Assembly (NCBI GenBank): GCA_947457615.1
Contig: CANGWK010000004.1
Coordinates: 1 to 64,000 of the forward strand
DNA length: 64,000 bases
Origin: Flavobacteriaceae bacterium
Lineage (GTDB): Bacteria > Bacteroidota > Bacteroidia > Flavobacteriales > Flavobacteriaceae
Direction of reading: 5' to 3'
In this document: positions 1-64,000 of the stretch, piece by piece
How the letters are laid out: each line of letters starts with the position of its first letter
Numbering within the stretch: position 1 is the first letter of the stretch
Notes under the pieces: generated by a model
The model's database searches: none
What the model saw: the letters and a program-made list of their open reading frames with translations, nothing else
What the model was told of the DNA's origin: nothing
Translations under genes and position numbers: made by a program

Positions 1-207
1 AGTGGATTACAAAATGATTTTAGCGCAAAAATTTATATATTTGACCGCTACGGAAAACTAGTGAAACAAATCAGTCCGCAAGGGCAAGGATGGGATGGAA
101 CTTACAACGGAATTTTATTGCCATCAACCGATTACTGGTTCACCGTAGATTATAGCCAAGCGGCAGCTTACAAACAATTTAAAGCGCATTTTACATTAAA
201 AAGATAA
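1..207 (+). CDS. C-terminal end of a secreted protein with gliding-motility-associated / T9SS type B sorting domain (5' truncated by window)
   Basis: Frame +1 reads ...KIYIFDRYGKLVKQISPQGQGWDGTYNGILLPSTDYWFTVDY...FKAHFTLKR stop; IFDRYGKL...WDGxYNG...DYWF is the type B CTD signature. Confidence 0.85.
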   Translation, partial: SGLQNDFSAKIYIFDRYGKLVKQISPQGQGWDGTYNGILLPSTDYWFTVDYSQAAAYKQFKAHFTLKR

Positions 208-232
208 AAAAATAAATACATATTATTTACTT

Positions 233-263
233 AAAAAGTGCTGGAGAGATCTAGCACTTTTTT
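233..263. terminator. Bidirectional intrinsic terminator between convergent genes
   Basis: AAAAAGTGCT-(10 nt)-AGCACTTTTTT hairpin with A/T tracts on both sides. Confidence 0.75.
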
Positions 264-281
264 GTGTGATAAAATAATTTC

Positions 282-971
282 TTATTCTAATATAAAACTT
301 ACAGAAACAGTTGCAACAACTTCAATTTCGCCAACTGCAAGTGTTTCTTTTGGTGCAGTATTTTCAGAAATTTCTTTATCAGCAAGCGCCATATACATTG
401 GCTGAGGAAAATAAGCTTGAGTATTATCATTAATTAAAATGGCTTTACCTATTTTTTGATTCAATACCGAAACATAGTCTTCGGCTTTGTGTTTAGCTTC
501 TTTAATGGCTAGTTTTCGTGCTTCCGATTTGTATTCTTCTAATTTTGAAGACTTAAATTCTACATTGCTAATAGTATTAATTCCGTTATCAACCAGTCCC
601 ATCATCAAGCTATCGTATTTAGAAATATCTTTTAAAATAATCGTTAAAGATTGAGAAGAGCGGTAGGTATTTTTCTTTTTTTCATAATCGTAGTTTCGGT
701 TTAAACTAACATTCGCAGTTTTAAAATCGGTTACTGGGATTCCAAAATTCTTAATAAATTTCATTACTTTATCTACTGTGTCGTCGTTTAGTTTTTTAAC
801 TTCGGTGACGTCTTTTCCTAAATTTTCTACTCCGAAATTAATAACAATTTGATCTGGTTTTACATTAATCTTTCCTTCTCCCGAAACCGAGATTTGAGGG
901 ATTTGTAATTTTTCTTGAGCATTTAATAAGATGCCGAACATTGCAAATGCAATTACTATTGCTTTTTTCAT
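282..971 (-). CDS. SIMPL domain (DUF541) periplasmic protein
   Basis: Signal peptide then QISVSGEGKINVKPDQIVINFGVE, typical SIMPL start; family-size ORF. Confidence 0.85.
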   Translation of the reverse strand: MKKAIVIAFAMFGILLNAQEKLQIPQISVSGEGKINVKPDQIVINFGVENLGKDVTEVKKLNDDTVDKVMKFIKNFGIPVTDFKTANVSLNRNYDYEKKKNTYRSSQSLTIILKDISKYDSLMMGLVDNGINTISNVEFKSSKLEEYKSEARKLAIKEAKHKAEDYVSVLNQKIGKAILINDNTQAYFPQPMYMALADKEISENTAPKETLAVGEIEVVATVSVSFILE

Positions 972-1016
972 AATAGATATATTAAATTTTGTAAACTAGT
1001 TCAAAATGTATGCCAA

Positions 1017-1664
1017 TTATAATTTGCCTTGCTTTGCCATTACCGACATGATTATAATTGGAATGGTTAAAATAACCACCATAAAGGTGTTTTCTTGAAG
1101 TATTTGAGGATGAACAAGAATAGAAAAAAGATAACCGCCAATAGCGCCGCCAAAGTGTGCTGTATGTCCAATGTTATCATTTTTGGCTTTCATACCATAG
1201 ATTGAATACAACAAATATCCAATTCCGAAAAGGTAAGCAGGGATTGGGATGGGAATGAAAAACAAAAATATTTGTAAACTTGGATCCAACAAAATTGCCG
1301 AATAAATAATTCCTGTTACTGCTCCAGATGCACCAATAGCACTATAATTATAGTCTTTTTTGTGTATTAACAAAGTTAGCATGCTTCCAAATATTAAACT
1401 CGCAAAATAGATTAATAGAAAGGAATAATTTCCTAACGCTCCAGACACTACCGGAGCAAAAACATAAAGCGTAAACATATTAAATGCCAAATGCGAAATG
1501 TCGGCATGGAGAAAACCTGAGGTAACCATTCTTATTTGTTCTCCCTTTTGAATACTTCCAATATGAAACTGGTATTTTCTGAAAAAATAAGTATCCTCAA
1601 ACCCTTTAAAACTTACAATTACATTGATAGCAATTAAAACAATTAAAAATATAGTTGTACTCAT
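1017..1664 (-). CDS. Rhomboid family intramembrane serine protease
   Basis: GASGAVTG catalytic Ser motif and HTAHFGGAIGG catalytic His; multiple TM segments; start chosen at internal ATG (MSTTIFLIV). Confidence 0.9.
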   Translation of the reverse strand: MSTTIFLIVLIAINVIVSFKGFEDTYFFRKYQFHIGSIQKGEQIRMVTSGFLHADISHLAFNMFTLYVFAPVVSGALGNYSFLLIYFASLIFGSMLTLLIHKKDYNYSAIGASGAVTGIIYSAILLDPSLQIFLFFIPIPIPAYLFGIGYLLYSIYGMKAKNDNIGHTAHFGGAIGGYLFSILVHPQILQENTFMVVILTIPIIIMSVMAKQGKL

Positions 1665-1740
1665 GGTGTTTATTTTAGGTAAAAATAACAATTGTTGTTT
1701 AGGTTTTGTTAAACAAAAGTTATAAAATTAACTTAAAATG

Positions 1741-1748
1741 TATATTTG
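1741..1748 (+). promoter_or_regulatory. Bacteroidota-type -7 box (TATATTTG)
   Basis: Exact TAnnTTTG match 16 nt upstream of ATG at 1764. Confidence 0.45.
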
Positions 1749-1763
1749 CATAAAATTATAACA

Positions 1764-2639
1764 ATGCAGCTTTTACTTTATGTGCTTATTTATCCTATTC
1801 TTTGGCTAATTTCAATTTTGCCATTTCCATTACTGTATCTTTTATCGGATTTTGTTTATGTGATTTTATATTATATAATTGGCTACCGCAAAAAAATTGT
1901 TCGAGAAAACTTGGCTAAAGCTTTTCCTAATCTTTCTGATAAAGAAAGATTAATTATTGAAAAAAAATCTTTTCACCATTTGTGCGATGTATTTATTGAA
2001 ATGATAAAAACATTAAGCATTTCAAGAGCTGAAATGGATAAAAGGTATGTTTTTACTAATCTTGAAGCCTATTTAGATTTAGAAAAGAAAGGAAAAAGTA
2101 TTGCTTTGTTGTGTGCTCATTACGCTAGTTATGAGTGGGCAGTATCAATGAACCATCATATAAATTTTATTGGTTATGGGATTTATAAAAAAATCGCAAA
2201 CAAGTATTTTGATAAATTAGCTAAAGATATTCGGTCTAAGTTTAAAGCTGTTTTGATTACCACTAAACAAACCAAACCAACAATAGAATACAATGCCAAA
2301 CACAATATTTTAGGTATCTATGGTTTTGCTAGTGATCAAACACCAAGACATTCTGACAATTTATATTGGGATACTTTTTTAGGAATTCCAACTCCTATTC
2401 ATATTGGTGCTGAAATGCTTGCCAAACGATACGATATGAATGTTATTTATTTGAGAGGGAAAAAAGTTAAACGTGGTTATTACGAAGCTACTTTCGAAGT
2501 ACTTTCTGAAGACATAAAATCAGTTCCCAATTATAAGATTTCAGAACAATTCATGCGTAAAGTAGAAGAACAAATCTATGAAGCTCCTGAATTTTATTTG
2601 TGGACACACAAAAGGTGGAAACACAAGAAGTTAAATTAA
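1764..2639 (+). CDS. Lysophospholipid / lipid A acyltransferase family protein
   Basis: N-terminal TM, HHLCDVFIEMIKT and ALLCAHYASYEW (HxxxxE-type) pattern, YRKKIVRENLAKAFP; ATG start inside the supplied TTG-started ORF. Confidence 0.85.
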   Translation: MQLLLYVLIYPILWLISILPFPLLYLLSDFVYVILYYIIGYRKKIVRENLAKAFPNLSDKERLIIEKKSFHHLCDVFIEMIKTLSISRAEMDKRYVFTNLEAYLDLEKKGKSIALLCAHYASYEWAVSMNHHINFIGYGIYKKIANKYFDKLAKDIRSKFKAVLITTKQTKPTIEYNAKHNILGIYGFASDQTPRHSDNLYWDTFLGIPTPIHIGAEMLAKRYDMNVIYLRGKKVKRGYYEATFEVLSEDIKSVPNYKISEQFMRKVEEQIYEAPEFYLWTHKRWKHKKLN

Positions 2640-2649
2640 CAATTGATAA

Positions 2650-4320
<1,671 letters not shown>

Positions 4321-4376
4321 TTACCAGTTTCGTTGGTTTTTTTACCTACACAAATTTGTCAATCCTTGACTGTTAG

Positions 4377-5150
4377 TTATTGTTTGCTTTCTTTTTTTAA
4401 TGCCAATTCCAATCCTTCATAATCTAATAAAACCTTAGATATTTGTCCTTTTTTATCCAAAATAAAATGAGTCGGAAATCCGCTTAAATGCAATGTTTCA
4501 TTCATGTATTTTTTCATATTTGGAACTACTGAATAAGAAAGTGGTTTTTTTGCTAAAAAAGTACGAAGCTCTTTAGGAGCATCTTCTGCTAAACTAATGA
4601 AAATGATATCTTTTCGGTTTTTGTATTGGGCAACTAATTTATTAACTGAAGGAAATTCTTTTATGCAAGGAGCACAATGAATAAACCAGCATTTTATTAC
4701 TACAATTTTCCCTTTTATTGATTCGTTAGTGATGGTGTTTCCATTTAAATCGATGAAAGAAAAGGCAGGAAATGATTTTCCTTCCATTTTGAAGTTTTCT
4801 AATTCCTCTACAGCAAGTGCCGTTAAACTGGCTTTTATACTGCTATCTGTGCCAGGTAAAATTTTAAAAAGTTGGTAATAGATTAATGAACTAGAAGAAT
4901 TTAATTTTATTGGGATATACTCTCCAGTAGTGAGTTCATTTAAAAAAGTGTCTTTATTAATTTCTTTAGCCTCAGCATCTAGAGCTACAAAATCAGTTGA
5001 CAGAACTATGTTTTTTCTTTGGTATTCTAGCCATGTTGCGTAATTCTTTTGAATAACAACCGGATCTAATTCAGGTTTTCTGTATTGGCCTTGGCTAAAA
5101 GAAATAGTATAAAAGAAAATAAAGAAAATTATAAAAATTAATTTTCGCAT
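4377..5150 (-). CDS. TlpA-like thioredoxin-fold protein
   Basis: Signal peptide, WFIHCAPCIKEFP CxxC, GFPTHFILDKKG cis-Pro region. Confidence 0.88.
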   Translation of the reverse strand: MRKLIFIIFFIFFYTISFSQGQYRKPELDPVVIQKNYATWLEYQRKNIVLSTDFVALDAEAKEINKDTFLNELTTGEYIPIKLNSSSSLIYYQLFKILPGTDSSIKASLTALAVEELENFKMEGKSFPAFSFIDLNGNTITNESIKGKIVVIKCWFIHCAPCIKEFPSVNKLVAQYKNRKDIIFISLAEDAPKELRTFLAKKPLSYSVVPNMKKYMNETLHLSGFPTHFILDKKGQISKVLLDYEGLELALKKESKQ

Positions 5151-5215
5151 TGAATATTATTTTGAAATCAAAAGTACCTAAAAAAGCTGAAAATTAACAG
5201 AATATTACAAAACAT

Positions 5216-5260
5216 TTTGTTTAATATTTTATTTTATTAGTTAAACAAAGTTTATATTTG
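5216..5260. promoter_or_regulatory. Promoter with TATATTTG box and candidate operator inverted repeat TTTGTTTAA-N16-TTAAACAAA
   Basis: Inverted arms 5216-5224 and 5241-5249, followed directly by TATATTTG at 5253-5260, upstream of the TetR-like gene. Confidence 0.45.
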
Positions 5261-5288
5261 CAATTCAATTATCTTCAATAAAAACCAA

Positions 5289-5960
5289 ATGGAAAAAGTT
5301 ATTAAAACTACTAGTAAAAAGAAAATGATAGATGATAATTTTATTATTTCCAAATTCATGGATTATGTTTTGAATGCTAACGAAGAGCCAAAAAAAGTAT
5401 TCTTATTTTGCAAAGAAATCCAGATTTCTGAGGCAGATTTCTATACTTTTTTCGGTTCTATAGACGCTTTAAAGAAACAAATCTGGTTAAAGTTTTTTGA
5501 GAATGCAATACAATTGATTGAGAAAGAAGAAGCTTACGAAGGGTATACCGATAAAAATAAATTACTTACTTTATATTTCACTTTGTTTGAATTATTTACT
5601 GCAAATAGGAGTTTTATATTGTTTTTACTTCCTAATAATAAAGAAGCTTTAAAGAACTTGAAGAGTTTATCGCTTTTCAGAAGTAATTTTAAATCGCATG
5701 TAGTTGCACTTATAGAAGGCGGGAATTCTGAATTATTTAAAAAATCGGCGACGATTACAAATCCTATTTTGTCTGAAGGAGCATGGATTCAGTTTTTATC
5801 AATATTAAAATTTTGGTTAAACGATACTTCTAAATCCTTTGAATCTACAGATATATTAATAGAAAAATCCGTTAATACTGTGGTAGATATTTTAGATACC
5901 AAACCATTAGAAAGTTTGTTTGATTTGGGTAAATTCCTTTGGAAGGAAAACAAATTATAA
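5289..5960 (+). CDS. TetR/AcrR-like transcriptional regulator
   Basis: N-terminal HTH-like EIQISEADFYTFFGSIDALKKQIWLKFF; all-alpha C-terminus. Confidence 0.7.
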   Translation: MEKVIKTTSKKKMIDDNFIISKFMDYVLNANEEPKKVFLFCKEIQISEADFYTFFGSIDALKKQIWLKFFENAIQLIEKEEAYEGYTDKNKLLTLYFTLFELFTANRSFILFLLPNNKEALKNLKSLSLFRSNFKSHVVALIEGGNSELFKKSATITNPILSEGAWIQFLSILKFWLNDTSKSFESTDILIEKSVNTVVDILDTKPLESLFDLGKFLWKENKL

Positions 5961-7270
5961 TGAAAACACTTGATAAAATTCCTACCGGTAAAATTGAGCG
6001 CGCAAGCCAATTAATTAAAACTGGATTTAAAGTCGGAGGAAATTATGCCGCGTATTATGGAGAAAAAATAGTGAACCCTTCTTTAAATAAGGACAAACTA
6101 AATGAAAATAATGCAGAAGATATTTATGACGGTTTAAAAAATCTAAAAGGAAGTGCTCTTAAAGTTGCTCAAATGCTGAGTATGGATAAGAGTATTATGC
6201 CCCAACAGTATGTTGATAAATTCTCATTATCACAGTTTTCGGTTCCGCCCTTATCTGCGCCCTTAGTAAGAAAAACCTTCAAAAAATATTTAGGGGACTA
6301 CCCTGAAAGCATTTTTGATACTTTTACTCCCGATGCTGTAAATGCAGCTAGTATAGGTCAAGTTCATAAAGCTACCAAATACGGCAAAAATTTAGCTGTT
6401 AAAATCCAATACCCAGGAGTTGCTGACAGTATTAGTTCTGATTTGGCATTAGTAAAACCCTTTGCTGTTCGTATGTTTAACATTAAAGGAAAAGATTCTG
6501 ACAAATATTTCAAGGAAGTTGAAGATAAATTACTTGAAGAAACGGATTATATTTTAGAATTAAAGCAAAGTCTAGAAGTTTCTGAAAAATGCAAGCACAT
6601 TGCTAATCTTAGATTTCCGACTTATTATCCAGAACTTTCTTCCGAGAAAATTTTAACTATGGAATGGATGGATGGCGAGCACTTGTCTGAGTTTACATCT
6701 CATAACAAAGACCGTGAAAATGGTGATAAACTAGGGCAGGCATTGTGGGATTTTTATATGTATCAAATTCACCATTTGAGAGAAGTACATGCCGATCCGC
6801 ATCCCGGAAATTTTTTAATTGATAAAGATTCCAATTTAATTGCAATTGATTTTGGATGCATCAAGAAAGTACCTACAGAGTTTTATTTCCCTTATTTTGA
6901 ATTGTCAGATCCCCTTGTTATAGGAAATCCAAAGTTATTTAATGAAAAACTTTACGAATTAGAAATTCTCCGTAATGACGATACCAAAGAGGAAATCGAA
7001 TATTTTACTAAATTGTTTTATGACTTATTAAGTTTGTTTACAAAACCATTTCACAGTGATTTTTTTGATTTTTCTGACGAAGTTTTCTTTGGACAAATTG
7101 CAACAATAGGCGAAGAATTTGCCAAAGACACCCAACTTCGAAAAATGAATGGCAATAGAGGATCCAAGCATTTCCTATACATTAATAGAACTTTCTTTGG
7201 CCTTTATAATTTATTAAACGATTTAAAAGCTAGGGTAAATACTAAGACATTCGAAAAATACATAAAATAA
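5960..7270 (+). CDS. AarF/ABC1/UbiB kinase family protein
   Basis: GSALKVAQMLS (KxGQ-like), AASIGQVHKA, VKIQYPG, HADPHPGNFLI, AIDFGC; TAATG overlap with upstream gene. Confidence 0.92.
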   Translation: MKTLDKIPTGKIERASQLIKTGFKVGGNYAAYYGEKIVNPSLNKDKLNENNAEDIYDGLKNLKGSALKVAQMLSMDKSIMPQQYVDKFSLSQFSVPPLSAPLVRKTFKKYLGDYPESIFDTFTPDAVNAASIGQVHKATKYGKNLAVKIQYPGVADSISSDLALVKPFAVRMFNIKGKDSDKYFKEVEDKLLEETDYILELKQSLEVSEKCKHIANLRFPTYYPELSSEKILTMEWMDGEHLSEFTSHNKDRENGDKLGQALWDFYMYQIHHLREVHADPHPGNFLIDKDSNLIAIDFGCIKKVPTEFYFPYFELSDPLVIGNPKLFNEKLYELEILRNDDTKEEIEYFTKLFYDLLSLFTKPFHSDFFDFSDEVFFGQIATIGEEFAKDTQLRKMNGNRGSKHFLYINRTFFGLYNLLNDLKARVNTKTFEKYIK

Positions 7271-7273
7271 AAA

Positions 7274-7329
7274 TTTAATTGACTAGTCCTAAATAATCGT
7301 AATAGATTATTTAGGACTAGTCAATTAAA
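7274..7329. repeat. Perfect inverted repeat, 25-nt arms, 6-nt spacer
   Basis: TTTAATTGACTAGTCCTAAATAATC (7274-7298) gtaata GATTATTTAGGACTAGTCAATTAAA (7305-7329). Confidence 0.9.
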
Positions 7330-7351
7330 AAAAATAGAGTTATTTTGCAGT

Positions 7352-8281
7352 ATGTTAAAAGTTGAAAACATCACCTTTTCTTATCTAAAAGAAACCACTA
7401 TATCTAAAAGTTCTTTTACTTTAGATTCTGGAAAAACGCTTGCCATTATTGGTGAAAGTGGCTGTGGAAAAAGTACGATATTAAAGCTCATCTATGGTTT
7501 ATATGACTTAGATGAAGGGCAGATTTTCTGGAAAAATTTAGAAGTTTTAGGACCCAAATACCATCTTATCCCCGGGATGGAATACATGAAATATTTAGCT
7601 CAAGATTTTGATTTGATGCCATTTATTACTGTTGCAGAAAATGTCGGAAAATACTTATCTAATATTTATCCAGAAACAAAAAAAGAACGCATAACTGAAC
7701 TTTTAGAGATTGTAGAAATGCAAGAATTTGCTAATGTAAAAGCCAAATATTTAAGTGGTGGACAAATGCAAAGAGTTGCCATTGCAAGGGTCTTGGCTTT
7801 AGAGCCAGAGGTTTTATTGCTTGACGAACCCTTTAGTCATATTGATAATTTCAGAAAAAATAGTTTAAGACGGAAGTTGTTTTCCTACCTAAAGCAAAAA
7901 CAAATTACCTGTATTGTTGCAACGCATGATAGCACCGATGTACTTTCGTTTGCAGATGAAGTTTTGGTAATGCAACAAGGGAAAATCATAGAACAAGGAA
8001 ATCCCGAATTTATTTTTAATAACCCCCATAGTCTTTATGTTTCCTCTCTTTTTGGAGATGTAAATGAAATTAAAATTAAAGGGAAAACACATTTTGTTTA
8101 TCCGCATCAATTAAAGGTTGTTTCAAATTCAGATATAAAAGTAACTGTTTCTACTTCTTATTTTAGAGGAAGTCATTATTTAATAGAAGCTATTTACGGA
8201 GAAGTGGTACTGTTTTTTAAAAGTCCAATTGATTATCCAAAAGGAGAAGTATTATTTTTGGATGTTGTGATTAAATTATAG
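7352..8281 (+). CDS. ABC transporter ATP-binding protein
   Basis: GESGCGKST, LSGGQMQR, LLLDEPF. Confidence 0.92.
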   Translation: MLKVENITFSYLKETTISKSSFTLDSGKTLAIIGESGCGKSTILKLIYGLYDLDEGQIFWKNLEVLGPKYHLIPGMEYMKYLAQDFDLMPFITVAENVGKYLSNIYPETKKERITELLEIVEMQEFANVKAKYLSGGQMQRVAIARVLALEPEVLLLDEPFSHIDNFRKNSLRRKLFSYLKQKQITCIVATHDSTDVLSFADEVLVMQQGKIIEQGNPEFIFNNPHSLYVSSLFGDVNEIKIKGKTHFVYPHQLKVVSNSDIKVTVSTSYFRGSHYLIEAIYGEVVLFFKSPIDYPKGEVLFLDVVIKL

Positions 8282-8849
8282 TATTTATAAAACTTACTAA
8301 TTGTTTAACTGCAATCCCACGGTGGCTTATAGAAGCTTTTTCTTGCATAGCTAGCTCAGCAAATGTTTTGGTATAACTTTCTGCTATAAAAATTGGATCG
8401 TAGCCAAAACCGTTTTCACCTTTTTTAATGTCTGTGATTTTTCCATTTATAATTCCCGTGAAAAGATGTTGCTCTCCATTTATATTTAAACAAATTACCG
8501 TTTTAAAATTGGCTTTCGTATTAGTTTCGTTTTTCAATGCCAAAATTAATTTATCCATATTATTACCATCATTTTTAGGTTCTCCCGCATAACGAGCAGA
8601 ATAAACCCCTGGTGCTCCATTTAGTGCTTCTACTTCCAGTCCTGAGTCATCAGCAAAACAATTTAATCCATATTTTTCGGTAACGTAATTGGCTTTTAAT
8701 ATTGCATTTCCTTCAATAGTATCGGCGGTTTCCGGAATTTCCTCTGTACATCCAATGTCTTGCAGACTTACTATTTCTATAAATGCAGGAATTAATTGTT
8801 GAATTTCTTTTATTTTGTTGGCATTGTTAGAAGCAAATACTAATTTCAT
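8271..8849 (-). CDS. rdgB: Non-canonical purine NTP pyrophosphatase, RdgB/HAM1 family
   Basis: FASNNANKIKEI, FADDSGLEVEALNGAPGVYSARYAG, GFGYDPIF, SHRG. Confidence 0.95.
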   Translation of the reverse strand: MKLVFASNNANKIKEIQQLIPAFIEIVSLQDIGCTEEIPETADTIEGNAILKANYVTEKYGLNCFADDSGLEVEALNGAPGVYSARYAGEPKNDGNNMDKLILALKNETNTKANFKTVICLNINGEQHLFTGIINGKITDIKKGENGFGYDPIFIAESYTKTFAELAMQEKASISHRGIAVKQLVSFINTII

Positions 8850-8873
8850 ATTTATGGTAACTATTGATTTGTA

Positions 8874-10154
8874 CTATTTTAAAATTACTTGAAGACTTTT
8901 GCTGTTTGTTGCAGTAGCCAATTTACAAATGTAAAGTCCCAATTGTAAATCACTAGCATCAATAGTTTGATAATTTACGCCAGTATTAAGGTTGTTTAGG
9001 GTTTGTTCTTTTACTAATCTTCCTAAAGTATCATAAATAGAAACAGATGTTTTTTGGTTTTCTTCCAATGAAAAAGAAAAATGTATTTGTTTATCTTGAA
9101 TCGGATTTGGTGCAATGGTAAAGTGGTTTGCATCAAAAGAATTTTCATTATTTGCTGCAGTATTTGTAGTCATTAACCAAATCATTCCGTTCATCAATAA
9201 TTTTTGATGATTTCCAGATGCATCTCCAGTATATCCAGTATATAATGTATCTCCGGTGTCCCCAGTACCATCATCAATGATAGAACTATCTCCAATAGCG
9301 AATACTTTTCCATTCTGATAAGTGGTAGCGGCAACAAGAACATTAGTTAATCCAGTTGTGCTTGACCCAGATTTAAAAACCAATCCTTTGGCAGCACTAT
9401 TGTTGGTTGTATTAATTGTCATAGTCGCACCACCAGTCCATAATACTTTTGTTGGAACTCCAAAGGTTCCATGAAAAATACTGTAATAGGCGTTTGTGGT
9501 TGTTAATGCTGCAAATGAAGTGGAGTTACCACTAATATCAGATAAAATATCAAAAGTGATTCCTAAACCATTATTTGCAACTCCGTTGTTGGTTAAAAAA
9601 TCATTCCATACAGTTGGTGGGTCATTTCCATCATTATTCCTGTCTGAACCAGCATGATCACAAATCATCATTAATCCCCCACCATTAGCAATAAAATTCA
9701 TAATTGCTATTTTTTCGGAGGTCGTAAAAAGGGTATTGGGTTCTGTCACTACAAATGTCTTATAGTTACTCAAATCCTGCACCGAATTTGTACCATAGGT
9801 AATGCTTCCATTGTAGGGTAAAGTTTCTACAGTATATCCTTGCTTTGCGCAATCTACTGCAATTGCCGAAATTCCACCTTCCCAAAAAGTTTCCAATGTG
9901 GTTGAAGTTATTCCGGATTGTGCAGGAGTAGGGATTCGTTGTGCGTAGGACGCTCCAGTTGTAGATCCCGCACTAACATAAGGAATATGTGTGGTACTAT
10001 TAAAATAAATATTATGAGCATCGGCGTCAATAATCCAATCGGCGTTTCCACACATTTCAGCTTTAGTAGCATCAAATAGAATTTTGTTTTGCGAAAAACT
10101 TGGAGTTGTAATACAAATAACAATTAATAACAAAGAAGATTTAAATATATTCAT
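8874..10154 (-). CDS. Secreted protein with GATase-like/ThuA-like N-terminal region and T9SS type A sorting domain
   Basis: Signal peptide; FIANGGGLMMICDHAG; C-term FTIAPNPIQD...GLYICKLATATNSKSLQVILK. Confidence 0.75.
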   Translation of the reverse strand: MNIFKSSLLLIVICITTPSFSQNKILFDATKAEMCGNADWIIDADAHNIYFNSTTHIPYVSAGSTTGASYAQRIPTPAQSGITSTTLETFWEGGISAIAVDCAKQGYTVETLPYNGSITYGTNSVQDLSNYKTFVVTEPNTLFTTSEKIAIMNFIANGGGLMMICDHAGSDRNNDGNDPPTVWNDFLTNNGVANNGLGITFDILSDISGNSTSFAALTTTNAYYSIFHGTFGVPTKVLWTGGATMTINTTNNSAAKGLVFKSGSSTTGLTNVLVAATTYQNGKVFAIGDSSIIDDGTGDTGDTLYTGYTGDASGNHQKLLMNGMIWLMTTNTAANNENSFDANHFTIAPNPIQDKQIHFSFSLEENQKTSVSIYDTLGRLVKEQTLNNLNTGVNYQTIDASDLQLGLYICKLATATNSKSLQVILK

Positions 10155-10292
10155 TAGATTTTTTTTTAAGGCAACTCACAAAAATAGTTCAATTTTATTT
10201 ATCTAAACTTAATCGATTCTTAAATTAGATAGTTTAACTAAATTTTTTATCTATTAGTTTTACAATAGTATTCAAAAAATTATTTTTATTAC

Positions 10293-10300
10293 TATTTTTG
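10293..10300 (+). promoter_or_regulatory. Bacteroidota-type -7 box (TATTTTTG)
   Basis: TAnnTTTG upstream of ATG at 10327. Confidence 0.4.
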
Positions 10301-10326
10301 CATTGCTTTTTAACAACATATTTATC

Positions 10327-11589
10327 ATGGTAAAAGATTTATTTGAAAGAATTCAAAATAATAAAGGACCTTTAGGAAAATGGGCTTCTCAAGCAGAAGG
10401 ATATTTTGTATTTCCTAAATTAGAAGGTGAATTAGGTCCTAGAATGCAGTTTCAAGGAAAAGATATTTTAAATTGGAGTTTGAACGACTATTTAGGTCTT
10501 GCAAACCATCCCGAAGTTCGAAAAGCAGATGCTGATGCTGCAATAGAATATGGTGCTGCATACCCTATGGGGGCTCGAATGATGAGTGGGCATACAAAAT
10601 ACCACGAACAATTAGAAAATGAATTGGCTGCTTTTGTAATTAAAGAATCTGCTTATTTATTGAATTTTGGTTATCAAGGAATTCTATCTACAATTGATGC
10701 TTTGGTGACTAAAAATGACGTAATTGTATATGATGTGGATGCCCATGCTTGTATTATTGATGGGGTTCGTTTGCACATGGGTAAACGATTCACTTACCGC
10801 CATAATGATCTTGAAAGTATGGAAAAAAACTTGCAGCGTGCTACAAAATTAGCCGAAGAAACAGGTGGTGGAATTCTATTTATAACAGAAGGCGTTTTCG
10901 GAATGCGAGGTCAACAAGGAAAGCTGAAAGAAATTGTTGAATTGAAAAAGAAATACAAGTTCAGATTGTTAGTTGATGATGCTCACGGGTTTGGAACTCT
11001 AGGAAAAACAGGAGCAGGAGCAGGTGAGGAGCAAGAATGTCAAGACGAAATTGATGTTTATTTTTCCACTTTTGCAAAATCAATGGCAAGTATTGGAGCT
11101 TTCATTGCTGCCGATAAAGATATTATAGATTATTTAAAATATAATTTACGCTCACAAATGTTTGCAAAATCTTTGCCAATGATTCAAACTATTGGTGCAT
11201 TGAAACGATTGGAATTATTGAGAAATCACCCAGAATTGAAAGATAAACTTTGGGAAAACGTTAATGCGCTACAAGGCGGATTGCGTGCTAAAGGATTTAA
11301 TATTGGCGATACTAATACTTGTGTAACACCAGTTTACCTAGAAGGAAGTGTGCCAGAAGCAATGGTAATGGTGAATGATTTAAGAGAAAACTACGGTATT
11401 TTCTTATCTATTGTAATCTACCCGGTAATTCCAAAAGGGATTATCTTATTGCGAATGATCCCTACATCTTCACACACTTTATCCGATATTGACGAAACAT
11501 TAACCGCTTTCGAAATAATTCGTGAGAAATTAGTAAACGGTACCTACAAGAAAATAGCCGAGGCTACAAAGGTTGATTTAGATGCTTAA
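10327..11589 (+). CDS. Alpha-oxoamine synthase (class II PLP aminotransferase; serine palmitoyltransferase / KBL-like)
   Basis: NDYLGLANHPEV, GARMMSGHTKYHEQLE, VDDAHGFGTLG, TFAKSMASIGAF Lys region. Confidence 0.88.
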   Translation: MVKDLFERIQNNKGPLGKWASQAEGYFVFPKLEGELGPRMQFQGKDILNWSLNDYLGLANHPEVRKADADAAIEYGAAYPMGARMMSGHTKYHEQLENELAAFVIKESAYLLNFGYQGILSTIDALVTKNDVIVYDVDAHACIIDGVRLHMGKRFTYRHNDLESMEKNLQRATKLAEETGGGILFITEGVFGMRGQQGKLKEIVELKKKYKFRLLVDDAHGFGTLGKTGAGAGEEQECQDEIDVYFSTFAKSMASIGAFIAADKDIIDYLKYNLRSQMFAKSLPMIQTIGALKRLELLRNHPELKDKLWENVNALQGGLRAKGFNIGDTNTCVTPVYLEGSVPEAMVMVNDLRENYGIFLSIVIYPVIPKGIILLRMIPTSSHTLSDIDETLTAFEIIREKLVNGTYKKIAEATKVDLDA

Positions 11590-11610
11590 ATAATTTTGAA
11601 TTTTGATATA

Positions 11611-11650
11611 AAAAAATCCATTCAGTTTTTATTGAATGGTTTTTTTTTTG
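11611..11650 (+). terminator. Intrinsic terminator
   Basis: CCATTCA-loop-TGAATGG followed by 10 T. Confidence 0.85.
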
Positions 11651-11920
11651 ATAAACCTTCTAGAAATAAATAATCGGCTATAGATTAATCATAGGTTAAC
11701 TTAAAATTAATGATTTGGTAATCCAAAAATTAACATACAGTATTACATTTGAAGATAATATAGTTTTATAAATAGATATTTGAAAAATTCATTACTCTTT
11801 TCTATTTTTAATATTTGTGTGCTAATTTCTATTTGCACAAGTTTATCAACCTCCCTTAATAATTGTTTTCAAAATATAATTTCAGTATTAATTTACTTTA
11901 ATACTAATACCCTTTAAATT

Positions 11921-12793
11921 ATGTCCAAAAATAAAAGAAAAATTGATTTATTAGTTCTTTCAGATATTCATTTAGGAACTTATGGATGTCAAAGTAAAGA
12001 GTTGTTGAACTATTTGAATAGTGTTAAACCTAAAATTGTTGTTTTAAATGGAGATATTATAGACATGTGGCAATTTAGCAAACGGTATTGGCCAAAATCG
12101 CACATGCAGGTAGTTCACAAAATAATTAATTGGGTTAGTAAAGGCACAAAAGTATATTATATTACAGGTAATCATGATGAAATGCTTCGAAAATTTGAAG
12201 GTTTTAAAATGGGAAAACTAAGTATTGAAAATAAGTTGGTTTTAGATCTAGATGGTAAAAAAGTATGGATTTTTCATGGAGATGTATTTGATGTTACCAT
12301 GCAAAATTCTAAATGGTTAACACGTTTAGGCTCTCACGGATATGATCTATTAATATTGATAAATGCTTTGTGTAATTGGATTTCTGTAAAAATGGGAAGG
12401 GGCAAAATTTCGTTATCTAAAAACATAAAAAACAGTGTCAAACAAGCAGTGAAATTTATTAATAATTTTGAAAAAACAGCAGCTGATATAGCTATCCGAA
12501 ATGGCTATGATTATGTTTTATGTGGTCATATTCATCATCCAGAAATGAAAACTATTACAACAGATCACGGACAAGTAGAATATTTAAATTCGGGTGATTG
12601 GATTGAAAACCTAACTGCTTTAGAATACAATAATAAGGAATGGTCTTTATATAAATATGATGCTAACGATTTTGAAAACCCTAATTTAGATACTGAAGAC
12701 AGTTTAGTTATGATGGAAAACGGAGAAATTTTTGAACAAATGTTAGGTGGTTTTTTAGAGACAAAAGACATTGCAACGTCTTTAAAATTTTAA
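11921..12793 (+). CDS. UDP-2,3-diacylglucosamine diphosphatase (LpxH)-like metallophosphoesterase
   Basis: LSDIHLG, LNGDIIDMW, GNHDE, FHGDVFD, CGHIHHPEM. Confidence 0.88.
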   Translation: MSKNKRKIDLLVLSDIHLGTYGCQSKELLNYLNSVKPKIVVLNGDIIDMWQFSKRYWPKSHMQVVHKIINWVSKGTKVYYITGNHDEMLRKFEGFKMGKLSIENKLVLDLDGKKVWIFHGDVFDVTMQNSKWLTRLGSHGYDLLILINALCNWISVKMGRGKISLSKNIKNSVKQAVKFINNFEKTAADIAIRNGYDYVLCGHIHHPEMKTITTDHGQVEYLNSGDWIENLTALEYNNKEWSLYKYDANDFENPNLDTEDSLVMMENGEIFEQMLGGFLETKDIATSLKF

Positions 12794-12796
12794 TTA

Positions 12797-13837
12797 GTGA
12801 AAATTTTATACGCAGTTCAAGGAACAGGAAACGGACATATTACAAGAGCTATTGAGATAATACCGTATTTACAAAAACATGGTGAAGTTGATATTTTAGT
12901 AAGTGGTATCCAATCGGATATTGAACTGCCATTTGAAGTAAAATATAGATTTAAAGGAATGTCCTTTATTTTTGGTAAAAAAGGAGGAGTTGACTTTTGG
13001 AAAACTTTTGTAAAACTCAATTCAATCAAATTAATTAAGGAAATTAAAAAACTAGACCTACAACCCTATGATTTAATAATTAGTGATTTTGAGCCCATCT
13101 CGTGCTGGGCAGCAATAAAGGCAAAAAAAGATTGTATTGGTTTGAGCAATCAAGTAGCAACTCTACATCCTTTAGCACCTAAACCAAAGAAAAATAATAT
13201 TATTGGAAAATTAGTTTTACAAAATTATGCTCCAACTTCTTACAATTATGGTTTTCACTTTAAAAAATTGGACGGAACAATATTTACTCCAATAATAAGA
13301 AAACAAGTTCGTGAACTAACACCTACCAATGAAGGTCATTATACGGTTTATTTACCTTCGTATGAAGACAGCCAAATACTAAAGTGGTTAAAAAAAATGC
13401 CTGCAATTAATTGGCAAGTATTTTCAAAAAACAGTAAAAAAGTCATCCAAATAAAAAATATCAGAATCACTCCTATTAATACCGATTTGTTTTTAAAAAG
13501 TATGGCATCTGCTGAAGGAGTTTTGTGTAATGCAGGTTTTGGCACTGCTAGCGAAGCATTGTTTTTAAAGAAAAAACTAATGGTTATTCCAATGAAAAAA
13601 CAATTAGAGCAAGCCTATAACGCTCAAATGCTACAAGACATGGGAGTTGCAGTTATAAAAAAATTAAATATCGATACTATTCCAAAAATTAGAAAATGGC
13701 TTAACGAAGACACAATCGTTACAGTTGATTATCCGGATAATACACAAGAAATTGTGTCTTTAATTGTTGCCAATCATGCTGGAAATAAAAAATTCAACAC
13801 CAATTATGAATCGGATAATTATACCTTCTTTCAATAA
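12797..13837 (+). CDS. UDP-glycosyltransferase / MGT-like glycosyltransferase
   Basis: KILYAVQGTGNGHITRAIEI, C-terminal CNAGFGTASEALFLKKKLMVIP; GTG start. Confidence 0.85.
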   Translation: MKILYAVQGTGNGHITRAIEIIPYLQKHGEVDILVSGIQSDIELPFEVKYRFKGMSFIFGKKGGVDFWKTFVKLNSIKLIKEIKKLDLQPYDLIISDFEPISCWAAIKAKKDCIGLSNQVATLHPLAPKPKKNNIIGKLVLQNYAPTSYNYGFHFKKLDGTIFTPIIRKQVRELTPTNEGHYTVYLPSYEDSQILKWLKKMPAINWQVFSKNSKKVIQIKNIRITPINTDLFLKSMASAEGVLCNAGFGTASEALFLKKKLMVIPMKKQLEQAYNAQMLQDMGVAVIKKLNIDTIPKIRKWLNEDTIVTVDYPDNTQEIVSLIVANHAGNKKFNTNYESDNYTFFQ

Positions 13838-13839
13838 TA

Positions 13840-15180
13840 ATGAATTATAAAAAAGAAGATTTTGGAGAAGATTTTACTTGGGGAGTTTCTGCTTCGGCAG
13901 TTCAAACTGAGGGCGCTCATAATAGCTTTGGAAAGGGACTATCCATTTGGGATGAATTTGTAACTAAAAAAAACAAAATTCTTAATAAGGACAACCACTA
14001 TATTTCTGCAGATTTTTATTCTAATTACAAAACAGATATTGATTTAATAAAACAAATGGGAATTCCTAACTTTAGGTTTTCTTTATCTTGGAGTCGAATA
14101 ATTCCTAACGGAACTGGAGATATAAATCAAGAAGGATTGGATTTTTATCATAAAGTTATAGACTATTGTTTAGAAAACGATATTCAACCTTTTATTACAT
14201 TATACCATTGGGATTTACCTCTCGAATTAGAAAAAAAAGGAGGATGGGTAAATAGGGAAGTTTTACTATGGTTTGAAGAATATGTAAAGGTTTGTGTTGC
14301 CGCTGTTAAAGATAAAGTATCCCACTGGATGGTGCTAAATGAGCCAATGGTATTTACTGGAGCAGGCTATTTTCTTGGGGTTCATGCGCCTGGAAAAAAA
14401 GGGATGAAAAATTTCATTCCTGCTATGCATCATGTTGTTTTATGTCAAGCTATTGGTTACAATACTATTAAGGCAATGGACTCTAAAGCGCAGGTTGGAA
14501 CTACTTTTTCATGTTCTTATATTACGCCATATTCCAGCTCTGTAAGAGATAAAAAAGCTGCCTACAGGTTAGATGCATTAATAAATAGACTTTTTATAGA
14601 GCCCTCGCTTGGTTTAGGTTATCCCGAAGAGGCACTTCCTTTTTTGAAAAAAGTAAGGAAGTATATTATGCCAAATGATACTGAATTAATGAAGGTGACT
14701 TTTGACTTTATAGGAATTCAAAACTATACTCGTGAAGTAGTTGCCTATTCGATTTTCACCCCATTTATTAAAGTCAAAATAATTCCTGCAGATACAAGAA
14801 AGGTATGCTATACCCTAATGGATTGGGAGGTTTACCCAGAATCGATTTATGAAATGATTGCTAAATATGATGCTTATAAAGGAGTAAAAAAAATAATTAT
14901 TACTGAAAATGGCGCCTCTTTTCCGGATGAGGTTATTGATGGTATTGTTGCAGATGAAGAGCGAATTAATTACTTAAAATCCTATTTGAAACAAGTTTTA
15001 AGGGCAAAATCAATTAGCACTAAACTTTCGGGCTATTTTATATGGTCACTTACCGATAATTTCGAATGGGGAGAAGGATTTAAACAACGTTTTGGCTTGA
15101 TTCATATAGATTATGAAACAAAGAAAAGAACAGTGAAAAATTCAGGGTGGTGGTATAAGGATTTTCTTGGGAGTAAATAG
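13840..15180 (+). CDS. Glycoside hydrolase family 1 (beta-glucosidase-like)
   Basis: DFTWGVSASAVQTEGA, HWMVLNEP acid/base Glu, IIITENGAS nucleophile Glu, GYFIWSLTDNFEW. Confidence 0.93.
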   Translation: MNYKKEDFGEDFTWGVSASAVQTEGAHNSFGKGLSIWDEFVTKKNKILNKDNHYISADFYSNYKTDIDLIKQMGIPNFRFSLSWSRIIPNGTGDINQEGLDFYHKVIDYCLENDIQPFITLYHWDLPLELEKKGGWVNREVLLWFEEYVKVCVAAVKDKVSHWMVLNEPMVFTGAGYFLGVHAPGKKGMKNFIPAMHHVVLCQAIGYNTIKAMDSKAQVGTTFSCSYITPYSSSVRDKKAAYRLDALINRLFIEPSLGLGYPEEALPFLKKVRKYIMPNDTELMKVTFDFIGIQNYTREVVAYSIFTPFIKVKIIPADTRKVCYTLMDWEVYPESIYEMIAKYDAYKGVKKIIITENGASFPDEVIDGIVADEERINYLKSYLKQVLRAKSISTKLSGYFIWSLTDNFEWGEGFKQRFGLIHIDYETKKRTVKNSGWWYKDFLGSK

Positions 15181-15192
15181 AAAATAAAATTA

Positions 15193-16311
15193 TTAGATCT
15201 CTTTTCTGTAAGTTCTTCGCCTTCTAAATACTTCGGGATCAAAGTGTTTCCACAATTGTTGAACAGCTATATTATCTTCTAGTTCAGGGGTTCTTATGCA
15301 ATCTAAAATTCCTTTTTCGGTGAATGTTAAATAGTTTTCTTCAAATAGTATTGCCGTTACACCTTTGTTTTGGTATTCTGGAGCAACTCCAATTAAATAA
15401 AATAAAACTTCTTTCGACTCTTTTTTTGCTTTAAGCAAATGATAAAATCCGAACGGAAATAACTTTCCATTAGCTTTTTGCAATGCTCTTGAAAAACTTG
15501 GCATCACAATACTAAATGCGACCATTTCGTCGTCTTTATCCATGACAAATTTTATGTATTCCGGATTGATAAAACTGATGTATTTTTTCTTGAAATAATC
15601 TTTTTGCACATCGGTTATGGCTACAAAAGAAGATAAATTGGCATACGATTTATTAAACAAATCAAACATTTTATCTACATACAGCATGATTTCTTTTGTA
15701 GAAGTAAAATTCATTTCTTTAAGTTGGTAACGTTTCTTTATTATGGGTACAATCTTTTCAAAAAATTCTGGTTTTACATTAGCAAAAGGAAATTTACTCT
15801 CTAAATATTCTTTTTCCTTAACATATCCCAATTGTTCTAAATGTTCTTTATAATAGGGATAATTGTACCACGTAATCATGGAACCTAATTCGTCAAAACC
15901 TTCTGTTAAAACTCCAACTTTATCAAGATTTGAAAATCCCATTGGACCTTCAATATATTCTAAATTATTTTTTTTACCCAATTCATGAACTTTCTCCAAT
16001 AATGCTCGAGTAACTTCAACATTATCAACAACATCCCACCATCCAAATCGAACTTTCTTTTTCTCTTGTTTATTTACTTCATCCCAATTAATTATGGCAG
16101 CAATTCTACCTACAATCTGATTGTTTTTATAAGCTAAATAAAAATAGGCTTCGGCACTTTCAAAGGCAGGATTTTTAGTTTTATCGAAACTATCTAACTC
16201 TTCCTGAATTAATGGTGGCACCCAGTAAGGATGTTTTTTATATAGAGAAAAAGGAAATTTAACATATTCCTTTAATAATGCTTTTGAATTAGCTTCTTTA
16301 ATAATAATCAT
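15193..16311 (-). CDS. GNAT-like acyltransferase fold protein, function unknown
   Basis: VGRIAAIINW and FYLIGVAPEYQNKGVTAILFEE (R/QxxGx-type acetyl-CoA site). Confidence 0.7.
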   Translation of the reverse strand: MIIIKEANSKALLKEYVKFPFSLYKKHPYWVPPLIQEELDSFDKTKNPAFESAEAYFYLAYKNNQIVGRIAAIINWDEVNKQEKKKVRFGWWDVVDNVEVTRALLEKVHELGKKNNLEYIEGPMGFSNLDKVGVLTEGFDELGSMITWYNYPYYKEHLEQLGYVKEKEYLESKFPFANVKPEFFEKIVPIIKKRYQLKEMNFTSTKEIMLYVDKMFDLFNKSYANLSSFVAITDVQKDYFKKKYISFINPEYIKFVMDKDDEMVAFSIVMPSFSRALQKANGKLFPFGFYHLLKAKKESKEVLFYLIGVAPEYQNKGVTAILFEENYLTFTEKGILDCIRTPELEDNIAVQQLWKHFDPEVFRRRRTYRKEI

Positions 16312-16320
16312 TTTGAGTAA

Positions 16321-17292
16321 CTATGGTTTAACACTTGGAACTTCATCCAATCGTTTCTTGGTTTTTTCTTTTTCTTTCGATTTTTTACTTTTGTCTTTTT
16401 TCTTTTCCTTTTTTGGAGTTCGATATAAAACCTCATCGTAGTTGCCGTCAAATCTCCAAGATGCTCCTATTCCTGCATAGAGCAATTTAGGTGTGTCTTT
16501 GTAATTTCGACTAACGGATGCATCTAATTGCAAGGAACTACTAACTAAGTAGGCAGCACCTGCTGTAAAAATCCCATCGGAATAATAATCGTTTTTTAGG
16601 CCTTTGTTCTCAATAAATCCAGTCCATTGGTCATTAAATCCTTTAGTTAATGTTACTACATAACCCAAAGTTTGCATTGAAGTTCCATATTGATCCAAAA
16701 AAATATTAGTAATTAACACGCATGATTTAGGTAAAATGTTTTGGGTTATTAACATGGCTTTGGGGCCAAAAGTTCCAATGGTTTCTGTAGTTCTTGAAAA
16801 AAGTTTCTTATGAGAATTCAAGTTAAAACCTACATATCCCGCAACCGAAGGAATAATATAATGCCAGTCGTATTGGTGATTTGCTTTCCAACTAAAAACG
16901 TTTGTAGGTTTTTCATAATTTTTCATTGGATCATAAAACAAATATTTAAACCCAATAGTGGTTGTTTTTATTCCATTTCGGTGTTGGTTTAAAATATCCG
17001 AATTATAATAATCATTTTGATAATTTAAGGTAACTACTGCTTCCAATTGTTCCTTGTAAAAGCCATATCTTGCGGTTAAATCTACTCCATATCCTTTAGC
17101 TTCATAGTCTAAAATAGTATGACTTTCATCCAAATAATTCACACCCGATTCCAGTTGAAATACCGTTTTTCCTACAGAGAAAGCGGACATAGAATTACCT
17201 GGTCGGTTGGAGTTAATGTCGTCAGTATATTGGGCATCACTATTTTGGAACCAAACTATGCAAATGAAAACGAATAAAAGTTTTAGGTTCAT
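16321..17292 (-). CDS. Putative outer-membrane transporter (phenol MetA-pathway-like beta-barrel)
   Basis: Signal peptide after internal ATG; IQTDDINSNRPGNSMSAFSVGKTVFQLESGVNY-like start (DDINSNRPG...), beta-rich, Lys-rich tail. Confidence 0.65.
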   Translation of the reverse strand: MNLKLLFVFICIVWFQNSDAQYTDDINSNRPGNSMSAFSVGKTVFQLESGVNYLDESHTILDYEAKGYGVDLTARYGFYKEQLEAVVTLNYQNDYYNSDILNQHRNGIKTTTIGFKYLFYDPMKNYEKPTNVFSWKANHQYDWHYIIPSVAGYVGFNLNSHKKLFSRTTETIGTFGPKAMLITQNILPKSCVLITNIFLDQYGTSMQTLGYVVTLTKGFNDQWTGFIENKGLKNDYYSDGIFTAGAAYLVSSSLQLDASVSRNYKDTPKLLYAGIGASWRFDGNYDEVLYRTPKKEKKKDKSKKSKEKEKTKKRLDEVPSVKP

Positions 17293-17393
17293 AAGGATAC
17301 TGTTTTTTAAATAGGGTGTTTTTAGAAATTCAAATGTACTATTTTTTATCATTATTTTAAGAGGTAATCCTAATTTACAAACATGTAATTTAG

Positions 17394-17401
17394 TATTTTT
17401 G
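17394..17401 (+). promoter_or_regulatory. Bacteroidota-type -7 box (TATTTTTG)
   Basis: TAnnTTTG 17 nt upstream of ATG at 17419. Confidence 0.4.
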
Positions 17402-17418
17402 ACAAAATTTTATAAATT

Positions 17419-17664
17419 ATGCAAGTAGCATCCATAGGAAGTTTGATTGAAAATATTTTCGTAATTATATTAATATACTACGCTATCAAGTTTTTAGCGA
17501 AATTATTTTTGCCTGTATTGGCTAAAAAAGTAGTTGAAAAAGCAAGTCAGCAATTTCAACAACAACAGCAAAATACTAATTCACAGCCTCAAAATAAACA
17601 AAGTGAAAAGCCTAAAGAAACTAAAAAAGTTGGCGATTATATTGACTATGAAGAGATTGATTAA
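17419..17664 (+). CDS. DUF4834-like small membrane protein
   Basis: N-terminal TM, Gln-rich linker, conserved-looking VGDYIDYEEID terminus. Confidence 0.65.
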   Translation: MQVASIGSLIENIFVIILIYYAIKFLAKLFLPVLAKKVVEKASQQFQQQQQNTNSQPQNKQSEKPKETKKVGDYIDYEEID

Positions 17665-17716
17665 TGTTTATACGTTTAAGAATTTCTAAGATCTAATATT
17701 TAATTTATATTAAAAA

Positions 17717-20167
17717 ATGAAGCAAGTTCAAAAGTTATATCCACATTTATTGGCCGTTCTCGGTTTTGTATTTATTGCATTAATCTACTTTTTACCTGTT
17801 TTACAAGGTAAGAAAATTTACCAATCGGATATTGTGCAATTTACCGCTATGGCGAAAGAGCAAAACGATTTTAGAGCAGCCGAACATACTGAGCCTTATT
17901 GGACTAATGCTGCTTTCGGTGGCATGCCAACCTATCAAATGGGTGCTAATTATCCACACGATTATATTGGAAAATTAGATGATGCACTTCGATTTTTACC
18001 TAGACCAGCAGATTATTTATTTTTGTACTTTTTAGGTTTTTACGGATTAATGTTAGTTCTTAAAATTGATCCGCTAAAGGCATTTTTTGGTGCATTAGCC
18101 TTTGGTTTTTCAACCTATATGATTGTAATTCTGGGAGTTGGTCACAATGCGAAGGCCCATGCTATTGCCTATATGCCTTTGGTAGTTGCTGGGGTTATTT
18201 TGGTTTTCAGGAAAAAGTATGTTTTTGGCGGACTTCTAACGATGCTTGCTGTTGCTTTAGAAATTAATGCCAATCACTTTCAAATGACTTATTATTTATT
18301 GTTTTTATTGTTAGTACTAGGAATTTACTTTGGCTATAAATTTATCAAAAATAAAGAATATAAAGAATTAGCAATTGTTGCAGGAACTTTTGCAGTTGCT
18401 GTAATCTTTGCGCTAGGGGCTAATGCAACTAGTTTAATGGCTACCAAAGAATTTACTGATTATAGCATTCGTGGGAAAAGTGATTTGACTATAAGTTCTG
18501 AAGGTACAAAAAAAACCGAAACCACAACTCTGGATAGAAGTTATATAACGGAATACAGTTATGGCGTTGCCGAAAGTTTGAATCTCATTGCACCTCGACT
18601 TTTTGGTGGTGGCAATGGCGAAAAATTAAGCGATGATTCTGCAGTTTACGATTATATGTTAAAATATGGCGCTTCAGAAGAGGAAGCGAGACAATTCACC
18701 GATTCCTATGCTCCAACCTATTGGGGAACGCAACCTATTGTTGCTGCCCCTGCCTATGTAGGTGCGGTAGTTTTCTTTTTAGCAGTTCTTGGATTGTACC
18801 ACGACAAACGAAAAATTAAATATGTATTTCTAATAGGAGCATTACTTTCTTTGGTGCTATCTTGGGGAAAAAACTTCTCGGTTGTAACTGACTTTTTTAT
18901 CGATTTCGTTCCTTTATACGATAAGTTTAGAGCTGTTTCGTCCATACAAGTGGTTTTGGAATTATGTTTTCCAGTACTTGCTATTTTGGGGTTACAATCT
19001 TTTTTTACTAATGATAAAGAAAAACAATGGGATAGTTTGTGGAAAACTGCAGCTACCACTTTGGGATTATTAGTTTTATTGTTTCTATGTCGAAGTCTCT
19101 TTGATTTTTCAGGAACTATGGATGGGCAATTGCGTCAAATGTTTAGTCAAAGTCAGGATAAATCGTTCGGAATTGGATTTATTGATGCTTTAAAAACTGA
19201 TAGGAAAACCATGTATGCCGCCGATTTATTGCGTTCTGGTTTCTTTATTGCAGCAGCAGCAATAGCACTTTGGGCATATACTAAAAATAAATTAGCATCT
19301 ACAACAGCAATAGTAATAGTAGGATTATTGATGGTTACCGATTTAGTTTTTGTTGATAAAAATTATGTAAGCAATAAAGATTTTGTAAGCGCTCATGAGG
19401 TTGATATTCCATTTACAGCATCACAAACCGACGAGCAACTAATGCTAGACACTACCAATTATAGAGTTTTAGATGTAGAAGGATATTTGAATGCCAAAGC
19501 TTCTTATTTCCATAAGTCTATTGGAGGATATTCGGCAGTGCGACCAAGAAGAATGCAGGAATTATTTGATTACCAAATTGCCAAAAATAACAAGCGTGTT
19601 TTGGATATGTTGAATGTAAAATACATCATCCAATCCAACGATAAAGGAGAAGAAGTTGCTAGTATTAATCCTGCCGCTAATGGAAACGCATGGTTTGTAA
19701 AAGAACTTAGAAAAGTAAATTCTAATGACGCCGAAATGAAAGCATTGGATAAATTAGATAATAAGAATGTAGCGGTTACTCAAAAAGAAGTTAGTGTAAA
19801 AGTTGGATTACCAAGAGATTATGTTACTGATTCAACAGCAACTATTCAACAGACTTATAATAAGCCAAATCATTTAAAATATAGTTCTAATAATAAAAAC
19901 GAGGGTTTTGCTGTCTTTTCAGAAATGTATTATAAAAATGGCTGGAATGCTACAATAGATGGAAAAGTAACAGACATTATTAATGTAGATTTTGCTTTAA
20001 GAGGAATGTTAATTCCAGCAGGAAAACATTTAATTGAATTCAAATTTGAACCACAAGTTGTAAAAACCGGAAGCACCATTGCTTTAGTAAGTTCTATTGG
20101 AATGTTATTACTTTTAGCTTTTGGGATTTATTTTGAAAACAAAAAGCAGAAAAAATCATTAAAGTAA
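17717..20167 (+). CDS. YfhO-family large multi-spanning membrane protein
   Basis: Multi-TM, GGMPTYQMGANYPHDY, C-terminal soluble domain YYKNGWNATIDG...IPAGKHLIEFKFEP. Confidence 0.85.
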   Translation: MKQVQKLYPHLLAVLGFVFIALIYFLPVLQGKKIYQSDIVQFTAMAKEQNDFRAAEHTEPYWTNAAFGGMPTYQMGANYPHDYIGKLDDALRFLPRPADYLFLYFLGFYGLMLVLKIDPLKAFFGALAFGFSTYMIVILGVGHNAKAHAIAYMPLVVAGVILVFRKKYVFGGLLTMLAVALEINANHFQMTYYLLFLLLVLGIYFGYKFIKNKEYKELAIVAGTFAVAVIFALGANATSLMATKEFTDYSIRGKSDLTISSEGTKKTETTTLDRSYITEYSYGVAESLNLIAPRLFGGGNGEKLSDDSAVYDYMLKYGASEEEARQFTDSYAPTYWGTQPIVAAPAYVGAVVFFLAVLGLYHDKRKIKYVFLIGALLSLVLSWGKNFSVVTDFFIDFVPLYDKFRAVSSIQVVLELCFPVLAILGLQSFFTNDKEKQWDSLWKTAATTLGLLVLLFLCRSLFDFSGTMDGQLRQMFSQSQDKSFGIGFIDALKTDRKTMYAADLLRSGFFIAAAAIALWAYTKNKLASTTAIVIVGLLMVTDLVFVDKNYVSNKDFVSAHEVDIPFTASQTDEQLMLDTTNYRVLDVEGYLNAKASYFHKSIGGYSAVRPRRMQELFDYQIAKNNKRVLDMLNVKYIIQSNDKGEEVASINPAANGNAWFVKELRKVNSNDAEMKALDKLDNKNVAVTQKEVSVKVGLPRDYVTDSTATIQQTYNKPNHLKYSSNNKNEGFAVFSEMYYKNGWNATIDGKVTDIINVDFALRGMLIPAGKHLIEFKFEPQVVKTGSTIALVSSIGMLLLLAFGIYFENKKQKKSLK

Positions 20168-20201
20168 ATTTCGTAAATTTGATTTATTATTTATAATTTA
20201 T

Positions 20202-20360
20202 ATGAAGTCACCCACGCTAAATCATGAGCATCCAAAATTAATGGAAGCGCGATATATTGAAGAGATAAGAATGATGACGCCACAGCAGCGCTTTGAAAAA
20301 CTGATGGCTATTATTGAAATTTCTTATCTTTTGAAAACAGCAAAAAAAATATCAAAATAA
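20202..20360 (+). CDS. Small 52-aa protein upstream of nucleotidyltransferase (not in supplied ORF track)
   Basis: ATG...TAA translates MKSPTLNHEHPKLMEARYIEEIRMMTPQQRFEKLMAIIEISYLLKTAKKISK; TAAATTTG box at 20174-20181; 4-nt gap to next ORF. Confidence 0.7.
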   Translation: MKSPTLNHEHPKLMEARYIEEIRMMTPQQRFEKLMAIIEISYLLKTAKKISK

Positions 20361-20364
20361 TTAA

Positions 20365-20832
20365 ATGAATAGTCAAATAATTGAAATTTGGAAGTACTTT
20401 TCTTTGAATAAAGTCAAATACTTGACAATTGGAGGATTTGCTGTAAATATATATGGCTATGGTCGAAATACTGGTGATATTGATATTTTTATTGAAGATT
20501 CCGCTGAGAATCGAGAAAATTTAAGAGAAGCATTAAAACAATTAGGAATAGGAGATTTTGAAAATATTAAAACAATGCAATTCATTCCAGGTTGGACTGA
20601 TATTACGTTGAATTTTAATTTGCGATTAGATATAATGACTTCAGTTAAGGGGCTAGAAAACAACAGTTTTCAAGAACTTCTAGAAAAAGCATACGTTACT
20701 GAAATTAATGGTGTTCCAGTTTACTTTTTAGATTACAATAATTTAATTATTGCCAAAAAAGCTTCTAACAGACCAAAAGATCAATTGGATATTGAAGAGT
20801 TAGAAAAAATCAATAAAAATTCTATTTCATAA
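20365..20832 (+). CDS. Nucleotidyltransferase-fold protein (AbiEii/MNT-like)
   Basis: LTIGGFAVNIYGYGRNTGDIDIFIED: GG...DxD NTase core. Confidence 0.8.
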   Translation: MNSQIIEIWKYFSLNKVKYLTIGGFAVNIYGYGRNTGDIDIFIEDSAENRENLREALKQLGIGDFENIKTMQFIPGWTDITLNFNLRLDIMTSVKGLENNSFQELLEKAYVTEINGVPVYFLDYNNLIIAKKASNRPKDQLDIEELEKINKNSIS

Positions 20833-20834
20833 AT

Positions 20835-22130
20835 TTGAAAACCGAACCAAAAAAACTCCTAATCATCACTTATTATTGGCCACCAGCAGGAGGGCCAGGC
20901 GTGCAACGATGGTTGAAGTTTGTTAAGTATTTACCCGATTTCGGAGTGCAACCAATAGTTTATATCCCAGAAAATCCAACTTATCCAATTATAGATGAAG
21001 GGTTGCTGAAAGAGGTTTCTGATAAGGCAATTATTCTTAAAAATAAGATTTTTGAACCCTACCAATTGGCGGGCATTTTTTCTAAAAAGCAAACTCAAAA
21101 AATAAGTTCCGGAATTATTCCTGCAGAAAAAAAACAATCTTTTTTAGAAAAATTTTTGCTTTGGGTTAGAGGGAATTTATTCATTCCAGATGCTAGGAAA
21201 TATTGGGTAAATCCCTCGGTTGCTTATTTAAAAAAGTACATTCAAGAAAATAATATTGACACCATTATCACTTCTGGACCTCCACATTCGTTGCATTTAA
21301 TTGGCTTGAAATTAAAAGAAGAATTAAATGTAAAATGGCTTGCAGATTTTCGCGATCCGTGGACGACTATTGGTTATCATAAAGCATTAAAATTGTCATC
21401 GTATGCCAATAAAAAGCACAAGTTATTAGAATGTAAAGTACTCAATACTGCCGATACAATTATTGTTACAAGCAAAACTACTAAAACCGAATTTCAATTA
21501 ATTTCCAGCAAGCCAATTGAAGTTATTACAAATGGCTACGACGTAGAGAATATTCCGAGGCAAACATTGGATGAAAAGTTTACAATGTCGCATATAGGTT
21601 CTTTTTTATCCGATAGAAATCCGAAAATCTTGTGGGAAGTTTTGCAGGAATTAGTATCAGAAAATGAAGCATTCGCAGCGCAATTTCAATTGAAATTAAT
21701 AGGAAAAATAAGTCAGGAAATTTTATACAGCATTTCGCAATATCAATTGGAAGCTTTTTGTAATAATCTAGGATATGTTTCGCATTTAGAGGCAATCGAA
21801 CACCAAAGAAAATCGCAAGTAGTATTGTTAATAGAAATTGATTCAGAAGATACTAAAAGCATCATTCCGGGGAAATTATTTGAATACATGGTTTCCGAAA
21901 GGCCAATTATTGCAATAGGTCCAAAAGATTCTGATTTTGCTGAAATAATTACGTCTACTAATACAGGCGTTTTCTTTACCTATTCTGAAAAAGACCGATT
22001 AAAAAAGACCATTATATCTTATTTTAAATTATTTTTAGAAAATAAATTACAAGTTTATCCTATTGGATTAGAGCAATATTCTAGAAAAAGTTTGACGGAA
22101 AAATTGGTAAGTATCCTTTCGAAAAACTAA
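20835..22130 (+). CDS. Glycosyltransferase, GT4-like
   Basis: YYWPPAGGPGVQRWLKFVKYLP, DFRDPWT, GKLFEYMVSERPIIAIGP. Confidence 0.85.
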   Translation: MKTEPKKLLIITYYWPPAGGPGVQRWLKFVKYLPDFGVQPIVYIPENPTYPIIDEGLLKEVSDKAIILKNKIFEPYQLAGIFSKKQTQKISSGIIPAEKKQSFLEKFLLWVRGNLFIPDARKYWVNPSVAYLKKYIQENNIDTIITSGPPHSLHLIGLKLKEELNVKWLADFRDPWTTIGYHKALKLSSYANKKHKLLECKVLNTADTIIVTSKTTKTEFQLISSKPIEVITNGYDVENIPRQTLDEKFTMSHIGSFLSDRNPKILWEVLQELVSENEAFAAQFQLKLIGKISQEILYSISQYQLEAFCNNLGYVSHLEAIEHQRKSQVVLLIEIDSEDTKSIIPGKLFEYMVSERPIIAIGPKDSDFAEIITSTNTGVFFTYSEKDRLKKTIISYFKLFLENKLQVYPIGLEQYSRKSLTEKLVSILSKN

Positions 22131-22149
22131 TTACTTAATATAACGCAAC

Positions 22150-22191
22150 ACTAAGTACCGAGCATTGAGTACTGAACACTGAACACTAAAT
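22150..22191. repeat. Short imperfect direct repeats (ACTAAGTACCGAGCATTGAGTACTGAACACTGAACACTAAAT)
   Basis: TGAACAC x2 plus related ACTAA/GAGTAC words immediately before ATG 22192. Confidence 0.6.
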
Positions 22192-23661
22192 ATGGGAATC
22201 GTACAATCACAATCTATTAAAAATACCATTATCACTTTCTTCGGATTTGGGATTGGCGCTATTAATGCTTTGTTTTTGTACACCAATTTTTTAGGGAAGC
22301 TACATTACGGAATTGTTGCAACCGTTCTTTCTGGAGCCAATATTATGATGCCTTTAATGGCTTTTGGAGTTCAAAATACTCTAATCCGATTTTTTTCGTA
22401 TTACAAAAGCGAGAAAGAAAAAGAAGAATTCCTAACCTTTATGTTGCTTATGCCATTGGCATTTATTATTCCGTTAAGTCTTTGTTTTTATCTTTTTTAC
22501 GACCCAATTTCCTCAGTTTGGATAGCAGAAAATCCATCATTAAAACCTTTCTTTTGGTTAATTCCAGTGGTTGGATTATTTATGGCTTATTTTGAGGTTT
22601 TTTATGCTTGGGTCAAAATCCACATGAAATCGGTTGTTGGTAATTTAATCAGCGAAGTTTTAGTTCGTTTAATTGTTATGGCCTTACTTTTTTCTGTTCA
22701 TTTTAATTGGATTGATAAAGCAACCTGTGTCTACGGAATAGCATTTGCATATTTTGCACAAATGGTGCTAATGAAACTCTACGCAATTTCAGTCAAAATG
22801 CCAGTTTTACGCTTTGTTATTCCAGAAAACTTGAAAGATCTTGTTCAATATTCCTTGTTTATTATTATTTCAGGAGGAGTTGCCGTTATGTTAGTTGATT
22901 TTGATAAAGTAATGATTCCACATTATTTAGATATTAGTCAGAATGCTTTATATGCGGTAGCAATATTTATTTCAACAGTAATTGTAGTGCCAAGTAGAGC
23001 ATTAACTCAAATTGTTGCGCCAATAACCGCGAAATTAATGGCAGAAAACAAGCACGATGAATTAAATGATTTGTATAAAAAAAGTGCAATAAATTTACAA
23101 GTTATTGGCGGATTCATCATGATGCTTATATTTTTAAACATAAAAGAAATTTATCATTTAATTCCGAAAGATTACAGTGGCGGTATTTGGGTGGTATTCA
23201 TGATCGGACTTTCTAAATTTTATGATGTGTTACTGGGAAATAATAATTCGATTATTGTCAATACCAAACACTATAGAACGGTTCTTTTTTTCGGATTCTT
23301 TACGGTACTTTTGATGATAGGTTTAAACATGATTTTCATTCCGCTATATGGTATTGAAGGATCTGCATTTGCAACTTTGTTAACGGTAATTATTTATAAT
23401 ACCATTAAGTTATTTTATGTAATTAAGAAAATGGACTTAAATCCTTTTTCTCGTAAAACTCTTTATTCTCTAGGGATATTGTTAGTTTGTTTTTGTTTGT
23501 TTTATTTTTGGGATTTTTCGTTTCCTACTATTATTAATGTAATTATTAAATCGATATTGATTACCATTTTCTATGGGTATCTAAATTACAAATTGCAAAT
23601 TTCTGAAGAGGTGAATAAAGTGATTGGTTCATTTTTAAAGAAACTAAAAATCGTTAATTAG
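22192..23661 (+). CDS. Polysaccharide flippase (MATE/Wzx-like)
   Basis: About 12-14 TM; FGIGAINALFLYTNFLGKLHYGIV N-terminus typical of oligosaccharide flippases. Confidence 0.85.
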   Translation: MGIVQSQSIKNTIITFFGFGIGAINALFLYTNFLGKLHYGIVATVLSGANIMMPLMAFGVQNTLIRFFSYYKSEKEKEEFLTFMLLMPLAFIIPLSLCFYLFYDPISSVWIAENPSLKPFFWLIPVVGLFMAYFEVFYAWVKIHMKSVVGNLISEVLVRLIVMALLFSVHFNWIDKATCVYGIAFAYFAQMVLMKLYAISVKMPVLRFVIPENLKDLVQYSLFIIISGGVAVMLVDFDKVMIPHYLDISQNALYAVAIFISTVIVVPSRALTQIVAPITAKLMAENKHDELNDLYKKSAINLQVIGGFIMMLIFLNIKEIYHLIPKDYSGGIWVVFMIGLSKFYDVLLGNNNSIIVNTKHYRTVLFFGFFTVLLMIGLNMIFIPLYGIEGSAFATLLTVIIYNTIKLFYVIKKMDLNPFSRKTLYSLGILLVCFCLFYFWDFSFPTIINVIIKSILITIFYGYLNYKLQISEEVNKVIGSFLKKLKIVN

Positions 23662-23764
23662 AATATTTAATAAATCTTAATTTGAAAATAAGAATAATGC
23701 TACAAATTATTACTTGAATTTTTTATATTTTTGAAATCGTTTTCCAAAAGAAACTTCTTACACT

Positions 23765-24961
23765 ATGAAAATTAATTACAAAAGCATATTTTTTTTACTA
23801 ATTACTTTATTTTCCATAAATTCATCTTTCAGTCAAACGTTTATTCAAGACTATGCAGATGTGGTGAACCAATGTTCTCAAACTAATATTACAACAAGCT
23901 TAACCCAATTTGAAGCCTTAGGAATGAAACGTCGAGGAACTTCTTCCCTACAAAACACACTAAGTTGGTTAAAAAACAAATATCTTAGTTATGGCTATAC
24001 AGCTACACAATTCCAAGAAGATTCTTATACTTATAATGGTTCTACGGCAACTTGTAAAAATTTGATTGTTACCAAAATAGGAACATTATATCCAAATACT
24101 TTTGTTATTGTTTGTGGACATTATGATTCTATAGGAGGAACAGGCACTAATGATAATGGAAGTGGTATTGCTAGTATTTTAGAAACTGCACGATTATTAC
24201 AAAATATCCCAACCGCTTACTCCATAAAATTCATTAATTTTAGTGGTGAAGAAGATGGATTGTTTGGAAGTCAACATTATGTTTCTTCAGTGGTGAATGC
24301 TACTAATCCAAAAATGGATATCCGTTTGGTGTTTAATTTGGATGAAGTGGGAGGCGTTGCAGGATTGATGAATAATACTATCACATGTGAACGTGATAAC
24401 AATAATAATCCTTCAACAAATAATGCGATGTCTACTACAATGACTAATCAGTTGATGAATTGCGTTAGTTTATATTCTCCTTTAAATACATTATTATCGT
24501 TTGCTTATTCTTCGGATTACATGTCGTTTCAAAGTAACAATGAAATTATAACTGGTTTTTTTGAAACTAACGAAACTACTCACAAACATACTTCTACAGA
24601 TTTCTTGATCAATATGGATCCTGTTTATAATTATAATGTTGCCAAAGCAACAATTGGAGCTACTTTGCATTTTGCTCAAGCCAATCCTTCATCTATGGCA
24701 GTTACCAAAGTGAATGATTTTGGAGTTAGTTTTTTTCCAAATCCAATTAAAGATACTTTGAATATCAATTTGGGCTCTTTATCTGAAACGGATTATACTT
24801 TTTCAATACTAAATTTTGAAGGAAAAGAAGTTATGAAAGTTGCTTTCACTAATGCAAAATTGATTGAATCAGTTGCTGTTTCTTCTTTATCAAAAGGGAT
24901 TTATTTAGGGGTTTTACAAACTGACAGCCAACGAATTAGTAAGAAAATTGTCATCGAATAA
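23765..24961 (+). CDS. Secreted M28 family metallopeptidase with T9SS type A sorting domain
   Basis: GHYDSIGGTGTNDNGSGIASILE, FSGEEDGLFGSQHYV; C-term SFFPNPIKDTLNIN...KGIYLGVLQTDSQRISKKIVIE. Confidence 0.9.
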   Translation: MKINYKSIFFLLITLFSINSSFSQTFIQDYADVVNQCSQTNITTSLTQFEALGMKRRGTSSLQNTLSWLKNKYLSYGYTATQFQEDSYTYNGSTATCKNLIVTKIGTLYPNTFVIVCGHYDSIGGTGTNDNGSGIASILETARLLQNIPTAYSIKFINFSGEEDGLFGSQHYVSSVVNATNPKMDIRLVFNLDEVGGVAGLMNNTITCERDNNNNPSTNNAMSTTMTNQLMNCVSLYSPLNTLLSFAYSSDYMSFQSNNEIITGFFETNETTHKHTSTDFLINMDPVYNYNVAKATIGATLHFAQANPSSMAVTKVNDFGVSFFPNPIKDTLNINLGSLSETDYTFSILNFEGKEVMKVAFTNAKLIESVAVSSLSKGIYLGVLQTDSQRISKKIVIE

Positions 24962-25010
24962 TACTGGCACGCAGATAATACGGATGCTGTGCAACGCGGA
25001 TTAATAGATT

Positions 25011-27800
25011 TTATAACTTCTCTTTCAAATACTTTCCAGTAATAGACTTCTTATTCTTTACAATCTCTTCAGGAGTTCCTGCGGCAAGAAGTAATCCACC
25101 GTTTTCGCCACCTTCGGGACCAAGATCAATAATCCAATCGGCACATTTTATTAAGTCGAGGTTGTGTTCTACAACCAAAATTGAATGGCCTTTATCTATT
25201 AAAGCATCAAACGAAGCCAATAATTTTTTAATATCGTGAAAATGTAAACCAGTTGTAGGTTCGTCAAAAACAAAAAGTGCTTTGTCTTTCGTAGTTCCTT
25301 TTACCAAGAAAGAGGCCAATTTGATTCGCTGTGCTTCACCACCCGAAAGGGTAGAAGACGATTGCCCTAATTGCACATAACCCAATCCAACATCTTGTAA
25401 GGGTTGTAATTTCTGAGTGATTTTCGTTTGCTTGTTTTCGTTGAAAAATAAGATTGCATCATCTAAAGTCATGGTCAAGATGTCATCGATATTTTTTCCT
25501 TCAAAATTTACTTCCAAGATTTCTTTTTTGAAACGTTTACCACCACAATTTTCACAAGGCAATTCAACATCGGCCATAAAAACCATTTCCACATTTATGG
25601 AACCATCGCCTTTGCAGGTTTCACATCGACCACCATCTACGTTAAACGAAAAATGTTTGGGTTGGTAACCGCGTATTTTAGATAATTTCGTTTTAGAAAA
25701 TAAATCCCGAATATCATCATAAGCTTTTATGTAGGTAACCGGATTGGATCGAGAACTTCTTCCAATAGGGTTTTGATCCACATATTCAATATGTCTGATT
25801 TTGTGGTAATGCCCTTGAATATCAGTGTATTGTCCTGCTTTTTCACTAACGCCCTCCAATCTTTTTTGAATGGCTGGAAACAATATTTTTTTAACCAAAG
25901 TACTTTTTCCACTTCCAGAAACTCCGGTAATTACGGTTAAACATTCCAATGGAAAACGAACATCCAGATTTTGCAAATTGTTTTCTCTAGCACCAAGAAT
26001 ATCAATATAAGTACCCCATTTTCTGCGGGTTCTCGGGACTTTAATTTCCATTTCACCATTTAGGTATTTGGCTGTTAAAGAATTCGATTTTAAGATTTCA
26101 TCAAATGTTCCTTGCGCCACTAATTCACCACCATGCGTTCCGGCTTCAGGACCAATATCAATAATCAAATCTGCTTGTTTCATGATATCTTCATCGTGTT
26201 CCACCACAATAACGGTGTTTCCTAAATCCCGAAGATTTTTAAGCACTTCAATCAATAATTCGGTGTCTTTGGGATGCAAACCTATACTTGGTTCGTCCAA
26301 AATATACATCGAACCAACCAAACTACTTCCTAATGAAGTTGCAAGATTAATTCGCTGGGATTCGCCACCTGAAAGAGTTGCCGAATTTCTATTTAAAGTC
26401 AAATAATCCAAACCTACATTGCTTAAAAATGCCAAGCGACTATTGATTTCAATTAGTAATCTTTTCGAGACTGTTGTGTCGTATTCGGATAATTTTAATT
26501 CCGTAAAAAATGGAATCAATCTTTTTATGGACAAGTCTACTAAATCGGAAATGGTTTTGCCACCCACTTGAATGTAATTGGCTTCTGCACGAAGGCGTTT
26601 GCCTTTACAAACATTACATTTTGTTTTTCCGCGGTAACGCGATAACATAACCCGATTTTGAATTTTATAATTTTTTTCTTCTAATTCCTTAAAGAAATCA
26701 TTTAGCCCCTGAAAATATTGATTTCCTTTCCAGATTAAGTCTTTCTGTGCTTCCGAAAGTTCAAAATAAGGCTTATGAATTGGGAAATCAAATTTATAGG
26801 CGTGGTTCACCAATTCGTCTCGGTACCAGCCCATGCTCTCGCCACGCCAAGGATAAATGGCATTTTCAAAAACAGAAAGTGCAGTATTCGGAATTACTAA
26901 TTCTTCATCAATACCAATAACATTGCCATATCCTTCGCACTTTGGGCAGGCTCCGTATGGATTATTAAAACTAAATAAATGCACGTTTGGCTCTAAGAAA
27001 GTCATGCCGTCCAATTCGAAATTGGAACTAAAATGCATTCGTTTATTATCTTTTAAATCTTGCAAATAACAATCGCCTTTTCCTTCAAAAAAAGCAGTTT
27101 GAACAGCATCGGAAAGTCGGTTGAAGAATTCCTCTTCCTCTTTTACAACGATACGATCAACAATAAGTAAGATATCTTTAATATTGAGCTTATGTTTATC
27201 AATTTCATCCAAACGAACCATTTCATTATTTACTAAAATCCTTGCAAATCCTTGTTGCAAAAGCACTTTTAGTTTGTCATCTAGTTTTCGGCCTTCTTCC
27301 AAATGGATAGGAGCAAGGAGTAACCAACGGCTTTCTAATTCGAATTTTTTTACAGTGGAAATAATATCAAAAACGGTATCTTTTCTTACTTCCTTGCCAG
27401 AAATAGGAGAAATTGTTTTTCCAATTCGGGCAAAAAGTAATTTTAGATAGTCATAAATTTCAGTGGAAGTTCCAACGGTTGATCGTGCATTGGTAGTATT
27501 TACTTTTTGTTCGATTGCAATAGCAGGAGCAATTCCTTTGATGTAATCTACTTTTGGTTTGTCTAGTCTACCAAGGAATTGTCGCGCATAAGAAGACAAA
27601 CTTTCTACATAACGGCGTTGCCCTTCGGCATATAAAGTGTCGAATGCCAAAGAAGATTTTCCAGATCCCGAAAGTCCTGTAATTACTACTAATTTATTTC
27701 TAGGAATTGCTACATCCAAATTTTTTAAATTATGAATTGCAGCTCCTTTTATGATTATATTTTTCTTAGGATCTAGGGTAGAAATATCTTTTGGAATCAT
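25011..27800 (-). CDS. uvrA: Excinuclease ABC subunit UvrA
   Basis: GLSGSGKSSLAFDTLYAEGQRRYVESLSSYARQFLG, two ABC cassettes, CxxC Zn motifs; start at internal ATG (MIPKDIS). Confidence 0.97.
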   Translation of the reverse strand: MIPKDISTLDPKKNIIIKGAAIHNLKNLDVAIPRNKLVVITGLSGSGKSSLAFDTLYAEGQRRYVESLSSYARQFLGRLDKPKVDYIKGIAPAIAIEQKVNTTNARSTVGTSTEIYDYLKLLFARIGKTISPISGKEVRKDTVFDIISTVKKFELESRWLLLAPIHLEEGRKLDDKLKVLLQQGFARILVNNEMVRLDEIDKHKLNIKDILLIVDRIVVKEEEEFFNRLSDAVQTAFFEGKGDCYLQDLKDNKRMHFSSNFELDGMTFLEPNVHLFSFNNPYGACPKCEGYGNVIGIDEELVIPNTALSVFENAIYPWRGESMGWYRDELVNHAYKFDFPIHKPYFELSEAQKDLIWKGNQYFQGLNDFFKELEEKNYKIQNRVMLSRYRGKTKCNVCKGKRLRAEANYIQVGGKTISDLVDLSIKRLIPFFTELKLSEYDTTVSKRLLIEINSRLAFLSNVGLDYLTLNRNSATLSGGESQRINLATSLGSSLVGSMYILDEPSIGLHPKDTELLIEVLKNLRDLGNTVIVVEHDEDIMKQADLIIDIGPEAGTHGGELVAQGTFDEILKSNSLTAKYLNGEMEIKVPRTRRKWGTYIDILGARENNLQNLDVRFPLECLTVITGVSGSGKSTLVKKILFPAIQKRLEGVSEKAGQYTDIQGHYHKIRHIEYVDQNPIGRSSRSNPVTYIKAYDDIRDLFSKTKLSKIRGYQPKHFSFNVDGGRCETCKGDGSINVEMVFMADVELPCENCGGKRFKKEILEVNFEGKNIDDILTMTLDDAILFFNENKQTKITQKLQPLQDVGLGYVQLGQSSSTLSGGEAQRIKLASFLVKGTTKDKALFVFDEPTTGLHFHDIKKLLASFDALIDKGHSILVVEHNLDLIKCADWIIDLGPEGGENGGLLLAAGTPEEIVKNKKSITGKYLKEKL

Positions 27801-27890
27801 AGGTAAAAAAGAATTTTTGCAAAGATAATGATTTCTAAAATGAGATTGGGTGTTACACAAATCACAAATTTAATTTTGATGATTTTATAC

Positions 27891-27898
27891 TATATTTG
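27891..27898 (+). promoter_or_regulatory. Bacteroidota-type -7 box (TATATTTG)
   Basis: TAnnTTTG upstream of ECF sigma factor gene. Confidence 0.4.
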
Positions 27899-27986
27899 GA
27901 TTATTGTTTTATCATTAAGTAGCAAATTTGTATTTAACTAACACAAGTTTATACTAATAGTAGCATCTAAAAATAATATATATTTT

Positions 27987-28565
27987 TTGGAAGAAAAAGA
28001 ACTTATCCTAAGATTAAAGAAGAACGACGAAATTGCGTTCGGCATTTTGGTGGATTTGTTTTCTAAAAAAGTCTACAACACTTGTGTCGGGATGTTGCAA
28101 AACATGGAGGATGCTCAAGATATTACCCAAGAAATATTTATCACTATACATCTCAACATTAATGAATTTAAGGAAGAATCTTCTCTTTCCACTTGGATTT
28201 ATAGAATATCGGTAAACAAATGCTTGGAATTTATCCGAAAGAAAAATAGAAAAAAGCGTTCTGGAATCTTCAGATCTATTTATTCTTCTGATGGTGAAAA
28301 AGCTATTGAAAACCATTCGGATTTTATGCATCCCGGAATTCAATTAGAAAATAAAGAACGCTCTATAATATTGTTTAGATCGATTGCTTTGTTACCTGAA
28401 CAGCAACAAACTGCTTATGTTTTGCATAAACTAGAACAAGTGAGTTACAATGAAATTGCCGATGTAATGCAAGTTTCTTTATCGGCAGTTGAATCGTTAC
28501 TTTTTAGGGCTAAACAGAATTTGAAGAAGCATTTGGCAACTTATTATGAAGAAAATGAAAAGTAA
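27987..28565 (+). CDS. ECF RNA polymerase sigma factor
   Basis: MEDAQDITQEIFITIHLNINEFKEESSLSTWIYRISVNKCLEF and region 4 VSYNEIADVMQVSLSAVESLLFRAKQNLKK; TTG start. Confidence 0.92.
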   Translation: MEEKELILRLKKNDEIAFGILVDLFSKKVYNTCVGMLQNMEDAQDITQEIFITIHLNINEFKEESSLSTWIYRISVNKCLEFIRKKNRKKRSGIFRSIYSSDGEKAIENHSDFMHPGIQLENKERSIILFRSIALLPEQQQTAYVLHKLEQVSYNEIADVMQVSLSAVESLLFRAKQNLKKHLATYYEENEK

Positions 28566-28601
28566 GCGCAAGTTTTTTAAGAATTAAATCTCTATATAAG
28601 T

Positions 28602-28889
28602 ATGAACGGACAAAATGACTTAATAGAAACCACTTTACAATCATTGGATAACCTCCAAAGACTTGAAGTACCTATTGGTTTACAATTTTCTATTAAAAAT
28701 AATTTTAACGGAAAGAGCATGACCTCCATGAATGCTTCCCAAAAGTGGATGTTAGCTGCTAGTATATTAGTGATTTTAGGAATTAATGTTATTACCATTA
28801 CACAATATTCTAAAAGTTCGAAGAAATTTGCTTCTGTAGACGAAAAGAATGCAGTTTATAAAGAATATTTTTCCAATACAATCGAATAA
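28602..28889 (+). CDS. Small single-TM protein, candidate anti-sigma / sensor partner
   Basis: One TM (WMLAASILVILGINVITI) and short soluble arms, directly downstream of ECF sigma. Confidence 0.5.
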   Translation: MNGQNDLIETTLQSLDNLQRLEVPIGLQFSIKNNFNGKSMTSMNASQKWMLAASILVILGINVITITQYSKSSKKFASVDEKNAVYKEYFSNTIE

Positions 28890-28900
28890 AAATTGTTACT

Positions 28901-29410
28901 ATGAACAATGTGAAATTTTTAAAAGCAATTTTGCTAGTCCTACTGCTTATAAATTTAGCAACATTAAGTTTTATATGGTTTACAAAACCACCAAAACCTA
29001 ATTTGCAAGGTTCCGCTAAAGGGTTTTTTGCACATGAATTAGCATTTTCTGCAAAACAAGAACAACAGTTTGAAGCATTGCAAATTGCTTTTGAGGAGCA
29101 AAGAGAAGAATTAAGACAAGACATTAAGGAAAAAAATGATATTTATTTTGATTTGCTTCAAAACCCTAAAGTGGATTCGTCTTCAGTGAAAAATGCAGCT
29201 GGGGAGATTATTAATATTAAGGAAAAAGAAGAACTTGCTTTGTTTTATCATTTCCAAAAAGTTAGAGCTTTATGTAATGATTCTCAAAAGCAAAAATTTG
29301 ACAAAATTATTAAAGAAGCAGCCAGGATGATGGGTCCAGGAAGGCCAGAAGGGCAACGACCGCCTCCGCCCGGAATGATGGATAATCAGGGGCCACCACC
29401 TACAGAGTAA
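28901..29410 (+). CDS. Spy/CpxP/CnrX-like periplasmic helical protein
   Basis: N-terminal TM, helical LAFSAKQEQQFEALQIAFEEQREELRQDIKE..., Pro/Gly-rich RPPPPGMMDNQGPPPTE tail. Confidence 0.65.
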   Translation: MNNVKFLKAILLVLLLINLATLSFIWFTKPPKPNLQGSAKGFFAHELAFSAKQEQQFEALQIAFEEQREELRQDIKEKNDIYFDLLQNPKVDSSSVKNAAGEIINIKEKEELALFYHFQKVRALCNDSQKQKFDKIIKEAARMMGPGRPEGQRPPPPGMMDNQGPPPTE

Positions 29411-29413
29411 TTT

Positions 29414-30115
29414 ATGAAAAAACAAGTAGCAATTGTTGTGATTTTTGCTTTGGCATGTCTTTCTTTTCAGATTAAAAAGAATCAGAAAGACGTTACAGTT
29501 TTATTGCATCTTAATTTTAATAATGAACCCTTGGTTTTGAAGGATAAAAAATACGTCACCAAAACAAAGGATACGGTAATAATTACCAAATTGAAATTTT
29601 ACCTTTCAAATGTTGTGTTAGAATTGGGAGATGGAATCCAGTATAAAGAAAGTAAAAGTGTTCACTTGGTAGATGCAGAAACTTTGAGTTCTTTAGAGTT
29701 TAATTTGAAAAATGTACCGGATATAAAAATTAAAAAAATAAGATTTAACATTGGGATTGACAGTCTAAATAATGTTTCTGAAAAATTTGATGGTGATTTA
29801 GATCCAATAAATGGAATGTATTGGGCTTGGAATACAGGATACATTAATATGAAATTGGAAGGTAAAAGTTCTAGTTGTGTAAATGTGAAAAAAGAATTTC
29901 AGTTTCATATTGGAGGGTATTTGCAAAAGCAAAATGCAATTCAAGTAATAGAAATAATAGTTCCTGAAAATAAGGGATTAATTTCTATTAATGTGGAACT
30001 TAGTAAGTGGTTGGATACTATTTTTTTAAAAGAAACAAATTCTATAATGATTCCAGGAGAAAAAGCCATTTCAATGGCTGAAAAGTATAAAAATATGTTT
30101 CAAATAACTCAATAA
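29414..30115 (+). CDS. MbnP-like copper-associated periplasmic protein
   Basis: LDPINGMYWAWNTGYINMKLEGKSS and FQFHIGGY; partner MbnH-like gene 2.4 kb downstream. Confidence 0.78.
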   Translation: MKKQVAIVVIFALACLSFQIKKNQKDVTVLLHLNFNNEPLVLKDKKYVTKTKDTVIITKLKFYLSNVVLELGDGIQYKESKSVHLVDAETLSSLEFNLKNVPDIKIKKIRFNIGIDSLNNVSEKFDGDLDPINGMYWAWNTGYINMKLEGKSSSCVNVKKEFQFHIGGYLQKQNAIQVIEIIVPENKGLISINVELSKWLDTIFLKETNSIMIPGEKAISMAEKYKNMFQITQ

Positions 30116-30142
30116 ATATATAGATTAACCAATAAAATAAAT

Positions 30143-31867
30143 ATGAAAAAGAAATTGCAATTATTTTCGCTTATCCTGATAATTAGTAACGGTATACAGG
30201 CACAATACAACACTATGTCAATGCCAGAAGCACTTTATGGCACTACTTTTAATTTGAATATTCACGAAAGCACTAAGCAGTTAGTTGCTGGTAACCAAAC
30301 TATTACAGGATCTATTAATAACGAGAGTTTTTGGGGACCTACTTTATTCGTTAATAAAGGCGATTTAGTACACATGAACGTTACCAATAATTTAAATGAA
30401 TCTACAACTTTGCATTGGCATGGAATGCATTTACCATCGGTTATGGACGGAGGACCACATCAAGTAATACCTTCAGGAACCCTTTGGGAACCTTATTGGA
30501 CAGTTATGAATCAAGCAACTACTTTGTGGTACCATCCTCATTTGCATGAAACTACACAAGCGCAAATGACTAAAGGTATTGGTGGTTTTATTATTGTAAA
30601 AGATCCGCAAGAAGCTGCTTTGGCTCTACCAAGAACCTATGGTGTTGATGATATTGTGTTGGCATTAACTAGTAGAAGTTACAATGCTACAACTAATACT
30701 TTTGTTAGTACTGCCAGAGTTTATGGTGATTACATGTTATCTAATGGAACTCCAAATGCTCAAATTAGTTTGCCAAAACAGTTTGTACGTATGCGAATTT
30801 TGAATGCCGAAATTGAAAGAGGATATAATTTAGGCTTCAGCGATAATAGAACTTTTTATGTTATTGGTAACGATGGAGGATTATTAAATGCTCCTGTTGC
30901 CGTAACAAGATTGCCAATTCATGTTGGTGAACGTTATGAAATTATGGTAAATTTAGGTAATGATGCAGTTGGATCAAGCATCGACTTAAAAGCTTATAAT
31001 TCAGGTCAATCCAATAGTTTTCCTGGAGGAGAGCCAGGAACTACAGGAACATTTGGTAGTTTGTTGAATAATACAACTTTCAACGTTTTGCATATCAATG
31101 TTGGAGCCACTACTACAGCTTCAACTCCTGTTACATCCGTACCAACAACTTTAGTCAATAACACTTATTGGACAGCGTCAGATGCAAATGTAACCAGAGC
31201 AACTATTAACATAACTAATGGAACTCCAGGTCCAGCAAGCGTTCCTTTTAATTTCGATAATACTACTTATTCCTCAACGATGACTCCAAAAGTGGTTAAT
31301 TTAAATGACATTGAGAAATGGACTATCGCTAACACTAGTCCGGCAGTTTTCGGGCACGCTTTTCATCTTCACGATGTAGAATTTAAAATTATAAGCAGGA
31401 GTTCAGGTGCTGTTGCAGCATATGAGTCGGGATGGAAAGACACTTTTTTTATTAGTAGAAATGAATCGGTAAGTTTTGTAGCAAAGTTTGATGATTTTGC
31501 CGATTCCGATGTGAATCATCCCTACATGTATCATTGTCATTTTGGTGGTCATGAAGATGCCGGAATGATGGGACAATTTATTGTTACAGGAACCATGGCA
31601 AACAACCAAACAGATGCTTCAAGCACTGAGTTTAGTTTATTTCCTAATCCAACTACGGATAAATTATTTGTAAATTTAAAGGATGCCTCGACCGAAATAT
31701 ATTATGTAACTATTTCAACAGTTCAAGGAAGAGTTGTAATGATGTTGCCACAACCAAATTGGCAAAACGGAATTGATATTTCTTCTTTAGATGCAGGAGT
31801 TTATACTTTTCAAATGATGGATAAACAATCCAAGAGTGTAACTACTAAAAAATTCATAAAAAAATAA
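30143..31867 (+). CDS. Multicopper oxidase with T9SS sorting domain
   Basis: HWHGMH, WYHPHLHETT, HAFHLHDVEF, YHCHFGGHEDAGMMG; C-term LFPNPTTDKLFVN...TTKKFIKK. Confidence 0.95.
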   Translation: MKKKLQLFSLILIISNGIQAQYNTMSMPEALYGTTFNLNIHESTKQLVAGNQTITGSINNESFWGPTLFVNKGDLVHMNVTNNLNESTTLHWHGMHLPSVMDGGPHQVIPSGTLWEPYWTVMNQATTLWYHPHLHETTQAQMTKGIGGFIIVKDPQEAALALPRTYGVDDIVLALTSRSYNATTNTFVSTARVYGDYMLSNGTPNAQISLPKQFVRMRILNAEIERGYNLGFSDNRTFYVIGNDGGLLNAPVAVTRLPIHVGERYEIMVNLGNDAVGSSIDLKAYNSGQSNSFPGGEPGTTGTFGSLLNNTTFNVLHINVGATTTASTPVTSVPTTLVNNTYWTASDANVTRATINITNGTPGPASVPFNFDNTTYSSTMTPKVVNLNDIEKWTIANTSPAVFGHAFHLHDVEFKIISRSSGAVAAYESGWKDTFFISRNESVSFVAKFDDFADSDVNHPYMYHCHFGGHEDAGMMGQFIVTGTMANNQTDASSTEFSLFPNPTTDKLFVNLKDASTEIYYVTISTVQGRVVMMLPQPNWQNGIDISSLDAGVYTFQMMDKQSKSVTTKKFIKK

Positions 31868-31870
31868 TAA

Positions 31871-32494
31871 ATGAAAAAGTTAGTATTCTTTTTCTATGCT
31901 ATTGCCCTTTTGGTGTTTTCTAGTTATACGATTTATGAAAAAGAAAAAACGATCTCAAATTTTAAATTAAAAAGTGCAACTAATAACCATTGGGTTTCTC
32001 TTTCTGATTATAAGAATGCTAAAGGTTTTGTAGTTGTTTTTAGTTGTAATAAATGTCCGATGGCTAACTTTTATTCGCAACGATTAAATCAAATGGATAT
32101 CAAATATAAAAAATTAGGAGTTCCTGTGCTTGCAATAAATTCAATGGATACCTTGGCTTATGCTGAAGAATCTTTTAAATTAATGCAAAAAAAAGCCAAG
32201 AAAGACCAATTTCAGTTTGCTTATTTGCAAGATAAAAAACAAAATATTGCTAAAGAATTTAAAGCAACTCATACGCCACAAGCATTTGTAATTTGGAAAA
32301 ATAAAGCAGGAAAATATGTAATAAAGTACCAAGGGGCAATTGACGATAATGCTGGAGAGCCTTACAAAATAAAGCATCATTTTTTAACTGATGCTATAGA
32401 TGAATTAGTACAAGAAAAAAATGTGACCACACCAAAATCGGAATCTTTTGGGTGTAGAATATATTTTAGAGGCGAAATTCAAAAAATGGATTAA
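31871..32494 (+). CDS. Redoxin / AhpC-TSA-type thioredoxin-fold protein
   Basis: VVVFSCNKCPMANFYSQRL, ATHTPQAFVIWKN. Confidence 0.85.
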   Translation: MKKLVFFFYAIALLVFSSYTIYEKEKTISNFKLKSATNNHWVSLSDYKNAKGFVVVFSCNKCPMANFYSQRLNQMDIKYKKLGVPVLAINSMDTLAYAEESFKLMQKKAKKDQFQFAYLQDKKQNIAKEFKATHTPQAFVIWKNKAGKYVIKYQGAIDDNAGEPYKIKHHFLTDAIDELVQEKNVTTPKSESFGCRIYFRGEIQKMD

Positions 32495-32505
32495 AAGCAA
32501 ATTAA

Positions 32506-33540
32506 TTGAATAAAAAGAATATAAATATTGTATTAATAGTGTTATTAGCATGCTGTTTTCTATCTTTAAAAAACGTAGAAAACTTTGTGTTTTATAAAGA
32601 CATTATTATACCTAAAGGATGGCCAAAACCGGTTTATAATTTTAAGGAAAATAAACTTACTAAAGAAGGATTTGAATTGGGGAGGAAATTGTTTTACGAC
32701 CCCATTCTTTCTAGAGATAGTACTATTTCCTGTTCCAGTTGTCATTCGCAATACACAGGTTTTGCTCATACTGACCATGCATTAAGTCATGGAATAGAAG
32801 GAAGAATAGGAACTCGTAATGCAATGCCTTTGATTAACTTGGCGTGGGCGAAAACCTTCCATTGGGATGGCGGTGTACTTAGTTTAGAAGCACAAACTAT
32901 AAACCCAATAACTAATTCGCAGGAAATGGATAATACATTAGTAAATGTTTTAGGAAAATTAAACCATTCCAAAAAGTATAAAAGTCTATTTAATAACGTT
33001 TTTGGAGATAGCATAGTAACCACAAAAAAACTATTACAAGCAATTGCACAATTCACGGTTTCGCTACAATCCTGTAATTCTAAATACGACAAAGTAATGC
33101 GTCATGAAAAAGATATTTTCTTTACAGATCAAGAAGAAAATGGGCATCGATTGTTTAAACGAAATTGCGAATCTTGTCATAAAGAGCCATTGCTAACCAA
33201 TAATAATTTTGCCGACAATGGTTTGCCTATTGACCAAGATTATAAAGATTACGGAAGACTAAAAATCACACAAAACCCTAAAGATAGTTTTAATTTTAGA
33301 GTTCCAACCTTGCGGAATATTGAATTCACTTATCCATACATGCACGATGGACGATTTATGAAGTTAAGAGAGGTTATTAATTTTTATACCGATGGGAAAA
33401 TTAAGCGAAAAACTTTAGCCAAAGAGTTGCAACAACCAATTCTATTAAATGAAAATGAAAAGAAAGATTTAATAGCTTTTTTAAAGACATTAACTGATAA
33501 AGAGTTTTTATTTAACCCAAAATTTAGTTTTCCTAAATAA
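32506..33540 (+). CDS. Diheme cytochrome c peroxidase / MauG-MbnH family
   Basis: Two heme motifs CSSCH and CESCH, GRKLFYDPILSRDSTISCSSCH, PTLRNIEFTYPYMHDGRF. Confidence 0.9.
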   Translation: MNKKNINIVLIVLLACCFLSLKNVENFVFYKDIIIPKGWPKPVYNFKENKLTKEGFELGRKLFYDPILSRDSTISCSSCHSQYTGFAHTDHALSHGIEGRIGTRNAMPLINLAWAKTFHWDGGVLSLEAQTINPITNSQEMDNTLVNVLGKLNHSKKYKSLFNNVFGDSIVTTKKLLQAIAQFTVSLQSCNSKYDKVMRHEKDIFFTDQEENGHRLFKRNCESCHKEPLLTNNNFADNGLPIDQDYKDYGRLKITQNPKDSFNFRVPTLRNIEFTYPYMHDGRFMKLREVINFYTDGKIKRKTLAKELQQPILLNENEKKDLIAFLKTLTDKEFLFNPKFSFPK

Positions 33541-33582
33541 TAATAAGAATGCAATTTAATTATAAACAAAAAAACAACAACT

Positions 33583-34932
33583 ATGAAAAAAACAAGTACT
33601 TTTTTAATTTTATTCATGACATTCCTTTTGAATGCACAAACTAACCCAATTATTACAAGTTGGTTGCAAAATACAACTGGCATTACTGGAAGACATTATG
33701 TTGCTGGGAACTCAACAGCTATAACAGATGCTGTTCAAGCAAATGTGCAAACAGTACAATACAATTCTACCAATGTGTATGTTTCGGCTACGGGAATTCC
33801 GGCATATATTACGGGTCCTTTTCAAGATGGTAATCCATCTTTAGCAACTGCTCAAAATAAGATTTTCAAGTTTCCAATAGCACCTACTCAAAACACTGGA
33901 ACTGCAACAGCAACTTCAGGTGGAAATATTGGGATTTTCAAAAATGGAGTGGCTTTATTTGATTATCGTGATGGAGTAGCTTGGAATAATACTACTCAGT
34001 CACTTTGTGGAGGGCCAGGATTCACTCCATGTCCAGGCGGACCTGGAACAACACAAGCATGGAATAGAGATGCAATTCCTGCAGAACGTGCAGGTTTTGA
34101 TTGTGCAAAAGCACATCCAGCTATGGGAAATTATCACCACCACCAAAATCCAAGTGCTTTTAATTTAGATTTAAATGTTTTATCTACAGTTTGCAACACT
34201 TACCCTTCAGATGGATTATATGTTGTTAATGCGTCTGAACATTCACCACTTTTAGGTTTTGCTTATGATGGTTTTCCAATATACGGAGCTTATGCATACA
34301 CTAACACAGATGCAACCGGTGGGATCTCAAGAATGAAATCAAGTTATCAATTAAAAAATCAAACTACTAGAACTAATGGACCAACTGTGGGTCAAGTTGT
34401 TGGTACCCAAACTTTATTTAATGGCTACTTTAGAGAAGATTATGAATATGTTGCTCACCCTGGAGATGCTACCTATTTAGATATTCACAATGGACGTTTT
34501 TGTAAAACTCCAGAATATCCGGATGGTATTTATTGTTATTTTACTACTGTTGATGCGAATCATAATTCAAGTTATCCTTATGTAGTAGGACCTACTTATT
34601 ATGGAAATGTAGTTGCAGCCACCGTTACAACCGTTCCTGCCGGAACAACAACTTACACACAACTTTCTAATGATTTGTTTGAAAATAAAGAATTTAAAGT
34701 TGTTATAGCTCCAAATCCAGCTCAAGATTTTATAGCAATACAAACTCAAATGGCCGAAAAAGATTATAAAGTTGAGCTTATTGATGAGTTAGGTAAAACA
34801 ATTAAAACATTAAAGATTCTTCAAGGAAGTACACTTTCAATTATAGAAACAGACACAGTTCACAGTGGCGTTTATTTTGTTAGAATTTCCGATGGAATAA
34901 ATAATAAATCAACTAAAGTCATAATTGAATAA
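33583..34932 (+). CDS. YHYH-domain secreted protein with T9SS sorting domain
   Basis: GNYHHHQNP, LLGFAYDGFPIYGAYAYTN (YHYH-family signature), C-term VIAPNPAQDFIAIQ...STKVIIE. Confidence 0.82.
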   Translation: MKKTSTFLILFMTFLLNAQTNPIITSWLQNTTGITGRHYVAGNSTAITDAVQANVQTVQYNSTNVYVSATGIPAYITGPFQDGNPSLATAQNKIFKFPIAPTQNTGTATATSGGNIGIFKNGVALFDYRDGVAWNNTTQSLCGGPGFTPCPGGPGTTQAWNRDAIPAERAGFDCAKAHPAMGNYHHHQNPSAFNLDLNVLSTVCNTYPSDGLYVVNASEHSPLLGFAYDGFPIYGAYAYTNTDATGGISRMKSSYQLKNQTTRTNGPTVGQVVGTQTLFNGYFREDYEYVAHPGDATYLDIHNGRFCKTPEYPDGIYCYFTTVDANHNSSYPYVVGPTYYGNVVAATVTTVPAGTTTYTQLSNDLFENKEFKVVIAPNPAQDFIAIQTQMAEKDYKVELIDELGKTIKTLKILQGSTLSIIETDTVHSGVYFVRISDGINNKSTKVIIE

Positions 34933-35234
34933 TTTTTATTTTAATATTTAAAAGCCAGTTTTATGTTTATTTGAATTCACTTATTTTTTTTGAGGAATTT
35001 TATAAGAATTCAACATGCTTAAATTAAATTTTAAACTAAATCGTAATAGTAGAATACAACATTGCCACAACATTAATTTAAATTACTAATTTTGGTATTT
35101 GTAAATAAGTTGTTTGTTTCTATTAAAAACGCTTATCATTCAGTTGTTTAGTAGTAGTTTGATTGAATAAATAAAATAATTAAAATGTATAGTTTTTTTA
35201 TATCTTAATTAATCTGTATGATTTAATTTATTTA

Positions 35235-35242
35235 TAAATTTG
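35235..35242 (+). promoter_or_regulatory. Bacteroidota-type -7 box (TAAATTTG)
   Basis: TAnnTTTG 24 nt upstream of ATG at 35266. Confidence 0.4.
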
Positions 35243-35265
35243 AAATATAACAAAATCTTAATATT

Positions 35266-37359
35266 ATGAAAAAAATTACTTTTATTTTTCTTTTTTTAAC
35301 TTCTGTAATAGGTTTTTCTCAAAATCTAGTGACAAATGGAGATTTCCAAACAGGATTTTCAACACCATGGTATGGTAATGCAGCAAACGCAGTTGATATC
35401 GATACCAATGGAGGCGGTGCATTTGTAAATCAGGCAAACGTAACAGCAGTAAGTAATCCTTGGGATGTAAATTTAAGTCAAGAAATTTTATTGGAAAATG
35501 GTAGAACTTATGCATTGACTTTCGATGCTTTTACTGATGCAATAACAGGAACACGAACTATTTTGAGTGGTTTAGGACAAACTGGTGCTCCCTATACTTC
35601 TTTAACTTCAACAACAACTTTGACATCTACTCCGCAGACATTTAGCTACCAAATAACAATAAGTTATGGCAATACGGTTGCTGATAGAGTTTTATTTGAT
35701 ATGGGCGCAGCTACTGGGTATGTTTTTATTGACAATGTATCTGTTGTAGAAGTAACAACCACTTGTAATAATGGTGTACAAGATGGTGATGAAACAGGTG
35801 TAGACTGTGGTGGATCTTGTCCTGCATGTGCAGTTTCACCTACAGTAGCCGCACCAGTACCTACTCGTAATGCAGTAGATGTTGTTTCTCTTTATAGTGA
35901 TTCATACGTTAGTGTTGCAACAGATTTTAATCCTAATTGGGGTCAATCAGGAACTGTAAATACTACTTTTAACCCAACAGGAACTGGAACTAACTATGCA
36001 ATGGCATACACTAATTTTAATTACCAAGGTACTTACTTAACTCAAACAAATGCAGCTAATATGGAGTATTTGCATATAGATATTTGGACCAATAATGCTA
36101 CCTCTGTAAAAGTATCTCCAATTAATAATGGAACTGGTGTTGGAGAATACCTTGTTAATATTCCTTTAGTTAATGGTGGATGGAGTAGTGTAGATTTGCC
36201 TAAGAGCGCTTTTGTTGGTATGACATGGGATTCAGTATTTCAATTAAAATTTGACGGACAAACAGGAGTTTCTCCTTCAACTATTTACTTAGATAATATT
36301 TATTTCTGGAAAACTGCTGCGCCTTCTGGTACTCCGTTAATAGGAAACTTTATAGTTCCAGCAAAAAATCTTGGAGATGCAGCATTTGCTCTAACAGCAC
36401 CTTCAAGTAATAGCACAGGTTCTTTTTCATACACAAGCAGCAATTTAGCTGTGGCAACAATTTCAGGAAGTACAGTAACAATTGTAGGAGCCGGTACTTC
36501 TATAATAACTGCAACACAAGCAGCAGCAGCTCCATATATTTCAGGAAGTGTTTTTGGTAATTTAATTGTAACAGAAGTGCCATTAATAGCTGCACCAACT
36601 CCTATGGCAAGAAATGCTTGGGATGTAATTTCTCTTTACAGTAATGCTTATTCTAATACAACAATTAATGATTGGTCAGCTGGAATTGGTTGGGGTGGTT
36701 TAGCGCCTATAACTGATTTACTAATTGCAGGTAATGATACTAAAAAAATTGCTTTTGGTAACTTTATTGGTGTGGATTTTGGTGCAGGTAATCATTTTGA
36801 TGCAACTAATATGACAACTTTTCACATGGATTTTTGGATACCAAGCGCAACTGATTTGACTGGTAAAGTATTGAACCCTAAATTTTCTTGTTGGACATCT
36901 GATACTTCTGGAGAAACATCAAATTTCTTGTTAACTTATCTTCCATCAGTTAACGGTTCTTGGGCTTCAATAGAAGCGCCTATATCTACATTTACTGCGG
37001 GAAGTAGCAATCCAAATATTAGAAATAACGTTGCTCAGTTTTTACTTTCATCTAATTTAGGAGTTGTATATGTTGATAATATTTATTTATACAGACCGGC
37101 AACAGCAATGGCAACCGATACTTTCAATACTTCAAATGTAAAATTATATCCAAATCCAGCATCTACTAGTTTAACTATTGAGGCTAACAATTCTATAGAA
37201 AGCATAGCTATTTACAATATTCTAGGTCAAGAGGTAATTAGTAAAACCCCAATGTCAAATTCTACGATAATGGATGTTTCAAATCTTGAAAATGGACTAT
37301 ATTTTGTAAATAGTACAATAGATGGTAAATTGTCTACTACAAAATTCGTTAAAAATTAA
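35266..37359 (+). CDS. Secreted multi-module carbohydrate-binding-like protein with Ig-like domain and T9SS sorting domain
   Basis: N-terminal CBM-like region, CNNGVQDGDETGVDCGGSCPAC linker, two VxSLYSxxY modules, C-term LYPNPASTSLTIE...STTKFVKN. Confidence 0.8.
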   Translation: MKKITFIFLFLTSVIGFSQNLVTNGDFQTGFSTPWYGNAANAVDIDTNGGGAFVNQANVTAVSNPWDVNLSQEILLENGRTYALTFDAFTDAITGTRTILSGLGQTGAPYTSLTSTTTLTSTPQTFSYQITISYGNTVADRVLFDMGAATGYVFIDNVSVVEVTTTCNNGVQDGDETGVDCGGSCPACAVSPTVAAPVPTRNAVDVVSLYSDSYVSVATDFNPNWGQSGTVNTTFNPTGTGTNYAMAYTNFNYQGTYLTQTNAANMEYLHIDIWTNNATSVKVSPINNGTGVGEYLVNIPLVNGGWSSVDLPKSAFVGMTWDSVFQLKFDGQTGVSPSTIYLDNIYFWKTAAPSGTPLIGNFIVPAKNLGDAAFALTAPSSNSTGSFSYTSSNLAVATISGSTVTIVGAGTSIITATQAAAAPYISGSVFGNLIVTEVPLIAAPTPMARNAWDVISLYSNAYSNTTINDWSAGIGWGGLAPITDLLIAGNDTKKIAFGNFIGVDFGAGNHFDATNMTTFHMDFWIPSATDLTGKVLNPKFSCWTSDTSGETSNFLLTYLPSVNGSWASIEAPISTFTAGSSNPNIRNNVAQFLLSSNLGVVYVDNIYLYRPATAMATDTFNTSNVKLYPNPASTSLTIEANNSIESIAIYNILGQEVISKTPMSNSTIMDVSNLENGLYFVNSTIDGKLSTTKFVKN

Positions 37360-37378
37360 GTTAAGTTTTTTTTTTTTG

Positions 37379-37410
37379 AAAGCACGTTATTTAATTATAA
37401 CGTGCTTTTT
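37379..37410 (+). terminator. Intrinsic terminator
   Basis: AAAGCACGTTAT-TTAATT-ATAACGTGCTTT perfect hairpin followed by T run. Confidence 0.85.
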
Positions 37411-37485
37411 TTTACTTTATATTTTATATTTATTAGTATAATATATATCTTTATTGCTGTTAAATTTTTAATTACAGATAAAAAT

Positions 37486-40305
37486 ATGCCCCAGATATTT
37501 TCTTTTAATAAATTATTACTATTCAGTTTATTATTTTCATTATTTGGATTCTCCCAAGAATTACCTCCAATAATAAAATATAATCCTATTACCTACAATG
37601 CTGGTAATCAAAACTGGATGGTATCTCAAGATAAAAACCATATTCTATATTTTGCGAATAATGAAGGATTATTAGAATATAATGGTTCGGTTTGGAATTT
37701 ATATAACTCACCTAATGAGACAATAATTAGATCTGTTAAGGTTATAGACGATTTGATTTATACAGGTAGTTACATGGAGTTTGGTTACTGGAAAAGAATG
37801 ACTAATGGTAGGTTATCCTATTTTTCTTTGAGTAAAAAGATAAAAAATAAAATTATTGACGACGAGCAGTTTTGGAATATTTTAAACTATGACAAATGGG
37901 TAGTTTTTCAATCTTTAAATAGAATTTATATTTACGACTTAGAAAGTAAAAATTTTAAAATAATTAATCCCAGTAACAGTATTTCAAAGGTTTTTAAAAC
38001 AGAAAATGCTATTTATTTTCAAGTATTAAATGAAGGATTATTTGAAATTGAAAATGGTAAAAGTAAATTAGTTTCAGATGATTTAATTTTTAAAAACAAT
38101 AAAATTGTCAATATTTATCAGGACAATAATGGTTTAATTATTCATACTCAAACAAACGGTTTTTTTAGATTTAGTAATAAAATAATTTCTGCTTATAGTA
38201 CTTCGGCAGATGCGGAATTAAATCATTCAAGTGTTTATAGTAGTTGTCAACTAAATAACGGTAATTTCGCGGTAGGAACTATCTCCGATGGTATATTTAT
38301 TATTTCAAAATCAGGAAAAATAGAATATCATATTTCCCAAAACAATGGTTTAAGCAATAATACGATTCTTTCTTTATTTGAAGATTTTGATAAGAATTTA
38401 TGGATAGGTTTAGACAATGGAATAAATTGTATAAATATACAGTCTCCAGTGAAAAGTTTTTCTGATGACACAGGAAAACTAGGAACTGTATATGCTTCTA
38501 TACTATTTAAAGGAAAACTATACGTAGGTACTAATCAAGGATTGTTTTGTAGAGATTATAATAGTAAGGATTCTTTCCAATTTATTGCAGGCACAAAAGG
38601 TCAAGTATGGTCTTTATTTGTAAACCAAGACACTCTTTTTTGTGGCCACGATTCAGGAACTTTTATAATTGAAAATAGTACTGCTAAATGCATATTTAAT
38701 CAATCTGGAACTTGGAAATTCCAAACAGTCCCAAATAAAAATTTATTGCTTCAAGGCAACTATTATGGTATCTCAGTTTTGGAAAAAAACAATAATCAAT
38801 GGGTTTTCAGAAATAAGATTAAAGGATTTGATTATTCGTCTAAATATTTTGAACTAAATTCAACTAACCAAGTTTATGTTAGTCACGAATATAAAGGAAT
38901 TTTTAAATTCACTACTGATCTTAATTTTACCAAAGCCGAAAAAGTCAGTAAGCTTAATTCTCCTAAAAAGGGTAAAAATGCAAGTTTAATTAAATATAAC
39001 AATATTATTTATTACGCCTACAAAGATGGTGTCTATAAGCTAAATAATAAAAATAATATTTTTGAAAAAGACACTATTTTAAGTACTATGTTTACTCAAG
39101 ATGAGTTTACTTCTGGCAAAATGATAGTAGATAAATCGAATAAAATTTGGTTTTTTTCTAAGAATTATATCTATTATTTTTATAGAAATAAATTAAACTA
39201 TAAACTAAAGCAAAATACAATTCCAATCCCTTCCAAATTTACCAACTCATTAACTGGTTATGAGAATATTTCGCAACTTAATGACTATGAATACTTTATT
39301 GGAACTACTGATGGATATTATACCATTAATTTAAATGAATTAAGCTTTAAAAACTACACTGTTTTTATCTCTAATGTAAGTAGTAATAAATTAAATGAAA
39401 AAGCTAGAGATATTTCTATTACTGATTCAGTAGAATTACATTACGATGAAAACAATGTTGCTTTTAATTATTCTGTAGCAGAATTTAATAAATATATTAA
39501 CGCCGAGTACCAATATAAATTAGAAGGTTTTCAGGAGAATTGGAGTCAATGGAGTACAAAATCTAGTATCAATTTTAAAAATTTATCTCCGGGAGATTAC
39601 AAATTTATTGTTAGATCTAAAATAGCAAATTCGAATCTTGAAAACAGTGCGGTTTATATGTTTACAATTTTAAAGCCCTGGTATTTAACTAATTTTGCTT
39701 TATTAATTTATTTTCTTGGGCTAATTTACCTAGCTTTTTGGATAAATAAAAGATATAAAAATTACTACCATAAACAAAGAGTAAAACTCATTGAAGAAAA
39801 TAATTTGTTGCTTGAAATAAAAGAATTAGAAAACGAACAACAATTAATGAAATTAAGAAATGACCAATTAGCATTGGACATGGATGCAAAAAATAAAGAG
39901 CTTGCATTTTCAACTATGAGTTTATTAAAAAAAGATGAATTACTTTCTGTTATTAAAGAGGATTTAAAGAAAACAGCAGATGAAGGAAATAAGAGCATGA
40001 GCATTAAATCGGTTATTTCTACCATCACAAAAAATATTAATCATGAAGATTCTTGGAATATATTTAAGGATGCATTCGATACTGTAGATAAAGACTTCTT
40101 GAAAAAATTAAAAGTCCTTCATCCTTTACTAACCCCTAATGATTTGCGACTTTGCGCTTATCTTAGATTAAATCTTTCTTCCAAAGAAATTGCCCCTTTA
40201 CTCAATATTTCTGTTAGAAGTGTTGAGATAAAACGATATCGTTTGCGTAAAAAAATGAATTTAAACCACGAAAACGGTTTAGCAGAGTATATTTTGTCTG
40301 TTTAG
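37486..40305 (+). CDS. Membrane-anchored one-component regulator: propeller sensor + Y_Y_Y + TM + coiled coil + LuxR-type HTH
   Basis: NLWIGLDNGINCI repeats, YQYKLEGFQENWSQWS...LSPGDYKFIVRS (Y_Y_Y), TM, C-term LRLNLSSKEIAPLLNISVRSVEIKRYRLRKKMNL; no histidine kinase domain. Confidence 0.88.
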   Translation: MPQIFSFNKLLLFSLLFSLFGFSQELPPIIKYNPITYNAGNQNWMVSQDKNHILYFANNEGLLEYNGSVWNLYNSPNETIIRSVKVIDDLIYTGSYMEFGYWKRMTNGRLSYFSLSKKIKNKIIDDEQFWNILNYDKWVVFQSLNRIYIYDLESKNFKIINPSNSISKVFKTENAIYFQVLNEGLFEIENGKSKLVSDDLIFKNNKIVNIYQDNNGLIIHTQTNGFFRFSNKIISAYSTSADAELNHSSVYSSCQLNNGNFAVGTISDGIFIISKSGKIEYHISQNNGLSNNTILSLFEDFDKNLWIGLDNGINCINIQSPVKSFSDDTGKLGTVYASILFKGKLYVGTNQGLFCRDYNSKDSFQFIAGTKGQVWSLFVNQDTLFCGHDSGTFIIENSTAKCIFNQSGTWKFQTVPNKNLLLQGNYYGISVLEKNNNQWVFRNKIKGFDYSSKYFELNSTNQVYVSHEYKGIFKFTTDLNFTKAEKVSKLNSPKKGKNASLIKYNNIIYYAYKDGVYKLNNKNNIFEKDTILSTMFTQDEFTSGKMIVDKSNKIWFFSKNYIYYFYRNKLNYKLKQNTIPIPSKFTNSLTGYENISQLNDYEYFIGTTDGYYTINLNELSFKNYTVFISNVSSNKLNEKARDISITDSVELHYDENNVAFNYSVAEFNKYINAEYQYKLEGFQENWSQWSTKSSINFKNLSPGDYKFIVRSKIANSNLENSAVYMFTILKPWYLTNFALLIYFLGLIYLAFWINKRYKNYYHKQRVKLIEENNLLLEIKELENEQQLMKLRNDQLALDMDAKNKELAFSTMSLLKKDELLSVIKEDLKKTADEGNKSMSIKSVISTITKNINHEDSWNIFKDAFDTVDKDFLKKLKVLHPLLTPNDLRLCAYLRLNLSSKEIAPLLNISVRSVEIKRYRLRKKMNLNHENGLAEYILSV

Positions 40306-40618
40306 CGCCCAATCAACCAATTATTTTGCCTATACATTAGTACAACATACTTAATAGTAATAGTATAATTAGTATTGATTTATCTTCTATTTTTATAAAT
40401 AAATATCTGTATTTAAGTGATTTATACTACAAAATCTAATGAAGTAATTATATTTCAACTTTGTATGTTTTTTGTTGTAATTGTTTTTAATTTTTATAAA
40501 ACGATATACTTTACTTTTAACATCAAATTAATATAAATTTTAAATAATTTCCTTACAAAATTTACTTACTCCAACTTTACATTATTTTTAGATTAACATT
40601 AAAATTAAGATTTAACTT

Positions 40619-43600
40619 ATGAGAAAAATTATCATTCTATTATCACTTTTCATTTACTCTTATTCTGCATATTCTCAAGCAGATAGAGTAGTTGTTGAAA
40701 AGAATAATGCCGGTTTTAAATTGAAAGTCAATGGAAATGACTTTATAATAAATGGAATGAATTGGGATTACTATCCAATTGGAACAAACTATTCCTACAG
40801 TTTATGGAAACAATCGGATGAGGTTATCAAGGCTGCCTTGGATACAGAAATGGGTTTGCTGAAAAATATGGGTGTAAATACTATTAGGCAATACACTGGG
40901 ATTCAGCCTAAATGGATAACTTATATATTTCAAAAATATGGTATTTATACAGTTTTAAATCATTCTTTTGGTAGATATGGACTTACATTAAATGGTACTT
41001 GGGTACCAAATACAGATTATTCTAATGCACTAACCCAAGAATTGTTACTTAAAGAAACTAAAGAACTTGTTTCTGAATATAAAAATACACCAGGTTTGCT
41101 ACTATTTTTATTAGGAAACGAAAATAACTATGGTTTGTTTTGGGATGGAGCAGAATCAGAAAATATTCCATTAGAAGATAGAAAATCTACTGTTAGAGCT
41201 AAAGTAATGTACAAATTATTTAATCATGCAACTCTACAAATGAAAAAAATTGATAGCTCACATCCAATAGCTATTTGTAATGGAGATTTACTTTTTTTAG
41301 ATATAATTGCTAAAGAGTGCAAGGATGTAGATATTTTAGGAACTAACATGTATCGAGGTGTTTCATTTACAGATGCTTTCCAAAAAGTGAAAGAAAAATT
41401 TGATAAACCATTAATGTTTTCTGAATTTGGTGCAGATTCTTTCAATACTTTAGATAATGCCGAAGATCAAAAATCACAAGCATATTATATGGTAAACAAT
41501 TGGAAAGAAATATACGAAAATGCTTCAGGTCTAGGTAAAGCTGGTAATTCAATTGGAGGTTTTACTTTTCAATTTAGTGATGGATGGTGGAAATTTGGTC
41601 AAACAAAGAATTTAGATATTCATGATAATAATGCTTCTTGGTCTAACGGAGGTTACAATTTAGATTTTCAACAAGGAGAAAATAACATGAACGAAGAGTG
41701 GTTTGGTATTTGTGCCAAAGGGCCTACAAATGCCAGAGGTTTGTATACTTTATATCCACGTGCAGCTTATTACGCTTTAAAAGAAGCACATAATTTTAAT
41801 CCGTATCAAGCTGGAACTACAGTTGAAAGTACCGAAAAGTATTTTAGTACTATACAACTTATGGATGCTGTATTAAAAGCAAGAGGCGATAAAGCTGCTT
41901 TAGGTTCTAATGATACCGATATGCTTAAAGTTAGTAATTTGAGAGCAGAATTTACAACCTTTAACACTGGCGGAAGCTTAATCACCACCCCTAAAATTGC
42001 AGATCCAAATTCAACCTCCTATCCTAATAAATTAGGTTTTGATCACATGCAATCCTATTTTATTGGTGTTGAAGGGAATCCTGCACCTAATATGAAAGCC
42101 AATGTTAATGTAAGTATTCTTGGTAATGTTGCATTAAATCCAATAAATGAAATTTTCTACGAAAATAGAGGTAGAAGTCAAAATGTAAAAACCGAAAATG
42201 GAGTTGTAACTCAAAGCGATGTCAATAGAGTTCAAGTGTATAATGCCTCTTACACTTGGAATGAAAAATATTTTGATCTAAAAGGGTTTTATAGAACAGG
42301 TCATTACCATTGGGGCTATGAAGGGGATTTCTTCGGATTATATCCAGAAGCAAATTATGGTCCAAATTTAGATCTATATAATGGAGAAACTTCTGGTTTT
42401 GAATTTGAAGGGAAAAAATCTTTTGAAGGTTTAAAAGGTGCTTTAGGACCTCAATTATGGTGGGGAGCCAATCCAGCTTATCTTTTAAAATACAGTAAAA
42501 AAATCTGGAAAATAGATGCTACTGCAGTTTATCACGAAGATATATCTGATGCTAATGCGGCAACAACATCAATTGCAATTCCGCTTCCTAAAACTAGACG
42601 TGCAACTATTTATTTTAAATCAAAAATTGGTAATGTTGGTTTGGAAGTTGGTGGTATGTGGGGAGGTCAGCCATTAAATGGTAGAGCTTTTCAATTTGCA
42701 AAAGAATTAAATGGAGTTTATACTGTTTATGATGACAAAATCACAAATCAAGATAATTGGGGAGGTAAAGCAAAAATAACCTATTCAAAAGGGCGTTTTA
42801 ACATGTACACACAAGGGGCAATAATGGGATTAGTTGCTAATGGTGGTGCAGATAATACTAAAACATTCACAGGTTGGAGACTTAAAGATAGCGGAAGCGG
42901 AAACCAAACTAACTTCTTAACTGGATTTACTTACAGCATAGGTAATCTTCAAATTGCGCCAAACTTCTTATGGCAAAAACCATTAGTTGGTGCTATGCCA
43001 AACGATATTAATGCACCTGGAAGATTAAGAAATATTCAATCGGATCCTTTTGTTGTGAGATCCAATAGAGAAACTTTGGGAGGAGAATTGTTACTTACTT
43101 TCGATCCAACACCTGCAACTTGGTATTACGAATGGGATAATGATATTGCAGAAGATGCAAAATTCGCCATTAATGTTGATTTTGTTTATCGTCATTTGCC
43201 AACCACTCAAGATGCAGCAATTGGATTCTTAGTAAACCGTACTGCATTTGCTTTTCCAAATGCAACACCGGCTCACGATTTATGGGAATTAAATTCAAGA
43301 ATTGTTTCTAAAATAACTCCTGATTTAGGATTTATTACAAATCTTTATATGGGTAATGCGCAAGCAAACGGGAGCGACACTAGACTAATTGAAAGAATGG
43401 GTGGCGATATTAGATTAATCTATAAAAAAGTAAAATTAACTACCACATTAAAACTTAATGATTGGGGTCCATACGATTACCACCGTGATTTTAACTTGAC
43501 TTATCCAACTCAGTTTTCATTAGATTTATCTACTTCTGTAGGAAAGCCAAATTGGTTTATCTTACCAAATACAAAATTAGGAATAATGGGAACTTGGAGA

Positions 43601-43744
43601 TCTTTAGACAAATATTCTCCAAGATTTCTTCCAAATCAAACTGCCTCTCTTTTTGCAACACAACCAATTATAAGTCCAGTTGGATTTAGTAATGGGTCAG
43701 AGTGGGAAATTAGAACGTATGTTCACATTAATATTGGAAAATAA
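40619..43744 (+). CDS. Secreted TIM-barrel glycosidase (GH2-TIM / GH-A clan-like) fused to a probable outer-membrane beta-barrel
   Basis: N-term INGMNWDYYPIGTNYSYSLW, LLFLLGNENNYGLFW, PLMFSEFGADSF; residues about 440-1041 alternate amphipathic beta-strands ending EWEIRTYVHINIGK. Confidence 0.72.
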   Translation: MRKIIILLSLFIYSYSAYSQADRVVVEKNNAGFKLKVNGNDFIINGMNWDYYPIGTNYSYSLWKQSDEVIKAALDTEMGLLKNMGVNTIRQYTGIQPKWITYIFQKYGIYTVLNHSFGRYGLTLNGTWVPNTDYSNALTQELLLKETKELVSEYKNTPGLLLFLLGNENNYGLFWDGAESENIPLEDRKSTVRAKVMYKLFNHATLQMKKIDSSHPIAICNGDLLFLDIIAKECKDVDILGTNMYRGVSFTDAFQKVKEKFDKPLMFSEFGADSFNTLDNAEDQKSQAYYMVNNWKEIYENASGLGKAGNSIGGFTFQFSDGWWKFGQTKNLDIHDNNASWSNGGYNLDFQQGENNMNEEWFGICAKGPTNARGLYTLYPRAAYYALKEAHNFNPYQAGTTVESTEKYFSTIQLMDAVLKARGDKAALGSNDTDMLKVSNLRAEFTTFNTGGSLITTPKIADPNSTSYPNKLGFDHMQSYFIGVEGNPAPNMKANVNVSILGNVALNPINEIFYENRGRSQNVKTENGVVTQSDVNRVQVYNASYTWNEKYFDLKGFYRTGHYHWGYEGDFFGLYPEANYGPNLDLYNGETSGFEFEGKKSFEGLKGALGPQLWWGANPAYLLKYSKKIWKIDATAVYHEDISDANAATTSIAIPLPKTRRATIYFKSKIGNVGLEVGGMWGGQPLNGRAFQFAKELNGVYTVYDDKITNQDNWGGKAKITYSKGRFNMYTQGAIMGLVANGGADNTKTFTGWRLKDSGSGNQTNFLTGFTYSIGNLQIAPNFLWQKPLVGAMPNDINAPGRLRNIQSDPFVVRSNRETLGGELLLTFDPTPATWYYEWDNDIAEDAKFAINVDFVYRHLPTTQDAAIGFLVNRTAFAFPNATPAHDLWELNSRIVSKITPDLGFITNLYMGNAQANGSDTRLIERMGGDIRLIYKKVKLTTTLKLNDWGPYDYHRDFNLTYPTQFSLDLSTSVGKPNWFILPNTKLGIMGTWRSLDKYSPRFLPNQTASLFATQPIISPVGFSNGSEWEIRTYVHINIGK

Positions 43745-43752
43745 TTAAAAAT

Positions 43753-45180
43753 ATGAAAAATATGAAAAATATAAAAATCAATTATTTAAAAAACGTATTT
43801 GTATTAGCATTGCTGTCAATTGCTAATTTGAGTTGTGAAAGAAATATGTCTGATGACGCAAAACTAGCAACTTTTTCAAAAAATGGCGATGTTTTCATTG
43901 ACACATTTAGTGCTGGATTAGGTTATGGAGCTTTTGGAGGTTCAAATTATACTGCTTTTACTGTAGATACGGATGTTAAATACCAAGGATCGGCTTCCAT
44001 GAGATTTGATGTACCTAGTGTTGGGGATCCAAAAGGAGCTTACGCAGGTGGAGTATTTATTGATGGCTCAGGTCGTAACTTGACCGATTATGATGCATTA
44101 ACTTTTTGGGTTAAAGGGTCTCAAGCAGCAACAATAAATGAATTTGGTCTTGGTACTGATTTCGGCTTAAATAAATATAAAGTAACAATGCAAAATGTTC
44201 CGATTGACACCAATTGGAAAAAAATAATTATTCCAATGCCCGACGCATCTAAATTAATTCAAGAAAAAGGAATGTTTTGGTATTCTGAAGGTGCAGAAAA
44301 TAATTTGGGTTATACTTTTTGGATTGATAATGTTAAGTACGAAAAATTAGGAACTATCGCTCATAATCAACCTAAAATTATGGACGGTTTAAACTCTACT
44401 CAACAAGCATATATTGGCACTTCAATTAACTTAACAGGTCTTACAGACACCTTTAATATGCCAAATGGGATAAATCAAACTATTTCAATTGCGCCAAGTT
44501 ATTTTTCATATTTATCTTCTAACCCTAGTATTGCTTCTGTTAGCGACTCAGGAGTTATTACTGTTTTATCAAGTGGAACAGCTCTAATTACAGCTTCTCT
44601 TTCTGGCACTACTGCAGTAGGTTCTCTTACAATAAATTCCTTAGGAGCTTTTATACCCGCAACAACTCCTACACGTCCTTCCTCAAATGTAATTTCACTT
44701 TTTTCTGATAGTTATCCAAATGTTCCTGTAGATTTCTTTAATGGTTACTGGGGCGGGCAAACAACACTAACAAGTCTTTTTAGTATTAGTGTAAATAATA
44801 ATATAGACAATATTCAAAGTTATACTTCTTTAAATTATGTAGGTATTCAAACACAAAATCCTCCAATTAACGCTTCTACTATGGGTTTTTTACATTTAGA
44901 TATTTTGCCAAGAACTGCTGCTACTTCAAATTTTACAATTAAAATAAGAGATAGAGGTTCAAATGGTGTTATTGATTCTGATAATAATGGAAATGCCACT
45001 GTAGATGATAAGGAAATATCTTATCTAATTCCGGCTAATCAGCTAAGTGTTGGAACTTGGAAATCGATTGATATTCCATTAACAGGAAATATTTTAAACC
45101 AAAAAAATAATCTTGCATTAATAGTTTTTATTGGTAATAATAATTTCTTTTTAGATAATCTATATTATTATAAAAACTAA
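43753..45180 (+). CDS. Lipoprotein with carbohydrate-binding-like modules and Ig-like domain
   Basis: Lipobox-like SIANLSC; FLHLDILPRT...GTWKSIDIPLTG...FFLDNLYYYKN. Confidence 0.75.
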   Translation: MKNMKNIKINYLKNVFVLALLSIANLSCERNMSDDAKLATFSKNGDVFIDTFSAGLGYGAFGGSNYTAFTVDTDVKYQGSASMRFDVPSVGDPKGAYAGGVFIDGSGRNLTDYDALTFWVKGSQAATINEFGLGTDFGLNKYKVTMQNVPIDTNWKKIIIPMPDASKLIQEKGMFWYSEGAENNLGYTFWIDNVKYEKLGTIAHNQPKIMDGLNSTQQAYIGTSINLTGLTDTFNMPNGINQTISIAPSYFSYLSSNPSIASVSDSGVITVLSSGTALITASLSGTTAVGSLTINSLGAFIPATTPTRPSSNVISLFSDSYPNVPVDFFNGYWGGQTTLTSLFSISVNNNIDNIQSYTSLNYVGIQTQNPPINASTMGFLHLDILPRTAATSNFTIKIRDRGSNGVIDSDNNGNATVDDKEISYLIPANQLSVGTWKSIDIPLTGNILNQKNNLALIVFIGNNNFFLDNLYYYKN

Positions 45181-45207
45181 AATTTAATAATTAAAAAAAA
45201 TATAAAA

Positions 45208-46014
45208 ATGATTCTAAAAGACATAAAATTATTTGCTTTATCTGTATTTAGTATTGTCATTGTAGGTTGTTCTACAAATGAAAAACAAACCGTAACCACC
45301 ATGACGCAATTGGTAAAACAAGATGAGTTTGATGTAGATGGTGCTCCAGATAACTCGATGTGGAGTTATGATATAGGAACAGGGAATAACGGCTGGGGAA
45401 ATAATGAATTAGAATATTATACTAGTAGACCTCAAAATGTAAAAGTAGAAGGAGGCGTATTAAAAATAACCGCTATTCAGGAGTCCTATATGGGTAAAGG
45501 ATATACTTCTGCTAGAATTACTTCTAAAAATAAGTTTGAACAGAAACACGGTCGTTTTGAAGCTCGAATTAAAATGCCTTGGGGAAAAGGTGTTTGGCCA
45601 GCTTTCTGGATGTTAGGCGCCAACTCTAGTTCAGTTTCGTGGCCTCAATGTGGCGAAATAGATATAATGGAATACCTTGGAAATAACCCTACATCTTTTT
45701 TCGGTACTGTTCATGGTCCAGGTTATGCAGGTTCAAATTCAATCTCTAAAATTTTCAATTTAACAAACGATAGATTTGATACTGATTACCATATTTTTGG
45801 GATTGAATGGGGAGAAGATTACATTAATTTCTATGTAGATGATGTATTATACAACCAAATTACTCCGGCAAAAGCTCCAGGAGAATGGGTTTTTAACCAG
45901 CCTTTTTATATAATATTGAATCTTGCCGTTGGCGGTAATTTGCCTGGTTCCCCTAATGCTGAAACGACTTTCCCGCAGACAATGCTGGTAGATTACGTAA
46001 GGGTATATAAATAG
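45208..46014 (+). CDS. GH16 family beta-glucanase (laminarinase-like), lipoprotein
   Basis: VIVGC lipobox, WPQCGEIDIMEYLG (ExDxxE catalytic motif). Confidence 0.93.
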   Translation: MILKDIKLFALSVFSIVIVGCSTNEKQTVTTMTQLVKQDEFDVDGAPDNSMWSYDIGTGNNGWGNNELEYYTSRPQNVKVEGGVLKITAIQESYMGKGYTSARITSKNKFEQKHGRFEARIKMPWGKGVWPAFWMLGANSSSVSWPQCGEIDIMEYLGNNPTSFFGTVHGPGYAGSNSISKIFNLTNDRFDTDYHIFGIEWGEDYINFYVDDVLYNQITPAKAPGEWVFNQPFYIILNLAVGGNLPGSPNAETTFPQTMLVDYVRVYK

Positions 46015-46025
46015 AATAATCAAAT

Positions 46026-46064
46026 AAATACAAGACTTTTTTATCAAGAAGTCTTGTATTTTTA
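46026..46064 (+). terminator. Intrinsic terminator
   Basis: AAATACAAGACTT-(10 nt)-AAGTCTTGTATTTTT hairpin. Confidence 0.75.
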
Positions 46065-46096
46065 TTATTAATAAAAAATAGCATTATAATACATTC

Positions 46097-49000
46097 ATGA
46101 ATCAGGATTCAGATATCTTAGTTAAAAACAATTTGAAAAACACCAATAAATTTGTTTCCATGGAAATGGAAACCATTAATGGGGAGCACTACTATAAAAT
46201 AAAAAATAATGATGCAATGCGTCCTTTTTTTATGAGTATTGTAAGCGACTCTAATCATTGGATGTTTATTTCTAGTAATGGCGGACTTTCGGCAGGAAGA
46301 AAAAATTCAGAATTTGCTCTTTTTCCTTATTATACGGATGATAAAATTACCGAATCTTCTGATATAACAGGAAGTAAAACTGTTTTTCAAATTTTAATTG
46401 AAGGTGAATTATTGATTTGGGAACCTTTTTCAGAACGCTTTACCAATCAATATTCTATTACCAGAAATTTGTATAAAAATAATTATGGTAATAAAATAAT
46501 TTTTGAAGAAATCAATAATGACCTACAATTAACTTACAGATACCATTGGAATTCTAGTAATAAATACGGCTTTGTAAAAAAATCGGAACTCCTTAATCAT
46601 TCTAATAAAGAATATGAAATTTCTATTTTAGATGGACTTCAAAATATTATGCCATATGGCGTTAATACCGATTTACAGGCAACAACAAGTAACCTTGTAG
46701 ATGCATACAAAAGAAGTGAGTTACACCAAGATTCTGGTTTAGGAATTTTTGCTTTAAGTGCAATTATTGTTGATAAAGCAGAACCTAGCGAAGCGTTAAA
46801 AGCCAATATTGTTTGGTCTTTAGGTATGGATAATCCAACGCATTTGGTTTCCTCATTACAACTTTCCAATTTCAGAAAAAAACAAAAAGTAGCTCCGGAA
46901 AATGATATTAAAGGCGAAAAAGGAGCTTATTTTTTAAATTCAGAAATAATATTAAAATCCAATTCTCAAAAAGGTTGGATGCTAATAGCCAACGTTAATC
47001 AAGACCATTCGGATATTGTTCAAATTATTGATACGATTAAGAAGGATAAAAATATTGAAAATCTAGTAATTGAGGATATTGAACTGGGAACTCAAAAACT
47101 AATAGCAATTAATGCATCTTCGGATGGACTTCAAGCAACAGCAGATCATTTAAGAGATACCAGACATTTTTCGAATACCTTATTTAATATCATGCGCGGC
47201 GGAATATTTGATTATAATTATCAAATTGAAAAGCCCGATTTTATTAATTATTTAAAAAAAGCAAATACTATTGTTTTCCAAAATTTTGAAAAACAAATTA
47301 ATATTCTTCCTGAATTATTATCCTTACAAACATTAAAAGAATTTGCAACAAAACAAAATGATGCTGACTTAGAACGTTTGTGTTTTGAATATTTACCGTT
47401 AAAATTCAGCCGACGACACGGAGATCCAAGTCGCCCTTGGAATAAATTTTCCATCAATACCCAAAGCGAAATTGACGGTTCTAAAATATTAGATTATCAA
47501 GGAAACTGGCGTGATATATTTCAGAACTGGGAAGCTTTGGCGCACTCGTATCCTGAATTTATTGATAGCATGATTCATAAATTCTTAAACGCTTCTACAT
47601 TTGATGGATACAATCCGTATCGTGTTACTAAAGATGGATTCGATTGGGAAACTATTGAACCAGACAATCCTTGGTCTTACATTGGATATTGGGGCGATCA
47701 TCAAATTATTTATTTGTTGAAATTTTTAGAATTCATTGAAAAACATGAGCCAAATAAGTTAGATTCTTATTTTGAAAACGAATGTTTTGTATATGCTGCT
47801 GTTCCTTACACAATAAAGCCTTACAAAGATATATTGAAAAATCCTAAGGATACTGTGGGTTATAATCACGAATGGGAAAAACTAATAAATCAAAGAAAAC
47901 AAGCAATAGGTGCCGATGGTGCTCTATTAAATAGTAATGATAAGGAAATTTATCATGTGAATTTCATCGAAAAGATATTGGCTACGGTGTTAGCAAAAAT
48001 GTCCAATTTCATTCCGGAAGGTGGTATTTGGATGAATACACAACGCCCAGAGTGGAACGATGCCAATAATGCTTTGGTAGGTAACGGGGTTTCAATGGTA
48101 ACGCTTTATTATTTGAGACGTTTCTTGAAATTCTTCCAGCACATATTAGAAAATTCTAACTTAGAAAACATTAAAATTTCGAATGAAATGGTAGAATTTT
48201 ACCATGAAGTAAGAGAATGTTTAGTTGAAAATAAACACTTGCTTTCAGGTAAAATTGATGATAAATCACGCAGAATAATTTTAGATCGATTAGGAAAAGC
48301 GGCTTCTGATTATCGTTATCAAATTTATAATAGTGGGTTTTGGGGTAAAAAAAGAACCCATTCTATGGCCGGTCTAAAAACATTTACCCAAGTATGTTTG
48401 GACTTTATTGATCATTCTATAGACGCCAATAAAAGAGTAGATAATTTGTACCATGCCTATAATTTAGTTACCATAAAAAGCGATAGCGAGATCTCCATTT
48501 CCTATTTAAGTGAAATGTTAGAAGGTCAAGTTGCAGTGCTAAGTTCTGGTTATTTAAGTTCTAAGGAAGCATTAAAAGTGTTAGATAGTTTAAAAAACAG
48601 TAAATTATTCAGAGAAGATCAATATAGTTATTTACTGTATCCAAATAAAGAATTGCCTAAATTTTTAGCAAAAAATACTATTGCAAATGATTCAGTTTCT
48701 CAATCGGAATTATTAACTCTGTTGGTTGCAAAAAAGAACACACAAGTTATAAAAATGGATTGCGATGGGAATTATCATTTTAATGGTAATTTCAATAATG
48801 CAAACGATTTGAAAAAAGCTTTAGAGCAATTAAAAAATATAAAAGAATACCAAACTTTAGTAGAAAAAGAAGCTGATAAAATAACTGAAATTTTCGAAAA
48901 TGTTTTTAATCACAAATCATTTACTGGAAGATCTGGAACATTTTATGGCTATGAAGGATTAGGTTCTATTTATTGGCACATGGTTTCGAAACTGCAATTA

Positions 49001-49573
49001 GCAGTGCAGGAATGTTGCTTTAAAGCCCAAGACGAAAAAGAATCTCCAGAAATTATAGGACGTTTATTAGAACATTATTATGAAATAAATGCAGGAATTG
49101 GATTGCATAAATCACCTGCTCTACATGGAGCATTTCCAACAGATCCTTATTCGCACACACCTGCAGGTAAAGGTGCACAACAACCCGGAATGACTGGGCA
49201 AGTTAAAGAAGATGTATTAAGTCGTTTTGGTGAACTTGGAGTTTTTGTAAAAAATGGATGTTTAAATTTTGCTCCTTACTTGTTAAGAAAAGAAGAATTT
49301 TTGTCCAATGATTTCACATTTAACTATGTAGATGTGTTCATGAATCAAAAATCTATTGAGTTAATTAAAAATTCACTTGGTTTTACTTATTGTCAAATTC
49401 CTGTTATTTATAAAATAGGAGAAAAAAGAAATATTGAAATTTATTTTAACGATTCAACAATTAAAAAGTTAGAGACTTTATATCTGGATAATGAAACAAG
49501 CCAACATTTTTTTGCACGAACAGGTCAAATAAATAAAATCATTGTGAATATTGTAGACAATGAATTAAAATAA
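46097..49573 (+). CDS. Cytosolic GH94/GH149/GH161-type glycoside phosphorylase candidate
   Basis: No signal peptide, 1158 aa, TQRPEWNDANNALVGNGVSMVTLYYLRR resembles the DWND catalytic region of GH94-clan phosphorylases; GRSGTFYGYEGLGSIYWHM, LHGAFPTDPYSHTPAGKGAQQPGMTGQVKED; glucanase neighbours. Confidence 0.7.
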   Translation: MNQDSDILVKNNLKNTNKFVSMEMETINGEHYYKIKNNDAMRPFFMSIVSDSNHWMFISSNGGLSAGRKNSEFALFPYYTDDKITESSDITGSKTVFQILIEGELLIWEPFSERFTNQYSITRNLYKNNYGNKIIFEEINNDLQLTYRYHWNSSNKYGFVKKSELLNHSNKEYEISILDGLQNIMPYGVNTDLQATTSNLVDAYKRSELHQDSGLGIFALSAIIVDKAEPSEALKANIVWSLGMDNPTHLVSSLQLSNFRKKQKVAPENDIKGEKGAYFLNSEIILKSNSQKGWMLIANVNQDHSDIVQIIDTIKKDKNIENLVIEDIELGTQKLIAINASSDGLQATADHLRDTRHFSNTLFNIMRGGIFDYNYQIEKPDFINYLKKANTIVFQNFEKQINILPELLSLQTLKEFATKQNDADLERLCFEYLPLKFSRRHGDPSRPWNKFSINTQSEIDGSKILDYQGNWRDIFQNWEALAHSYPEFIDSMIHKFLNASTFDGYNPYRVTKDGFDWETIEPDNPWSYIGYWGDHQIIYLLKFLEFIEKHEPNKLDSYFENECFVYAAVPYTIKPYKDILKNPKDTVGYNHEWEKLINQRKQAIGADGALLNSNDKEIYHVNFIEKILATVLAKMSNFIPEGGIWMNTQRPEWNDANNALVGNGVSMVTLYYLRRFLKFFQHILENSNLENIKISNEMVEFYHEVRECLVENKHLLSGKIDDKSRRIILDRLGKAASDYRYQIYNSGFWGKKRTHSMAGLKTFTQVCLDFIDHSIDANKRVDNLYHAYNLVTIKSDSEISISYLSEMLEGQVAVLSSGYLSSKEALKVLDSLKNSKLFREDQYSYLLYPNKELPKFLAKNTIANDSVSQSELLTLLVAKKNTQVIKMDCDGNYHFNGNFNNANDLKKALEQLKNIKEYQTLVEKEADKITEIFENVFNHKSFTGRSGTFYGYEGLGSIYWHMVSKLQLAVQECCFKAQDEKESPEIIGRLLEHYYEINAGIGLHKSPALHGAFPTDPYSHTPAGKGAQQPGMTGQVKEDVLSRFGELGVFVKNGCLNFAPYLLRKEEFLSNDFTFNYVDVFMNQKSIELIKNSLGFTYCQIPVIYKIGEKRNIEIYFNDSTIKKLETLYLDNETSQHFFARTGQINKIIVNIVDNELK

Positions 49574-49587
49574 ATTGCAAGTTGTAA

Positions 49588-50850
49588 ATGAAATTAAGAT
49601 ATAAACATATTATTTTATTAGTTGTGTTATCTTTTTTTTATGCAAATAAAATAGGTTCACAAACCAATAATAGAAGGCCAAAAATAAAAATTGTGAATGC
49701 AAAAGATATTCTTGGAAATCCTAACTATATGGCATTATGTTATGGCGGTTATAGAACAAGTTCTAGAGAAGTACAACCTTCAATAGATCAGATAAAAGAA
49801 GATTTAAAAATCATGTCTGCCATGAACATTAAGTTAATTAGGACTTATAATGTTCATTTTGTTGAGGCGGCTAACATATTAAAATCTATTAATGAATTAA
49901 AAAAGGAAGATGCTAATTTTGAAATGTATGTAATGCTTGGTGCATGGATAGATTGTAAAAATGCTTGGACAGATAAAATACTAGATCACGATATTGAAAG
50001 TGAAAGAAATCCAAAAGAAATTCAAACTGCTGTAGAATTAGCTAATCAATATCCTGACATTGTTAAAATAATTGCAGTTGGAAATGAAGCAATGGTAAAA
50101 TGGGCAGAAAATTATTATGTGCAACCAAAAATAATTTTGAAATGGGTAAATTATTTGCAAGATTTAAAAAAGAAAAATAAAATATCCAAAGAGTTATGGA
50201 TTACAAGTTCTGACGATTTTGCTTCTTGGGGCGGAGGAGATAAAATCTATCATACTAAAGATTTGGAAGATTTAATTAAGGCTGTAGATTATGTTTCGAT
50301 GCATACTTATCCTTTTCATAATACGCATTATACATCAAAATTTTGGAAGCTACCAAGTAATGAAAATTCATTATCGGATATAGATAAAGTTAAAGCAGCA
50401 ATGACAAGAGCTCAAGAGTTTGCCGAAATGCAATACACTAATGTAAAAAATTATGTAAATAGTGTTAGCCCAAATAAACCAATTCATATTGGCGAAACGG
50501 GATGGGCTTCTAGTTCGGATGGATTTTATGGAAATGAAGGTTCCAAAGCTTCTGACGAATACAAGCAAAGGCTATATTATGAAAGCATGCGAAATTGGAC
50601 AACAAAACAAGGAGTCAGCTGTTTTTTCTTTGAAGCTTTTGATGAAACATGGAAAGACAATGCAAATCAAAATGGTTCTGAAAATCATTTCGGACTTTTT
50701 ACAGTTGATGGAAAGGCAAAATATGCATTATGGAACCAAGTAGATGCCGAAACATTTAAGAGTTTAAAAAGAGACGGAAATTCCATTGTAAAAACATTTT
50801 CGGGAGATGAAGAATTGTTAAAAAAAACAGTTTTAACACCACCAAACTAA
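49588..50850 (+). CDS. GH17-like beta-1,3-glucanase / glucanosyltransferase
   Basis: ALCYGGYR...IKLIRTYNVH, IIAVGNEAMVKW, HIGETGWASSSDG. Confidence 0.78.
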   Translation: MKLRYKHIILLVVLSFFYANKIGSQTNNRRPKIKIVNAKDILGNPNYMALCYGGYRTSSREVQPSIDQIKEDLKIMSAMNIKLIRTYNVHFVEAANILKSINELKKEDANFEMYVMLGAWIDCKNAWTDKILDHDIESERNPKEIQTAVELANQYPDIVKIIAVGNEAMVKWAENYYVQPKIILKWVNYLQDLKKKNKISKELWITSSDDFASWGGGDKIYHTKDLEDLIKAVDYVSMHTYPFHNTHYTSKFWKLPSNENSLSDIDKVKAAMTRAQEFAEMQYTNVKNYVNSVSPNKPIHIGETGWASSSDGFYGNEGSKASDEYKQRLYYESMRNWTTKQGVSCFFFEAFDETWKDNANQNGSENHFGLFTVDGKAKYALWNQVDAETFKSLKRDGNSIVKTFSGDEELLKKTVLTPPN

Positions 50851-50905
50851 TTTAATAAATGAATCAAAAAAGTTCTTAAATAATAAAAAATAAAATTCTT
50901 TAAAT

Positions 50906-52381
50906 ATGTCAAATAATATTACAAAAACAAAAGCGATTGTCCCAATGGGACAAAAAATTGCCTTTGGATTAGGTATGTTAGCCAATCAAATGTTTCCTGC
51001 TGCTTTAGGTATTTTTATGGTTGTCTTAGTTCAAAATTTAGGTTTTCCAGCTTGGATGTGGGGAATTTTATTCTTTTTGCCACGAATTTTTGATGCTTTT
51101 ATCGATCCTATTATGGGTTTCATCTCAGATAATACTAGGTCTAGATGGGGGAGAAGAAGACATTATGTTTTTTTGGGTGCAATAATAATGGGGTTTTCGT
51201 TTGTAGCAATGTGGCAATTATACGGAGAAAATGGAGTTCAATATAATTTTATTTACTTTCTTTTATGGTCGTTTATTTTTTATTTAGGACTTACAATATT
51301 TAGTGTGCCCTATGTAGCTATGGGATATGAAATGAGTGATGATTTTCATGAACGCACAAGTATTATGGCTATCTCACAATGGATAGGGCAATGGGCATGG
51401 GTAATTGCTCCTTGGTTTTGGGTTATTATGTACGATCCCAATTGGTTTCCTAGTGCACATTCTATTAATCCTTTAAAACCAGATGCAGATACAGCACTCG
51501 CAACAAGAACTTTGGCAGTATGGGTAGGTGTTTTATGTATGTTTTTAGCTATGATTCCTGCTATTTTTATTAAGAGTAAGTCTACCAAAAATGAAGATAG
51601 TTTTTCACCACTAACTTTTAAAACTATCAGAGGTAGTTTTAAAGAAATATTAAAAAGTTTTAAAGAAGCTTTTAGTAACAAACCTTTTACAAAACTTTGC
51701 ATTTCTACGTTCTTAATTTTTAATGCTTTTAATACTGTTGCGGGTTTCACTTTCTTTATTGTGGTTTATTACCTTTTTAACGGAAGCACTGTTGATGCTG
51801 GTATTTGGCCTACACTTTTTGGATGTGTAGGTGCATTAGCAACTACATTTATTGTGATTCCGATTGTAGCTTTTATTTCAAAAAAAATGGGTAAAAAAGA
51901 TGCTTTTTTATTATGTCAAGGGATTTCTGTTTTTGGTTACATTTTACTTTGGTTTCTTTTTATCCCAGGTAAACCTTACATGTTTTTGTTTGCTCTTCCT
52001 TTCTTTTCTTTTGGTATTGGAAGTTTGTTTACTTTAATGATGTCAATGACAGCAGATGTTTGTGATATGGATGAGTTAACTTCTGGTAAACGAAGAGAAG
52101 GAATATTTGGTGCTATTTATTGGTGGATGGTAAAATTTGGTTTTGCAATAGCGGGATTATTAACTGGTGTAATTATGTCAGCGGTACACTTTGATCCAAA
52201 TGTATCTGTTCAAGCAGATGGAGCAGTTACTGGATTAAGAATTTTTTTCTCAGGTATACCAATATTAGGAACATTAATAGCTATGTGGATAATGAGAAAT
52301 TATGACTTAACAGAAGATAAAGCTAAAGAAATTAAAGAAGAGTTAATGGCAAGAAAACAACAACAATCGCCTAGCCATTAA
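50906..52381 (+). CDS. MFS / GPH-type sugar:cation symporter
   Basis: 12 TM, FDAFIDPIMGFISDNTRSRWGRRRHYVFLGA, ADVCDMDELTSGKRREGIFGAIYWWMVKFG. Confidence 0.92.
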   Translation: MSNNITKTKAIVPMGQKIAFGLGMLANQMFPAALGIFMVVLVQNLGFPAWMWGILFFLPRIFDAFIDPIMGFISDNTRSRWGRRRHYVFLGAIIMGFSFVAMWQLYGENGVQYNFIYFLLWSFIFYLGLTIFSVPYVAMGYEMSDDFHERTSIMAISQWIGQWAWVIAPWFWVIMYDPNWFPSAHSINPLKPDADTALATRTLAVWVGVLCMFLAMIPAIFIKSKSTKNEDSFSPLTFKTIRGSFKEILKSFKEAFSNKPFTKLCISTFLIFNAFNTVAGFTFFIVVYYLFNGSTVDAGIWPTLFGCVGALATTFIVIPIVAFISKKMGKKDAFLLCQGISVFGYILLWFLFIPGKPYMFLFALPFFSFGIGSLFTLMMSMTADVCDMDELTSGKRREGIFGAIYWWMVKFGFAIAGLLTGVIMSAVHFDPNVSVQADGAVTGLRIFFSGIPILGTLIAMWIMRNYDLTEDKAKEIKEELMARKQQQSPSH

Positions 52382-52423
52382 TTTTTTTCAATTAAAATAA
52401 AAAAATAATAACTAGATCATAAT

Positions 52424-54127
52424 ATGAAAAATAGTATACTTTATAAAATTGTTCTTTCTTTTTTTCTTTTTTGTCAGATCGGTTTTTCTCAGGTTGACGT
52501 TGTTTATTCTGATTTAGTCTGGTCAGATGAATTTAATACGAATGGCGCTGTAAATTCAAATAATTGGTTTCATCAAACCCAATTGCCTGCAGGTGGAAGT
52601 TGGTATAATAATGAAGAACAACATTATACCAATCTATTAACTAATTCATTTGTAAATGCGGGAATGTTAAATATCGTTGCTAAAAAAGAAAATTTTACTG
52701 ATCAAGGGATTACTAAAGAATATACTTCAGCACGATTAAATTCTAAATTTGCTTTCAAATACGGACGAATAGATGTTAGAGCAAAGTTACCAATTGCGTC
52801 TGGTACTTGGCCAGCGATATGGATGTTAGGAAAAAACATTAATGAACCAGGAGGTTATTTTTCATCTTCTTTTGGTACCACAAATTGGCCTGCTTGTGGT
52901 GAAATTGATATAATGGAGCATGGAATTTTTCCATCACAATCTATAAATTATGTGCAAAGTACCTTGCATACACCCTCTTCATATGGAGGTTCAGTAAATA
53001 ATGGCGGTACAATCGCTTCCGATTTAGCTAATAATTATCATGTGTATTCTTTGAATTGGTCACCATTTCAAATGTCCTTTTTATTAGATGGAGTTGTTTA
53101 TTACACTTATAATCCATCCATCAAAGACGCAACTACTTGGCCATTTGATAATGAGCAATATATATTATTAAATGTTGCTTTGGGAGGTGTTGCAGGAATA
53201 ATTCCCTCTAATTATACTCAATCTTCAATGTTGATTGACTATGTTAGAGTATATCAAAATACAATCGTAGACGCGGAGCCCCCTCTAAATTTTACTGCTT
53301 CCATCGGTGCTGTAACTAGTACATCAGTTGAGTTATTATTAAATGCAACTGATAATTCAGGAACAATTGGTTATAATATTGCTTATGGAACTTCTTCTAA
53401 TGGAATTTCAGGAACATCCGGAATTCAAAAATCGGTAATTATATCTGGTTTAAATCCTAATACACTATATGATTTTACTGTTACAGCAAATGATTTATCT
53501 GGAAATTATGCAGCAAATAATCCAATTGTTGTTAGCACTACCACTTTACCAAACTCCACTTTAATTTGTTCTGGAACTTCTAGTTTGGCGCAAAATGGAT
53601 CTTTTACTTCGGGTTATAATTATGAATTCCAAACTAACGGAAACGATGTAAAAATCACCTACGGATTATTAGATACAGATAAAGTAGGGGTAGTTGCTTT
53701 TTTATGGAAACAATCTCCTTTTTCTGAGTTGCAAATGACTAACGTTTCAGGTAATATATTTACTCGTACAATTACGGGTCAAACGATTGGTTCTACAATA
53801 AATTACGGAGTTAAATTTGCTTTTGCTGGCGGAATGTCGGTAACCAATTACTATTCTTATGTTGTGGGGAGCGCTTGTATGATGGGTACATCCCAATTTT
53901 CAGAATTAAACGAAATTTCTTTTCCAAACCCTGTTTCAGATAGAGTTAATATCAACTCTAATATAACTTTAGATAAAATAGAAATTTACAGCATTTTAGG
54001 CAATCTAGTATTGAAAACCGAAACTAATACAAGTTCAATAGATGTATCTAGTTTATCAACTGGAGTTTATTTAATAACTATTTACTCCGGTTCTGAAAAA
54101 ATAACAAAAAAAATTATTGTTCAATAA
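52424..54127 (+). CDS. GH16 beta-glucanase with FN3, extra beta-module and T9SS sorting domain
   Basis: WPACGEIDIMEHG; FN3 segment; NDVKITYGLLDTDKVGVVAFLW; C-term SFPNPVSDRVNINS...TKKIIVQ. Confidence 0.92.
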   Translation: MKNSILYKIVLSFFLFCQIGFSQVDVVYSDLVWSDEFNTNGAVNSNNWFHQTQLPAGGSWYNNEEQHYTNLLTNSFVNAGMLNIVAKKENFTDQGITKEYTSARLNSKFAFKYGRIDVRAKLPIASGTWPAIWMLGKNINEPGGYFSSSFGTTNWPACGEIDIMEHGIFPSQSINYVQSTLHTPSSYGGSVNNGGTIASDLANNYHVYSLNWSPFQMSFLLDGVVYYTYNPSIKDATTWPFDNEQYILLNVALGGVAGIIPSNYTQSSMLIDYVRVYQNTIVDAEPPLNFTASIGAVTSTSVELLLNATDNSGTIGYNIAYGTSSNGISGTSGIQKSVIISGLNPNTLYDFTVTANDLSGNYAANNPIVVSTTTLPNSTLICSGTSSLAQNGSFTSGYNYEFQTNGNDVKITYGLLDTDKVGVVAFLWKQSPFSELQMTNVSGNIFTRTITGQTIGSTINYGVKFAFAGGMSVTNYYSYVVGSACMMGTSQFSELNEISFPNPVSDRVNINSNITLDKIEIYSILGNLVLKTETNTSSIDVSSLSTGVYLITIYSGSEKITKKIIVQ

Positions 54128-54157
54128 TCAATAAAAATTTTATCAGAAAAAGTGTTT

Positions 54158-54190
54158 GAAGGCTTTGTTTTTCAAAGACTTCTTTATTTT
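54158..54190 (+). terminator. Intrinsic terminator at end of glucan locus
   Basis: GAAGGCTTTG-TTTTT-CAAAGACTTC then TTTATTTTTT. Confidence 0.65.
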
Positions 54191-54282
54191 TTACAATAAA
54201 AATAATTTCATATTTTTTGTCGTTATTGTGTAAAAAGTGTTAAATTTTATTTTTTTATTTGGATATTAAGAAATTATTAAGT

Positions 54283-54290
54283 TATATTTG
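54283..54290 (+). promoter_or_regulatory. Bacteroidota-type -7 box (TATATTTG)
   Basis: TAnnTTTG upstream of sigma factor ATG 54385. Confidence 0.4.
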
Positions 54291-54384
54291 GCTATAATTT
54301 ATTAAACTTTAACAGTCGCCTATCGAATAAAATTACTTTTAGATAAATATTTAGATTTTTAACACAACACTAAAAGGTAATTTT

Positions 54385-54969
54385 ATGGCTACTATTCAAA
54401 TCCCAGACGCTTTATTGGTAAAGAATTATATAGCAGGAGACGAAAACTCTTTGTCTATATTAATTAACAAACATCAATCTAAAATTTATGGTTTTATATA
54501 TTCCAAAATGCCAGATCGCGATGTTGCTGACGACATTTTTCAAGATACTTTTATTAAAGTAATTAAAACCTTGAAATCTAATTCTTATAATGAGGAAGGT
54601 AAGTTCTTGCCTTGGGTAATGCGAATTTCTCATAATTTAATTGTAGATCATTTCAGAAAAAATAAAAAAATGCCAATGCTTAGAGAAACTGAAGATTTTT
54701 CAATTTTCTCTATTTTATCTGATTCGTCTCCAAATGCAGAGTGCAGGATTATCACAGATGCCATTGAAAAAGATTTGCAAAAAATCATTCAAGAGCTTCC
54801 AGATGACCAAAAAGAAGTATTGCTAATGCGAATTTATCAAGACTTAAGTTTTAATGAAATTGCAGAACTAACCGGCGTAAGTATTAATACTGCATTAGGA
54901 AGAATGCGATATGCTTTAATGAATTTGAGAAAAATAATAGAGAAAAATAATATTGTTTTAACTAATTAA
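54385..54969 (+). CDS. Sigma-70 family RNA polymerase sigma factor
   Basis: DRDVADDIFQDTFIKVIK, LPWVMRISHNLIVDHFRKNKK, LSFNEIAELTGVSINTALGRMRYALMNLRK. Confidence 0.92.
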   Translation: MATIQIPDALLVKNYIAGDENSLSILINKHQSKIYGFIYSKMPDRDVADDIFQDTFIKVIKTLKSNSYNEEGKFLPWVMRISHNLIVDHFRKNKKMPMLRETEDFSIFSILSDSSPNAECRIITDAIEKDLQKIIQELPDDQKEVLLMRIYQDLSFNEIAELTGVSINTALGRMRYALMNLRKIIEKNNIVLTN

Positions 54970-55017
54970 ACAATATTAGAGTTGCTATCACGTTATATAT
55001 ATCATATAACTTAACCC

Positions 55018-55161
55018 ATGGCAAAAATCTACTCTAAAAAAGCATTATCAAGCGCTAAAATGTTACCTAAAAAAGAAACAATTAGTTTTATTCTTAATTA
55101 TTCAAAAGCATTGAATATTATGAAAATAGGTAACCGCAACTTTGAAATTATTGCTAATTAA
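55018..55161 (+). CDS. Small basic 47-aa protein (not in supplied ORF track)
   Basis: ATG...TAA: MAKIYSKKALSSAKMLPKKETISFILNYSKALNIMKIGNRNFEIIAN; follows sigma factor gene, terminator immediately after. Confidence 0.65.
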   Translation: MAKIYSKKALSSAKMLPKKETISFILNYSKALNIMKIGNRNFEIIAN

Positions 55162-55163
55162 TT

Positions 55164-55198
55164 AATATCCCGATAAATTTATCGGGATATTCTTTTTG
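55164..55198. terminator. Bidirectional terminator, perfect 28-bp palindrome
   Basis: AATATCCCGATAAATTTATCGGGATATT then TCTTTTT; contains stop codon of the minus-strand nth gene. Confidence 0.8.
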
Positions 55199-55841
55199 GT
55201 ATTGTTTTCTTCAAAATTGATTTTCTTCCAATAGTTTGGGTAATGACATCTTTTTCAATAATCCAACCTCTAGCAGGTGAGTATTCTCTACCATACCAAA
55301 TAATTTGAAGATGCAAATCATTCCATAATTCTTTTGGAAATAATGCTTTAGCATCTTTTTCGGTTTGTACTACATTTTTCCCATTACTTAAATTCCATCG
55401 GTACATTAATCGATGTATGTGGGTGTCAACCGGAAACGCTGGAACACCAAACGCTTGGCTCATTACTACACTTGCTGTTTTATGTCCAACAGCAGGAAGT
55501 GCTTCAAGTGCCTCAAAACTTTGGGGTACTTCGCCATTATATTGGTCTAATAATATGTGAGATAATCCATGAATTCCTTTGGACTTCATTGGAGATAAAC
55601 CACAGGGACGAATTATTTCTTTTATTTCTTCCACACTCATTTTCACCATATCTCTAGGGTTATCTGCTTTGGCGAATAGCAATGGGGTAATTTTATTAAC
55701 CCTAACATCTGTGCATTGAGCCGAAAGCAAGACAGCAATCAGCAAAGTATAGGGGTCTTTATGATCTAAAGGTATTGGAATGGATGGATATAGTTCTTTT
55801 AACGTATTTATAACAAATGTTCCACGTTCTTTTTTGTTCAT
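55179..55841 (-). CDS. nth: Endonuclease III
   Basis: LLSAQCTDVRVNKITP, LPAVGHKTASVVMSQAFGVPAFPVDTHIHR; internal ATG preferred over supplied upstream start. The usual C-terminal 4Fe-4S Cys motif (CxxxxxxCxxCxxxC) is not visible. Confidence 0.88.
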   Translation of the reverse strand: MNKKERGTFVINTLKELYPSIPIPLDHKDPYTLLIAVLLSAQCTDVRVNKITPLLFAKADNPRDMVKMSVEEIKEIIRPCGLSPMKSKGIHGLSHILLDQYNGEVPQSFEALEALPAVGHKTASVVMSQAFGVPAFPVDTHIHRLMYRWNLSNGKNVVQTEKDAKALFPKELWNDLHLQIIWYGREYSPARGWIIEKDVITQTIGRKSILKKTIPKRISR

Positions 55842-55939
55842 TTGTAGTCTTATTTGAGTTGTAAAATAAGTCAATTTCATCGACAATTGCAATACCAATA
55901 AAACTGTAAATTGAAAATAATTCATAAACTAAATTATAA

Positions 55940-56392
55940 ATGACTACATTAAAAAAAGGAGATAAAGCTCCTAATTTTTCAGGAAAAGATCAAGACGGAA
56001 AGCTTTATTCATTAGCAGATTTTGAAGGAAAAAAATTGGTAGTGTTTTTCTATCCAAAAGCAAATACAACTGGTTGCACAGCTGAAGCATGCGATTTAAG
56101 AGATAACTTTAGTCGTTTTCAAGGTGATAATTACGAATTACTCGGTGTAAGTGCCGATACTGAAAAAGCACAATTTAAATTTAAAGAAAAATTTGATTTA
56201 CCTTTTCCTTTATTAGCTGATGAGGATAAATCTGTTATACAAGCATTTGGAGTTTGGGGACCGAAAAAATTTATGGGAAAAGAATACGATGGTATCCATA
56301 GAACCACTTTTGTGATTGATGAAAATGGTTTTATTGATAATGTAATTTCTGATGTAAAAACTAAAGCCCATGCAACTCAAATATTGGGATAA
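55940..56392 (+). CDS. bcp: Thioredoxin-dependent thiol peroxidase (Bcp/PrxQ)
   Basis: KGDKAPNFSGKDQDGKLYSL, FYPKANTTGCTAEACDLRDNF. Confidence 0.95.
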   Translation: MTTLKKGDKAPNFSGKDQDGKLYSLADFEGKKLVVFFYPKANTTGCTAEACDLRDNFSRFQGDNYELLGVSADTEKAQFKFKEKFDLPFPLLADEDKSVIQAFGVWGPKKFMGKEYDGIHRTTFVIDENGFIDNVISDVKTKAHATQILG

Positions 56393-56402
56393 ACTTTATA
56401 AA

Positions 56403-56969
56403 TTATAATTTATCAAGCATAATTCTTTTATTAAAAATATTACTTTTTTTGAAATCGCGAGGAGTCATTCCGGTAATTTGTTTAAATTGTGCTGATAAAT
56501 GCGCTACACTACTATAATTTAGTGTTTGCATTATCTCATTTAAGCTAAGTTCATCATACAGAATTAATTCTTTTATTTTTTCTATTTTATTCAGTACAAT
56601 ATAATGTTGGATCGTTTTTCCTGTTACTTCTTTAAATAGATTGGATAAATAGTTATAGTTATGGTTTAGTTTTTCACTTAAAAAAACGGAAATTTTTTCT
56701 TTAGGAATTTCATCAGAGTAATGAATCATTTCAACAATAATATTCTTTAATCTTTCTACCACGGTAGACTCTTTTTCATCCATCAACTCCAAACCATAAC
56801 GATTTAGTAATTTTTCTAATTCTTTTCTTTTTTCTTCTGAAATTTGATTTTCTGAAATTTTAACTTCTCCTAAATCAACACAAGTGTATTGAATACCTAA
56901 CGAACTTAAGGTGTCCTTAACTACAATTTTGCATCGCAGTGAAACCATATTTTTAATGTGTATTTTCAT
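56403..56969 (-). CDS. AraC family transcriptional regulator
   Basis: LSNLFKEVTGKTIQHYIVLNKIEKIKELI...YSSVAHLSAQFKQITGMTPRDFKKS. Confidence 0.9.
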   Translation of the reverse strand: MKIHIKNMVSLRCKIVVKDTLSSLGIQYTCVDLGEVKISENQISEEKRKELEKLLNRYGLELMDEKESTVVERLKNIIVEMIHYSDEIPKEKISVFLSEKLNHNYNYLSNLFKEVTGKTIQHYIVLNKIEKIKELILYDELSLNEIMQTLNYSSVAHLSAQFKQITGMTPRDFKKSNIFNKRIMLDKL

Positions 56970-57414
56970 ACTACTTTTCGATTAAAAAAATAAATAAAAC
57001 TTCAGAAATTATTTCTGTAATTAAAAATCAATCTTTTAGTAGGTAAAAATTAAAATAAGTTTCCAATTATTTATGAATTTGGGGATATGGAAACGGTAAC
57101 AAAAAAATAACTCTCCGTAGCTTTACGTTATTTAATTTCAATAAAGGTAATTTAAAAAAAATTAATTCACATAAAATCTCATCAATATTATTAGGAAGAA
57201 TTTTAAAGTTATTAATTTGATATTTTCTCTATTTATATGAGGTTAAATAAGGTTTATCAAATTACACATAAAAAAAATATCAGAATATCAATATCATAAA
57301 TTAAAATTAGGGATTTAAAAATGTTGGGAATCAATAGTGTTGTTCTAAAAAAGATCAAATTTTGTAAGTTGTATTTTTAAAATCATTTAATTTTAATCAA
57401 ATAGAAAGTAAAAA

Positions 57415-57441
57415 AAATCCTCAATTTTTAATTGAGGATTT
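57415..57441 (-). terminator. Intrinsic terminator for the minus-strand gene at 57451
   Basis: AAATCCTCAATT-TTT-AATTGAGGATTT with T tract on minus strand. Confidence 0.8.
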
Positions 57442-57450
57442 AATAAATTA

Positions 57451-58923
57451 TTATTTTTGTTCTACTAAAATTCTATTTGGATCGAAGCCAAACAAATGGT
57501 GCAGTTTAATTAATTCGGCTGTTCCCTCGGGTAATAATCTTTCCCAGCCAGTATTTCCTGTAGCAATCATTTTTAATATTTCCCTTGAAAAGATTTTTAA
57601 ATTCTCTTTGTCGTATTCGGAAACATCGATTACTTTACCGTTATATGCAAAGAATTTATATAACTCTTTCATTCTAGGATGTACTTTTAAGTTTTGAGAA
57701 GTAATAACTTCCCCATCTTCTATCATCGGATATAAATATACTTTTAAATCGCGATAGAATAATTTTCCGAAAGCTTCTAAAATTCCACCACTTAAATGAC
57801 GGTAGTATTTTTCGTCAAAAATATCAACTAAATTATTTACACCCATTACCAATCCCATTCGGGCTTTGGTATAACTTGAGAAATATTCTACAACTTTATA
57901 ATATTCTTGAAAATTCGAAATCATTACCGTTTGCCCAAGTGAACATAGTAATTCTGCACGATCCATAAAATCACGCTCGTCAATTTCTCCTTCAGATCGT
58001 AAATTAGAAAGAGTAATTTCAAATATTACAAAAGTATTATCTTTTTCAACCTTATTTTCTTTTACAAACATCTCTAAAGAACGATCCAACATATCCATAT
58101 TAACTTTTGTAACTGGACGGAAGCTTCCTCTTAAAGCCAAGATGTTTTTCTTGTATAATACTGCAGCGGGTAAAATGTTATGTCCATTCGGACTAAACAT
58201 TACAGCATCAGTCATTCCATTTTTTACTAATTGTAAACTCATCAGTCGGTTATCTACATTAGCGAAACGGGGCCCTGAAAAATTAATAGTATCAATCTCC
58301 AATTGGTCTTTTTCTAAATGATCATAAAGATAACGAAGTAATTTCTTAGGGTCATTGTATTTATAGAATGCACCATATATAAGGTTTACACCAAGAATAC
58401 CAAGTGTTTCTTGTTGTAATCTTGCATCGGTTTCTTTAAATCTAATATGAAGTATAATTTCATTGTAATCTTCATCGGGCTCTATTTGGTACTTAATTCC
58501 AACCCATCCATGTCCTTTAAATTGTTTTGCAAAGTCAATCGTAGCAACGGTATTGGCATAACTAAAAAACATTTTATTAGGATGTTTTATTCGATCCAAA
58601 CGCTTTTCAATTAAATCTACCTCGTGGGATAGCATTTTAGTTAAACGACTTTCAGTTACATAACGGCCATCTTCTTCAATACCATAAATAGCATCACTAA
58701 AGTCTTTGTCGTAGGCTGACATTGCTTTCGCGATCGTTCCTGACGAACCTCCAGCTCTAAAAAAATGACGAACAGTTTCTTGTCCCGCACCAATTTCCGC
58801 AAAAGTTCCATAGATATTTTCGTTCAAGTTAATTCGTAACGCCTTATCTTTAACAGATGGAATTTGCTCTATAACTTTATCACCTTTTAATTTTATGTCT
58901 AATCCTGAATTTCCCATAATCAT
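57451..58923 (-). CDS. Conserved-looking cytosolic protein of unknown function (about 490 aa)
   Basis: Long high-complexity ORF, no signal peptide: NIYGTFAEIGAGQETVRHFFRAGGSSGTIAKAMSAYDKDFSDAIYG. Confidence 0.85.
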   Translation of the reverse strand: MIMGNSGLDIKLKGDKVIEQIPSVKDKALRINLNENIYGTFAEIGAGQETVRHFFRAGGSSGTIAKAMSAYDKDFSDAIYGIEEDGRYVTESRLTKMLSHEVDLIEKRLDRIKHPNKMFFSYANTVATIDFAKQFKGHGWVGIKYQIEPDEDYNEIILHIRFKETDARLQQETLGILGVNLIYGAFYKYNDPKKLLRYLYDHLEKDQLEIDTINFSGPRFANVDNRLMSLQLVKNGMTDAVMFSPNGHNILPAAVLYKKNILALRGSFRPVTKVNMDMLDRSLEMFVKENKVEKDNTFVIFEITLSNLRSEGEIDERDFMDRAELLCSLGQTVMISNFQEYYKVVEYFSSYTKARMGLVMGVNNLVDIFDEKYYRHLSGGILEAFGKLFYRDLKVYLYPMIEDGEVITSQNLKVHPRMKELYKFFAYNGKVIDVSEYDKENLKIFSREILKMIATGNTGWERLLPEGTAELIKLHHLFGFDPNRILVEQK

Positions 58924-58978
58924 TTATATACATTGCAAAGTTAGTAAAATTGATGATTTATAAAACGATAATTAATGC

Positions 58979-58986
58979 TATTTTTG
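58979..58986 (+). promoter_or_regulatory. Bacteroidota-type -7 box (TATTTTTG)
   Basis: TAnnTTTG in the divergent intergenic region, upstream of ATG 59041. Confidence 0.4.
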
Positions 58987-59040
58987 TATTAAAATAAATA
59001 ACAATTAATATTAACTATTTACTATCCAAAATCATAAAAA

Positions 59041-59805
59041 ATGGAGGTTTATTTTTTAGGAACTGGCACATCTCAAGGAATTCCCGTTATAGGGAGCCAC
59101 CACTCTGTATGTCTTAGTGATAATCCTAAAGACAAGCGTTTGCGTGTTTCTGTATGGATACATAATAAGGACACTTCTATTGTTATAGATTGTGGTCCTG
59201 ATTTTAGGCAGCAAATGATTACTTCTAATTGCAAAAAAGTAGATGCTATTTTGTTTACTCATGAGCATTCCGATCACACTGCCGGAATTGACGATATTAG
59301 GCCTTTTAATTTTAAACAAGGAAAAATCCCAATATATGGCCATGCAAGGGTAATTCAAAATCTGAAAAAACGTTTTGAATATGTTTTTGAAACCGAAAAT
59401 AGATACCCAGGAGCACCCTCGGTTGAACCTATAGAGGTAGTGAATGATGTTCCTTTTAAGGTTAATGATATAAATATAATTCCTATAAATGCCTCCCACG
59501 GTAACCTACAAGTTTTTGGCTATCGAATGGATAATTTTGTCTATTTAACCGATGTAAAAACTATTGAAACTGAAGAAATAGAAAAAATAAAAGGGGTAAA
59601 TATATTGGTTATTAATGCGTTAAGAGAAGAGCCCCACCATTCACACTTTAGTTTGCAAGATGCTTTAGATTTTGTAACTTTGGTGCAGCCAAAAACAACC
59701 TACTTAACCCATATTAGTCATTTATTAGGCTTTCATGATTTAGTAGAAAAAAAGTTGCCACCAAATGTATTTTTGGCTTATGATAACTTAGAAATATCTA
59801 TTTAA
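59041..59805 (+). CDS. MBL-fold metallo-hydrolase, PhnP-like phosphodiesterase
   Basis: LGTGTSQGIPVIG, LFTHEHSDHTAGIDDIRPFN, THISHLLGFHD. Confidence 0.92.
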   Translation: MEVYFLGTGTSQGIPVIGSHHSVCLSDNPKDKRLRVSVWIHNKDTSIVIDCGPDFRQQMITSNCKKVDAILFTHEHSDHTAGIDDIRPFNFKQGKIPIYGHARVIQNLKKRFEYVFETENRYPGAPSVEPIEVVNDVPFKVNDINIIPINASHGNLQVFGYRMDNFVYLTDVKTIETEEIEKIKGVNILVINALREEPHHSHFSLQDALDFVTLVQPKTTYLTHISHLLGFHDLVEKKLPPNVFLAYDNLEISI

Positions 59806-59806
59806 A

Positions 59807-60298
59807 ATGAAACGACAATTATACTTATACTTATTTATTATCTCTGCTTTAGTGGCCGGGTTTACGTATATGTATTTTAGTAAAGCACTAGCATTTGAAA
59901 AGAAAAAAAATGAAAGTGAATTAAAATACTTTAAAGATAGCATAAATGGCATTTATGATAAATTAGAAGATGCCAATCATTTTTCTCTTGAATATAATGA
60001 TAATGCCAAAGAATATTTTGCAGATTATGACGTTATAAAATTGATGCCTCAAATAAAAGAAGCATTGTTAGCATTTAATGACGATCCCAAAGGAAATATT
60101 TATACTGGACAAGAAAAACTAGGAGAACAAAAATTCATTATTAATAAAATTAAAATATTAAACCACCGTTGGATTGTTGCCGACTATAGTGACGGAAAAT
60201 ATTGGGGTGATGTAGTATTGAAATATTTTGTTGATAAAGATGGAAAAATCACTTTTCAAATAATGGATTCATTTATTTATCCTAAACAAGAATATTAA
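59807..60298 (+). CDS. Hypothetical single-TM protein
   Basis: N-terminal TM, ORF tightly linked to upstream gene (1-nt gap). Confidence 0.7.
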   Translation: MKRQLYLYLFIISALVAGFTYMYFSKALAFEKKKNESELKYFKDSINGIYDKLEDANHFSLEYNDNAKEYFADYDVIKLMPQIKEALLAFNDDPKGNIYTGQEKLGEQKFIINKIKILNHRWIVADYSDGKYWGDVVLKYFVDKDGKITFQIMDSFIYPKQEY

Positions 60299-60337
60299 TA
60301 TAAATAAAATTTTAAGCCCAATAAAATTTTAAATTCA

Positions 60338-60820
60338 ATGAAAAATCTACTTTTATTATTCGCAATATCCTCAGTTTTCATTTCTTGTAAGTTAAATGAT
60401 GCAACTGAAGAAAACACAAAAGCTCAAGCTAAAGACTCGACTATTGTAGGTGTCGATAAAGATACTAATGGATGTTTGGCTTCAGCTGGATATACTTGGT
60501 CTAAATTAAACAAAGAATGTGTAAAAGCCTTTTCTGGAATTCAGTTAATTCCTGCTGAAAACACCACTACAATAGATGAAACTTTGTGTGCTTATGTATT
60601 ATTCAATGAAAATGCTGACAAAGCAGAAATTTTTTTACCAGACGATAAATCCTTTATTGTTACTAAAAATAACCAAAGCAAAACTTGGAGTTATAGCGAT
60701 TACCAACTAATCGCTCATAATGGATATGAGCTAAAAAAAGCAGGAGTTATTGTTTATTCTGGCGATAGCGAAATAGGTAACAAAGTGTCTGGATCAAGTG
60801 ATTCAGATGTTCAAGAATAA
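60338..60820 (+). CDS. Hypothetical lipoprotein
   Basis: Lipobox SSVFISCK; GCLASAGYTWSKLNKECV motif. Confidence 0.75.
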   Translation: MKNLLLLFAISSVFISCKLNDATEENTKAQAKDSTIVGVDKDTNGCLASAGYTWSKLNKECVKAFSGIQLIPAENTTTIDETLCAYVLFNENADKAEIFLPDDKSFIVTKNNQSKTWSYSDYQLIAHNGYELKKAGVIVYSGDSEIGNKVSGSSDSDVQE

Positions 60821-60824
60821 TTCA

Positions 60825-61472
60825 CTATTTTATTTGGTGCTGTAGCCAATTTTTGAAATCATAAAAATTTTGTGGAGCTACGCCATGGCCAATTGGATAT
60901 TCTTTATACACCACCTCAATACCTAATGCCATTAATGCAGGTGGAGCTTTTCTAGCCCAATCTACAGGAACAACTTGATCTACGGTGCCATGAGAAGCAA
61001 ATATTTTCAAATTGCTAAAATCATTATTTTCAAAATTTGGTATTGCCATTTCAGTATTTAAATAGCCACTCATTGCAACTAATCTTTGAATTTTTTCAGG
61101 GTAGGAAAGTGCAATAGCATAGCCCAAAATAGTACCTTGGCTAAAGCCAATTAAGGTTATATTATTTAAATCAATAGGATAATTCGACACCAATTCATCA
61201 ATAAAATTTCCAATTAAATCTCTAGATTCTTGTGCTTGTGGAATGTCGGAAAATTTATTTTCATCAGCATCAAAATTAATAGCATACCAAGCATAACTTC
61301 CATAGCCCAATTCATAAGGGGCTCGAACAGAAACCACATAATATTCTTCGGGAAGTTCAGATGCGAAAGAAAACAAATCTTCTTCGTTACTGCCATAGCC
61401 ATGTAATAAAAGCAATAAAGGATTTTTATCTGATTTTATTTTTGGCTCACGAACTAAATGGTGGAGTGTCAT
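60825..61472 (-). CDS. Alpha/beta hydrolase, phospholipase/carboxylesterase family
   Basis: LLLLHGYGSNEEDL, LIGFSQGTILG nucleophile elbow, ASHGTVDQVVP, GHGV. Confidence 0.92.
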   Translation of the reverse strand: MTLHHLVREPKIKSDKNPLLLLLHGYGSNEEDLFSFASELPEEYYVVSVRAPYELGYGSYAWYAINFDADENKFSDIPQAQESRDLIGNFIDELVSNYPIDLNNITLIGFSQGTILGYAIALSYPEKIQRLVAMSGYLNTEMAIPNFENNDFSNLKIFASHGTVDQVVPVDWARKAPPALMALGIEVVYKEYPIGHGVAPQNFYDFKNWLQHQIK

Positions 61473-61481
61473 AAATAATAT

Positions 61482-61808
61482 TTAAAAATTACTAAACCAT
61501 TTTTGAAACCATTTGCCCAATAACGGCAAAGCAATTGTTTCGCCTTTCGCAGCAGAAAAAATTCCGTAGATAGTTAAAACCGATATGAAAATCCACATAG
61601 GGGCTGCAACCATAATGCTTTCGAAATAACTTATGGAAATTCCTAAAGTAATAAAGGTTAAAGTCAGTCCTAATCCTTGGCGGATGTGAAATGAAGCAAA
61701 AGGATTTTTGTTTTCAGAATTCATCGATAAGGCAATTAAAACTCCAACTATTAGTATGTAACTTGTAATTGCCGCCGATTTTCCTTCGTCTATAGTTTGT
61801 TTATCCAT
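61482..61808 (-). CDS. Small multi-TM protein (DUF4870/Tic20-like)
   Basis: NKNPFASFHIRQGLGLTL and 3-4 TM. Confidence 0.7.
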   Translation of the reverse strand: MDKQTIDEGKSAAITSYILIVGVLIALSMNSENKNPFASFHIRQGLGLTLTFITLGISISYFESIMVAAPMWIFISVLTIYGIFSAAKGETIALPLLGKWFQKWFSNF

Positions 61809-63061
61809 TAGGACAAAATTAAAGTTTTGTTATTGTAAATTCCAACTACTTTTCCTTTCATTTTTGCTCCCAGAAAAGCCGAATTTTTAGATTTTGAAAG
61901 TATATTCTCTTTTGCAAATATCCACTCATTTTCAGGAGTAAATAAAGTTAAGTTTGCTTGTTTTCCTTCTGAAATTTCTGAATTTTCAATATTGAAAACT
62001 GATTTTGCATTAGTTAATTTAGAGATAATAATTTCTAATGGTAGTAGGGTTAACAAGGCTCCAAAAGTACTTTCTAAACCAACAGTTCCATTTTTTGCTC
62101 TATCAAATTCCATATTCTTATGCTCAATATCCATCGGATTATGATCAGAAGTAATCAAATCAATAGTATTGTCCTTTACTCCTTCAAGAAGTGCAACTCT
62201 ATCTGTATCCGTTCTTAACGGTGGTGCAACTTTATATCGTGTATCAAAACCATCTAGTTTTTCATCGGTTAAAACCAAATTATGAACTGCAACGCTACAA
62301 GTAACTTGCAATCCTTTGGCTTTAGCCTCCCGAATTAATTCTACCGATTTAGAAGTAGAAATAGTCGGGATATGTAATTTTCCACCTGTATATTCCAATA
62401 AAAATAAGTTTCTAGCTACAATTACTTCTTCGGCAAGATTCGGAATTCCTTTTAATCCCAATCTGGTAGAAACCACTCCTTCATTAATCACTCCACTTCC
62501 TTTTATCTTTTCGTCTTGGCAAAAAGTAATTACTAATCCATTAAAATCTTGAACATATTGCAATCCAATTTTTAACAAATTAGCATTTGACAAACTCTTT
62601 CCATAATCACCAAAAGCAATTGCTCCCGCATTTTTCATATCGAATAATTCGGCTAAATCGCTACCGTCGCTATTTTTAGTTAATGCTCCAATGGGGAATA
62701 AATCGGTTGCTGTAGTTGCAGCTTTTTGTTTTACAAATTGAATCTGCGATTGGTTATCTAATATAGGGAAACTGTTGGGTTGCAAAGCAATTGCTGTAAA
62801 ACCACTTTTGGCAGCAACATGTAATCCGTTTTTAATTGTTTCTCGATCTTCGTATCCGGGCTCTCCTAGAGATACACTGCTGTCCATCCATCCTTGTGAA
62901 AGGTGTAAATAAGGATGCGCAATTTCTTTGTAATCAGAATCTTTATCTAGATTTTTTCCTATTTTCTCTAATATTCCTTCATTAATTTTTACATCAACTA
63001 CTTGGTTGTGAAAAGGACTTTTTGGGTCAATAATCTTGGCATCTCGAATTATAATTTTCAT
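61808..63061 (-). CDS. Dihydroorotase homologue with degenerate metal-binding motifs
   Basis: Overall DHOase order (GWMDSSVSLGEPGYEDRETI, IPNLAEEVIVARNL, KVAPPLRTDTDR, SDHNP) but the expected HxH, HxED and HxST His residues are replaced. Confidence 0.85.
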   Translation of the reverse strand: MKIIIRDAKIIDPKSPFHNQVVDVKINEGILEKIGKNLDKDSDYKEIAHPYLHLSQGWMDSSVSLGEPGYEDRETIKNGLHVAAKSGFTAIALQPNSFPILDNQSQIQFVKQKAATTATDLFPIGALTKNSDGSDLAELFDMKNAGAIAFGDYGKSLSNANLLKIGLQYVQDFNGLVITFCQDEKIKGSGVINEGVVSTRLGLKGIPNLAEEVIVARNLFLLEYTGGKLHIPTISTSKSVELIREAKAKGLQVTCSVAVHNLVLTDEKLDGFDTRYKVAPPLRTDTDRVALLEGVKDNTIDLITSDHNPMDIEHKNMEFDRAKNGTVGLESTFGALLTLLPLEIIISKLTNAKSVFNIENSEISEGKQANLTLFTPENEWIFAKENILSKSKNSAFLGAKMKGKVVGIYNNKTLILS

Positions 63062-63104
63062 AACTTTTAATTTTAGTAGTTCCTTAATATATAGGAGTTA
63101 AAAA

Positions 63105-64000
63105 TCATTTTACAAATTTTTGAATTAAAATTTCTAGAGCTACAAATAATAAGGTTAGTAGTAAGAACCATTTCCAAATTTGATTGTCGGCTCGGTTGGC
63201 TTGCAGAGTGTCAAAAATAGAATTCACATTATTTATTTCCTTAAAATCACTAATAGCCCCTGTGTTTATATTTTCTAAATTACTTTCGGTGCGATTATAA
63301 TTAAAACTAATACTTTTAATAAGTTGATTCCTGTTAAACACATTGAAATTACCTGCCATTTTTGGATTATCGTTACAGGTTATTTTCACTTTATTATTTA
63401 GTATTTGTTGCATCGGAATAAAACTTTCTTGGTCGTTTTTCACGTTTACAATTTCGTCTTTCCCAATTTTTGTTTCTATCACAAAAGGTTTGCTTTCGCC
63501 AATGATTAATGCTGTAATTCCTGCTTTTTGAGCATTTTGTCCCATGTTATAAAATGCAGGAACTATCAAAGGGGAATTTTGAAAATTACTGTTACTAATA
63601 TTTATTGGTGCAGCAAAAACATAAACACTTGCAATACCGTTTTGAATTGCACTCAAGAATGCCGATTGATCACTATAACCTAAAACCATGGGTGAAGAAT
63701 TGCTAATTTCAAAAGAAACTTTAGTTTTTGGGTATTGAAAATTAGTTATCTTTTTCTCGAAAACACTGCTGAATAGGGGATGGCTGAAATTTATTTTGGC
63801 AATTAGTTTCTCAGTAGAACCCGTTGCTTTGTATTGTATACCTCCAATAGTTGCTAGAAAAACATTCATATTTGTTAATGAACTTTCGGCACTTGGAATA
63901 ACAACCACATTTCCACCTTTTTCTACAAAGGATTTTAGAGTTGTTTGTAATGCTTGCGGAATTTCCTTTAACTCATTTAAAACAATAGCATCCTGTTTAT
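63105..64000 (-). CDS. BatA-like membrane protein, partial (frame open to window end)
   Basis: Same frame continues upstream of the supplied GTG start: ...DAIVLNELKEIPQALQTTLKSFVEKGGNVVVIPSAESS; C-terminal TM WFLLLTLLFVALEILIQKFV. Confidence 0.75.
   Translation of the reverse strand, partial: KQDAIVLNELKEIPQALQTTLKSFVEKGGNVVVIPSAESSLTNMNVFLATIGGIQYKATGSTEKLIAKINFSHPLFSSVFEKKITNFQYPKTKVSFEISNSSPMVLGYSDQSAFLSAIQNGIASVYVFAAPINISNSNFQNSPLIVPAFYNMGQNAQKAGITALIIGESKPFVIETKIGKDEIVNVKNDQESFIPMQQILNNKVKITCNDNPKMAGNFNVFNRNQLIKSISFNYNRTESNLENINTGAISDFKEINNVNSIFDTLQANRADNQIWKWFLLLTLLFVALEILIQKFVK

Follow-up and report, generated by a model that had tools for sequence, protein, structure and literature searches.

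A glycosidase joined to a predicted outer-membrane beta-barrel in beta-1,3-glucan loci of Bacteroidota

A leading flow of marine carbon passes through laminarin, and SusCD systems account for how Bacteroidota take it up. Laminarin PUL 2 of Formosa encodes a GH16 enzyme (FORMB_m24690), GH17A (24720), a GH30 enzyme (24730) and an MFS-GH17B fusion (24740); GH30, GH17A and GH17B act sequentially on laminarin, and the GH16 enzyme was seen in laminarin cultures only (PMC6246565). The authors of that study noted that a transporter-CAZyme fusion such as MFS-GH17B was previously undescribed (PMC6246565). Here we describe a gene in a 64,000-nucleotide stretch of a Flavobacteriaceae contig (the window) whose product is very probably, on the strength of structural models, a fusion of a glycosidase and an outer-membrane barrel.

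The gene (40619..43744, + strand, as are all features given below in the form start..end) is one unbroken frame encoding 1041 amino acids, and the peptides quoted in the sequence-only reading were all found in it. A signal peptide without a lipobox (residues 1–20, ending SAYSQ; 40619..40678; modelled as a helix at 2–17) is followed by a catalytic (beta/alpha)8 domain that includes the C-terminal helix FxxIxLMDAVLKARGDKA (residues 21–424; 40679..41890). A short linker (residues 425–435; 41891..41923), with no plug or TonB-receptor domain detected, leads into an outer-membrane beta-barrel of 24 predicted strands (residues 436–1041; 41924..43741), identified from models, Foldseek matches and residue alternation; its C-terminal strand is WEIRTYVHINIGK. 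An assembly artefact was rejected as the source of the fusion, since 78 of 79 checked relatives read through end to end as a single open frame, at 64–91% identity.

The only Pfam match of the 1041-residue protein was to GH2_C (residues 73–281, E 8e-7), and nothing in NCBIfam exceeded its cut-off. Together with the signal peptide and the TIM domain of the model, this match bears out the earlier claim that the N-terminal ~400 residues are a secreted TIM-barrel glycosidase. The domain has the features of clan GH-A, namely a (beta/alpha)8 barrel, an acid/base glutamate after strand 4 within an NE motif, and a nucleophile glutamate after strand 7. The predicted acid/base E168 (GNENN; 41120..41122) aligns with the NE motif of GH158, and the predicted nucleophile E269 (SEFGAD; 41423..41425) aligns with its EFG; N167, E168 and E269 were invariant across 79 sequences. 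A profile built from enzyme domains, both fused and standalone, matched GH158 (1e-10), GH157 (1e-7) and many GH2 enzymes in the PDB, the GH158 match spanning ~190 columns at 14% identity with GH157 and GH2 close behind. Foldseek with the whole protein returned GH158 and GH157 endo-beta-1,3-glucanases first, then GH2 enzymes, then TonB receptors. The enzyme half is thus a GH-A enzyme near GH158/GH157 that is not filed in GH158, and it appears to form a group separate from both families. Its substrate is likely to be beta-1,3-glucan. We rejected membership of GH2: the TIM domain begins directly after the signal peptide, jelly-roll and Ig domains are absent, and the match is to GH2_C only. The corresponding gene has been labelled a GH2 glycosidase (PMC13188888), a label that does not fit because the N-terminal domains of GH2 are missing; the assignment of that gene to the same family as the fusion rests on the matching locus rather than on a sequence check. 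The GH0 of PMC10108472 may also belong to this family.

We found at least 572 relatives of the fusion among genome contigs, of which 80 were fetched; a filter that screens for stretches of N removed L078. Two oddly titled MAGs, L030 and L078, may be contaminated or mislabelled. Among 395 sampled Bacteroidota genomes, 64 matched the protein, in some cases just weakly and by way of the TIM domain. A profile of the barrel matched 40, always with the enzyme; no barrel without an enzyme was found in these 395 genomes, save for contig-edge or fragmentary pieces. The gene is intact in hundreds of Bacteroidota genomes, labelled simply "GH2 glycosidase".

Upstream of the fusion lies a propeller/Y_Y_Y/HTH regulator (37402..40305), and a Y_Y_Y regulator homologue was present in 61 of 81 loci. 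Directly downstream is a lipoprotein with CBM11/CBM30-like and Big_2 domains (43753..45180); this partner gene adjoined the fusion in 80/80 loci, counting loci with sequence downstream of the fusion on the same strand. The partner reads C-E-R-N-M-S-D-D from the lipid cysteine, and most partner lipoproteins have C-E-R-x-x-S-D/E-D/E, which we take to resemble the Bacteroidota surface-export signal. The locus continues with a GH16 lipoprotein (45208..46014), a GH149 beta-1,3-glucan phosphorylase without a signal peptide (46097..49573; NCBIfam equivalog, 1813.7 bits against a cut-off of 1150), a GH17 enzyme with a signal peptide (49588..50850), a GPH/MFS inner-membrane sugar symporter (50906..52381) and a secreted GH16-fn3 protein with a T9SS sorting tail (52424..54127). 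In related loci the partner was followed by GH16 (70 loci), GH149 (49), GH17 (42), MFS (29) and often GH30; the GH30 gene of this genome lies elsewhere, outside the fusion locus. Just upstream of the regulator, the window also encodes a T9SS-sorted CBM4_9 protein similar to the partner lipoprotein (35266-37359), and near the glucan locus a YHYH-domain protein with a T9SS tail (33583-34932), with an equal-length neighbour at that place in loci L003 and L004.

The sequence-only reading had remarked that SusC and SusD are missing from the locus, and indeed the genome has only two SusD genes, which, like every TonB-receptor plug that was detected, are located outside the window. Across fused loci, absence of SusC/D beside the fusion is typical but not absolute: SusD occurred within 10 kb in 9 of 80. 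Since some loci have such a pair too, the fusion need not replace one. A SusD or a TonB-receptor plug was found near 3 of 8 loci with the enzyme alone. That the fusion simply replaces SusCD was not borne out (Fisher p 0.07, from counts that are not like for like, plugs having been scanned in enzyme-only loci alone).

A MAG titled Formosa sp. Hel1_33_131 encodes, in this order, the fusion, the partner, GH16, a PKD/CBM protein, GH149, GH17, GH30 and an MFS-GH17 protein. The gene order from GH16 onwards in this MAG matches that of the published laminarin PUL 2, FORMB_24690 to 24740, and from this order we infer that the fusion gene lies about two genes before 24690. The MFS-GH17 protein of the MAG has 778 amino acids (L150:14722-17058); the MFS gene of the window has no GH17 half.

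The enzyme occurred alone in nine sampled genomes, as proteins that stop exactly where the barrel would start. These homologues have ordinary signal peptides or lipoboxes but lack both the acidic surface signal and a T9SS tail, and the partner lipoprotein gene does not adjoin their genes. They lie mostly beside GH149 and are scattered in the tree (L111-L119). In the enzyme-domain tree, standalone enzymes were interspersed among fused ones, several of those rows being long-branched, and a single clade of all fused forms was rejected (AU p 5e-10). The barrel has probably been lost several times, because enzyme-only forms are scattered among fused forms. A distant relative (28%) stands beside GH149 and three GH17 genes (L125:4148-5203), so that the enzyme family reaches beyond the fused group. 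Near one enzyme-only gene we noted an 1124-residue protein without a Pfam match (L134:15591-18962).

The ~600-residue C-terminal part had been described as lacking Ig, CBM or T9SS signatures, and we found no meaningful Pfam family for residues 412–1041 among 52 homologues, and no sequence relative among PDB structures. By sequence, the barrel appears to belong to no known family. An AlphaFold model of the full-length protein built with 79 homologues (mean pLDDT 77.7, pTM 0.58, a value that leaves the relative position of the two domains unfixed) gave a TIM barrel to residue ~400, helices at 402–429 and 24 long antiparallel strands at 436–1040. The C-terminal domain modelled alone gave the same strands, with pTM 0.76. 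The predicted fold is that of an outer-membrane beta-barrel, with an antiparallel meander, alternating residues, long outer loops and short inner turns: loops averaged 22 residues after odd strands versus 5 after even ones (p=3e-4), and in/out hydrophobic alternation was 1.81 versus 0.99 +/- 0.15 for shuffled strands, a value that supports the fold without being independent proof because the strands were taken from the model; strands 1–2 alternate weakly. An array of soluble beta-sandwiches such as CBMs, rather than a membrane protein, is a common architecture of secreted glycosidases, and a Pfam porin match is absent here. Such an array is nevertheless highly improbable: both models gave the barrel, with its loop pattern and hydrophobic alternation, all 50 of the 50 best Foldseek matches listed for the barrel alone were outer-membrane barrels and none were sandwiches, with modest TM-scores of 0.3–0.4, and no CBM match occurred in the 52 members. 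The two structure predictions, the Foldseek matches and conservation across Bacteroidota thus agree with the original proposal of a glycosidase tethered to an outer-membrane barrel.

That proposal placed cleavage at the point of entry of the glucan. The tether itself stands; the side of the membrane is specified further by the barrel. By the established rule for bacterial barrels, both ends lie on the periplasmic side when the strands are even in number and the long loops follow the odd ones; both termini of the barrel are therefore expected to be periplasmic. The enzyme-only homologues should be periplasmic too, because they have neither acidic surface signal nor T9SS tail. The enzyme domain thus probably faces the periplasm, and it would cut at the exit of the pore rather than at the surface. 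Surface display, in which the barrel is an autotransporter-like anchor and the enzyme cuts glucan outside before uptake, would account for the order of an N-terminal passenger and a C-terminal barrel and for the helix (414–429) ahead of strand 1. We consider it unlikely, given that loop parity places the N-terminus inside, that enzyme-only forms lack a surface-sorting tail, and that the helix belongs to the enzyme, since enzyme-only homologues have it as well. A Type V autotransporter was rejected: there was no Pfam autotransporter match (PF03797-type, 12 strands), and 24 strands are predicted. A barrel that serves only as an anchor, fixing the enzyme to the periplasmic face of the outer membrane near other import machinery and conducting nothing, is a slightly less probable reading still. 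It draws on the channel function being a prediction, and on the enzyme living without a barrel in nine genomes, with a TonB receptor or SusD near some of those loci. A lipid anchor would however be far cheaper than 600 residues, and the CBM partner lipoprotein is always found with the barrel and never next to enzyme-only genes. In addition, several long loops of the barrel (residues 563–584, 613–619, 737–762 and 950–960) are rich in aromatic residues and 90–99% conserved, suggesting contact with a ligand.

We regard an outer-membrane protein for glucan entry that carries its own enzyme as the best explanation, and as a reasonably probable one. The earlier term "own porin" survives in part: an outer-membrane barrel is predicted, and we lean modestly towards its being a glucan channel. 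A plugless barrel of about 24 strands would span the outer membrane with the GH-A domain hanging beneath it in the periplasm. GH16 enzymes at the surface would cut laminarin-type beta-1,3-glucan, and chains or oligosaccharides would enter through the barrel, aided by the adjoining carbohydrate-binding lipoprotein. The tethered enzyme would cut the emerging chains, which would keep the gradient inward; GH17 would continue the cutting, the MFS symporter would import short oligosaccharides, and cytosolic GH149 would phosphorolyse them. The cell thus probably cleaves chains of algal laminarin right where their entry pore opens to the inside. So wide a plugless barrel would leak unless blocked, and would need inward-folded loops or the partner lipoprotein as a lid; the chances that the partner is that lid seem about even.

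In a text search of the main text of open-access papers, we found no published description of the fusion protein. Its C-terminal domain represents a family of outer-membrane barrels that Pfam does not cover. If the fusion is a channel, it would be a widespread, overlooked import route in loci known as laminarin-induced, its coupling of cutting to transport would be directly testable, and both membranes in the Formosa operon would have a glycosidase-fused transporter.

Several described systems resemble parts of this protein. GH158 (BuGH158, 6PAL; GH158(Pro), 9ORO) and GH157 give the best structural and profile matches to the enzyme half, and their catalytic NE and EFG motifs align with it, but these endo-beta-1,3-glucanases have no barrel and share only ~14% identity with the window enzyme. 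TonB-dependent receptors/SusC, the top Foldseek class for the barrel, are likewise large outer-membrane barrels in glucan loci with a glycan-binding lipoprotein alongside; the barrel described here differs in having no plug, CarbopepD_reg domain, SusD partner or sequence similarity to them, and 24 predicted strands rather than 22. Assignment to this class was rejected, with no PF07715 match and just 11 residues between the enzyme and strand 1. Maltoporin, chitoporin and OprD-type porins are also plugless outer-membrane barrels for passive entry, but have 16–18 strands, no fused enzyme and no sequence similarity to the barrel. We tentatively propose, as a possibility, that Bacteroidota take beta-glucan through the outer membrane by a third route, in addition to SusCD and simple porins. 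The route would be a new type of barrel, TonB-independent and without a plug, that depends on a CBM lipoprotein at its mouth; with a glucanase covalently attached at the exit, hydrolysis itself would drive uptake. MFS-GH17B (FORMB_24740) likewise joins a transporter to a glycosidase that acts on laminarin, and it comes from the same type of operon, but it is an alpha-helical transporter of the inner membrane with an enzyme of another GH family (PMC6246565); within that operon, the fusion described here would be the corresponding protein of the outer membrane.
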